Assembly (NCBI GenBank): GCA_017410145.1
Contig: JAFQRJ010000017.1
Location: 1-39,736 of the forward strand
Direction: 5' to 3'
Origin: Tyzzerella sp.
Lineage (GTDB): Bacteria; Bacillota; Clostridia; Lachnospirales; Lachnospiraceae
DNA length: 39,736 nt
The notes below the pieces were generated by a model. It had not been told where the DNA came from. It saw only the letters and a program-made list of their open reading frames with translations, and made no database searches. Shown here piece after piece: positions 1-39,736 of the stretch; position 1 is the stretch's first letter, and each line of letters opens with the position of its first letter. Both the position numbers and the translations under genes were made by a program.

Positions 1-303
1 GATACCTTGTTCGGTAAATGCATACGGTAATTTTTTCATGTGCATACCGCGTTTATTCCCTTGTTCGTTTAAAGTCGAAATTTTCGACTTTAAAAAATCT
101 TCTGGAACTTCATCCTTTGACAACTGAAACATAAAGTCTTCCGGAAACCTCGAAATATTATTTTTTACCTGCTCATTCAATCGCTTCACTTCATATCCAT
201 AAATTTCAGCCAAATCGCAATCCAACATAACTTGTTGTCCTCTTATAATATAAACTCGATTGCATATATTTTCTATCGTCATTAATTCTGTCTTTTCTCC
301 CAT
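1..303 (-). CDS. ORF6N-domain protein (3' part cut by window edge)
   Basis: The frame opens with ATG at 303 behind a GGAGG site and is still open at base 1, giving the first 101 residues. The protein reads like the ORF6N domain found in phage and integrative-element proteins: a VYIIRGQQVMLDCDLAEIYG start, then KRLNEQVKNNISRFPEDFMFQLSKDE, shown here only by its landmarks LNEQVK and RFPEDFMFQL, and LPYAFTEQG at the end of the visible part. ORF6N proteins are thought to bind DNA; many are prophage anti-repressor or regulator proteins. The C-terminal domain that usually follows lies outside the window. It heads a small group of accessory-looking genes downstream of rlmD. A perfect 27-nt inverted repeat lies inside its coding sequence (68-94). 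Confidence 0.85.
   Translation of the reverse strand, partial: MGEKTELMTIENICNRVYIIRGQQVMLDCDLAEIYGYEVKRLNEQVKNNISRFPEDFMFQLSKDEVPEDFLKSKISTLNEQGNKRGMHMKKLPYAFTEQGI
68..94. repeat. perfect inverted repeat inside the ORF6N gene
   Basis: Two perfectly complementary 13-nt arms, TTTAAAGTCGAAA (68-80) and its reverse complement (82-94), are separated by one base. The repeat lies in frame inside the ORF6N coding region, encoding the FLKSKISTLN stretch. It could be an operator-like site or a chance palindrome kept by coding needs. Confidence 0.7.
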
Positions 304-364
304 AGTCTTCCTCCAATCATTAGTCCTTAAGTTGCACTTTTTACCTTTCTTTTAAAAAGTAACT

Positions 365-718
365 TTAACCGTTTGTAAGCAATTCGTATAACGCCTCAGG
401 TGTTCCCATATCAACTATGCCATTATCATCTGTTACATATCCCGGCTCATAATCTCTGCCAAAATCCAATTCATAAATGAAGTAAGAAATATCTTCTCCT
501 TTGTCTCTCATTATTTTCTGAAGCAAATTGACTACAATTGGTTCATGAGAAATCTGTAAGCCAGCAGCATTGCAAAAATCACACTCTACGTTTTCACGAC
601 TCTTCCTGAATAAAGTATCCACCTGTTCTACCAAGTCGCTTGATTCACGAAGTCTGTTAATAATGTCTACAAATTCTTTCTTAGTAAGCAATGCTTGGTT
701 TTCATTCTTTTTACACAT
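365..718 (-). CDS. small acidic protein of unknown function, accessory-element type
   Basis: 117 residues, with an ATG at 718 and an AGGAGG site just upstream. I do not recognise a named domain. The N-terminal half is helical and charged (KKEFVDIINRLRESSDLVEQVDTLFRKSRENVE). The C-terminal half has the pattern YFIYELDFGRDYEPG, followed by a TPEALYELL helix. Proteins with this kind of YELDFG-plus-TPEALY pattern occur, to my recollection, in phage and conjugative-element cargo. No signal peptide or membrane segment is visible. It lies 61 nt upstream of the ORF6N gene on the same strand and may be cotranscribed with it. A weak A/T-rich hairpin (ACTTTTT...AAAAAGT, about 334-361) follows its stop. 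No function is proposed. Confidence 0.72.
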   Translation of the reverse strand: MCKKNENQALLTKKEFVDIINRLRESSDLVEQVDTLFRKSRENVECDFCNAAGLQISHEPIVVNLLQKIMRDKGEDISYFIYELDFGRDYEPGYVTDDNGIVDMGTPEALYELLTNG

Positions 719-804
719 AAAAAATTCCTCCTATCATCACTATTATCAGTTCTAATAAGAGGATAAATTATAATATAAAATTTGTCATTGGACAAAAAGT
801 CCAA

Positions 805-1134
805 TCACGCTACTTGCTGAACGTACTGCATATACAAACACAATCTTTTCTTCATCATGCAAGGTGTACTTTGCATGATATCAACCAATATATCCCGCTG
901 GCGCTCTGGTACAAGTAATTCTTCCATATGCACATGCAACAATTGGCTTAGCGCATAAAGATGATTTACAGAGGGCAATATTTTCCCCTTATACCATCTA
1001 TAAATTGGTTGCGGACATGATAACATTAATGTTTCCTGTAGTTCCTTCACAGTGTATCCTGCTTCTTGCACCTTCTTTTTAAGTAAAAGTCCAGTTCTTT
1101 TCATATCTATATTAGGATAGTTGTAATCTTGCAT
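805..1134 (-). CDS. XRE-type helix-turn-helix transcriptional regulator
   Basis: 109 residues from ATG at 1134, chosen because GAAGGT lies just upstream and because the homologous part starts here; the open frame runs further upstream to 1275 but has no ribosome site there. Residues about 14-68 form an XRE/Cro-like helix-turn-helix: LLLKKKVQEAGYTVKELQETL, then PQPIYRWYKGKILPSVNHLYALSQLL, which matches the usual pattern of recognition helix plus 'PSxxxLxxLSxLL'. The tail (ERQRDILVDIMQ) is a short helix with no effector domain. Such small regulators usually repress their own element. It stands just after the rlmD stop and before the two accessory genes. A 9-bp inverted repeat (854-862 with 871-879) lies inside its 3' coding part. 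Confidence 0.78.
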   Translation of the reverse strand: MQDYNYPNIDMKRTGLLLKKKVQEAGYTVKELQETLMLSCPQPIYRWYKGKILPSVNHLYALSQLLHVHMEELLVPERQRDILVDIMQSTPCMMKKRLCLYMQYVQQVA

Positions 1135-1226
1135 ATATGCACCTTCTTTCTGTAGTTGTATTCTTAACCGCCTCGAATTACACACGGTTAGATTCCCACT
1201 TGTTTCAACTGCTTCGTCACAAAGGT

Positions 1227-1277
1227 AAACCACAACATCTTGTGGTCTACACCTCTGTTTTTGGCTCAAAACCACAA
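1227..1277. repeat. clustered AAACCACAA repeats and hairpin at the rlmD stop
   Basis: The 9-mer AAACCACAA occurs twice in direct orientation (1227-1235 and 1269-1277). Its core also occurs inverted (TTGTGGT, 1240-1246), forming a 7-bp stem with a 4-nt loop at 1229-1246, right at the rlmD stop codon (1247-1249). The hairpin has only a weak T-rich tail on the minus strand, so it is a poor terminator. A recombination core site is another reading. Confidence 0.4.
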
Positions 1278-2635
1278 TACTGCATCTTTATTATTACCTC
1301 AACATGTACCGTATTCACAAACTGGTCCACAGCAACTGCCTTCACCACACGATACCCTTTCGCCTGCATCATCTCCAAATCCCTTGCAAGACTTGTCACC
1401 TTACAAGAAATATAAACGATTGTATCCACACCATAGTCCAAAATCTTCGGAAGTGCCTTTGGATGAATACCATCTCTCGGTGGGTCCAGCACAATCACAT
1501 CCGGTTTTTCTTCAATTTCATCCAATACTTTAAACACATCACCTGCCAAGAACTTACAATTGGCAATCCCGTTGTGCTTTGCGTTTTCATTGGCAGCCAC
1601 CACTGCTTCTTCCACAATCTCCACGCCAATGACTTTTTCAGCAACCGGTGAAAGAATCTGTCCGATCGTTCCTGTTCCGCTGAACAAGTCATAAAGCGTT
1701 TTACCTTTCATATCACCCAGATAATCTCTTACGGTACTGTATAAAACCTCTGCTGCTCTTGAGTTCGGCTGAAAGAAAGAAAATGGGGTGATTTTAAATT
1801 CCATACCCAGTAATTTCTCATAGAAATAATCTTGCCCATATAGAACACGAGTCTCATCACTCTGCACCACATCGGACAAAGAATCATTTAAAATGTGTAA
1901 GATGCCCACGATCTTCCCTTCAAGTTCGAGGCCAAGTAACGCATCTACAAGTGGTGTCAAATCATACTCCTCCTGTGTAGTGGTTACCAAATTCACCAAA
2001 ATCTCACCGGTGATGTCCCCACGACGGAGCAATAGATGGCGCAAATATCCTGTATGTTGCATTTTCTTGTAATAGGATACATTCCGTTCCTTAAAATAAT
2101 CCAATACACAAACTAAAATCTTTGTCATGTCCTCATGTACCAATTTACAATCAAGAGCCGTTAACACGTCATAAGTACTTCCCTTCTTATGTAAACCAAG
2201 AGACAAAGGTCCGTCTTTATACTCGTCCCCAAAAGAGAACTCCATTTTATTACGGTACGCAAATTGCTTTGGGCTTCTCTTTACACCTTCAAATTCATAG
2301 TCACCTATAATGGCAGCATCCAATATCTCCTTGACTTGCTGCTCTTTCATCTTGATTTGCTCTTCATAAGACATGGTTTGATACATACAGCCACCACACG
2401 CCGGAAAGATACTGCAAACCGGTTCTCTTGTTTCAAGTGGTGATTTCTCCAGCACCTCCAAAAGACGACCTTCTGCCTTCCCTTTACGCATCTTATTAAC
2501 AGCGAATTTAATCTTCTGCCCTGGCATTCCGTTCTTGACAATCACCTTGTTTTGTTCTCCCTCTACGGATACGATACCCTTATTGGGAAATTCCACTTTT
2601 TCTATCAGTCCCTCATAAACTTGTCCTTTTTTCAT
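1247..2635 (-). CDS. rlmD: 23S rRNA (uracil-C5)-methyltransferase, RlmD/RumA family
   Basis: The enzyme methylates a uridine (U1939-type) in 23S rRNA, using S-adenosylmethionine and a catalytic cysteine. The 462 residues show the whole family layout: a TRAM-like N-terminal domain (about 1-60), the [4Fe-4S] cysteines C74, C80, C83 and C163, the SAM loop DLFSGTGT (316-322), DPPR (384-387), and the catalytic cysteine C411 in ISCKVTSLARDL. ATG at 2635 follows GGAGG. Length is close to the B. subtilis homologues. The conserved end QFVNTVHVE is followed by a short tail (IIKMQYCGFEPKTEV). The gene lies 28 nt after a terminator hairpin, so it may depend on read-through or a promoter I cannot see. Family members with this role occur as RlmD or RlmCD; which U residues are targeted is not decided here. 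Confidence 0.95.
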   Translation of the reverse strand: MKKGQVYEGLIEKVEFPNKGIVSVEGEQNKVIVKNGMPGQKIKFAVNKMRKGKAEGRLLEVLEKSPLETREPVCSIFPACGGCMYQTMSYEEQIKMKEQQVKEILDAAIIGDYEFEGVKRSPKQFAYRNKMEFSFGDEYKDGPLSLGLHKKGSTYDVLTALDCKLVHEDMTKILVCVLDYFKERNVSYYKKMQHTGYLRHLLLRRGDITGEILVNLVTTTQEEYDLTPLVDALLGLELEGKIVGILHILNDSLSDVVQSDETRVLYGQDYFYEKLLGMEFKITPFSFFQPNSRAAEVLYSTVRDYLGDMKGKTLYDLFSGTGTIGQILSPVAEKVIGVEIVEEAVVAANENAKHNGIANCKFLAGDVFKVLDEIEEKPDVIVLDPPRDGIHPKALPKILDYGVDTIVYISCKVTSLARDLEMMQAKGYRVVKAVAVDQFVNTVHVEVIIKMQYCGFEPKTEV

Positions 2636-2657
2636 CTATGTTAATCCTCCATTACAT

Positions 2658-2692
2658 AAAAAACTGTCGCAGTTTGCAAAGCCCACGACAGT
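2658..2692 (-). terminator. intrinsic terminator or attenuator between the 80-aa gene and rlmD
   Basis: On the minus strand a 7-bp stem, ACTGTCG pairing with CGACAGT (2686-2692 with 2663-2669), is followed by TTTTTT. It ends the transcript of the small membrane-protein gene and sits only about 23 nt before the rlmD start, so it could also attenuate rlmD. Confidence 0.78.
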
Positions 2693-2715
2693 CTTCTTAC
2701 ACATCTCTGCGCATA

Positions 2716-2958
2716 TTAGATTTCGTCTTCTTCCTCGAAATAATCGTCTTCAAAATCATCTTCGAAATCTTCATCAAAGTCTTCCAGATAATCCGGTGTA
2801 AAGAAACGATATACTGCATACGCAATTCCTGCAATTGCTACCACAGCACCTACAATAGCAAGAATCCAAAGAATGGTCTTCTTAATCTTATCGTCATCTC
2901 GTTTCTGTAAAATCTCATTTAATCTTGTTGCAGAAATCATATCTTCAATCTTATTCAT
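2716..2958 (-). CDS. single-pass membrane protein with acidic tail, Lachnospiraceae type
   Basis: 80 residues from the ATG at 2958, behind AAAGGG with good spacing; a GTG three codons upstream at 2967 is less likely because it overlaps the spacer. The chain has a short amphipathic N-terminal part (MNKIEDMISATRLNEILQKR), a basic patch (KIKK), one hydrophobic segment at about 27-51, then a strongly acidic cytosolic or external tail made almost only of D, E, F and Y. I know of similar short proteins in related Clostridia but no function. The tail could bind cations or a basic partner; this is a guess. It precedes rlmD on the same strand and is separated from it by a hairpin terminator. Confidence 0.78.
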   Translation of the reverse strand: MNKIEDMISATRLNEILQKRDDDKIKKTILWILAIVGAVVAIAGIAYAVYRFFTPDYLEDFDEDFEDDFEDDYFEEEDEI

Positions 2959-3002
2959 GCTATACACCCTTTCTATTTTTTCAGTACAATTATATTATGT
3001 AT

Positions 3003-3032
3003 ATTATAACATCATTATACCGCTATTTACAA
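3003..3032 (-). promoter_or_regulatory. possible sigma-A promoter for the 80-aa membrane protein
   Basis: On the minus strand TTGTAA (3027-3032) and TATAAT (3003-3008) are spaced 18 nt. The region has other TATAAT-like strings, so the exact start is uncertain. Confidence 0.4.
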
Positions 3033-3041
3033 TTAAATTTT

Positions 3042-3181
3042 CGTAACTATTCAGGGCAACCTCGAAAACACGTTGTGTTTCCTCGGTGTGGCGTATCCGC
3101 CAAATAAAATTTTAAAAACAAACTAAATGCAAGCATTTTACGTCCGTTTTATAAAATTTTACTTCGCTCTGAACAGTTCAC
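3042..3181. repeat. MITE-like element overlapping the pcrA stop codon
   Basis: About 140 bp bounded by imperfect inverted ends: CGTAACTATTCAGGG at 3042-3056, and at the other end (3167-3181, read on the minus strand) GTGAACTGTTCAGAG, matching at 10 of 15 positions. Inside are several small hairpins (AACAC/GTGTT, GGCG/CGCC, and a palindromic TAAAATTTTA that occurs twice). No coding potential is seen. The pcrA stop codon lies inside the right end. Such non-autonomous elements move with a transposase encoded elsewhere; none is in this window. Confidence 0.42.
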
Positions 3182-5403
3182 ATTTTCTGTAATTTTGCAA
3201 ATCCGGCAAACATTTTTTTCGGACCCACTGCATCAAATACTACCGTCACCTCGTAATCTCTTCCGCCTTCCACAATAGATACTACAATTCCCTCACCGAA
3301 CTTCATGTGCTTCACGCGGTCGCCAACCTCGTAATCAAGGCCTCCCCCCGTTTTCACTCCAAAGTTCTGGGCGGGTTTCGCAGCAGAAAATGCTTGTGTT
3401 TTAAAGGCCTGTTTTGCCTGAACATACGCATTTGCCTTTACTACATCCATTTCCTGGCGCTCTGATTGGACTTTATTTCCAAATAAATGAACCGGAATCT
3501 CTTTTAAAAAGCGTGACATCTTATTGTATTGCATTTCGCCCCGAATCATTCTACGCCTTGCACAGGTCAAAGTCAGATTCTCCATTGCCCTTGTGATACC
3601 CACATAGCAAAGTCGTCTTTCTTCTTCCAGTTCTTCCAAATCGCCTTCTGTCACTGTCATATAGCTTGGAAAAATCCCATCTTCCATACCTACCATATAT
3701 ACTTCCGGAAACTCCAGACCTTTTGCACTGTGAAGCGTCATGAGAATCACATAGTCACTATTCTCATCCAAACTGTCAACATCTGCAACCAATGCCACTT
3801 CCTCTAAAAATCCGCTTAAGGTCGGCGCCTCATCCTCGCAGGACTCCTCATAACTTGCAATCTTGCTTAAAAGTTCATCAATATTTTCCTTGCGTGCCTC
3901 AGCCTCTTCTTTTCCTTCCTCCTCCAAGTCATCCAAATACCCGGTAAAATCCAGAATCTCCTGCATCAGTTCAGAAACCAACATGGTCTTTGCACTCTCT
4001 TTAAAATGCTCAATTAACGCCACAAATGAGACGAGTTTTGCGGCTGCTTTCCCGATGCCCGGAATCATGTCGGCTGTGCGCAATGCTTCATAGAAACTAA
4101 CACCTCTCTCAGTTGCATTTTCCTGTACCCGGTTAACGGTGGTTAAACCGATTCCCCGCTTCGGTACGTTAATAATACGGCGGACTGCCAAATCATCCAT
4201 TCCATTATCAATAGTTTTAAGATATGCCAACAGGTCTTTGATCTCTTTTCTTGCATAAAAGTTAATGCCACCAATCACTTTATATGGTATATTGGCAGTT
4301 ACAAATTTTTCTTCAAAAATACGGGACTGGGCATTGGTGCGGTAAAGGATTGCATGCTCATTATAGGAACGTTCACCCTCTCGAACATGCTCTCTAATAT
4401 CACTGACCACATAATCGGCCTCATCATAAGCGTTATCAAACTGCTCAAATACCAGCTTGTCCCCTTCGCCATTCTCCGTCCAAAGAGCTTTCTCTTTTCG
4501 ACCGTAATTGTTACGGATAACCCCATTCGCCGCCTGTAAAATCGTCTCCGTAGAACGGTAATTTTGCTCCAATTTAATGACATAAGCATCTTCAAACACA
4601 TCTTCAAAATTTAAAATGTTCTTGATGTTTGCCCCACGAAATTTGTAAATGGACTGGTCATCATCACCTACCACACAAAGATTTCGATATTTCTTCGCAA
4701 GAATACTAATCAACTTAAATTGCACGGTATTGGTATCCTGATACTCATCCACCATAATATAGCGGAAACGTTCCTGATAATATTCCAAAATATCTGGCTG
4801 TGTCTGTAAAAGCTGCACGGTTTTCACCAGTAAATCATCAAAATCCAATGCGTTGTTTGCTTTTAATTGCTTTTGGTATTCTCGGTAAACCTTCGCTATC
4901 TTTTGCTTATGATAATCTCCCGCCGCATTTAACTCATATTCATCCGGCAAAATCATTTCATCCTTCGCAGATGAAATAGCCGCAAGAAGATTTCTCTCCT
5001 TGTAAATCTTCGTGTCGATCTGAAGTTGCTTACAAACATCCTTCATCAGTGTCTTCTGGTCATCCGCATCATAAATCGTAAAATTGGTTCCAAATCCCAA
5101 TCGGTCAATATGTCTTCTTAAAATACGCACGCAGGTTGAGTGAAATGTACTCACCCAGATGCTTTCCGAACCAAACCCTACAATGTGATCTACTCGCTCA
5201 CGCATCTCTCCTGCTGCCTTGTTGGTAAATGTAATCGCCAATATATTCCACGGATTGACACCTTTTTCTTCAATCAGATAAGCAATGCGGTGTGTCAGCA
5301 CCCTGGTCTTTCCTGACCCAGCCCCTGCCAGAATTAAAAGTGGCCCTTCTGTATAAAACACGGCTTCTCTTTGTTTATTGTTCAATGTATCGTAAATGCT
5401 CAT
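3178..5403 (-). CDS. pcrA: ATP-dependent 3'-5' DNA helicase PcrA/UvrD
   Basis: A superfamily 1A helicase of 741 residues, the usual PcrA length. It unwinds DNA in repair, in rolling-circle plasmid replication and in clearing RecA or RNA polymerase. Visible motifs: Q-motif LNNKQREAV (7-15), Walker A GAGSGKT (27-33), motif Ia TFTNKAAGEM, motif II DEYQD (219-223), motif III GDDDQSIYKFRGA (246-258), motif IV QNYRST, motif V VYMVGMEDGIFPS region and motif VI YVGITRAM. The C-terminal tail ends in the Tudor-like DYEVGDRVKHMKFGEGIV domain that binds RNA polymerase. ATG at 5403 follows AGGAG. A promoter lies at 5462-5490, and a hairpin is present in the leader. Its last codon lies in a MITE-like element. 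Confidence 0.97.
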   Translation of the reverse strand: MSIYDTLNNKQREAVFYTEGPLLILAGAGSGKTRVLTHRIAYLIEEKGVNPWNILAITFTNKAAGEMRERVDHIVGFGSESIWVSTFHSTCVRILRRHIDRLGFGTNFTIYDADDQKTLMKDVCKQLQIDTKIYKERNLLAAISSAKDEMILPDEYELNAAGDYHKQKIAKVYREYQKQLKANNALDFDDLLVKTVQLLQTQPDILEYYQERFRYIMVDEYQDTNTVQFKLISILAKKYRNLCVVGDDDQSIYKFRGANIKNILNFEDVFEDAYVIKLEQNYRSTETILQAANGVIRNNYGRKEKALWTENGEGDKLVFEQFDNAYDEADYVVSDIREHVREGERSYNEHAILYRTNAQSRIFEEKFVTANIPYKVIGGINFYARKEIKDLLAYLKTIDNGMDDLAVRRIINVPKRGIGLTTVNRVQENATERGVSFYEALRTADMIPGIGKAAAKLVSFVALIEHFKESAKTMLVSELMQEILDFTGYLDDLEEEGKEEAEARKENIDELLSKIASYEESCEDEAPTLSGFLEEVALVADVDSLDENSDYVILMTLHSAKGLEFPEVYMVGMEDGIFPSYMTVTEGDLEELEEERRLCYVGITRAMENLTLTCARRRMIRGEMQYNKMSRFLKEIPVHLFGNKVQSERQEMDVVKANAYVQAKQAFKTQAFSAAKPAQNFGVKTGGGLDYEVGDRVKHMKFGEGIVVSIVEGGRDYEVTVVFDAVGPKKMFAGFAKLQKM

Positions 5404-5419
5404 TTTGTTTCTCCTTGTA

Positions 5420-5439
5420 TTACGCAGTTAAGTGCGTAA
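5420..5439. repeat. inverted repeat in the pcrA leader
   Basis: TTACGCA (5420-5426) and TGCGTAA (5433-5439) form 7-bp arms around a 6-nt centre. It falls between the pcrA promoter and its ribosome site, so it could be an operator or an RNA hairpin in the leader. It does not match the Gram-positive LexA box (GAAC-N4-GTTC). Confidence 0.5.
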
Positions 5440-5461
5440 ACTGCTTGTTGCTTACGTGAAC

Positions 5462-5490
5462 ATTATATTATAATTTTTGAGCAATGTCAT
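5462..5490 (-). promoter_or_regulatory. sigma-A promoter for pcrA
   Basis: On the minus strand ATGACA (5485-5490) and TATAAT (5462-5467) are spaced exactly 17 nt. Transcription would begin about 50 nt before the pcrA start. Confidence 0.65.
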
Positions 5491-5514
5491 CAAAAACAAT
5501 TTATCAAAAAATGC

Positions 5515-5543
5515 TTGTGATGTGGTTTTTATTACTATATAAT
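5515..5543 (+). promoter_or_regulatory. sigma-A promoter for the DUF1836 gene
   Basis: TTGTGA (5515-5520) and TATAAT (5538-5543) are spaced 17 nt, ending about 20 nt before the ATG at 5564. It is back to back with the pcrA promoter. Confidence 0.65.
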
Positions 5544-5563
5544 AACTATATTGAGGTGATAAT

Positions 5564-6199
5564 ATGACTATTGATAAAAACAATTTATTAGACAGTATCT
5601 TGGCGAGTATTTCTCGCATTGATTTTGTGAAATCCACAGATATACCTAACATCGATTTGTACATGGACCAAGTAACTTCTTTTATGGAAAAGGAACTAAA
5701 GTCAACAAAAAGAAATGATGACGATAAGGTTTTGACCAAAACCATGATTAACAATTATGCAAAAAATGATTTGCTTCCTGCTCCTATAAAGAAAAAATAT
5801 TCAAAGGAACATTTGTTATTATTAACGTTTATTTATTATTTTAAAAACATTCTGTCTATGAAAGATATTGAAACACTTCTCAAACCAATCTCAGAGAAGT
5901 ATTTTCAATCGGATTCTGACATCAATATTGCTCGCATTTATGATGAAGTATGTGCATTTGAGAAAGATCGAACCGCTCTTCTCCAGAAAGATATTGAACA
6001 GATTTATCATAATTCAATGGAAACCTTTTCAGATGTTGATGACGGTGACAGAGAATATTTGCAATTTTTCTCTTTTGTCTGCTCACTCAGTTTAGATGTA
6101 TATGTGAAACAATTACTAATCGAGAAATTAATTGATGCAACTTCTACTCCTAGTGAAGTTGGCAAAGAAACTGAGAAAGAAAAGAAGAAGAAAGAATAA
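5564..6199 (+). CDS. DUF1836-domain protein
   Basis: 211 residues from an ATG behind GAGGTG. The sequence carries the DUF1836 signature: PNIDLYMDQVTSFME (about 27-41), then DKVLTKTMINNYAKNDLLPAPIKKKYSKEH as its core (landmarks TKTMINNY and KKKYSKEH), and LLLLTFIYYFKNILSMKDIE. The family is common in Firmicutes and its central part looks like a MerR/winged-helix type DNA-binding fold, so a regulator is plausible; no target is known to me. The protein ends in a lysine/glutamate-rich tail. It is divergent from pcrA and followed directly by a strong terminator that is also one copy of a 49-bp inverted repeat. Translation and start are secure; function is inferred only from the family. Confidence 0.88.
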   Translation: MTIDKNNLLDSILASISRIDFVKSTDIPNIDLYMDQVTSFMEKELKSTKRNDDDKVLTKTMINNYAKNDLLPAPIKKKYSKEHLLLLTFIYYFKNILSMKDIETLLKPISEKYFQSDSDINIARIYDEVCAFEKDRTALLQKDIEQIYHNSMETFSDVDDGDREYLQFFSFVCSLSLDVYVKQLLIEKLIDATSTPSEVGKETEKEKKKKE

Positions 6200-6201
6200 G
6201 A

Positions 6202-6250
6202 ACATGAAAATAGGGTTATTGCGATAAATTAAATTGCAATAACCCTTTTT
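6202..6250. repeat. 49-bp repeat, copy 1 (exact inverse of 8292-8340)
   Basis: This 49-bp stretch is the exact reverse complement of 8292-8340. Each copy contains a 10-bp stem-loop and its immediate flanks. The two copies enclose the csp gene, the lipoprotein gene, the 63-aa gene and yerC. The outer flanks diverge after an indel. Confidence 0.9.
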
Positions 6251-6252
6251 TT
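6213..6252 (+). terminator. strong intrinsic terminator after the DUF1836 gene
   Basis: A perfect 10-bp stem GGGTTATTGC/GCAATAACCC (6213-6222 with 6236-6245) with a 13-nt loop is followed by seven T. On the minus strand the same stem is followed by TATTTT, so it may also stop transcripts from the cold-shock gene. Confidence 0.9.
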
Positions 6253-6315
6253 AATCTCATTTCCATTCATGCTTTTTATATAAACTGCATATTAAAAGGC
6301 ACATATAAATTGTGA

Positions 6316-6516
6316 TTAAAGTTTTACTACGTTGACTGCCTGTGGTCCTTTAGCTCCTTCTGTTAAATCATACTCAACAGCCTGGCCTTCTTCCAATGTT
6401 TTGTATCCTTCCATATTTAAACCTGAGTAGTGAACAAACACGTCATTACCAGCTTCATCAGAAATGAATCCATAACCTTTTTGGTTGTTGAACCACTTAA
6501 CTGTACCTTTGCTCAT
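6316..6516 (-). CDS. cold-shock domain protein (CspA family)
   Basis: 66 residues making up one cold-shock domain, a small cytosolic OB-fold that binds single-stranded RNA and DNA and melts RNA structure. Both nucleic-acid-binding motifs are present: RNP1 KGYGFI (13-18) and RNP2 VFVHY (26-30), with the typical start [10 protein letters not shown]. The ATG at 6516 is chosen because GGAGGAG sits right upstream; an in-frame ATG at 6531 is part of that ribosome site. It has its own consensus promoter (6559-6587) whose -35 box touches the stop codon of the upstream lipoprotein gene. The 42-nt leader is short compared with the long cold-responsive leaders known in E. coli, so temperature control is not evident. 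Confidence 0.97.
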
Positions 6517-6558
6517 GTCTTTCTCCTCCATTATTTAATTGTACGTTAACACTTTAAC

Positions 6559-6587
6559 AGAGTAGCACACACATGCATAAATGTCAA
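6559..6587 (-). promoter_or_regulatory. sigma-A promoter for the cold-shock gene
   Basis: On the minus strand a perfect TTGACA (6582-6587) and TACTCT (6559-6564) are spaced 17 nt. The -35 box abuts the stop codon of the preceding lipoprotein gene. Confidence 0.75.
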
Positions 6588-7589
6588 TTATTTTAAGGCT
6601 TTTTTGGCAAATTCTGTATTTACCAAATCTTTGTAAGGGGCACGTTTTGAAAGTTCGCCTGCAGAGTCAAGAATATCTTGCAATAAATCAAAACTTTCTT
6701 TTTCAAAAATCAAGTCAGCTTTCCATGTATCCTGGTCATAATAACGGGTTACAATTGTGGTAATTGTATCAATGTCTGTCTCCTCAAATTGAGGTGCAAT
6801 TGCTTTTGCAATTTCCTCCGGTGTATGAGACTGAACATAGTTCATACCCTTTTGAAGTGCATTTGTAAAACTTTGAATCACATCCGGATTTTCTTCGATA
6901 TAACTTCCTTTTGCGCAAAAAGCAGTGTATGGCACATAACCGCTATCTTCACCTAAGGAAGCAATTACATAACCTTTACCCGCTTCTTCCAGAGAAGTTG
7001 CATGCGGTTCAAATTCCACGGAATAATCACCCTGTCCTTCAGAAAATGCGGCCGCAGTTGAACCAAAATCAATATTTTGATTAATTTCCAAATCTTCCTT
7101 CGGGTCAATATCATTTTGTTTCAAAATATACTCGAATACCATTTGTGGCATACCACCTTTTCTGCCTCCAAGAACAGTGGTTCCTTTTAAGTCTTCCCAC
7201 GTAAAATCAGAGACATCTTCTCGGCCAACAAGGAAGTTTCCGGCGCGTTGTGTTAATTGGGCAAAATTCACCACGTAGTCTGTAGCCCCTTCGTTATAGG
7301 TATAAATAGAAGCCTCTGAACCCATAAATCCAATCTCAGCTTCACCGGAAAGTACCGCTGTCATTACTTTATCTGCGCCAAAACCACAGACAAGTTCCAG
7401 GTCAATCCCTTCTTCTGCAAAATATCCTTCTTCAATTGCAACATACATAGGCGCGTAAAAGATGGAATGCGCAACTTCATTTAAGACAACTTTTGTATTG
7501 CCCGTTTCTTCTTCCTTTGGTGAACATCCAAATAAAGCCAGAACGGCGAGTGTTGTTATGATTGCAAACGCTAAGATTCGCTTTTTCAT
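6588..7589 (-). CDS. ABC transporter substrate-binding lipoprotein, NMT1/ThiY/SsuA-like
   Basis: 333 residues from ATG at 7589 behind GGAGG. The first 22 residues are a lipoprotein signal ending in the lipobox ALFGC, so Cys22 is lipid-anchored on the outer face of the membrane. The mature part has the NMT1/THI5-like periplasmic-binding fold: YAPMYVAIEEGYFAEEGIDLEL near the start, then GEAEIGFMGSEASIYTY, as in binders of pyrimidines, taurine or sulfonates. The ligand cannot be read from the sequence. No permease or ATPase gene lies next to it, which is unusual for this family. It follows the 63-aa gene by 56 nt on the same strand, and may share its transcript. No terminator is visible before the cold-shock gene. 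Confidence 0.9.
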   Translation of the reverse strand: MKKRILAFAIITTLAVLALFGCSPKEEETGNTKVVLNEVAHSIFYAPMYVAIEEGYFAEEGIDLELVCGFGADKVMTAVLSGEAEIGFMGSEASIYTYNEGATDYVVNFAQLTQRAGNFLVGREDVSDFTWEDLKGTTVLGGRKGGMPQMVFEYILKQNDIDPKEDLEINQNIDFGSTAAAFSEGQGDYSVEFEPHATSLEEAGKGYVIASLGEDSGYVPYTAFCAKGSYIEENPDVIQSFTNALQKGMNYVQSHTPEEIAKAIAPQFEETDIDTITTIVTRYYDQDTWKADLIFEKESFDLLQDILDSAGELSKRAPYKDLVNTEFAKKALK

Positions 7590-7645
7590 AAAACCTCCAT
7601 GCAAAAACTTTTTTCTTAATACTATATGAAAAACCGACGCAAATG

Positions 7646-7837
7646 TTACTCGTTCTCTGTATCGTCGTTCAATTCTTTCGGCATAAAATGATAGATTGCC
7701 TGATATGCTTCACGCTCTGCTTCCGTAGATGCCGGTGTTGGCATAAGTCCTGTACAGTCCGTAGTCGATGCAGAATGCGTAAGATAATCATAGGAATCTT
7801 CAATCTTAAGTTCAGCCTTCTCTTTTTCTTTTTTCAT
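7646..7837 (-). CDS. small protein with a central SASTTDCTGLMP motif, unknown function
   Basis: 63 residues from ATG at 7837 with AGGAGA upstream at good spacing. The N-terminus is lysine/glutamate rich (MKKEKEKAELKIEDSYDYL). The middle reads SASTTDCTGLMPTPAST with a single cysteine, followed by EAEREAYQAIYHFMPKEL. I recall similar short proteins with a DCTGL-type core in other Lachnospiraceae, but not a function. No signal peptide or membrane segment is present. It is divergent from yerC and lies 56 nt upstream of the lipoprotein gene. It might be a small adaptor, a redox-active peptide or a precursor peptide; nothing nearby decides this. Confidence 0.7.
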   Translation of the reverse strand: MKKEKEKAELKIEDSYDYLTHSASTTDCTGLMPTPASTEAEREAYQAIYHFMPKELNDDTENE

Positions 7838-7931
7838 ACAAATTATCTCCTAGCAATAGATTATTTTTTTCACCATTAGGGTTTGCAAAAACGAATATAC
7901 TATTCAATTACAAAGCTGAAACAAAAAAAGG

Positions 7932-7960
7932 TTTACTTTACGAATTTAATGTGCTAAAAT
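7932..7960 (+). promoter_or_regulatory. sigma-A promoter for yerC
   Basis: TTTACT (7932-7937) and TAAAAT (7955-7960) are spaced 17 nt, with the yerC ribosome site GGAGAAGG about 25 nt further on. Confidence 0.7.
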
Positions 7961-7997
7961 GTTAAAGAAATAAAGCCGATAAAGGAGAAGGTTTAAT

Positions 7998-8285
7998 ATG
8001 GGCAAAAAAGTAAAAACAGAATCGTTAGATTTATTATTTGAAGCAATCTTATGTCTGAAGGATAAAGAAGAATGTTACACTTTTTTTGAAGACATTTGCA
8101 CCGTGAATGAACTGCTATCAATTACACAACGATTTGAAGTGGCAAAGATGCTCAGAGAGCAAAAAACATATTTGGAAATTGCAGAGAAAACAGGTGCATC
8201 TACTGCAACTATCAGCCGTGTAAACCGTTCCTTGAATTACGGCAACGATGGATATGATATGGTCTTTGAAAGAATGAATAAATAA
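7998..8285 (+). CDS. yerC: YerC/YecD-family TrpR-related DNA-binding protein
   Basis: 95 residues, the usual length of the YerC/YecD family, a relative of the tryptophan repressor TrpR. The helix-turn-helix is clear: ELLSITQRFEVAKML, then TYLEIAEKTGASTATISRVNRSL (landmarks EIAEKTGAS and TISRVNRSL). TrpR-type proteins bind DNA as dimers; the ligand and targets of YerC are not established to my knowledge. In many Firmicutes yerC is found close to pcrA, as here. ATG at 7998 follows GGAGAAGG, and a good promoter lies upstream. The stop is followed by a hairpin that is the second copy of the 49-bp inverted repeat. It is convergent with the ior-paaK operon. Confidence 0.94.
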   Translation: MGKKVKTESLDLLFEAILCLKDKEECYTFFEDICTVNELLSITQRFEVAKMLREQKTYLEIAEKTGASTATISRVNRSLNYGNDGYDMVFERMNK

Positions 8286-8291
8286 GTATAT

Positions 8292-8340
8292 AAAAAGGGT
8301 TATTGCAATTTAATTTATCGCAATAACCCTATTTTCATGT
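8292..8340. repeat. 49-bp repeat, copy 2 (exact inverse of 6202-6250)
   Basis: This is the exact reverse complement of 6202-6250. It contains the same 10-bp stem (8297-8306 with 8320-8329) and follows the yerC stop by 6 nt. Read after yerC the tail is TATTTT, a weaker U-run than copy 1 provides for its gene. Confidence 0.9.
8297..8334 (+). terminator. hairpin terminator after yerC
   Basis: A perfect 10-bp stem with a 13-nt loop is followed by TATTTT. On the minus strand it is followed by five T, so it can act in both directions. Confidence 0.65.
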
Positions 8341-8376
8341 CTTAATTTGTATATCATACACCTGAATTTTCTTTTT

Positions 8377-8724
8377 TACGGTGTAATCCAAGGCTTATGT
8401 TACTTGCCCCGTAATGTTAAAAGTCTGTTTCCCAAAAATACGGTGCCACTCATGAACTTGATATCCTGCACCGTAGTCTTAATAGTCTGTTTTTCCAAAA
8501 TACGGTGTAACTTATGAAATTTCGTATCCACACCGTAGTTTTCTTGCCAAATCTCTTTCTTTTTACTCAAAGCATCCACAATCTTACTTTGAAATGACAA
8601 TTCTTTTCATTTTACTCCGAATAATTACGGTGTAGAGTCAATAATTTGACTTATGCACCGTAAATTTATAATTTTCATTTTGAAGGCTACGGTGCAAGTT
8701 ACAATTCTCTATTATAACACCGTA
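8377..8724. repeat. array of five 37-nt palindromes TACGGTG...CACCGTA
   Basis: Units start at 8377, 8439, 8501, 8626 and 8688; each is exactly 37 nt, from TACGGTG to CACCGTA (the first has CCCCGTA). The start-to-start distance is 62 nt, and the empty slot near 8563 holds a degenerate unit with CAAAG/CTTTG arms. Linkers are 25 nt; the first two share AGTCTGTTT and CCAAAA and so look duplicated, the others do not. Position 8 of the arms varies in step (C-G, T-A, T-G). This array fills most of the 554-nt gene-free gap 8286-8839 between yerC and the ACT gene. No cas genes are nearby. A second set of units lies at 28660-28842. Confidence 0.88.
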
Positions 8725-8798
8725 ATTCTTACAAAACCGCATGGTTCTAGAACAAATGTTGCCAAGTTAATAACTTCTGTAACAAGTAGTCAAAAAAT

Positions 8799-8827
8799 GT
8801 GCCGGAGAACCACTTAGTCTCCGGCAC
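8799..8827 (-). terminator. terminator of the iorAB-paaK-ACT operon
   Basis: A perfect 10-bp GC-rich stem GTGCCGGAGA/TCTCCGGCAC with a 9-nt loop. On the minus strand it is followed by ATTTTTTGA, and on the plus strand by TTTTG, so it works in both directions. It begins 13 nt after the ACT-gene stop. Confidence 0.9.
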
Positions 8828-8839
8828 TTTTGTTATACA

Positions 8840-9271
8840 CTAACAATTCGCATGATAAGCTTCATCAGCTTCCCACACATCGAATCCGTTTTCTCGTAAA
8901 ATCGTCACAACCTTTACCGGGTCATCAGATTTTAATACTGCTGATGCATCTGCTCCATTTGCAAATGCATACATATATTCCACGTTTACGCCGCCTGCCA
9001 TCAATTCATGCATAGCCTTGCTGAGTGAACCTGTGGCATGTGGGACGCGAAGTGCAACCACATCCGTAAGCATAGAAGTGATTCCTGCCTCCTTAAGTAC
9101 AGCTTTTCCTTTCACCGGATCAGAAACAATCATACGGAGCATTCCATAATCTGCAGTATCCGCCAAGCTTAATGCTACAATATTTACATCATTTGCACCA
9201 AGTGTTTTTAACACTTCATCCAAACGACCTTCTCTATTTTCCAAAAATACAGATAATTGTTTAATTGTCAT
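8840..9271 (-). CDS. ACT-domain protein of the ior-paaK operon
   Basis: 143 residues containing two ACT domains in tandem: IKQLSVFLENREGRLDEVLKTLGANDVNIVALSL at about 3-36, and VALRVPHATGSLSKAMHELMAGGVNVEYMYAF at about 72-103. The 'xNxxGxL...L...xVN' pattern marks small-molecule-binding ACT folds, which usually bind amino acids. The protein has no enzyme domain, so a sensor or regulatory partner of the operon's enzymes is likely. It is the last gene of the operon, 13 nt after paaK, and is followed by a strong terminator. ATG at 9271 follows a G-rich ribosome site. This paaK-ACT pairing is common in Clostridia; the ligand is probably an aromatic amino acid or aryl acid, which is inference from the neighbours. 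Confidence 0.92.
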   Translation of the reverse strand: MTIKQLSVFLENREGRLDEVLKTLGANDVNIVALSLADTADYGMLRMIVSDPVKGKAVLKEAGITSMLTDVVALRVPHATGSLSKAMHELMAGGVNVEYMYAFANGADASAVLKSDDPVKVVTILRENGFDVWEADEAYHANC

Positions 9272-9284
9272 GTTCCAATCCCCC

Positions 9285-10601
9285 TTAACTTAAATTTCTA
9301 TTGTCGATTACACGTTTTGCTTTACCTTCGCTACGTGCAATGGTCTTAGGCTCTACTAATTTTACATGAACAGCAATACCAAGTGCTTGTTTAAGTACAC
9401 CTGCAATCTTATTCTTTAATCCTTCCAATTCACGGATTTCATCTGAGAAGTAACGTTCATCCACTTCTACCATGACAGTCAGCTTATCCATGTTGTTTTC
9501 ACGGTCTACAATCATCATGTAGTGAGGGGCTACCTCTCCGCCCATGCTGAGAAGCGCTGCTTCTACCTGAGTTGGGAATACATTCACACCGCGAATTACC
9601 TTCATGTCATCTGTACGACCTTTGAATTTTGAAATTCTTGGAAGGGTTCTTCTGCAGTCACAGGTACTGTGGTCAATGCTTGTTAAATCCTTTGTTCTGT
9701 AACGAATTAAAGGCATTGCTTCTTTCGTCAATGTGGTAAATACAAGCTCTCCTGTTTCGCCGTCTGCACATGCTGCGTTTGTAGCCGGATTTAGAATTTC
9801 CGGATAGAAATAATCTTCATGAATGTGAAGTCCTTTATGGTGAATACATTCCATCGCAACACCTGGTCCTAAGATTTCACAAAGTCCATAGATATCGAAG
9901 CAGTTGATGCCGAGAATGCTCTCAATCTGCTCTCTCATTTCTACTGTCCATGGTTCTGCACCAAGGATACCTGCTTTGATTTTTAATTTGTCTACTAAGC
10001 CCGCATCACGAAGGGATTCTGCCAAATAAAGAGCATAAGAAGGCGTACATGCAATCGCAGTGGCACCGAAGTCTTCCATACACATCATTTGTCTCTGTGT
10101 ATTTCCTGATGACATAGGAATTACCATTGCACCTAGTTTTCTTGCTCCGAAATCAATGCCAAGACCGCCTGTGAATAGACCATAGCCGTAGCATGTATGT
10201 ATAATATCCTCATCAGTCAGACCTGCCATTGTCATACAACGAGCCACACACTCGCCCCACAGTTCTGTATCTGCCTGCGTATAAGAAGCAAGTGTTAATT
10301 TACCGGTTGTTCCTGATGAGCCTTGTACTCTGGCAACCTTGGATTTTGGAACTGCCAAAAGCCCAAACGGATAGTTGTCACGAAGGTCTTCTTTTGTTGT
10401 AAATGGAAGCTTGTTGATATCTTCAATCCCTTTGATATCTCCCGGCTCAATACCAAGCTCCTTCATTTTTTTGTTGTAAAATGCCACGTTTTCATAAACG
10501 TTTGCTACCTGTTTTACTAATCTTTCACTTTGCAAAGCAGTCATCTCGTCTCTGCTCATACATTCTTTTTCTTTGTCAAAATATCTTTCTACCCATTCCA
10601 T
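9285..10601 (-). CDS. paaK: phenylacetate-CoA ligase (AMP-forming)
   Basis: 438 residues, the normal length for PaaK. It joins phenylacetate or a related aryl acid to CoA with ATP, through an acyl-adenylate. The adenylate-forming P-loop SSGTTGK is at 95-101; YGLCEILGPG, TKEAMPLIRYRTKDLT and the C-terminal hinge FKGRTDDMKVIRGVNVFPTQVE follow, as expected for the family. It acts in the cytosol. Here it stands 18 nt after iorB, so its natural partner is indolepyruvate:ferredoxin oxidoreductase: that enzyme makes aryl-acetyl-CoA from aryl-pyruvate, and PaaK run in reverse could yield ATP, or run forward could activate aryl acids. Which direction applies is not decided by sequence. ATG at 10601 follows GGAGGAG. 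Confidence 0.94.
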   Translation of the reverse strand: MEWVERYFDKEKECMSRDEMTALQSERLVKQVANVYENVAFYNKKMKELGIEPGDIKGIEDINKLPFTTKEDLRDNYPFGLLAVPKSKVARVQGSSGTTGKLTLASYTQADTELWGECVARCMTMAGLTDEDIIHTCYGYGLFTGGLGIDFGARKLGAMVIPMSSGNTQRQMMCMEDFGATAIACTPSYALYLAESLRDAGLVDKLKIKAGILGAEPWTVEMREQIESILGINCFDIYGLCEILGPGVAMECIHHKGLHIHEDYFYPEILNPATNAACADGETGELVFTTLTKEAMPLIRYRTKDLTSIDHSTCDCRRTLPRISKFKGRTDDMKVIRGVNVFPTQVEAALLSMGGEVAPHYMMIVDRENNMDKLTVMVEVDERYFSDEIRELEGLKNKIAGVLKQALGIAVHVKLVEPKTIARSEGKAKRVIDNRNLS

Positions 10602-10619
10602 GATGCATTCTCCTCCGGT

Positions 10620-11189
10620 CTATAACGAATATCCTACCTCAAAGGCTTTTTTGTTAATATCAATCGTCTTTGGTGGAACTGTATTTTCAATTACTTCATA
10701 CCAAGTTTCTTTTGCAAAATCCATATGCTGTGCAGCAATTCCAAGCACAATCATATTAAACACTCTTGAATTACCAAGCTTCTTTGCTTCTTCTGTCGCA
10801 TTTACGGTATACACCTTATGCTCTTTAGAAAGGTTCTCGATAATGTTTTCCGGATACTGTGCCGCACCGATTACAACCGGCATCGGGTCAATTCTCCAGT
10901 CGTTGATAATAAGAGCCCCGTCCTTTTTCAAAAAGTGAGAATATCTTAAAGCCTCTAATTTTTCGAATGCAATGATCACATCTGCCTGACCTTCTTCTAC
11001 GATAGGTTCTGCAACCTTTTCACCGTAACGCACAAATGTAACTACACTTCCGCCACGCTGTGCCATTCCATGCACTTCGGAAAGTTTTACGTCATAACCG
11101 CCTGCAATGGCAAGTCCACCCAAGATACGGCTGGTAAGCAGTGTTCCTTGTCCGCCTACACCTACAATCATAATATTCTTCGTTGCCAT
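10620..11189 (-). CDS. iorB: indolepyruvate:ferredoxin oxidoreductase, beta subunit
   Basis: 189 residues with the gamma-type domain of 2-oxoacid:ferredoxin oxidoreductases: NIMIVGVGGQGTLLTSRILG at the start, then VHGMAQRGGSVVTFVRYG. With IorA it oxidatively decarboxylates aryl-pyruvates (from tryptophan, phenylalanine and tyrosine) to aryl-acetyl-CoA while reducing ferredoxin, in the cytosol. Its ATG overlaps the iorA stop by one base (TAATG), which indicates translational coupling and equal subunit supply. Length matches the family. The stop is TAG, and paaK follows after 18 nt. Confidence 0.95.
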   Translation of the reverse strand: MATKNIMIVGVGGQGTLLTSRILGGLAIAGGYDVKLSEVHGMAQRGGSVVTFVRYGEKVAEPIVEEGQADVIIAFEKLEALRYSHFLKKDGALIINDWRIDPMPVVIGAAQYPENIIENLSKEHKVYTVNATEEAKKLGNSRVFNMIVLGIAAQHMDFAKETWYEVIENTVPPKTIDINKKAFEVGYSL

Positions 11190-12940
11190 TACTTATCACC
11201 TTCCTTTAACAGTTCGATTGCATCGAATTTACAAAGTGTCTCACAAAGACCGCAGCCTGTACACATAGTATCATCAATATAAATAGTGCCATCTGCTTTT
11301 TTTGTCATTGCCGGACAGCCCGGTTTCATACACATACCACATTTTTTACATTTATCAGAGTGTGCAATATATACCGGTTTCTTTGATTTATCCAAAAGTA
11401 CGCAAGGAGTCTTTGTGATAATCACAGACACTTCATCCTTTGCCACTTCTTCTTTGATTACTTTCTCTAATGTCTTAATGTCAAATGCATTCACTTCAAC
11501 CACATTCTTCACACCGATTGCGCGGCAAAGGTTCGGAATATCAATTGCATTGGTAGGCTCGCCCATCAATGTTTTGCCGGTTGCTGCATGGTCCTGATGA
11601 CCTGTCATACCAGTGGTTGAGTTATCAAGAATCATAACTGTTCCGGTTGACTTGTTATATACCATGTTCATCAGGGAATTCACGCCTGTATGTAAGAAGG
11701 TAGAGTCGCCGATGGCTGCTACCCAATTCTTGATATAATCTTTTCCTTTTGCCTTTTCCATACCATGAAGACTGGAAATACTTGCGCCCATACAGATAAC
11801 AGAATCCACAACGCTAAGCGGTGCAACTGCTCCTAATGTATAACAGCCAATGTCGCCTGCCACGTGCATTTTCAATTTATTCAGCACATAGTACACACTT
11901 CTGTGTGGACATCCCGGGCACAGAATCGGTGGTCTTCCAGGCGCGGCTGCTGGTGCTTTTACTGCTACCTCTTCTTTTAAAATTGCCTTACGAATCATGT
12001 TTGCACTATATTCGCCCTGCACAGTAAAGATTTCTTTTCCAATTGCTTTGATACCCCAAGATTTCACCTGTTCTTCAATCACTGGGTCCAGTTCTTCAAC
12101 AATGTAGAGTGTATCAACTTTAGAAGCAAATTCGGTAATTAATTTCTTAGGAAGTGGATTTACCATACCAAGCTTTAACACAGATGCATTCGGAAGTGCC
12201 TCTTTTACATACTGATAAGGAATACCACTTGTGATTACACCAATCTTTGTATCATTCATTTCCACTGTATTAATTGGAAGCGTATTCGCTGCCTCTGCAA
12301 GTTCTAAGTTGCGCTTTTCAATCTCCACATGGCGAAGCTTTGCATTTCCCGGCATCATCACGTTCTTTGCAATATTCTTCTCATATGGAACATCCTCGAC
12401 CTCCTCACGGTCATAAAGTTCAACCAAACCTTGTGAGTGCGCCAATCTGGTTGTAGTACGAAGAATAACCGGTCTGTCAAACACTTCACTAATCTGGAAT
12501 GCAGCCTTCATATATTCCTTTGCTTCCATACTGTCAGCCGGCTCCAATACAGGCACTTGTGCTGCTCTTGCAACCATACGGGTATCCTGCTCGTTCTGGG
12601 AACTGTAAAGTCCCGGATCGTCAGCCACGACAAGAACCAAACCTCCATTTACACCCATGTATGACACCGTGTAAAGTGGGTCTGATGCCACGTTAAGTCC
12701 AACGTGTTTCATACAGGCCATTGCTCTCACACCGGATATACTTGCGCCAATCGCAACCTCTGCGGCTACCTTCTCATTTGGCGACCACTCGGAATAGATG
12801 TCATCTTTATATTTAATAATATTCTCACTAATTTCTGTACTTGGTGTTCCCGGATATGCTGCAGATACTTTCACACCTGCTTCGTATGCACCGCGGGCAA
12901 TCGCTTCGTTTCCAAGCATAATTACTCTCTTATTCGACAT
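11189..12940 (-). CDS. iorA: indolepyruvate:ferredoxin oxidoreductase, alpha subunit
   Basis: 583 residues, a normal length. The N-terminal pyrimidine-binding domain starts MLGNEAIARGAYEAGVKVSAAYPGTPSTEI (landmarks GNEAIARGA and YPGTPSTE). The thiamine-diphosphate part shows GDIGCYTLG, GDSTFLHTG and ILDNSTTGMTGHQDH. The C-terminus is a ferredoxin-like domain with two [4Fe-4S] sites: C531, C534, C537, C542 and C560, C563, C566, C570. It binds TPP and Mg2+ and passes electrons to ferredoxin. It is the first gene of a four-gene operon; ATG at 12940 follows AAGGAAG, with a promoter at 12986-13013. It points to aromatic amino acid fermentation. Confidence 0.96.
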   Translation of the reverse strand: MSNKRVIMLGNEAIARGAYEAGVKVSAAYPGTPSTEISENIIKYKDDIYSEWSPNEKVAAEVAIGASISGVRAMACMKHVGLNVASDPLYTVSYMGVNGGLVLVVADDPGLYSSQNEQDTRMVARAAQVPVLEPADSMEAKEYMKAAFQISEVFDRPVILRTTTRLAHSQGLVELYDREEVEDVPYEKNIAKNVMMPGNAKLRHVEIEKRNLELAEAANTLPINTVEMNDTKIGVITSGIPYQYVKEALPNASVLKLGMVNPLPKKLITEFASKVDTLYIVEELDPVIEEQVKSWGIKAIGKEIFTVQGEYSANMIRKAILKEEVAVKAPAAAPGRPPILCPGCPHRSVYYVLNKLKMHVAGDIGCYTLGAVAPLSVVDSVICMGASISSLHGMEKAKGKDYIKNWVAAIGDSTFLHTGVNSLMNMVYNKSTGTVMILDNSTTGMTGHQDHAATGKTLMGEPTNAIDIPNLCRAIGVKNVVEVNAFDIKTLEKVIKEEVAKDEVSVIITKTPCVLLDKSKKPVYIAHSDKCKKCGMCMKPGCPAMTKKADGTIYIDDTMCTGCGLCETLCKFDAIELLKEGDK

Positions 12941-12985
12941 AATTCTTTCTTCCTTTCGATTCTGTCATTTTGAATTAATGTATCT

Positions 12986-13013
12986 ATTATATCACAACAC
13001 TTTGACGAGTTAA
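12986..13013 (-). promoter_or_regulatory. sigma-A promoter of the iorA operon
   Basis: On the minus strand TTAACT (13008-13013) and a perfect TATAAT (12986-12991) are spaced 16 nt, about 45 nt before the iorA start. It sits just after the polC terminator. Confidence 0.6.
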
Positions 13014-13039
13014 AGTACTAAAATAACATTTTTTCAAAA

Positions 13040-13063
13040 AAAGAACAGGATTTCCTGTTCTTT
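13040..13063 (-). terminator. terminator directly after polC
   Basis: A 10-bp stem AAAGAACAGG/CCTGTTCTTT (13040-13049 with 13054-13063) with a 4-nt loop is followed on the minus strand by T-rich sequence. It touches the polC stop codon. Confidence 0.85.
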
Positions 13064-16000
13064 TTAAAAGTCAAACAACGACAACTGATTCGATGTCGGC
13101 AAGTCACCAAACAATCCCAAATCAGCCATGAATTCGATGACCGTCTTACTTACCTTTGTCCGCTGTCTGAAGTCATCCAGAGACAAATATGGTCCATCTT
13201 GTGCTGCCATTTCCACCGCGTCTGCCGCCTTGTCTCCCATGCCTTCGATACTGCTAAATGGAGGCAACAATTTTCCGTCTATAATCTGGAACTTAGTTGC
13301 CTTGGACTTATAAAGGTCGATTGGCAAGAATTCATAGCCTCTGGCATACATTTCCTGCACAAGACGCATATCCTTCAGGGTATCCTGCTCCTTGTTGGAT
13401 AAGCTATCGCTGCGTCTCTTATAATCACGGATATAGTATTCTAATTTTTCCTTGCCCTGACACATAAGTTCATAGGAAAATGCGTTTGCACGAATACTGA
13501 AATATGCCGCATAATAAGCTAACGGATAATATACTTTACAGTAGGCAATACGGTACGCCATCATAACGTAAGCTGCCGCATGGGCCTTCGGGAACATGTA
13601 TTTAATCTGCTCACAGGACCACACATACCAATCTGGTATGCCATGGGCAAGCATATCTTCTTTCCATTCCGGCCACTTCCCTGATTTCCCTTTGGCAACC
13701 TTTCCTTTACGGACATCCTCCATGATTTTAAAGGAGGTTTCACTTTCCATTCCGCTATTAATCAGGAAGGTCATGATATCATCACGGGTACAGATTGCAG
13801 TTGAAATCGTTGCCTTTCCTTTTTGTATCAAGGTCTGCGCGTTGTTCAGCCATACGTCTGTTCCATGAGACAGACCGGAAATACGAATAAGGTCTGACAA
13901 GGTCTTTGGTTTCGTATCTACAACCATCTGAATAACGAAGTCTGTTCCAAACTCCGGAATTCCAAGACAGCCAACCGGACATCCTCCGATGTCTTCTGGT
14001 GTAATTCCAAGGGAACTTGTATCAGCAAAGAGCTTCATAACTCCCTGGTCATCCAGCTTAATCTCCGTTGCCACAAATGGTTCGCCTGTCATCTCGGTTA
14101 CTAATTCCTCTAACATCTTAATCATGGTAGGATCATCATGACCGAGAATATCAAGCTTCAACAGGTTATGGTCAATGGAGTGATAATCAAAATGTGTGGT
14201 TACGATATCTGTTGTCATATCGTTTGCCGGATGCTGCACCGGTGTAAAGGAATTAATGTCCTGACCAATTGGCAGTACGATGATTCCACCTGGATGCTGT
14301 CCCGTACTTCTACGGATTCCAACACATCCCTGAAGCAAACGTTCAATCTCGCATTTTCGTTTTCCCTGATTTCGCTCCTCATAATAATTTTTTACATAAC
14401 CATAGGCGGTCTTATCAGCCAAGGTGCCGATAGTACCTGCGCGGAAGGTCTGACCGTCACCGAAGATAACTTCCGTATATTTATGGGCATTACTCTGGTA
14501 ATCCCCGGAAAAGTTAAGGTCAATATCCGGTTCCTTGTTCCCTTTGAATCCAAGGAATGTCTCAAACGGAATGTCAAAACCATCTTTCACAAGTGGTTTC
14601 CCACAAACCGGACAGTTTTTATCCGGCATGTCCCATCCACAGCCGCCGGCATATTTTCTTACTTCTTCTGACTCAAAATCACTGTAGTGACACTCGGTAC
14701 AATAATAATGCGGACTAAGCGGATTCACTTCCGTAATTCCAGCCATAGTTGCTACAAAAGAAGAACCAACGGAACCACGGGAACCTACCAGATAACCGTC
14801 CTCCACCGACTTCCACACCAGCTTCTGCGCAATGATATACATTACGGCAAATCCATTGGAGATAATGGAATTCAACTCTCTTTCCAAACGTTCCACAACA
14901 ATCGGTGGCAAATTTTCACCATACATGCTGTGAGCTTTGTTATAGCAAATGTCTCGAAGCTGCTTATCGGAATCCTCAATCACCGGCGGACACTTATCCG
15001 GTCTAACCGGTGAAATCTTCTCTATCTGATCTGCAATCAGATTGGTATTGGTCACAACCACTTCGTATGCCTTCTTGGAACCAAGGTAGGCAAACTCTTC
15101 CAGCATTTCTTCTGTGGTGCGAAGGTACAATGGTGCCTGATTATCTGCATCCGTAAATCCTTGTCCTGCCATAACAATTCTTCGGTATACCTCATCCTCC
15201 GGCTCTAGAAAATGCACATCGCAGGTCGCAACAACCGGCTTATGAAATTCCTCTCCCAGCCTTACAATTCGTCGATTTATATCCTTTAAATCTTCTTCGG
15301 ATTGAATGTTCTCATGTCTGTCGCTATCAATCATAAATCGGTTATTTCCAAGTGGCTGAATTTCCAGATAATCATAGAAATTGACCAGCCTTGCAATGGC
15401 TTCCTCCGATTTATTATCTAATATAGCACTATACAATTCGCCTGCCTCACAGGCGCTACCGATAATCAATCCCTCCCGTAGTTTCAAAAATTCACTCTTC
15501 GGGATTCGTGGTCTTCTTGCAAAGTAGGTCAAATGGGACATGGAAATCAAACGATACAGATTCACTCGTCCCACATCATTTTTCGCAAGAATAATCGCAT
15601 GATAGGTCGGCATCTTCCGAATGGCATCCGGATTTGCCGCACCAAAGCGGTTCACCTCTGAAAGGGTAGTGATGTCCTGTTCTTTCAGCATTTCCACAAA
15701 CTTCACAAAAATCTCCGCCGTTGCCTTGGCATCATCCACCGCACGATGATGATTTTCCAGAGAAATGCCCAGTGCTTTAGCTACAATATTTAATTTGTAT
15801 TTGGATAGAGTCGGCAAAAGTACACGGGCAAGAGCCACGGTATCCAGATAAGTAAACTTCCCTTGTAGGCCCAGATTCTTACAGTTCTGTTCGATAAAAC
15901 CAACATCAAACCCGGCATTATGGGCTACCAGCGGCGCATCCCCTACAAACCCCAAAAATTCTGGAAGAACCACATCAATTCTCGGAGAATCCACCACCAT

Positions 16001-17530
16001 TTCATCTGTAATACTGGTCAAATTGGTGATTTCAAACGGAATCGGTACTGCCGGATTTACAAAGGTACTGTAATAGTCAGTTATTTCTCCATTTTGCACT
16101 TTCACTGCACCAATTTCTATAATACGGTCTTCTACCGAACTAAAACCAGTTGTCTCAATATCAAATACTACATATGTATCGTCCAGTGTCTGCTCTCCCG
16201 CGCGAACTGCAATATCTGTCAAATCGTCCACCAGGTATGCTTCCACCCCATAGATAACTTTAAACGGATCTTCCTTATCCAAATCATCCATAATATAGTG
16301 GTTTGCATCCGGAAACGCCTGCACCACACCGTGGTCTGTAATGGCAATAGCCTTATGCCCCCAGTCATGGGCTTGTTTCACGATTGACTTTGTATCGGAC
16401 ACTCCATCCATATCACTCATTTTCGTATGACAATGAAGCTCCACACGTTTTTCCGGTGCCGTGTCCTTACGTTTCGTTACAAAGCTCGGAATCTTCTTCA
16501 CTCCGGTAACGGAACCTATGGTAAGCTCGTGGTCAAATTTATCAATGGTTGTTACACCCTTAATTTTTAGAAATGCACCCTTCTTTATGGCATCCAAAAT
16601 TTCCGGGAGTTGTTCGTTTTTCACAAACATTTTTACCATAATGGTGTCTGTGAAATCCGTCACCGCAAACATTACAATTGTTTTTTCATTTCGAATTTCA
16701 CGCGTATCAAAGCTAGTAACTTGCCCCCGAAATGTAATCTCGCCCATCTCCCCGATTACGTTCTTTAGTTCAATCGGTTCATCCTCGAAATCTCTGCCAT
16801 ACACCAGATTTGGATCTTCTGATTTTTTCGGAGCACGATATTGTTCCTGTCTTTTCGCATAAGCCGCTGCTTTTGCCTTCTTTTCTTCTTTCTCGGCTTT
16901 TTTGGCTTCTTTCTCAGCCTTTTTCTCTGCATTCAATTCTTCCTGCTTTGCCTCATTCGCATCTACGATTGCATTAATTTCCTGCTGCAGACGAATGGCA
17001 TTATGCTCCTGTATTTTACTCTTCTCCGCTTTGAGATAATTCACACGAATATCCACCGGTATATGACAGCGCACTTCAAAAATCTCCTTCAAAAGCGCTA
17101 CGATGGATTCCGCTTTTCCCTCTGCCACTATTGATTCCTCAAATTCGAGAATCACGACGTTACCGTCTCCAAAGGCACACTTGGCATTTGCAAACATGTT
17201 ATGTTCTACAATGCTACGCTTTTTCAGTTCGAGCAAAATACTTTCTCTGTGTTCTCGCAACAAATTTTCCGGCGTATATTGGCTGGATAACTGATAAGAT
17301 TCCACCAGTTCCACATATATCATAGTTTGAGCAAATAACTGTTCCTTGATAGTTCTCTCCATCTCATACACTGCACGTTTTTCAAGTAAATGCGCACTCA
17401 AAAAATAAATATGCAAATAAGTCCTGTCCGGATTGGTCGCAACCTTTGTCACTTCCACATCCCCAAACAGGGTTCGCATATCTTCACTTACCTTTAATGT
17501 TGGAAATACCTCAAAAAACAGTTTACTCAT
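13064..17530 (-). CDS. polC: DNA polymerase III alpha subunit, PolC type
   Basis: The Gram-positive replicative polymerase, 1488 residues. Domains in order: an N-terminal domain, a lysine/glutamate-rich coiled linker at about 185-230, an OB fold around 255-345, the first half of the PHP domain with HCHTKMSDMDG at 366-376, an inserted DEDDh 3'-5' proofreading exonuclease starting VFDIETTGFSS (455-464), the rest of the PHP domain, then the polymerase palm with PDIDLNFSGDY and thumb/fingers, including a zinc-site CxxC segment (CTECHYSD...CPVCGKP). The protein ends in QLSLFDF, matching a beta-clamp-binding motif. The ATG at 17530 is used because AAGGAG precedes it; a TTG five codons upstream has no ribosome site. 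ispG ends 15 nt upstream, so the two are cotranscribed. Confidence 0.97.
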   Translation of the reverse strand: MSKLFFEVFPTLKVSEDMRTLFGDVEVTKVATNPDRTYLHIYFLSAHLLEKRAVYEMERTIKEQLFAQTMIYVELVESYQLSSQYTPENLLREHRESILLELKKRSIVEHNMFANAKCAFGDGNVVILEFEESIVAEGKAESIVALLKEIFEVRCHIPVDIRVNYLKAEKSKIQEHNAIRLQQEINAIVDANEAKQEELNAEKKAEKEAKKAEKEEKKAKAAAYAKRQEQYRAPKKSEDPNLVYGRDFEDEPIELKNVIGEMGEITFRGQVTSFDTREIRNEKTIVMFAVTDFTDTIMVKMFVKNEQLPEILDAIKKGAFLKIKGVTTIDKFDHELTIGSVTGVKKIPSFVTKRKDTAPEKRVELHCHTKMSDMDGVSDTKSIVKQAHDWGHKAIAITDHGVVQAFPDANHYIMDDLDKEDPFKVIYGVEAYLVDDLTDIAVRAGEQTLDDTYVVFDIETTGFSSVEDRIIEIGAVKVQNGEITDYYSTFVNPAVPIPFEITNLTSITDEMVVDSPRIDVVLPEFLGFVGDAPLVAHNAGFDVGFIEQNCKNLGLQGKFTYLDTVALARVLLPTLSKYKLNIVAKALGISLENHHRAVDDAKATAEIFVKFVEMLKEQDITTLSEVNRFGAANPDAIRKMPTYHAIILAKNDVGRVNLYRLISMSHLTYFARRPRIPKSEFLKLREGLIIGSACEAGELYSAILDNKSEEAIARLVNFYDYLEIQPLGNNRFMIDSDRHENIQSEEDLKDINRRIVRLGEEFHKPVVATCDVHFLEPEDEVYRRIVMAGQGFTDADNQAPLYLRTTEEMLEEFAYLGSKKAYEVVVTNTNLIADQIEKISPVRPDKCPPVIEDSDKQLRDICYNKAHSMYGENLPPIVVERLERELNSIISNGFAVMYIIAQKLVWKSVEDGYLVGSRGSVGSSFVATMAGITEVNPLSPHYYCTECHYSDFESEEVRKYAGGCGWDMPDKNCPVCGKPLVKDGFDIPFETFLGFKGNKEPDIDLNFSGDYQSNAHKYTEVIFGDGQTFRAGTIGTLADKTAYGYVKNYYEERNQGKRKCEIERLLQGCVGIRRSTGQHPGGIIVLPIGQDINSFTPVQHPANDMTTDIVTTHFDYHSIDHNLLKLDILGHDDPTMIKMLEELVTEMTGEPFVATEIKLDDQGVMKLFADTSSLGITPEDIGGCPVGCLGIPEFGTDFVIQMVVDTKPKTLSDLIRISGLSHGTDVWLNNAQTLIQKGKATISTAICTRDDIMTFLINSGMESETSFKIMEDVRKGKVAKGKSGKWPEWKEDMLAHGIPDWYVWSCEQIKYMFPKAHAAAYVMMAYRIAYCKVYYPLAYYAAYFSIRANAFSYELMCQGKEKLEYYIRDYKRRSDSLSNKEQDTLKDMRLVQEMYARGYEFLPIDLYKSKATKFQIIDGKLLPPFSSIEGMGDKAADAVEMAAQDGPYLSLDDFRQRTKVSKTVIEFMADLGLFGDLPTSNQLSLFDF

Positions 17531-17545
17531 TTGTGCTCCTTGCAA

Positions 17546-18601
17546 TTACTCCTCCCAGTTCAAAAGTTCCTCCCTGAGAGCCTCTAATAGTTCCTCTTCT
17601 TTTACTTTCTTTACAATCTCACCCTTCTTGATGAGAAGGCCCTCGCCAACTCCACCGGCGATTCCGATATCTGCTTCCTTTGCTTCTCCAGGACCATTTA
17701 CCACACAGCCCATAACCGCAACTTTAATATCAAGGGGAATATCCGCCACCATGTTCTCCACTTGATTTGCCAAACTAATCAAATCAATCTTAGTTCTACC
17801 ACAGGTCGGACAGGAAACCACCTCGATACCACCCTTGCGAAGTCCTAGTGTACGTAAAATCAATTTCGCAGACTTGATTTCCTCCAACGGATCCCCGGTC
17901 AAGGACACACGAATGGTATCACCAAGACCTTGGTACAGCATGATACCAAGTCCTACTGATGACTTAATATTTCCTGACAGAATCGTTCCGGATTCCGTAA
18001 TACCGATATGTAATGGGTAATTACATTGCTCAGAAATCAGTTCATGGGCTTTCACGCACATCAAAACATCCGAAGACTTGATGCTTACCACAAGATTATC
18101 ATATCCCTTGTCCTCAATTAGGTGCACCTTGTCTAAGGCACTCTCTACAATGCCCTCTGCTGTAACTCCACCATATTTTGCAACCAATTCTTTTTCCAGA
18201 GAGCCACTATTCACTCCGACACGAATCGGTACATTGTACTCCTTTGCCTTTTCAACCACTTGTCTTACGCGCTCTTTGTCACCGATATTTCCCGGATTAA
18301 TACGGATTTTATCCGCACCGTTTTCAATAGCTGCAATGGCTAATTTGTAATCGAAATGAATGTCTGCCACAAGCGGAATGTGAATCTGTTTCTTAATCTC
18401 AGAGAGCGCCTTTGCCGCCTCCATGGTAGGAACTGCGCATCGAATAATCTCACAGCCAACAGCCTCCAAAGCCAAAATCTGTGCAACGGTTGCTTTTACA
18501 TCTTCTGTTCTGGTGTTTGTCATCGATTGAATGGCAATTGGATTACCCCCACCGATTTTCACATTGCCTATCTGTACAATTTTTGTGTTATTTCTTCTCA
18601 T
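17546..18601 (-). CDS. ispG: 4-hydroxy-3-methylbut-2-en-1-yl diphosphate synthase (flavodoxin)
   Basis: 351 residues, the short bacterial IspG (GcpE) form. It makes HMBPP from methylerythritol cyclodiphosphate in the MEP isoprenoid pathway, using a [4Fe-4S] cluster. The cluster ligands are visible: C264 and C267 in SCPTCGRTK, C299 in VMGCVVNGPGE, with E306 as the fourth ligand. The N-terminal TIM barrel starts VQIGNVKIGGGNPIAIQSMTNT (landmarks GGGNPIAIQSMTNT). ATG at 18601 follows AGGAGGG. In many Clostridia dxr and rseP precede ispG; here an unrelated membrane-anchored gene does, with a terminator between. polC follows after 15 nt. A small perfect palindrome lies just before the ribosome site (18616-18628). 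Confidence 0.97.
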   Translation of the reverse strand: MRRNNTKIVQIGNVKIGGGNPIAIQSMTNTRTEDVKATVAQILALEAVGCEIIRCAVPTMEAAKALSEIKKQIHIPLVADIHFDYKLAIAAIENGADKIRINPGNIGDKERVRQVVEKAKEYNVPIRVGVNSGSLEKELVAKYGGVTAEGIVESALDKVHLIEDKGYDNLVVSIKSSDVLMCVKAHELISEQCNYPLHIGITESGTILSGNIKSSVGLGIMLYQGLGDTIRVSLTGDPLEEIKSAKLILRTLGLRKGGIEVVSCPTCGRTKIDLISLANQVENMVADIPLDIKVAVMGCVVNGPGEAKEADIGIAGGVGEGLLIKKGEIVKKVKEEELLEALREELLNWEE

Positions 18602-18615
18602 ATTAGAACCCTCCT

Positions 18616-18628
18616 GGCAGAGTCTGCC
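18616..18628 (-). repeat. palindrome before the ispG ribosome site
   Basis: GGCAGA and TCTGCC flank one base, directly upstream of the AGGAGGG site of ispG. As DNA it could be an operator half-site pair; as RNA the loop would be too small unless the inner pairs open. Confidence 0.4.
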
Positions 18629-18647
18629 TTGACACAATATAAAATAA

Positions 18648-18682
18648 GGGGTCTTAAGAATAAAAAATTCTGCATAGACCCC
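18648..18682 (-). terminator. terminator between the 152-aa gene and ispG
   Basis: Outer stem GGGGTCT/AGACCCC (18648-18654 with 18676-18682) with an inner AGAAT/ATTCT stem. On the minus strand it is followed by TTATTTTATATT, a T-rich though interrupted tail. Confidence 0.7.
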
Positions 18683-18709
18683 ACATAGTATTTAATTTAC
18701 TTATTTCTC

Positions 18710-19168
18710 TTATTTTTCCACTCTGGTAAATACAAATTCATTTCCGAATTCACGTTCCGACAATCGCAACTTACCACCTTCAATACTATAATTATAAGTG
18801 GCAACGAACTCTCTGATTGCTTCATCAATTTCGTTAGCAGAAAGTTTGCCATCTGTGTCCTCTGCTGCCTCTGCAATATCAACCGTATTTGATTTCAGTG
18901 TAATGATTTTATCTTGTTTGTTCAGTGTGTAATACAAATCCACTTCAACAAATGTACCATCAATTGTGGCTTCTACTGTTATCTCATCATCATCAATATC
19001 CAAATGATAGCCTTTTTCCTCTGCAAGCCATTCACCCTTCAGTGGATTTCCAGCCACGGAATTTGTAACAAAAAACGCAACCAATAACAAAATAATCACG
19101 CTGGATGCAACCATTACAATCACCCATGCTTTGCTTCTTTTCGCCTCATCTTTTTGTCTCATTTGCAT
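18710..19168 (-). CDS. membrane-anchored extracytoplasmic protein, unknown function
   Basis: 152 residues from ATG at 19168, preceded by GAGGTG; a GTG at 19177 lies inside that ribosome site. A basic N-terminus (QMRQKDEAKRSK) is followed by one hydrophobic segment (about 15-37, AWVIVMVASSVIILLLVAFFV), which places the rest outside the cell. The outer part begins GNPLKGEW and is rich in alternating beta-strand patterns (YHLDIDDDEITVEATIDG, KIITLKSN), similar in style to small lipocalin-like or DUF5640-type domains, ending in GKLRLSEREFGNEFVFTRVE. No function is claimed. It has a perfect consensus promoter and its own terminator, so it is a single-gene unit between DUF368 and ispG. Confidence 0.8.
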   Translation of the reverse strand: MQMRQKDEAKRSKAWVIVMVASSVIILLLVAFFVTNSVAGNPLKGEWLAEEKGYHLDIDDDEITVEATIDGTFVEVDLYYTLNKQDKIITLKSNTVDIAEAAEDTDGKLSANEIDEAIREFVATYNYSIEGGKLRLSEREFGNEFVFTRVEK

Positions 19169-19197
19169 ACGTCTCACCTCATTTTTCTTCTATCTAG

Positions 19198-19226
19198 ATT
19201 ATAAGAATTTTCTTTACTCGTGTCAA
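19198..19226 (-). promoter_or_regulatory. perfect-consensus sigma-A promoter for the 152-aa gene
   Basis: On the minus strand TTGACA (19221-19226) and TATAAT (19198-19203), both perfect, are spaced 17 nt. It lies in the short gap after the DUF368 gene. Confidence 0.85.
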
Positions 19227-19241
19227 CGTAAAAAGGAGAGA

Positions 19242-20090
19242 TTATTCCCCGCCAAGCTTACTTGCCGCAAACCATCCTGCAATAAAGGTCACTACGCTGA
19301 TAACAAGAGTCAGAACAGAGAATTTACTCCAATCCGTCTGCAAAAGTATGGCAATCGGTGATGCCATAATTAAACCAATAATTCCAAAATAAGCATGTGT
19401 CTCTGCCTTCGCAAAAATAAACTCAATAATCTTTGCAATCACAAAGATACCAACAACCACACCGATGCCAAATGGCGCCAGCACACCGATGACCGCCATA
19501 ATTTCTTTGATATCAAATGCCAATACTGCATCGATAAAATCATTGATTGTTGCAAGAATCACGTCATAATATCCCAAAAGCATTAACATCATGGAACCAC
19601 TGACACCCGGAACTACCATGGTTGCAGCTGCAATAATGCCTACACCAAAAAGTTTGACTAAGTTTATCACACCGAAGCTTACATCCGCATCCGCTCCACT
19701 GGCTTCACCCATGACTGCCATGAGAATTACCACTGCAAAGAAGATAATAAATGGAATGATTTTCCCTACTGTAATCTTCTTTCCTTCTACCTTTTTAAAG
19801 ATAAATGGTAAGCTTCCTGCTATCAAACCGCAAAATGCAAAGTTTGTCGGAATCGGGTGATTTGCAAGTAAATATTCAAAGAGTCTTGATAATACGATAA
19901 CTGCAATCCCTGCTCCTGCAAAAATCGGAACTAATAATTTTAAAGCGCTTTTAAATTCACTCTTTAAATGTGTAATGGCGTGAATGAGTTTGTCATATAA
20001 ACCCATTGCAACCATCATGGTACCGCCACTGACACCCGGAATAATATTCGCGATTCCTACTGCCATTCCCTGTAAAATTAGTTTTAACAT
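19242..20090 (-). CDS. DUF368-family membrane protein (PopT-like undecaprenyl-phosphate translocase)
   Basis: 282 residues of polytopic membrane protein. The DUF368 signature ANIIPGVSGGTMMVAMG is present at about 14-30, and a second copy, MVVPGVSGSMMLMLLG, lies in the middle, reflecting an internal inverted repeat as in the DedA superfamily. About eight hydrophobic segments are seen. Members of DUF368 were shown in 2022 to return undecaprenyl phosphate, the carrier for cell-wall and surface sugars, to the inner face of the membrane (PopT). That role is established for the family; for this protein it is inference. ATG at 20090 follows GGGAG. The gene follows hisC by 11 nt and is likely the last of that operon. 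Confidence 0.92.
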   Translation of the reverse strand: MLKLILQGMAVGIANIIPGVSGGTMMVAMGLYDKLIHAITHLKSEFKSALKLLVPIFAGAGIAVIVLSRLFEYLLANHPIPTNFAFCGLIAGSLPFIFKKVEGKKITVGKIIPFIIFFAVVILMAVMGEASGADADVSFGVINLVKLFGVGIIAAATMVVPGVSGSMMLMLLGYYDVILATINDFIDAVLAFDIKEIMAVIGVLAPFGIGVVVGIFVIAKIIEFIFAKAETHAYFGIIGLIMASPIAILLQTDWSKFSVLTLVISVVTFIAGWFAASKLGGE

Positions 20091-20101
20091 ATTGTTACTC
20101 C

Positions 20102-21163
20102 CTATTCATGTTTTTTCATATATTCTGTAAGAAATGCAATCAATTGCTCCATCTCTTCCATGGTACCAATAGAGATACGCAGATAATTTTTAATACGCTC
20201 TCCACCTAAGAATCTTACGTAAATATCCGCTTCTCTTAGAGCCTCAAACAAATCCTGCGCCGCATATTTTTCATGTGTTGCAAAGATAAAATTAGACTGC
20301 GAATCCGGATATGTGAATCCAAGCTTTGTAAGCTCCTTCTTCGTCCACTCTCTTGTATCCTTGATTTTCTCCACTGTCTCCTCAAAATATGCCTTATCCT
20401 TCACAGCCTCTACACCACATACCAAGGACGTCATATTCATGGTGTAAGAGTTGAAGGAATACTTCGCATCATTTAAGTATTTAATCAATGTCGGATTACT
20501 GATAGCATAACCGATTCGCATACCCGCCATAGAACGAGCCTTAGAAAAGGTCTGCACCACTATCAGATTGTCATATTTATCAATCAATTCAATGGCAGAC
20601 TTCCCTGCAAAATCAATATATGCCTCATCCACAATGACAATGACATCTTGATTGTGTTTTAAAATATCTTCTATAAAATCCAAGTTTTCATAGATGGACG
20701 TCGGGGCATTTGGATTCGGGAAAATGATTCCACCGTTTTCCTTATAATAATCTTCCTTCACAATGTGAAAGCTTTCATCTACTGCCGGACATTCGTATGG
20801 TATCCGGTAAAGCTCCGCCCACACCTTGTAAAAGGAATAAGTAATATCCGGGAACAAAATTGGCTTATCCGAATTAAAAAATGTCAGGAAACACATAGCC
20901 AATACATCATCGGAGCCAACGCCCACGAATACCTGCGAATCATCCACGCCATAGTATTCTGCCAAAGTATGTACTAAATCTCCTGCTGTTGGGTCCGGGT
21001 ATAAACGGAATCTGTCTACATCCATTCCCTGCAAAGCTTTACTAACACCCGGTGCCGGTGGATATGGATTTTCATTGGTATTTAATTTTATCACTTTTCG
21101 CTGTGGCTGTTCTCCCGGAACATATGGCTCCACCTTACGAATATTTTTCTCAAATGCTTTCAT
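20102..21163 (-). CDS. hisC: histidinol-phosphate aminotransferase
   Basis: 353 residues of fold-type I, PLP-dependent aminotransferase. It begins VPGEQPQRKVIKLNTNENPYPPAPGV (landmarks KLNTNENPYPP), typical of HisC, and has DEAYIDF (179-185) and the PLP lysine K208 in TFSKARSMAGMRIGY. HisC converts imidazole-acetol phosphate to histidinol phosphate, and in many bacteria also works on aromatic amino acids. No other his genes are near. The ATG at 21163 lies one base after the stop of the preceding aminotransferase, so the two are coupled. This linkage to another aminotransferase and to a DUF2156 gene leaves open that the real substrate is not only histidinol phosphate. Confidence 0.9.
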   Translation of the reverse strand: MKAFEKNIRKVEPYVPGEQPQRKVIKLNTNENPYPPAPGVSKALQGMDVDRFRLYPDPTAGDLVHTLAEYYGVDDSQVFVGVGSDDVLAMCFLTFFNSDKPILFPDITYSFYKVWAELYRIPYECPAVDESFHIVKEDYYKENGGIIFPNPNAPTSIYENLDFIEDILKHNQDVIVIVDEAYIDFAGKSAIELIDKYDNLIVVQTFSKARSMAGMRIGYAISNPTLIKYLNDAKYSFNSYTMNMTSLVCGVEAVKDKAYFEETVEKIKDTREWTKKELTKLGFTYPDSQSNFIFATHEKYAAQDLFEALREADIYVRFLGGERIKNYLRISIGTMEEMEQLIAFLTEYMKKHE

Positions 21164-21164
21164 T

Positions 21165-22352
21165 TTAAAAGTATTCCTTTGCGAGTTCTTTAAATTTTGG
21201 TAATGAATTTACGATGGTCTCGTATGCAACACAGTAGGCCATACGCACGTAACCAGGACATCCAAAGGAGCTGCCAGGTACGATTAAAATATTGTATTTC
21301 TTCGCTGCATCACAAAATTCTTTCTCATTTTCAACCGGCGATTTCACAAACAAGTAGAATGCACCCTCCGGTTTAATACAGGTGAATCCACACTCTGTCA
21401 GACCATTATATAGAGTTTCACGGTTTCTGTCATAGTAAGAAATATCGGTCTGCTCATTTAAACATCTTACCACCATTTTTTGTTGCAAGGTTGGTGCATT
21501 AACAAATCCTAAGATACGTGTTGCAACACTTGCCGCAGAAATCAAATCTGTACTATCCGATGCTTCATCCGGAATTACCAAATAGCCGATACGCTCTCCC
21601 GGGAGGGACAAGGATTTACTAAATGAGTAACCCACGATTGTATTTGCATAATATTTAGTCAAATATGGAACTTCTACTCCATCATATGCCAGCTCACGGT
21701 ATGGCTCATCGGAAATGAGATAAATCTCTGTACCGAATTCCTTCTGCTTTGCTTCCATAATAGCAGCTAACTTCTTTATAGTTTCTTCGGAATAAACAAC
21801 ACCCGTCGGGTTGTTTGGCGTATTTACGATAACTGCCTTTGTTTTTGGTGTAATCTTGACTTCAAATTCATCCAACTTTGGTTGAAAACTTTCTGTGTTT
21901 GGAGAAATTGCAACAAGCACACCGTCAAAGTTTGCTGTATAACTTCTGTATTCCCCAAAGTATGGAGCAAATGTGATTACCTCATCACCTGGATTAAGTA
22001 AAATCTTAAGGGCTACGTTAAGGCCACCCGCTGCCCCAACTGTCATCACAATGTTTCTCGCAGCAAATGCAGTGTCAAACTTCTGATTAATAGACTCCGC
22101 TACCGCCTGTCTTACGTCTTCATAACCCGCATTGCTGTTGGTATAACCATGCAGTGCAACCGGATCCTCCTCATTTAAAATCTCGATAATGGCATCTTTT
22201 ACAGCCTGTGGTGCCGGCACATTTGGATTCCCCAAACTAAAGTCAAACACATTCTCTGGTCCGTAAATCTTTGCCAAACGGTTTCCTTCCTCAAACATAG
22301 CACGGATTGCCGAGCTGTTTTTTACCATATTCTGCATTTTCTCTGCTATCAT
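21165..22352 (-). CDS. class I/II PLP-dependent aminotransferase (aspartate-aminotransferase-like)
   Basis: 395 residues, a normal length. Key parts: DFSLGNPNVPAPQ near the start, NTPNNPTGVVYS (177-188), YLISDEPYREL with D215 and Y218, and the PLP lysine K246 in GYSFSKSLSLPGERIGY. It likely moves an amino group between an amino acid and 2-oxoglutarate in the cytosol; the exact substrate cannot be read. Its ATG overlaps the stop of the DUF2156 gene by four bases (ATGA), and hisC follows after one base. Start is set by AGGAGAGAG just upstream. Confidence 0.92.
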   Translation of the reverse strand: MIAEKMQNMVKNSSAIRAMFEEGNRLAKIYGPENVFDFSLGNPNVPAPQAVKDAIIEILNEEDPVALHGYTNSNAGYEDVRQAVAESINQKFDTAFAARNIVMTVGAAGGLNVALKILLNPGDEVITFAPYFGEYRSYTANFDGVLVAISPNTESFQPKLDEFEVKITPKTKAVIVNTPNNPTGVVYSEETIKKLAAIMEAKQKEFGTEIYLISDEPYRELAYDGVEVPYLTKYYANTIVGYSFSKSLSLPGERIGYLVIPDEASDSTDLISAASVATRILGFVNAPTLQQKMVVRCLNEQTDISYYDRNRETLYNGLTECGFTCIKPEGAFYLFVKSPVENEKEFCDAAKKYNILIVPGSSFGCPGYVRMAYCVAYETIVNSLPKFKELAKEYF

Positions 22353-23251
22353 CGTTCTCTCTCCTTTACAATACCTTTTTCCTGCAAGAAGGCTGGTCGA
22401 TAAGACAACTTCGCCTTGCGAAGCCCTTCTGCACCGGTATCCTCTTCTCTGTTGATATATTTATATTTCATGCATTCGTGTTCTACGAACTGCTGATTAA
22501 TCATCGGATATGCGCCTTGAATATCCGCAAATGCTTTCTCAATGTGTACCACAAAGGTATCTTCGCTTAGTTCCTCGCCAATGGTAAATGCAACAATCTC
22601 TCCATTGATACGAAGAATTCCACCTGTCAGCTCCAATTCCTTAAATAATCGAAGGGCATTTAAGGTGACACACATCTCTGCATTCTTTTCCTCATCTTCC
22701 TCACAGCCATTCTCATTTCTCCACTTCAGAGCCATCTGAAAACATTCCTCCAGATTGTCCTCTGACATAGTTTCGTAACTCCAGTTTTCATGAGTTGCCT
22801 TGAATTTGTTGATATGATTGCGCTTGGCGTGGAGTTTCTTTCCCGCTAAAGTTGCCAGTTTTTCTGATTCATAAATGTAGTCTGCGATATCTCGATTCAA
22901 TTCCAGTTCAAACATTCCCGGATACCAAGCCTCAATCTGCTCAAACTGTTCCGGCGTAATATGATATAACACAAATGGAATACCGCGTCCTTTCGTGTCC
23001 GCCATCAGAAAATCCAGTGCATGCTTCACATCCTCCGGCTCTCCTGCCGGATAGGTGTACGCCTCTCCATGGCTGGTGGAGCGGAATATCAAAGTGTTTT
23101 CTATCTCTGCAAACTGAACAGGGTAATGTCTGGACCAGAGAAGTGCATTTGCGAATGTTCTCTCACAACTTCTTGTCGGATATTTGCGAAAATAGGAATG
23201 CATCAATCCTCTGTCTTCCAGTTCTGTTCGTCTAAACTGTATCTCTCCCAC
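22349..23251 (-). CDS. DUF2156-domain protein (LPG_synthase_C-like, GNAT fold)
   Basis: 300 residues. The pattern FANALLWSRHYPVQFAEIENTLIF near the start, LAGKKLHAKRNHINKFKAT in the middle and GEIVAFTIGEEL towards the end match the family related to the C-terminal half of phosphatidylglycerol lysyltransferase (DUF2156), which has two GNAT-like folds and uses aminoacyl-tRNA or acyl donors. No membrane domain is fused, so it is cytosolic. Its start is GTG at 23251 behind AAGGAG. It is followed, with a 4-nt overlap, by an aminotransferase and hisC, which suggests a role linked to an amino acid or its tRNA. That link is inference. Confidence 0.88.
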   Translation of the reverse strand: MGEIQFRRTELEDRGLMHSYFRKYPTRSCERTFANALLWSRHYPVQFAEIENTLIFRSTSHGEAYTYPAGEPEDVKHALDFLMADTKGRGIPFVLYHITPEQFEQIEAWYPGMFELELNRDIADYIYESEKLATLAGKKLHAKRNHINKFKATHENWSYETMSEDNLEECFQMALKWRNENGCEEDEEKNAEMCVTLNALRLFKELELTGGILRINGEIVAFTIGEELSEDTFVVHIEKAFADIQGAYPMINQQFVEHECMKYKYINREEDTGAEGLRKAKLSYRPAFLQEKGIVKERER

Positions 23252-23331
23252 GTTTTTTTCTCCTTGTTACTTCAATGACATTAATATACCATAGTTTGAG
23301 CCAGTTGGGTAGATTTTATAACATGCTTTTC

Positions 23332-25065
23332 CTACCGAAACTGCAGATTATACAGCGCCTCATACGCACCTTTCTTCTCCAGTAGTTCCTCATGTGTGCC
23401 TTCTTCTGCAATTCCTTTCTCCGTAAGAACCAATATTCTTTCTGCCTTACGAATGGTAGAAAGACGGTGTGCAATCACGAAGGTTGTCCTATCCTTTGCC
23501 AGTTCCTCCATAGACTGCTGCACCACTTGTTCACTTTCATTATCGAGTGCTGAAGTTGCCTCATCAAAGATAAGAATCGGCGGATTCTTAAGGAACACTC
23601 GTGCTATAGATAAACGTTGCTTCTGTCCGCCGGACAATTTCACGCCACGTTGTCCGATATCTGATTGATAGCCGTCCGGAAAACTCATGATGAAATCATG
23701 GGCGTTTGCACGTTTTGCAGCCAGAATAACTTCCTCATCCGTTGCATCCGGTTTCCCGTAACGGATATTATCTAAAATATTGCCTGCAAATAAGTAAACA
23801 TCCTGTTGCACGATACCAATCTGACTGCGAAGGTCGGCCTGTTTCATCTTGCGAATATCCATGCCGTCAATCTTAATTGTGCCCTCTGTCACCTCATAGA
23901 AACGTGGTATCAGACTGCAAAGTGTTGTCTTCCCTACTCCTGATGCACCTACAAGTGCTACATACTCTCCTGCTGCAACCTGCAGATTAATATTTTTCAG
24001 CACCTGCTCCTTGTTGCTTTCATAATGGAACGACACATTTTCAAAGGCAATATCGCCCTCCAAATTTCTTACAGAAACTGCATCCTTTGCATCCTGAATA
24101 TCTGGTTCAATATCCATAACTTCCATGAAACGTTCAAATCCGGAATATCCATTCTGGAACTGCTCCGCAAAGTTAATCAATTTTCTAACTGGCTCTGTAA
24201 AATTGTGAATATATAATAAGAATGTAATCAAATCAGTTGCTTTAATGGTCCCATCATTCATAAGCAAACCACCCAAAACAATGACAATTACCGTAACCAT
24301 GGTTGTCATTGCTCCTACACTTGAGTGATAGCCCGCCATATAACGATAGCTGTCTCGTTTGGATGCGATGTAGTTGCGGTTCCCTTCCTGAAACTTCTCT
24401 ATCTCAATCTCTTCATTTGAAAAAGATTTCACCACTCGAACACCGGATAAACTATCTTCTATCTGGGTATTGATTTCCGCCACTCGTTGACGGTTTCTTT
24501 TAAATGCACGCTTCATTTTCCGATTGAAGTAAATGGCTAGCGCCAACATCACCGGTATACAGGCAAATGTCACTAAAGTAAGGGGCAGATTAATCCGAAT
24601 TAAAATAACAAATGCGCCCACCAACTTGATAAATGAAATCAGCAAATCCTCCGGGCCATGATGAAGCAGTTCTGTGATGTCAAACAAGTCACTGGTGATA
24701 CGAGATAATAGTTCTCCCACCTTTCGATTGTCAAAAAAGGTAAACGACAGCTTCTGATAGTGCTCGAAGATGTCCTTTCGCATGTTGGCTTCCATTCTGG
24801 CTCCCATCATGTGACCGTAGTATGTCATATAATAATTACATCCCATTTCGATGAGTACAAGCGCAACCATAATCCCACCTAAGATAAAGATGGTTTGCAG
24901 TGCCTTTTGCCCTTCAAAATATATCACTTCATTGGTGACATAACGAACAATAAGAGGCATCACCAATGTAATTGCCGCTCCCAACATTGCAAAAAACAAA
25001 TCGCTGAAAAATAGAAATTTATATGGTTTATAATAACTAAATAATCGTTTTAAATTCTTTCTCAT
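23332..25065 (-). CDS. ABC exporter, fused permease and ATPase half-transporter
   Basis: 577 residues, the normal size of an MsbA/MdlB-type half-transporter. Residues 1-310 form the six-helix membrane domain. The ATPase part follows: Walker A GASGVGKT (373-380), Q-loop IVQQDVYLF, signature LSGGQ (477-481), Walker B ILIFDEA (497-503) and H-loop VIAHRLSTIR. It would work as a dimer and move a lipid, peptide or drug out of the cell; the substrate is not visible. ATG at 25065 has only a weak AGAAG near it. A better AGGAG lies about 40 nt upstream in front of a TTG-TAA pair. Promoter at 25118-25146. It precedes the DUF2156 operon by 80 nt without a clear terminator. Confidence 0.93.
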   Translation of the reverse strand: MRKNLKRLFSYYKPYKFLFFSDLFFAMLGAAITLVMPLIVRYVTNEVIYFEGQKALQTIFILGGIMVALVLIEMGCNYYMTYYGHMMGARMEANMRKDIFEHYQKLSFTFFDNRKVGELLSRITSDLFDITELLHHGPEDLLISFIKLVGAFVILIRINLPLTLVTFACIPVMLALAIYFNRKMKRAFKRNRQRVAEINTQIEDSLSGVRVVKSFSNEEIEIEKFQEGNRNYIASKRDSYRYMAGYHSSVGAMTTMVTVIVIVLGGLLMNDGTIKATDLITFLLYIHNFTEPVRKLINFAEQFQNGYSGFERFMEVMDIEPDIQDAKDAVSVRNLEGDIAFENVSFHYESNKEQVLKNINLQVAAGEYVALVGASGVGKTTLCSLIPRFYEVTEGTIKIDGMDIRKMKQADLRSQIGIVQQDVYLFAGNILDNIRYGKPDATDEEVILAAKRANAHDFIMSFPDGYQSDIGQRGVKLSGGQKQRLSIARVFLKNPPILIFDEATSALDNESEQVVQQSMEELAKDRTTFVIAHRLSTIRKAERILVLTEKGIAEEGTHEELLEKKGAYEALYNLQFR

Positions 25066-25117
25066 CTTCTTTTCTTCTCTCGTTCTTTCTTACAATTTAT
25101 TTTCTCCTAACTATTTT

Positions 25118-25146
25118 ACTATATACCAATTTACAGCGTACTTCAA
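25118..25146 (-). promoter_or_regulatory. sigma-A promoter for the ABC exporter
   Basis: On the minus strand TTGAAG (25141-25146) and TATAGT (25118-25123) are spaced 17 nt, about 50 nt before the ATG. Confidence 0.58.
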
Positions 25147-25165
25147 TTGGTTCTTCCTTATTTTA

Positions 25166-25195
25166 TGTATATTTTTCCTTCTTTTTTTCATACTA
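25166..25195 (+). promoter_or_regulatory. sporulation-sigma-like promoter for the FAD/Rieske gene
   Basis: TGTATA (25166-25171) and CATACTA (25189-25195) are separated by 17 nt, close to the sigma-G/sigma-F pattern (TGMATA, 17-18 nt, CATAMTA). Read as ATATTT plus CATACT with 14 nt it also fits sigma-E. No good sigma-A boxes lie in this position. The region is T-rich, so chance cannot be ruled out. Confidence 0.5.
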
Positions 25196-25212
25196 GATTC
25201 AGAGGTGATAGT

Positions 25213-26517
25213 ATGATTTCCATTTGGTCAGATTCTGTAAAATTTCCATCTTTTGAACAATTAAAAAAGGACATCAAAACAGATGTCTTAATCATCGGTG
25301 GCGGCATCACCGGTATTCTCTGTGCCTATATGCTAAAACAGGCAGGCATCGACTATGTACTCGTAGAAGCAGACAAGCTATGTAGCGGCATTACCAAGAA
25401 TACAACTGCCAAAATCAGCATCCAACATGGCCTTATTTACCACAAGCTAGTGAAGCGTTTCGGTCTGGAAAAAGCACGTATGTATCTGGATGCAAATATG
25501 GCTGCATTACAGGAATACTGTAAGCTTTGCAAAAGCATAGACTGCCACTTTGAAACCAAAGACAACTTCGTCTATTCACTCAATTCATCGGCAAAACTAG
25601 AGAAGGAATTGCATGCCTTAAATCAGCTTGGGTATACTGCAGACTATGTAGGAAATCTCCCGCTCCCACTGTCAAATGTAGGGGCTGTAAGATTTGAAAA
25701 CCAGGCACAGTTCCATCCTCTGAAGTTCCTTGCAGAGCTTTCTAAGGGGCTTTCTATTTACGAGCACACCAAAGTAAAAGAACTTATGCCAAACACAGCA
25801 ATAACAGAACACGGACGAATTACCGCCCAAAACATCATAGTTACCACACATTTCCCATTCCTAAATAAACATGGGAGTTATTTTTTGAAAATGTATCAGC
25901 ATCGTTCTTATGTGATTGCATACGAAAATGCAGCCGATGTAAAGGGTATGTATGTGGATGAGAATGATAAAGGATTCTCCTTCCGCAATTATGATAAGCA
26001 TTTGCTCATCGGCGGTGGTGACCACCGTACAGGAAAACACGGCGGAAACTGGAAGGAAATTTCTGAATTTGCCACAGCCCATTATCCAGATGCACAGGCA
26101 CGGTATTACTGGGCAACCCAAGATTGTATGACCTTGGATGAGGTCCCATACATCGGAGCCTATTCAAAAAAGACAGAGAATCTTTATGTTGCAACTGGTT
26201 TTAACAAATGGGGCATGACCTCAGCCATGACGGCAGCCATGCTTCTTCGTGATATGATAACAAAAAAAGAGTGCTCTTATGCACCGGTTTTCTCTCCTTC
26301 GAGAACCATGCTAAGAACACAACTTTTCATGAATGCTTTTGAAGCAACTACCAATCTCCTTACTCCTACAACCAAACGCTGCCCACACCTAGGATGTGCT
26401 TTAAAATGGAATCCGCAAGAGCGCTCCTGGGACTGCCCTTGTCACGGATCCCGTTTTACGGAAAATGGGGAACTCATTGACAATCCGGCAACAGATGATC
26501 TGAGAAGGCCAAATTAA
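25213..26517 (+). CDS. FAD-dependent oxidoreductase with C-terminal Rieske [2Fe-2S] domain (YhfW-like)
   Basis: 434 residues from ATG at 25213, which has GAGGTG upstream; the open frame runs 22 codons further up but without a ribosome site. Residues about 24-60 form a DAO-type FAD-binding fold with VLIIGGGITGILCAYML. The C-terminus has a Rieske site: C390-P-H392 and C408-P-C410-H411, with C395 and C410 as the usual extra cysteine pair. B. subtilis YhfW has the same arrangement. It would move electrons between a small amine or related substrate, FAD and the iron-sulfur centre; the substrate is unknown. The promoter resembles sporulation sigma sites. The stop overlaps the convergent yesL stop by three bases. 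Confidence 0.92.
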   Translation: MISIWSDSVKFPSFEQLKKDIKTDVLIIGGGITGILCAYMLKQAGIDYVLVEADKLCSGITKNTTAKISIQHGLIYHKLVKRFGLEKARMYLDANMAALQEYCKLCKSIDCHFETKDNFVYSLNSSAKLEKELHALNQLGYTADYVGNLPLPLSNVGAVRFENQAQFHPLKFLAELSKGLSIYEHTKVKELMPNTAITEHGRITAQNIIVTTHFPFLNKHGSYFLKMYQHRSYVIAYENAADVKGMYVDENDKGFSFRNYDKHLLIGGGDHRTGKHGGNWKEISEFATAHYPDAQARYYWATQDCMTLDEVPYIGAYSKKTENLYVATGFNKWGMTSAMTAAMLLRDMITKKECSYAPVFSPSRTMLRTQLFMNAFEATTNLLTPTTKRCPHLGCALKWNPQERSWDCPCHGSRFTENGELIDNPATDDLRRPN

Positions 26518-27203
26518 TTTGTGCCTTCTTCAATTGCAAAGATCTCTTCTGTCTCTCCTGCCTCTCCTGCCTCTTCTGCCTGACTTTGCAAAATCATTTC
26601 TTCCAGTTCTTCAAACTTCTTATCGTACAATATTGCACAAAGGTAAGTCGGTGCTGAAAATCCGAACATAATAAGCAAGCTGTACCATTGAAAAGTTAAA
26701 ACAAAAGCCAGCACTACCGGAAGTAAATTGATAATCAACATCAATATGGTTCGGAACAAATATTTAAACGACAAAAGAAACGAATTCTTTATCGTATTCT
26801 TTATGGTGTTTGCAAATTTCGATTGCAATGGGAATACCCAGCAGGCAACAAAGCCCCAGAATATGGATGCCGCGAAAAGTACACCACGTGAAATAGAAGC
26901 CATCGTCCCCTCTACATTAAAGAACAATGCTACAAATAGAGAAAGCGCCAAACCAAGGCTAACAATCAACCAAATAACTGTAGACTGTACAAAATTTTCC
27001 TTAAAAGACTTCCAAAAGTTCTTTATAACGTAACCTTCACCACGTCTAATCTTTAACGCCACGTAATGACAAGCTGTTAAAGATGCCCCAATCGTCACAA
27101 TTGGAATACAAAAAAGTAATGTCAACAGATTCAAAATAACCAAATCTGCCAATTTCCCAAGTCCACTCATTAACGGACTATCATAGTTAAAAATACCACC
27201 CAT
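26514..27203 (-). CDS. YesL-family (DUF624) membrane protein
   Basis: 229 residues, a normal length for the family. It begins MGGIFNYDSPLMSGLGKLADLVILNLLTLL, very like YesL, with about five membrane segments and a glutamate-rich C-terminal tail (EEAGEAGETEEIFAIEEG). YesL genes often lie in carbohydrate-uptake loci, but the molecular role is not known. ATG at 27203 follows GAGGAG, with a consensus-like promoter at 27237-27265. Its stop codon overlaps the end of the convergent FAD/Rieske gene on a shared TTAA. Confidence 0.92.
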   Translation of the reverse strand: MGGIFNYDSPLMSGLGKLADLVILNLLTLLFCIPIVTIGASLTACHYVALKIRRGEGYVIKNFWKSFKENFVQSTVIWLIVSLGLALSLFVALFFNVEGTMASISRGVLFAASIFWGFVACWVFPLQSKFANTIKNTIKNSFLLSFKYLFRTILMLIINLLPVVLAFVLTFQWYSLLIMFGFSAPTYLCAILYDKKFEELEEMILQSQAEEAGEAGETEEIFAIEEGTN

Positions 27204-27236
27204 AATTTATCTCCTCATAAGTTATCGTTAACGTAT

Positions 27237-27265
27237 ATTTTAACACTCATCATTCATCGTTTCAA
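27237..27265 (-). promoter_or_regulatory. sigma-A promoter for the yesL-type gene
   Basis: On the minus strand TTGAAA (27260-27265) and TAAAAT (27237-27242) are spaced 17 nt, about 34 nt before the ATG. Confidence 0.72.
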
Positions 27266-27294
27266 TAAACTTTTTATGAATTTATTAGGTGGCG

Positions 27295-27978
27295 CTATGA
27301 AAATTCTTCTTCGGATTCATCAGCAATATCCGTCACCTCTGCGACCTCATATGAGATAAACTCCTGCTGCTCCGGATATGGATATCCTTTGTCCTTGCAT
27401 CTTAGCAAGCAAATTGGTCCTGCTAGTGGTATCAGCATGGAAAGCAACAAGTACTTCACTGCTTTCTTAGGAACTGTTGATTCATAAATCTTATAAATAC
27501 AGACAATCTGGCAAATGCCTTTTGCAGATGCAAGTAGTGCAAAGATTATAAGCGCAATGTACAAAATCATGATGTACGCGAGTGTTGGTCCTATAGGCGG
27601 TTCAATATCTGTATATTGAAATGCCAGCACGATTATTCCTACGAACATTGCGATATATGTTACCAATATTCCAATAGCCGAAATGAGCGATAATGCTAAA
27701 AGTGTTACTCTCCATTTTCTCTTGATTCCATTTCGTCCATCATAATCGTCTACTATGCTACCAAGCAGCCAATCACTTGTAAACGGCAGCCATGCCATCC
27801 AAGGATTTGGAATCTGCCGTCTATCTGCAATCTTATACAATGCAATTGCATTCATGATATAGGATGCCAACCCCATTCCTGCAATCACTAAGTAAAGCAA
27901 CAAAAAAATCAGAATCACGCCTACTGCTACCATCTCTTCTGCCCCTGTTGGTGCAAAAAAATTTTCATTCCCGTACAT
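27295..27978 (-). CDS. multi-pass membrane protein, unknown function
   Basis: 227 residues with five or so hydrophobic segments: about 17-44, 90-120, 130-150 and 172-190 are the clearest. Between the first two lies a conserved-looking loop, ALYKIADRRQIPNPWMAWLPFTSDWLLGSIVDDYD, here shown by the landmarks IPNPWMAWLPF. The C-terminus is acidic (ADESEEEFS). I do not recognise a named family with certainty; similar proteins with the NPWMAWLPF loop occur in Lachnospiraceae. ATG at 27978 follows GAGGAGG, and a TATAAT at 28011-28016 (minus strand) with a weak -35 may be its promoter. It is divergent from the 181-aa gene and lies upstream of yesL. Confidence 0.82.
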   Translation of the reverse strand: MYGNENFFAPTGAEEMVAVGVILIFLLLYLVIAGMGLASYIMNAIALYKIADRRQIPNPWMAWLPFTSDWLLGSIVDDYDGRNGIKRKWRVTLLALSLISAIGILVTYIAMFVGIIVLAFQYTDIEPPIGPTLAYIMILYIALIIFALLASAKGICQIVCIYKIYESTVPKKAVKYLLLSMLIPLAGPICLLRCKDKGYPYPEQQEFISYEVAEVTDIADESEEEFS

Positions 27979-28092
27979 ATAATATCCTCCTCATAAGTAT
28001 ATCTGTAAACATTATACTATGATTTTCTCTTGATATCTACACTCAGTTTAGAAACTTTGAATATATTATATAAAAAAAGAAAGGTTAATTTT

Positions 28093-28638
28093 ATGGCTGT
28101 TATAAATATTACAAATGCCGTCATCCAAGACATTACTTCGGATCAGGGCACCACATATGTAACTATCACTTACACAAGCAGACAGCAAAACCAAAGAAAT
28201 GAACAAACTTTAAGACTTGTCGTGAGACCGCGAACAATCATTCTTAACGCAAATGGTTCTCCCGTAACAGCAAACGCTCTAAGAGAAGGAATGAATGTAA
28301 ATGTGGCTGTTTCTTCTGCTTATACGCGAAGTATACCGCCACAGACAGTTGCGTATTTAATTCGCATTACAGGAAGACAAAGACCTGACGATATTACTGT
28401 TGGAAATATTTTAGATGTGGATAGAACCAATCGTAGCTTTACCACCATAAGTGACCGTGACTTTTCTTCGATTATTCGTTTCAATGTACCTGAAAACGCT
28501 ATGCTTTTTGACCGTATGGGCAGGCCGGTTAATTTTTCAAGGCTTACTCCTGGTATGCGTGTGCGCGTACGTCATGCAAACTTTATGACCGCAAGCATAC
28601 CACCACAAACAACTGCATTTGAGGTAAGAATGTTGTAA
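28093..28638 (+). CDS. internally duplicated beta-rich protein with two SIPPQT motifs
   Basis: 181 residues from ATG at 28093 behind GAAAGG. The two halves are copies of one module: residues 41-92 and 129-180 align along their length, both with an RL/RF strand, a turn with NG or MG followed by SPV or RPV, an L-x-x-G-M turn, and the motif SIPPQT at 80-85 and 168-173 followed by VAYLIRI or TAFEVRM. The offset is 88 residues. This looks like two small OB- or barrel-like domains similar in style to DUF5666 modules. No signal peptide or membrane segment is seen. Function is unknown. The stop is followed by the second palindrome array. Confidence 0.82.
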   Translation: MAVINITNAVIQDITSDQGTTYVTITYTSRQQNQRNEQTLRLVVRPRTIILNANGSPVTANALREGMNVNVAVSSAYTRSIPPQTVAYLIRITGRQRPDDITVGNILDVDRTNRSFTTISDRDFSSIIRFNVPENAMLFDRMGRPVNFSRLTPGMRVRVRHANFMTASIPPQTTAFEVRML

Positions 28639-28659
28639 AAGGTGTGCTTACAAAGCTTT

Positions 28660-28842
28660 TACGGTTTGCTTTTTTCAAAATTGTTTTTGCACCGTAGTTT
28701 TTCTTCAAATTAACCTTGGTTCGTTACCCTTTTACGGCGTAATAGTATATTTTCTTTATATCACACCGTAAATCCTAATTTAATAGGAATAAAATGTAAT
28801 AAAAATACGGTGTAAAAACAACATTTTGTTTTCTACACCGTA
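28660..28842. repeat. array of three 37/38-nt palindromes TACGGTG...CACCGTA
   Basis: Units at 28660-28696 (left arm TACGGTT), 28733-28770 (TACGGCG, 38 nt) and 28806-28842 (perfect arms). Starts are 73 nt apart in both steps. The linkers (36 and 35 nt) do not resemble each other or those at 8377-8724. The array fills the 254-nt convergent gap between the SIPPQT gene and prfA. It belongs to the same family as the array at 8377. Confidence 0.85.
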
Positions 28843-28845
28843 TTT
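28803..28845 (-). terminator. palindrome acting as a bidirectional terminator for prfA
   Basis: The third unit extends to a 12-bp stem AAATACGGTGTA/TACACCGTATTT with a mostly self-complementary middle. On the minus strand it is followed by TTATTACATTTT, and on the plus strand by TT and an A-run. It is the only terminator-like structure after prfA, 47 nt from its stop. Confidence 0.7.
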
Positions 28846-28892
28846 TTAAAGAACAGGACATATTGGCCTGCAAAAAGTCTGCCGCGTTCGTG

Positions 28893-29963
28893 CTATTCGT
28901 TCATTTTCGCTAATTTTGCTGCCTGGTCGGCTGCAATTAGGCTGTCGATGATTTCATCCAAATCACCATTCATAACACTATCAATCTTGTATAATGTCAA
29001 CTTGATACGATGTTCTGTTACACGTCCTTGTGGGAAGTTGTAGGTTCTGATTTTTTCAGAACGGTCACCGGTACCAATCTGGCTTCTTCTTGCTTCTGCT
29101 TCTGCAGATTGTTGCTTTTCTAATTCTAATTCATACAGTTTCGAACGAAGTAAGCGAAATGCTTTTTCTTTGTTCTGTAACTGTGATTTCTCTGTCTGGC
29201 TATAAATTACAATACCTGTTGGGTGGTGAGTTAAACGTACTGCTGAGTCAGTTGTGTTGACACACTGTCCACCGTTACCAGATGCACGCATTACGTCGAT
29301 ACGAATATCTTTTTCATCGATTACAACGTCAACTTCTTCTGCTTCCGGCATAACTGCAACCGTAATTGTAGATGTATGAATACGTCCGCCGGATTCCGTT
29401 TCAGGAACACGTTGTACACGGTGCACACCACTTTCGTATTTCATTCTTGAATACACGCCTTGACCACTTACCATGAAAACAACTTCCTTGAAGCCACCGA
29501 TTCCATTTTCACTAAAGGAAATCATCTCTGTCTTCCAATGACGGCTTTCCGCATAATGGGAATACATACGATACACTTCTGCTGCAAACAATGCAGATTC
29601 ATCTCCACCTGCGCCTGCACGAATTTCCACCATAATGTTTTTATCATCGTTAGGGTCCTTTGGAAGAAGTAAAATCTTAAGCTCGTGTTCTAATTCTTCG
29701 ACACGCTTTTTCGATTCGTACAATTCTTCTTTTGCAAGTTCACGCATCTCTTCATCCGATTCCATCTCCAGCATTTCTTCACTGTCGATAATGGCTTGCT
29801 TCGCATTCTTATATTCTGTATATGCTTCAACGATAGGAGCCAAGTCCGATTGTTCTTTCATTAGCTTCCGAAAACGGGCTGGGTCGTTCGCCACATCCGG
29901 CTCCTGCAATTCACTCATAAGTTCCTCATAACGAATGAGTAAGTCATCTAATTTATCAAACAT
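28893..29963 (-). CDS. prfA: peptide chain release factor 1
   Basis: 356 residues, the standard RF1 length. RF1 reads UAA and UAG stop codons and triggers release of the finished protein. The stop-codon reader PET lies at 187-189 (RF1 type PxT, not the SPF of RF2), and the catalytic GGQ at 231-233 in [21 protein letters not shown] at 29963 follows GGAGGAA; an upstream ATG at 29987 has no ribosome site. The gene lies 29 nt after prmC, whose product methylates the GGQ glutamine, so enzyme and substrate are encoded together. Confidence 0.97.
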
Positions 29964-29992
29964 ATTGTTTCCTCCAATATCTATCATTTATA

Positions 29993-30847
29993 TCATGAGT
30001 TTGCTCTTATTACACTATACATGCCAAAGACCACTCGGTCAAGCCCTGCCAAATCCTTTTTCACAGTAACATCAACAAATCCGGCATCTTTCATCAGCTT
30101 ACTCACATCTTCTCCTTGGTCATGGCCAATCTCAAAATATAGTTTTCCACCTTTTTTTAAATACTTTGGACTATCTTCCACAATTCTTCTATAAAAATAA
30201 AGACCATCCTCTTTCCCATCCAACGCAATGAATGGATCATGGAATTTTACTTCTTCTTTTAATTCTTCTATTACAGAGGTCCGAATATACGGTGGATTCG
30301 ATACAATAACATCATACTTGCCTTCCACATCGCAAAACAAATCGCTGGATATAAACCGGGCATTCACTTCTAGTTTTTCTGCATTTTGCTTCGCGACTTT
30401 TAGTGCCTCTTCGGAGATATCCACACCCACACCATTTACATTTGACATACGACACAATTTCAGCAGACTCAACAAAATGCATCCGGAGCCTGTACACATA
30501 TCTAAAATGTGTATACCGGATTTTAAATCCTCCAAGACACACTCTACCAACACTTCTGTGTCCTGCCTTGGCACCAATACATGCTCATTTACTAAAAACT
30601 CAAGTCCCATGAATTCCTGCACGCCGGTAATATGTTGCAGTGGAACATGTTTGGCACGTGTAGCAACATAACTGCAATACTTAGTTTCCTGCTCCAAACT
30701 AATTTCTCGGTTCATATCCAAGAAATACATTGCACGAGATACCCCTGTCACATATTCAAGAAGATACCATGCATCCAAAGCTGCATCGTCAATTTCTGCG
30801 TTCTTCAGTTGTTCCTGACCATATTCATAAGCTTGTTTTAAGGTCAT
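29993..30847 (-). CDS. prmC: release factor glutamine methyltransferase
   Basis: 284 residues. It methylates the glutamine of the GGQ motif in RF1 and RF2, using SAM. The N-terminal helical domain (1-75) is followed by the SAM-binding loop LDMCTGSGCI (115-124) and the NPPY motif (184-187) that holds the glutamine. ATG at 30847 follows GAGGAG; a TTG at 30862 lies inside the ribosome site. The start overlaps the end of the DUF1385 gene by 23 nt, and prfA follows after 29 nt, so translation is likely coupled. Confidence 0.96.
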   Translation of the reverse strand: MTLKQAYEYGQEQLKNAEIDDAALDAWYLLEYVTGVSRAMYFLDMNREISLEQETKYCSYVATRAKHVPLQHITGVQEFMGLEFLVNEHVLVPRQDTEVLVECVLEDLKSGIHILDMCTGSGCILLSLLKLCRMSNVNGVGVDISEEALKVAKQNAEKLEVNARFISSDLFCDVEGKYDVIVSNPPYIRTSVIEELKEEVKFHDPFIALDGKEDGLYFYRRIVEDSPKYLKKGGKLYFEIGHDQGEDVSKLMKDAGFVDVTVKKDLAGLDRVVFGMYSVIRANS

Positions 30848-31772
30848 CTTCTTTCTCCTCAAAATTTTCTTTTAAATATGTTTTCCAGTCAAATACTTCC
30901 TCAACTGCTTTTATTGCGACTTCAATCATATCGTCTTCCGGCTCTTTCGTGGTCAGATTCTGCATGGCGAGTCCCGGTTTACTAAGAAGTTCCACCAATG
31001 GATGTGTACTGCTTCCCGCCAGTTTAATAATCTCATAGGAGATACCTGCAATCACAGGCAATAATGCCAAGCGAAGAACAACACGTAATAGTTGAGAATC
31101 TACCGTGATAAAAAAGCACACAATCACACTGACAATCATAACAAAGAAAAGGAAACTCGTTCCACACCGCTTATGTTGTTTGGAACTCCTTTTCACATTT
31201 TCCAAATTCAATTCCATTCCGTGCTCAATGCAATTGATGCATTTATGTTCTGCACCGTGGTACATAAATGTCCTCTGAATATCTTTCATGCGAGAGACTG
31301 CTAATATATATAGAATAAAAAGAGAAATTCTAACAACTGATTCCAACACAGTACGAAGGAAACGCGATTTTATAATCCCAGCAAACAAATCAGAAATAAA
31401 ATATGGCAATACCATAAACAAACCCATGGCAAGAATCACAGAAAACGCCATCGTAATTCCCATGATAAAATCTTCTTTTTTCTTCTGCTTCTTGGCTTCC
31501 TCAGCTGTAATCAGTTCCTCTGTCTCCTCTTCCCAAAAGCTTGCCGAATATGTAAGCGTCTTCATTCCAAGCACCAAGGAATCAACAAAATTAAATACGC
31601 CTCTGATAAATGGGATTTTCGTTAATTTTTCCCATTTAATAACACTTTTATATTCTTCTACTTTCACCTCAATCTCACCGTCAGGCTTTCTCACCGCAAC
31701 AGCATACTTCGGTCCATTTTTCATCATGATACCTTCCAAAACTGCCTGACCACCTATATTTGATGATTTCAT
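30825..31772 (-). CDS. DUF1385 membrane protein (YqhQ-like)
   Basis: 315 residues. It starts with the family hallmark IGGQAVLEGIMMKNGPKYAVAVRKPDG and carries RSSKQHKRCGTSFLF and YHGAEHKCINCIEHG in the second half, the histidine/cysteine-rich conserved part. About four hydrophobic segments are seen (105-140 region, 138-160, 210-245). The molecular role of DUF1385 is not known; it is widespread in Firmicutes and often sits between rpmE and prmC, as here. ATG at 31772 follows AGGAGG. The 3' end overlaps prmC by 23 nt. Confidence 0.93.
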   Translation of the reverse strand: MKSSNIGGQAVLEGIMMKNGPKYAVAVRKPDGEIEVKVEEYKSVIKWEKLTKIPFIRGVFNFVDSLVLGMKTLTYSASFWEEETEELITAEEAKKQKKKEDFIMGITMAFSVILAMGLFMVLPYFISDLFAGIIKSRFLRTVLESVVRISLFILYILAVSRMKDIQRTFMYHGAEHKCINCIEHGMELNLENVKRSSKQHKRCGTSFLFFVMIVSVIVCFFITVDSQLLRVVLRLALLPVIAGISYEIIKLAGSSTHPLVELLSKPGLAMQNLTTKEPEDDMIEVAIKAVEEVFDWKTYLKENFEEKEDDLKTSL

Positions 31773-31835
31773 ATTACTTTCCTCCTAGAATACAGTTTAG
31801 CCATATAGCTCGAATCCGCTAAACTGTAAAACAAA

Positions 31836-31863
31836 ACGGGTTGAAGTAACAACCTCAACCCGT
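31836..31863 (-). terminator. terminator after rpmE
   Basis: A 9-bp stem ACGGGTTGA/TCAACCCGT (31836-31844 with 31855-31863) is followed on the minus strand by TTTTGTTTT. It would separate the abundant rpmE transcript from DUF1385-prmC-prfA, perhaps with some read-through. Confidence 0.82.
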
Positions 31864-31877
31864 ACATTTGCATAAAA

Positions 31878-32078
31878 TTATTGCATACCGTATTTTTTGT
31901 TAAATTTATCAACACGACCACGAGCTTGAGCAGCTTTTTGTTGTCCTGTGTAGAATGGATGACATTTTGAACAAATTTCTACGTGGATTGATTCTTTTGT
32001 AGAACCTGTTGTAAATGTGTTCCCACAGTTACATGTTACTGTTGCTTGATGGTATGTTGGATGGATTCCTTCTCTCAT
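31878..32078 (-). CDS. rpmE: 50S ribosomal protein L31 (type A, zinc-binding)
   Basis: 66 residues. It begins [10 protein letters not shown] and has four cysteines, C16 and C18 (TCNCGNTF) and C36 and C39 ([10 protein letters not shown]), which bind zinc in the type A form of L31. The protein sits on the large subunit near the bridge to the small one. ATG at 32078 follows GAGGTG; a GTG three codons upstream falls inside the spacer. A terminator follows at once. The leader, from a good promoter at 32152-32180, contains a hairpin (32103-32121). Confidence 0.96.
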
Positions 32079-32102
32079 TTTATTCACCTCTTCATCATTT
32101 TT

Positions 32103-32121
32103 TCGCGATTTCCAACCGCGA
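32103..32121 (-). promoter_or_regulatory. hairpin in the rpmE leader
   Basis: TCGCG and CGCGA (32103-32107 and 32117-32121) flank a 9-nt loop, between the promoter and the ribosome site of rpmE. It may be part of a ribosomal-protein leader that lets L31 control its own synthesis. L31 leaders have been described for Firmicutes; I cannot match this one to the model by eye. Confidence 0.4.
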
Positions 32122-32151
32122 TTAGGTTTGTTTTTTCTAAACAGCTTTTAT

Positions 32152-32180
32152 ATATTAGCACAAATACTCTAGTATTGCAA
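32152..32180 (-). promoter_or_regulatory. sigma-A promoter for rpmE
   Basis: On the minus strand TTGCAA (32175-32180) and TAATAT (32152-32157) are spaced 17 nt, leaving a leader of about 65 nt. Confidence 0.68.
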
Positions 32181-32196
32181 GCCCTAATTTTTTTGT

Positions 32197-32796
32197 TTAT
32201 ACACCAAGTTTTTGAAGTTCTTGTTCTGTATTCTGTCTTGTATTAAAATGTATAGCATGAATACCCAGTTTCCTAGCTGCCTCTATGTTTGCCAAATTAT
32301 CATCTATAAAAACACATTCCTCCGGAACCAAGCCGTAACGTTTCAAAAGAGTTTGATAAATCACTGGTTCCGGTTTAATCATGTGAACTTGATAAGAATA
32401 CACTGCACCATCCACAAATTCTTCATAGCCTCGCTCCTGACAGGTATTCTCATATATTCTTCTTGGGTAATTTGACAAGATATAACAATGATATCCTTTA
32501 TCTTTGAAACTCTTCACCCAATCTTTTGCATAGGGAAATTCCTTAATAGATTCGTGTTCATGCTCCATAAACAACCGGATTTCTCGCTCTAAATCCGGTG
32601 CATTTGTAATGAAAGTATTTAAGATCTCTTCATCGCTCCATTTGCCTCTGTCATATTCTCCCCATGTATCAGAACACACAGTAGCATTTGAAACTCGTTT
32701 CAGAAGTTCACCTTCAAACCCAAGTTCTTGCATAATCTCATCCCAACGAACATCCACCAATACTCTACCTACATCAAATATAATATTTTTAATCAT
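32197..32796 (-). CDS. HAD-superfamily hydrolase, YihX-like sugar-phosphatase type
   Basis: 199 residues from the ATG at 32796, chosen because the family begins IKNIIFDVG; an ATG at 32820 is also possible, and neither has a strong ribosome site. HAD motifs: the nucleophile D8 in IFDVGRVLVD, ILSNYPRR for motif II, MIKPEPVIYQ with the lysine of motif III, and FIDDNLANIEAA for motif IV. As in YihX-type enzymes, the second aspartate of the usual DxD is replaced (DVG). Such enzymes remove phosphate from small sugar phosphates, including alpha-glucose-1-phosphate. It is the last gene of a carbohydrate cluster, so a sugar phosphate is a sensible substrate; this is inference. Confidence 0.87.
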   Translation of the reverse strand: MIKNIIFDVGRVLVDVRWDEIMQELGFEGELLKRVSNATVCSDTWGEYDRGKWSDEEILNTFITNAPDLEREIRLFMEHEHESIKEFPYAKDWVKSFKDKGYHCYILSNYPRRIYENTCQERGYEEFVDGAVYSYQVHMIKPEPVIYQTLLKRYGLVPEECVFIDDNLANIEAARKLGIHAIHFNTRQNTEQELQKLGV

Positions 32797-32843
32797 GACC
32801 TTTCTAAAATCCCTTATCATTCTTCGCAGATCTAACTGCTATC

Positions 32844-34286
32844 CTACTTACATATCGGTTCCCATTTTCCATAAACAGAGAAATCGATAACTCCAACTTC
32901 CATATCCTTTGGTCGTTCTGTAATTACGAGACGCACTTTTTTTGCATACGTAGGCATAAGCAGTTGATAATCAAAATACATATCCTCTTGGTTATCCGTT
33001 TTATCTAGAATGCATACCCACTTTTCCTCCGGTGTCAAGGCTTCTATCCTATATTTGACAGGTGTAGGGAGTTTGCCCCCCATAACATCCATGCCAATAT
33101 ATCGCCATACAACACGTGCGGCGTATAACATCAGTTCTGATTTTCCACGATAAATCAAAGTATCAACTGTAAGAGAAGGCTCCTTATCCTCTGGCAATGG
33201 TTGCCACCACGACAATGCATTTTCATCTAATGCATAAATCCCATCGCGTCCTGGCATTTCGCTAGAAGCGACATGTGTTCTGAATGACGTAATAGGCACT
33301 AATCCAGCATTATTTCCCTCGTGAGGATTCTCCTTCACACCCGGAATCCACTGTGGTGTACCATCAGCAACAGTAGGAATAATATCCCCATTATCATCAA
33401 AGCCGATTGGCTGCATTCCCACAAACCGTTCTACAAAATTGGCATACCCGATACACCCTGTATAAAAAGCCCACACGGTATCGTTTGGCCCTTTCACGAT
33501 GCTACCATGACCGGCACCCTTGAAAGTACCGTATTTTTTTGTAATAAATGGCGAGGTTTCCATATACTCAAATGGACCTAATGGTGTTTTTGATTTATAG
33601 GCACCCATAGCATAAGTAGGAAATTCTGTATTCGGAGCACAATAAGTCAAGTAGTACATTCCATTGTGTTTGAACATCCATGCACCTTCCACCCAAGAAA
33701 AAGATCCATCCTCATTGTTTGCACCCATACGTTCCCAAACATGCTCCCTTGTATTATCTGCAAAAAAGAAAATAGGCTCACCTAGAAACTGCGCTGGGTT
33801 ATTTGCATCCACCTCAACTCCTCGAATACCTTCCCCACAACCATAATAGAGATAAAGTCTGCCATCATCATCAGAAAAGTACATCGGATCGTTCACTCTC
33901 AGTTCCTCGCCTTGGCAGTTTTTCAATCGTCCGATAGATTTGAACGGACCTAGTGGAGAGGAAGCCTCATACAACATTGAACCATTTGCAATACAATAAA
34001 AGATATCATTGTGCTTTACAATAGTCGGTGCACCAATCTCTTCCCCGCCAAGAAGTACTTTTGTGTAGTTCCAATGCTTATAATCCTCTGTCCAGAATAC
34101 CATCCCCGCCGAACCGTAAAGATACCATTTGTTATCCTCATATAAAGCGGACGGATCACCAAACTCCCGATATTCTATCTTATGTTCTCGTCCAACAGCC
34201 CCTTTATCGAGCCGTAAACCATGCGGATAATCCGGCAAAGGTATTGGATTGATAAATGTGTTCTCATATTTATGTATAATAATCAC
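32844..34286 (-). CDS. glycoside hydrolase family 43-like enzyme, cytoplasmic
   Basis: 480 residues. The first about 320 form a five-bladed beta-propeller of the GH43 type. The three acids fit the family: D44 in FGDPSALYEDNKWYLY, D133 in VNDPMYFSDDDGRLYLY and E200 in WVEGAWMFKHNG. A GAGHGSIVKG turn follows. The last 140 residues look like a galactose-binding, F5/8-type C domain (PVKYRIEAL, KKVRLVITE, IDFSVYGKWE). GH43 enzymes cut arabinose, xylose or galactose side units. No signal peptide is present, so the enzyme acts inside the cell on imported sugars. The start is uncertain: GTG at 34286 is the first possible codon and no ATG lies in the early frame. It follows the metallophosphoesterase gene by 10 nt. 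Confidence 0.85.
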   Translation of the reverse strand: MIIIHKYENTFINPIPLPDYPHGLRLDKGAVGREHKIEYREFGDPSALYEDNKWYLYGSAGMVFWTEDYKHWNYTKVLLGGEEIGAPTIVKHNDIFYCIANGSMLYEASSPLGPFKSIGRLKNCQGEELRVNDPMYFSDDDGRLYLYYGCGEGIRGVEVDANNPAQFLGEPIFFFADNTREHVWERMGANNEDGSFSWVEGAWMFKHNGMYYLTYCAPNTEFPTYAMGAYKSKTPLGPFEYMETSPFITKKYGTFKGAGHGSIVKGPNDTVWAFYTGCIGYANFVERFVGMQPIGFDDNGDIIPTVADGTPQWIPGVKENPHEGNNAGLVPITSFRTHVASSEMPGRDGIYALDENALSWWQPLPEDKEPSLTVDTLIYRGKSELMLYAARVVWRYIGMDVMGGKLPTPVKYRIEALTPEEKWVCILDKTDNQEDMYFDYQLLMPTYAKKVRLVITERPKDMEVGVIDFSVYGKWEPICK

Positions 34287-34296
34287 CCCGTCTAAT

Positions 34297-35517
34297 TTAT
34301 TCTCGCCTTACTTCCCTGTTTTGGCCAACGCCTATACGAGTTAGTTTTATATTACCGTTAGGACAGATTGTAACAACCTCAATACATTGTTCAGTATTAG
34401 TTCCAGGCTTCATTTCAGGTTCGCCACGATGCGTACACCCGTAAGCATCGGTCTGTACCACATTCACTATTACTGCTGTTTCCGACAATGCTTCTCCCTG
34501 ATATTCAGTTGATACAAAATTTCCGTTTTCATCATAATCGGCCTTCGCCTGAATATCCCTATGACGGTCTCCGGCAATGACAACCACATTGGATTTTCTC
34601 TTACGCGATGTAAAATCATAAACATGTTCACCCTTGGCATAATATTTTGCTAATTTCTCATAATGCGGAAACGGGTTTTCAACAATAACTTTTGAACAGG
34701 TTTTAAAACCAGACAAAATCTTGCAGACACCCAGCGGACCGGAAACGATTTCCCTGCTTAAACCGTAACCAAGCATTGCATGGCCTGATACCACAACGTC
34801 ATAGTCGTCGGGAGTATTCATCAAAACCTCATACAGCCAATCGTACTGCATAACAAGATCCCCATTATTGTAAACATTAAAATATTTCGTTACACATCCG
34901 TTTCTTTCGGCTTCAATCTGACAACCCGTCTCCAGAATGATATATCTGATTTTCGCTTCCTCATCATCAATATAAAAATGCAATCTCGACAATGCAAGAA
35001 TCTGTCTGCGATCCTCGTCATCGCAATCAAGGTACGCTATTTTTGCACTTATATCTTCACATTTACGGTCTGTGAGATGTGAATAAAGAATTTTCTCAAT
35101 TTCCGTATACGGAATCCGGTATCTTGCTACATCATCTTCCGGTGCATTGGCCGTATTAATATCATGATTGCCCCATACAGGTATATAATCCTCCCCTGCA
35201 ACAGACCGCATGATATTGGTGTATTTTATGATTTCCGCCGCACCCATGTATCTGTCATCTTCGCGGTGAACGATATCGCCGCCCTGAATCACTTTTTTTA
35301 TTCCTGTCATTTCACGGACATATCCTATTATGGCCGGTGAATTCATGGTATTTGTATCACGGCAATGAGGATCCGTCAAAAACAAAAAACTTTTTCCTTC
35401 CGGGATAGATTTAATCTTTCCGTCCAGATACTGGTCACACTCATCATAACCTTGGGGATTTTCATTAGTAGTAAACCAGTGTTCCCCGATCATTTTTCGA
35501 TAAATATATGCATTCAT
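34297..35517 (-). CDS. calcineurin-like metallophosphoesterase
   Basis: 406 residues with the full metal-binding set of the family: TDPHCRDT with D49 and H51, GGDIVH with D81, WGNHDIN with N117 and H118, SGHAM with H246, and AGDRHRD with H319. Two metal ions in such sites cleave phosphate mono- or diesters. No signal peptide is seen, so it is cytosolic. The N-terminus (YIYRKMIGEHWFTTNENPQG) is a family-specific cap. It lies inside a carbohydrate cluster, 33 nt after the GH94-like gene and 10 nt before the GH43-like gene, so a phosphorylated sugar or glycan fragment is a fair guess. ATG at 35517 follows AAGGAG. Confidence 0.88.
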   Translation of the reverse strand: MNAYIYRKMIGEHWFTTNENPQGYDECDQYLDGKIKSIPEGKSFLFLTDPHCRDTNTMNSPAIIGYVREMTGIKKVIQGGDIVHREDDRYMGAAEIIKYTNIMRSVAGEDYIPVWGNHDINTANAPEDDVARYRIPYTEIEKILYSHLTDRKCEDISAKIAYLDCDDEDRRQILALSRLHFYIDDEEAKIRYIILETGCQIEAERNGCVTKYFNVYNNGDLVMQYDWLYEVLMNTPDDYDVVVSGHAMLGYGLSREIVSGPLGVCKILSGFKTCSKVIVENPFPHYEKLAKYYAKGEHVYDFTSRKRKSNVVVIAGDRHRDIQAKADYDENGNFVSTEYQGEALSETAVIVNVVQTDAYGCTHRGEPEMKPGTNTEQCIEVVTICPNGNIKLTRIGVGQNREVRRE

Positions 35518-35550
35518 TACAAACTGTCTCCTTCTTATTTCCTTTTTTGC

Positions 35551-38082
35551 TTAGCTTTTTACGAGAATTTCCATGTTATCATGTAAGTCGTTGTTTTCTA
35601 TATATACTTTCTCTGTTTCCATCCATGCATCATAAACAGAAGTAACTTCCTTTCCATCCACATAGATTTTACGCTGGCCTTCCTGCTTATTCTCATAGGA
35701 AAATTGTATCTGATATCCTTTGATTCGTAACCTTGCATGAATAGAACTGCATGGCATCTTTGCAGGGGTTTGTATTGTAATACCTTTCAAATCCGGTAAG
35801 ATTCCTAAACCATATCTCACCAAAACTTTGAGCAAAACAGTACCTGCACCTGTATACCAATCAATAGCAGACTCTCCATTCAACCCAAACTCCGGATTAT
35901 CCAAATAAGAGTTTGACATTACAAAAGGACTCTTAGTTACATATTCATGAGTAATTGGCAACACTTTCATAAGCTGTTTCCATGCAAAATCCGCATCGCC
36001 TAATGCGAATAATGCCATAATAGAAAACATAGTTGCATGGCAGTAAACACACGCATTTTCCGCAGTACCCGGTAATGTGTCTGCCAATCGTCCCACTCCT
36101 GGTGCTCCCGATTCAAATGCCGGTATCAATGTTTTTAGTCCAAATCTGGAATCCAGTGCATGCAATGCTTCCAGAATCACATGCTTAAGTTCCGGCGTTT
36201 CCTTCACCAGACCAGTGGATGCCCAAAAGGCATTAGGAGCAAAGCTAATACGTGACTTCCCATCGCTATCACAAAAGCTTCCGATTCTATAGCTACCCTT
36301 GTCACCCCAACCATGCACTAAACGTTTTTCTCCTTTTTCGTTTGTAACAACAGCATGACAACGTAATCCTTCACTTAAAAGTCTCCGTTTCTCCTTATAA
36401 TATTCCACCTTTTCCGGATAAACGTCAACCACATCCAGAATCTGACTCATTTCATACAGATTTTGATATAAATGCAGAGATGCCATAACAGAAACACCTG
36501 TCCCAAATCTCCTTCCAGCTCTGTCTGTTTTTCCCAAGCCATCCAAGGCATCATTCCAATCACCATAAAGGATATGTAAACAATTTGTTCCATCCTCCAC
36601 ATCTGTGTTTCCTGTCAAATAATCTGCAATTCTGACAATGTGCTCCAGAACACTATCCTGTAACTCACTACGTTTTACCGTCCGTTCGTCTACAATCTCA
36701 TAGTATCCACATTTCTCTTGCAATATCGAATAATCATTCGTCCACGCAAGATAGGAATATACGCACGATATAATCCAGTTTCCCTGATCTATAAATTCTC
36801 TCAAATCCATTTTCGGAATCACATCCGGCTGTCCGACAATAGAGAACTGCCTTGGTGAACGTCCGGAAGGAGTGATGTACCCAAGAGCTCTTACTATCTT
36901 TTCTCTAGCTTGTTCTGCATCCCATATGATTGCCTGCTCCAACTGCTGAAACACATCACGGGTACCGAGCATTTCTTCCACATAGCTTTTTCCCATAGCG
37001 CAAAAGTCTACCTGCTTCTGTACATTTTTAATAAAATAATTCCATACATCAGCATGAACTTCCTTTGAATTCCAGTCACAAAATCGAATGTCCAGTGTGT
37101 CTAATCTCTTTTGGTCTTTTAAAGACAACTGCTCCACTTCCGCATCCAATCTTTCAGCCGAAACGTCGTGTAGGATGACTCGTTCTCTTTCTTCTTTGCA
37201 ATGTACAATTGGAAGTACATAATCAATACGTGCACTATCCTTCACCTCAAAATGCAGAATTTCTGCCGCAACCGGAGTTACCTCACCTCCTACACAATCC
37301 AATTGTTTTTCAAGGTTCCCTCTTTTCAAACATTCTGCATTCATAATTCTGCGATTCGCATAACCTAAAAAATCAATCTTGGATGTGGTATAGTAACTCC
37401 TATCGATCGTCGTTCCTGAAATTTTACGATTGACACCTGCAGCATGATAATCATTCCCCTGTCTCTCTAACAGAAAACTTCCATTTCCTATATATTTGCA
37501 CGAACGTTCTCTCTTACTCCACATGTCATCCCAATTTTCATTCTTTAGGAACATTTCGAAATAGGAAGTAAAACAAACCTTTAATGGGTTCTTTCCTTTA
37601 TTTATACAGGCAGCGCTAAAACACATCTCCTTGCGCTCAGACACATTGACCCTCACCACAAATGTTGCAATGTCTGTATCTGCTATATAATATGCCGCTG
37701 TTAGAGAATAGACCAAGAATCTGTCCACCTGAAACGGCTCAAAAAGTTGTTGTGTGCCCCCTAGAATTGAAATAGGAAAATAAGTACCATCCTCCAGCTC
37801 AATTCCGGCAAAGAAATTTACCGATGGTTCCACTTCGTCATGCACTGGCTTAAATACCTGAAAAGCACCTTCCTTGGCATGGATATACCCACCGGAATGT
37901 GCCCATAGAGTAAAACCATCAAAAGAATATGGAAATCGAAAATCGCCATACTGATATGGGCAACACAACACTGAGCCATCGTTCAGATAGTAAGTCCCTT
38001 CAGCTATTCTGCTTGAAACAAACCTTTCATTCAACGTGGTCTTAATTTCGCTAAGTAAATCTTTTATTTCTTGACTAAACAT
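35551..38082 (-). CDS. GH94-like glycoside phosphorylase (GH36-type catalytic domain)
   Basis: 843 residues from the ATG at 38082, chosen because AGAGG lies seven bases upstream; an ATG at 38100 is weaker. The N-terminal 300 residues are a beta-sandwich (RFPYSFDGFTLWAHSGGYIH, VFKPVHDEVEPSV). An (alpha/alpha)6 barrel follows with EMLGTRDVFQQLE, LHILYGDWNDALDG (the GDWND motif, at 507-511, carries the catalytic aspartate in GH94), TAENACVYCHATMFS and GESAIDWYTGAGT, then a small C-terminal beta domain. GH94 enzymes use phosphate to break beta-linked sugars and give sugar-1-phosphate. The DDHLW-type part of classical GH94 reads IDQGNW here, so the subfamily is divergent. No signal peptide: cytosolic. 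Confidence 0.82.
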   Translation of the reverse strand: MFSQEIKDLLSEIKTTLNERFVSSRIAEGTYYLNDGSVLCCPYQYGDFRFPYSFDGFTLWAHSGGYIHAKEGAFQVFKPVHDEVEPSVNFFAGIELEDGTYFPISILGGTQQLFEPFQVDRFLVYSLTAAYYIADTDIATFVVRVNVSERKEMCFSAACINKGKNPLKVCFTSYFEMFLKNENWDDMWSKRERSCKYIGNGSFLLERQGNDYHAAGVNRKISGTTIDRSYYTTSKIDFLGYANRRIMNAECLKRGNLEKQLDCVGGEVTPVAAEILHFEVKDSARIDYVLPIVHCKEERERVILHDVSAERLDAEVEQLSLKDQKRLDTLDIRFCDWNSKEVHADVWNYFIKNVQKQVDFCAMGKSYVEEMLGTRDVFQQLEQAIIWDAEQAREKIVRALGYITPSGRSPRQFSIVGQPDVIPKMDLREFIDQGNWIISCVYSYLAWTNDYSILQEKCGYYEIVDERTVKRSELQDSVLEHIVRIADYLTGNTDVEDGTNCLHILYGDWNDALDGLGKTDRAGRRFGTGVSVMASLHLYQNLYEMSQILDVVDVYPEKVEYYKEKRRLLSEGLRCHAVVTNEKGEKRLVHGWGDKGSYRIGSFCDSDGKSRISFAPNAFWASTGLVKETPELKHVILEALHALDSRFGLKTLIPAFESGAPGVGRLADTLPGTAENACVYCHATMFSIMALFALGDADFAWKQLMKVLPITHEYVTKSPFVMSNSYLDNPEFGLNGESAIDWYTGAGTVLLKVLVRYGLGILPDLKGITIQTPAKMPCSSIHARLRIKGYQIQFSYENKQEGQRKIYVDGKEVTSVYDAWMETEKVYIENNDLHDNMEILVKS

Positions 38083-38145
38083 GTCTATACCTCTTTTCAT
38101 CAACTCTTGGTTTTTACAGGTCCTGACAGTCTGCATGGTTGCACA

Positions 38146-39736
38146 CTACTTGACGATTATAACTTCTGCCTCCGTATCACCAAACACATCCGTTACATTA
38201 GATTCTGTAAGGGCAATACTCTTACTCTCACTACCGGTAAAGCCAAGCTTTCCGTCTTCATTCTGAATATAAACATTTCCACTATAATTCGGACTGATAC
38301 CCGTCACAGAGTAAGTCTCTAACAGGTTCACTGTGGAAAATGCAAAAATGTTATCCGTTATTTCAAAATATCCACCATCTGCAATATTATTAGGATGTGT
38401 CCAGCTCTTAATATGACTAGCCGTTATCTTGGGACGTTGTGCACAGAACCCCTGCCCAGCATACCACATATGATTGCCAGAAAATGTGATGTTTTTCATA
38501 TAACACTCTTCTATCTCACCCTCACTGTAAAAATATTCAATAGAATAGTTGCAATATTCTATCACATTATTAGTGAATGCAACACCATCCGCAATAGAAG
38601 TAATATTCGTGTTTGAACTACTCGATTTCTGCCATGTCAACGCGGCATCATAAATCTGATAGAAATAGCAGTTGTCCACTACAAAATTATATGCAGAACC
38701 CCATATCTGAATTGCATTACCATATCTCGTCGGTGAACTTCCCGGCTCCATCAAACTTCCGCCAATCCAACCAAATTCACAGTTCATAACAGACAATCCC
38801 TCGTAAATCGACGAACTGCCAATACCCATCTGCCCAGTATACTTGATACATAGATTATCAAACATAACATTGTCCACAGACTGCACATCAATTACACTGG
38901 TATTCACACAAAATTCAATGCTCTCAAATACTTCACCCGGATTACCTCCATCGTAATAGAGATATAACTGATTATCTGTCAGATCATAATGAAAATCAAA
39001 ACTACTTTTTAAATCTGTATAATCGGAAAATACTTCTCTTGTGGCATTATCCACCATTACACCGGTTCCGTCATCCACCGGAATTTTTTTAATGCCCCAA
39101 AACTCCCCTTCATTGAACACAATTCCACCCACATCTTCCACAATAGTTGTCGAATACTGATAGATATTGTCCTGTACTTCCTTCCATTTTCCTTCACCAG
39201 AACCGTTTTCCGGAGAAGCGTAAAACATAGGCTTGTCTCCTTCCCCATAGGCAGTATAGGTGACTCCGGTCTGTGCATGAATCGTACCTCTCCATAGACT
39301 TCCCCGTTCAAAGTAAACCACATCGCCTTCCTGCAATGTAAGATTATTCAGGTCTTCCAGCGTAGCCAATGGTGTTTCTTTGGATGTGCCGTCATTATCT
39401 GAAGAACCGTTGTTTGAGAAATAATAAGCCGTTGCTCCTTCAGCCGGTACGATTTGAGACTCCGTACTTCTAATCTCTGCAACACGTGTTTCTGCAGCAG
39501 AACGATATTGTCTTATCACCTGAGTACTACTTTTTGACGTTGGTGCAGTTATTTCTCTTATATCGCCATAAATGACCGTTTCATCCGTTAATTTTATATA
39601 AGAGCGCGTATAAATCGTCGCTCCGGTCGGAACATTTTTAATTTCAAATGCATACATATAATTTGATTGTGTGCCATATACCTTCTGAACATCTACAGCT
39701 TCACCGTCTGCCATTATAGTTGTATAAAGTTTCTCC
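38146..39736 (-). CDS. right-handed beta-helix surface protein (5' part outside window)
   Basis: The frame is open to the window end, so this is the last about 530 residues of a longer protein. An in-frame ATG at 39714 is internal: the residues before it (EKLYTTI) continue an Ig-like strand pattern, and LTDETVIYGDIREITA closes that module. From about residue 100 on, the chain has GTSKETPLATLEDLNNLTLQEGD, FERGSLWRGTI and YTAYGEGDKPMFYASPENG, followed by repeated NN-, N-C- and F-N-rich coils typical of right-handed beta-helix carbohydrate-active enzymes or adhesins (VMFDNLCIKYTG, FVVDNCYFYQIYDAAL, AFTNNVIEYCN). The signal peptide must lie outside the window. It is the first visible gene of the carbohydrate cluster; the GH94-like gene follows after 63 nt. 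Confidence 0.83.
   Translation of the reverse strand, partial: EKLYTTIMADGEAVDVQKVYGTQSNYMYAFEIKNVPTGATIYTRSYIKLTDETVIYGDIREITAPTSKSSTQVIRQYRSAAETRVAEIRSTESQIVPAEGATAYYFSNNGSSDNDGTSKETPLATLEDLNNLTLQEGDVVYFERGSLWRGTIHAQTGVTYTAYGEGDKPMFYASPENGSGEGKWKEVQDNIYQYSTTIVEDVGGIVFNEGEFWGIKKIPVDDGTGVMVDNATREVFSDYTDLKSSFDFHYDLTDNQLYLYYDGGNPGEVFESIEFCVNTSVIDVQSVDNVMFDNLCIKYTGQMGIGSSSIYEGLSVMNCEFGWIGGSLMEPGSSPTRYGNAIQIWGSAYNFVVDNCYFYQIYDAALTWQKSSSSNTNITSIADGVAFTNNVIEYCNYSIEYFYSEGEIEECYMKNITFSGNHMWYAGQGFCAQRPKITASHIKSWTHPNNIADGGYFEITDNIFAFSTVNLLETYSVTGISPNYSGNVYIQNEDGKLGFTGSESKSIALTESNVTDVFGDTEAEVIIVK

Follow-up and report, generated by a model that had tools for sequence, protein, structure and literature searches.

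Helically phased palindrome arrays in Lachnospiraceae and a candidate partner protein with a PD-(D/E)XK-type signature

Palindromic units of about 37 bp, set apart by whole turns of the DNA helix, occur as intergenic arrays in a Tyzzerella genome and in other genera of the Lachnospiraceae, and arrays of this kind often lie upstream of the gene for an unnamed protein family. These arrays are probably double-stranded docking sites, phased on the helix, for this co-diversifying nuclease-family protein, whose binding is predicted from sequence. Half-sites and protein vary in concert from one species to another, suggesting a hitherto undescribed protein-DNA system.

Results

Two phased arrays in the window

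The window (i.e. the whole 39,736-bp stretch that was analysed) belongs to genome G000, a Tyzzerella assembly (Lachnospiraceae) of 1.89 Mb and 67.8% completeness. Its array units and the inverted repeats beside array 1 are as follows.

8292..8334, strand., inverted repeat with 18-nt arms between a Trp_repressor-family gene and array 1; terminator-like, presumed role
8377..8413, strand., array 1 unit 1; right arm CCCCGTA, one mismatch
8439..8475, strand., array 1 unit 2; match to the unit pattern
8501..8537, strand., array 1 unit 3; match to the unit pattern
8538..8625, strand., array 1 gap of 88 bp; units 3 and 4 are spaced by 125 bp (12 helical turns); no remnant of a unit in the sequence
8626..8662, strand., array 1 unit 4; match to the unit pattern
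8688..8724, strand., array 1 unit 5; match to the unit pattern
8792..8834, strand., inverted repeat with 17-nt arms between array 1 and a convergent ACT-domain gene; terminator-like, presumed role
28660..28696, strand., array 2 unit 1; left arm TACGGTT
28733..28770, strand., array 2 unit 2; 38 bp, left arm TACGGCG
28806..28842, strand., array 2 unit 3; match to the unit pattern

The five 37-nt units of array 1 lie exactly where the original prediction had placed them, with steps of 62, 62, 125 and 62 bp and linkers of 25, 25, 88 and 25 bp; array 2 (28660-28842, three units) is additional to that prediction. The ends TACGGTG...CACCGTA hold in general in array 1, the right arm of the unit at 8377 (CCCCGTA) being the exception. 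A degenerate unit had also been placed at about 8563. No trace of it was found, as the best of eight registers (8566) is mismatched at 9 of 14 arm positions, with 10 mismatches at 8564 and 11 at 8563, and a lost unit near 8563 is thus suggested by the spacing alone. Constancy of the terminal 7-mers was confirmed but is not confined to them, since position 8 is mostly T/C, position 9 mostly A/G, the flank mostly T and the centre A/T-rich, which gives a half-site consensus of T-TACGGTG-Y-R. The window contains the 7-mer TACGGTG 16 times, where 2.3 occurrences would be expected, and a count of 16 was reached in 0 of 100 shuffles.

Array 1 is flanked by convergent genes (Trp_repressor-family and ACT-domain) and array 2 is likewise placed between convergent genes. 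A convergent-gene rule for array placement was ruled out, as arrays were also found between tandem and divergent genes using simple ORF calls. Rfam gave no match for the window and five further loci. This agrees with the earlier statement that no described family carries this signature, as does a limited literature search (mainly open-access, mostly narrow queries, without preprints), in which no account of this array-protein system was found.

Units in the genome and genus

The proposed search of the genome and its relatives yielded 42 matches to TACGGTG-N15..40-CACCGTA in G000, every one 36-38 nt long, and 0 to the reversed pattern. Allowing up to two mismatches within fetched stretches, G000 has 69 units at 17 intergenic places (two further profile matches, C23:131096 and C29:42592, are excluded from this count), G009 has 16 units and G008 has 4. 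Exact units were confined to these three among ten genus genomes. Only the ends are constant among the 69 aligned units, and near-identical repeats of the kind that characterize a CRISPR array were not found. At the gltX-uvrD place an array is present in G000 and G009 and absent from G008, G007 and G005. The 34-nt hairpin of G001 and G002 is not a member of the system, there being no unit in L042 and L043. A two-unit TACGGTG array with a 73-bp step and a second right arm of TACCGTA was observed at L019:1330-1439 in a Lachnospiraceae MAG (RGIG7268) from water buffalo.

Arrays in other genera

A profile search gave weak matches in other genera, eight of which were read, and TACGGT-N24/25-ACCGTA arrays were present in several. 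Across 397 Lachnospiraceae genomes, the pattern TACGGT-N23..27-ACCGTA mostly gave 0-3 matches, like its reversed control, and a few genomes had many. A tandem form of the pattern was present in 8 of 11 genomes tried, with a reversed control of 0 in all 11. For G268, G336 and G341 the simple pattern gave 35, 21 and 7 matches, respectively, and the tandem pattern 0 in all three. Six genomes (i.e. G061, G379, G103, G340, G030 and G420) have linkers mostly of 15-16 bp, equal to a 53-bp step or five turns, together with 25-bp linkers (six turns) and gaps of 68-69 and 122 bp where a unit is missing. These TACGGTT arrays of other genera share the geometry of the TACGGTG arrays and their units are mostly 53 bp apart. 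Contig edges were seen near arrays (L141, L142, L182), with G030:C4 beginning 15 bp and G030:C75 33 bp before one, so short-read assemblies may break at such places and undercount arrays. Contig G379:C5 ends about 300 bp past a gene of the protein family described below.

Spacing in whole helical turns

All 52 steps below 200 bp in G000 fell into narrow classes of 61-64 (19 steps), 71-74 (26), 82-84 (3), 94 (2), 114 (1) and 125 bp (1), with a best period of 10.48 bp and an R of 0.92. Addition of G008 and G009 gave 64 steps and an R of 0.925, two isolated chance matches (L021:1410 and L024:5991) having been dropped beforehand. In these Rayleigh values the steps within one array are treated as independent. 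The array of L021 mixes steps of 62, 73, 73, 62 and 82 bp, indicating that an array is not one duplicated unit. The TACGGTT arrays of other genera gave an R of 0.945 at 10.54 bp for 107 steps. Steps are therefore whole multiples of about 10.5 bp, i.e. whole helical turns. The original prediction had proposed helical phasing at 62 nt and had named random spacing elsewhere as evidence against it; spacing elsewhere is not always 62 bp but is quantised in whole turns, which is a stronger form of that idea.

Half-sites, middles and linkers

The arms of 76 units form 294 Watson-Crick pairs in their middles, as compared to 294.5 (sd 12) when right halves were re-dealt, and one unit from each of 27 loci of other genera gave an arm pairing of 0.477 against 0.479 expected. 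Arms without co-variation beyond chance argue for two independent protein half-sites and not for hairpins. The suggestion of an RNA hairpin string was accordingly not supported, and an RNA or cruciform hairpin was rejected in view of these tests, although two of the six window units still give long hairpin stems when folded singly.

Sister genomes G061 and G379 permit a direct comparison, as three of six fetched array places of G061 have a counterpart in G379. Within the three shared arrays, 2 of 132 half-site positions were changed as compared to 63 of 271 positions in middles and 30 of 126 in linkers (Fisher 6e-11), with a slight bias in favour of half-sites, as the units of each pair were defined in just one of its two sequences, two mismatches being allowed at most. 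One shared array pair differs by a whole 53-bp unit. Middles of different loci resembled one another about as much as expected from column composition (z of -3.1 for G061, 0.8 and 2.4 for G379, 1.4 for G420 and -0.1 for G000), leaving a copy-and-paste repeat unsupported, with one of the five sets at a z of 2.4. Half-sites that have barely changed, beside variable middles and linkers and middles that are unlike copies, give the arrays the appearance of selected binding sites and not of mobile-element copies.

A candidate partner protein family

Clustering of the genes near arrays produced eight clusters present in at least three genomes, one of which adjoins arrays in four genera. This array-adjacent, nameless cluster was followed, and members of three other clusters were scanned. 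Its proteins are 264-278 aa long (typically about 264), with a fragment in G000. Three full-length proteins gave no match in Pfam or NCBIfam, including to ToxN/CptN/TenpN-type endoribonuclease toxins; no HUH transposase match was returned by any library scanned, and no convincing sequence relative was found in the PDB. One of the three proteins matched PADLOC AbiGi weakly (2e-4) and one matched PADLOC HEAT_CxxC_PD-DEXK at no better than 0.0023.

An alignment of 62 full-length relatives, which leaves out the broken L194, shows a variable region at residues 1-150 and ten residues invariant in 62/62 (i.e. S158, K159, E161, D192, F193, E207, H208, G210, Y217 and E244). A histidine stands where a lysine is usual after the last acidic residue of the PD-(D/E)XK signature. 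From this signature, the PADLOC labels and general knowledge, the C-terminal half is read as a putative PD-(D/E)XK-type active site. The same half matches PADLOC PDC-S68 (3.3e-26 to 2.9e-25) and PDC-S69, and large proteins on eight viral contigs (L259-L266) share the C-terminal domain (profile comparison 99.9%, E 1.1e-32). That of L259, the sole one of the eight to be scanned, is 1,255 aa long with SF1 helicase domains. PDC-S68 (models of 1202-1273 positions) and the L259 protein thus have this domain in common with the family but are large, whereas the family protein is a stand-alone one of about 264 aa whose N-terminal half is different and whose gene has an array upstream. Full-length relatives were absent from the viral contig collection, and the plasmid collection gave seven records with the C-terminal part alone, on which grounds a phage or plasmid origin was rejected. 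A fecal record of 4.2 kb from the phage collection matches the protein over 95% of its length, with 32.5% identity.

Within the genus, the family was found in G000, G009, G008, G002 and G004, with an edge piece in G007; G005, G003, G001 and G006 gave no match. On contig C1 of G000, a TACGGTG array is followed, after 38 bp that include a ribosome-binding site, by the ATG start codon of a family gene, which ties the TACGGTG arrays, including those of the window, to the family. This gene is broken by stops and leaves model positions 116-212 unmatched. Two other copies in this 68% complete genome look intact, being free of stops, and neither TACGGT nor ACCGTA occurs within 1.5 kb of them. C1 is the exception among the 17 array places of G000, the other 16 being without a family gene among first-look neighbours.

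G002 has TTGGAC half-sites at the gltX-uvrD place where G000 and G009 have TACGGTG. Two other G002 arrays have no neighbour gene in common with the compared array loci, so this half-site switch stays a single coincidence. On G002:C23 (L066, L246, L286) a family gene is flanked on both sides by clusters of TTGGAC half-sites, for which reason the element is counted as a variant of the same array system; its 61-bp distance is at odds with the usual unit. At four places in G002 the half-sites are laid out symmetrically, at distances near 33/20/61/19/32 (L048, L282, L284 and the second cluster of L286).

Association of arrays with the protein family

The family profile was searched against the 397 genomes, and TACGGT arrays are present in all six that scored best (G340, G420, G030, G061, G103 and G379). 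As the profile was built from G340, G420 and G030, only G061, G103 and G379 are independent; at least eight matches to TACGGT-N23..27-ACCGTA were present in 3/3 of these and in 4/391 others (Fisher 3.5e-6). The proposed search for a co-occurring DNA-binding protein produced a putative partner in this family of about 264 residues. Family matches at 1e-10 extend to 121 of 397 genomes, a much larger number than carry TACGGT arrays. In G158 the tandem pattern is present and the family gave no match at 1e-10, and G382 has the tandem pattern plus a family copy with stops.

Arrays were then sought without a preset motif at 63 family loci (60 newly fetched and three known). Palindrome arrays with at least three units of one word were present at 30 of 63 loci (27 of the 60 new) as compared to 0 of 189 random sequences, which were first-order Markov samples and not exact shuffles. 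Twenty-eight of the 30 arrays lie upstream of the family gene, 12 of them at most 65 bp from its start; L233 and L234 carry it downstream, and in L224 it lies 46 bp upstream when an alternative listed start is used. The other 33 loci had no exact array. Nine of their upstream stretches were read by eye, of which five seem to contain diverged arrays (L183, L184, L186, L191, L201), three were doubtful (L188, L206, L207) and one had none (L196). Modal steps of the 30 array loci gave an R of 0.90; on removal of 19 loci of about 53 bp, the remaining 11 modal steps had a best period of 11.15 and not 10.5 bp. Of 139 individual steps, all but one measured 51-54, 62-64, 73-75 or 85-86 bp or near-multiples of these, the lone exception being a 111-bp step in L214 that is half a turn out.

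Half-site words vary by locus (TACGGT, TACGTA, TAATCG, GTCAAC, CAGTTG, GTACCC, GTCCGT, TCCCTG and others), with about 20 different half-sites read by eye in total. Proteins at least 60% identical had a 5-letter half-site string in common in 11 of 12 pairs, as compared to 15 of 394 other pairs, the strings having been read by eye from the motif-blind output. Over all pairs, half-site similarity showed a weak trend with N-terminal similarity (label-permutation p 0.056). Close relatives may have array and protein in common by descent and not through recognition. Ten of the 63 loci (L148, L182, L184, L187, L188, L189, L191, L193, L194 and L197) lie downstream of genes that we take to be rplM-rpsI. 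Gene and array both differ between genera at this one syntenic place, indicating that they diverged in place. In L217 and L227 the family gene is downstream of an EF-Tu-like gene.

Discussion

A protein-bound phased array, as originally predicted, is well supported by helical quantisation, independent half-sites, few half-site changes and an associated protein family. Each 37-bp unit would present a pair of inverted 7-bp half-sites, separated by about three turns and probably filled by two protomers of a single protein, and the A/T-rich centre between them could bend. Units set at 5, 6, 7, 8 or 9 whole turns would place the bound dimers on one face of the helix, where neighbouring dimers could touch and might bind cooperatively. 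The partner is most likely the Lachnospiraceae protein of about 264 residues, in which a variable N-terminal half precedes a predicted PD-(D/E)XK-type nuclease domain. Its gene is probably autoregulated through the array directly upstream, as the short distance to the start codon in 12 of 30 loci leaves little room for a separate promoter. Dispersed arrays would be further docking sites that may hold the protein on the chromosome, and protein specificity and half-site would shift together between lineages. Autoregulation and sequestration are the favoured candidates for the cellular role. A more speculative version, which we regard as possible but doubtful, is that a catalytically intact nuclease with fast-diversifying specificity might be stored phased and inactive on its own arrays, at its gene and around the chromosome, and be released upon chromosome damage or invasion; the arrays would then be a double-stranded-DNA counterpart of an antitoxin or self-mark.

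An unrelated DNA-binding protein, such as a nucleoid or segregation factor, could own the arrays, with the nuclease family merely sitting beside them. Persistence of arrays in G000 despite the broken copy next to one of them, and the tandem pattern of G158 without a detected family member, fit that reading; it is nevertheless unlikely, given that half-sites track nuclease identity, that arrays of many different half-sites lie upstream of the family gene and that gene and array differ together at the rplM-rpsI-like place. Spread of the arrays through the genome as non-autonomous mobile DNA, moved by the nuclease-family protein in the manner of REP/REPIN elements, would account for extragenic, palindromic, multi-copy units, for an enzyme gene beside a cognate array, for pairs that change together and for the patchy distribution at gltX-uvrD. 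This explanation is quite improbable, as middles carry no clear trace of copying (z -3.1 to 2.4), the arms form no conserved hairpin, the protein lacks an HUH transposase match and half of the fetched G061 array places are common to G379. The least probable alternative, and a very unlikely one, is a type III antitoxin-like RNA repeat, in which the upstream array would be transcribed and its hairpin RNAs would inhibit the protein. Position upstream of a nuclease-like gene and the two window units that fold well as RNA are in its favour, but linkers quantised in turns of the DNA helix, chance-level arm pairing, the 16 of 17 G000 places without a neighbouring family gene and the lack of an Rfam match for the window and five loci all speak against it. 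Terminator-like hairpins within 100 bp before the gene were detected in 0 of 61 loci by an insensitive detector that found merely 2 of 62 after the gene.

The preferred docking-site system resembles known systems in part. Intergenic palindrome arrays are familiar from E. coli as BIME-2, or gyrase-bound REP; their sequence, spacing and candidate partner all differ from those found here. Of the roles suggested in the original prediction, the gyrase/REP-BIME and segregation roles drew no support from the analysis. REP/REPIN sequences and their RAYT (TnpA-REP) enzymes are described as extragenic multi-copy palindromes with the cognate enzyme gene beside a copy and as co-evolved pairs (PMC8266576, PMC3733652, PMC3116915). 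The Lachnospiraceae arrays are likewise extragenic, multi-copy and palindromic, with an adjacent enzyme gene and pairs that change together. REP/RAYT differs in several ways: the partner here carries a PD-(D/E)XK-type signature and lacks an HUH match, the arms are independent half-sites in place of the conserved hairpin of single-stranded REP, units are set at whole helical turns, and no copying of middles from locus to locus is visible. Type III toxin-antitoxin modules (ToxIN) have tandem repeats that encode RNA upstream of a nuclease gene, and a Rho-independent terminator lies between the two (PMC5086642). The upstream position is shared (28 of 30 array loci), whereas here phasing is at the DNA level, arrays are also dispersed and the protein has no Pfam or NCBIfam toxin match. 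Some of the defining features tested were absent for each of the two systems.

The analysis links an unnamed protein family, matched in 121 of 397 genomes, to a cognate DNA array, in the spacing of which the genome itself preserves a record of the helical repeat. Next to REP/RAYT, this would be another instance of a nuclease and a repeat that evolve together. As the half-site tracks protein identity, there would be a natural recognition code to read, and if the arrays restrain a nuclease they would exemplify DNA-based control of a toxic enzyme.
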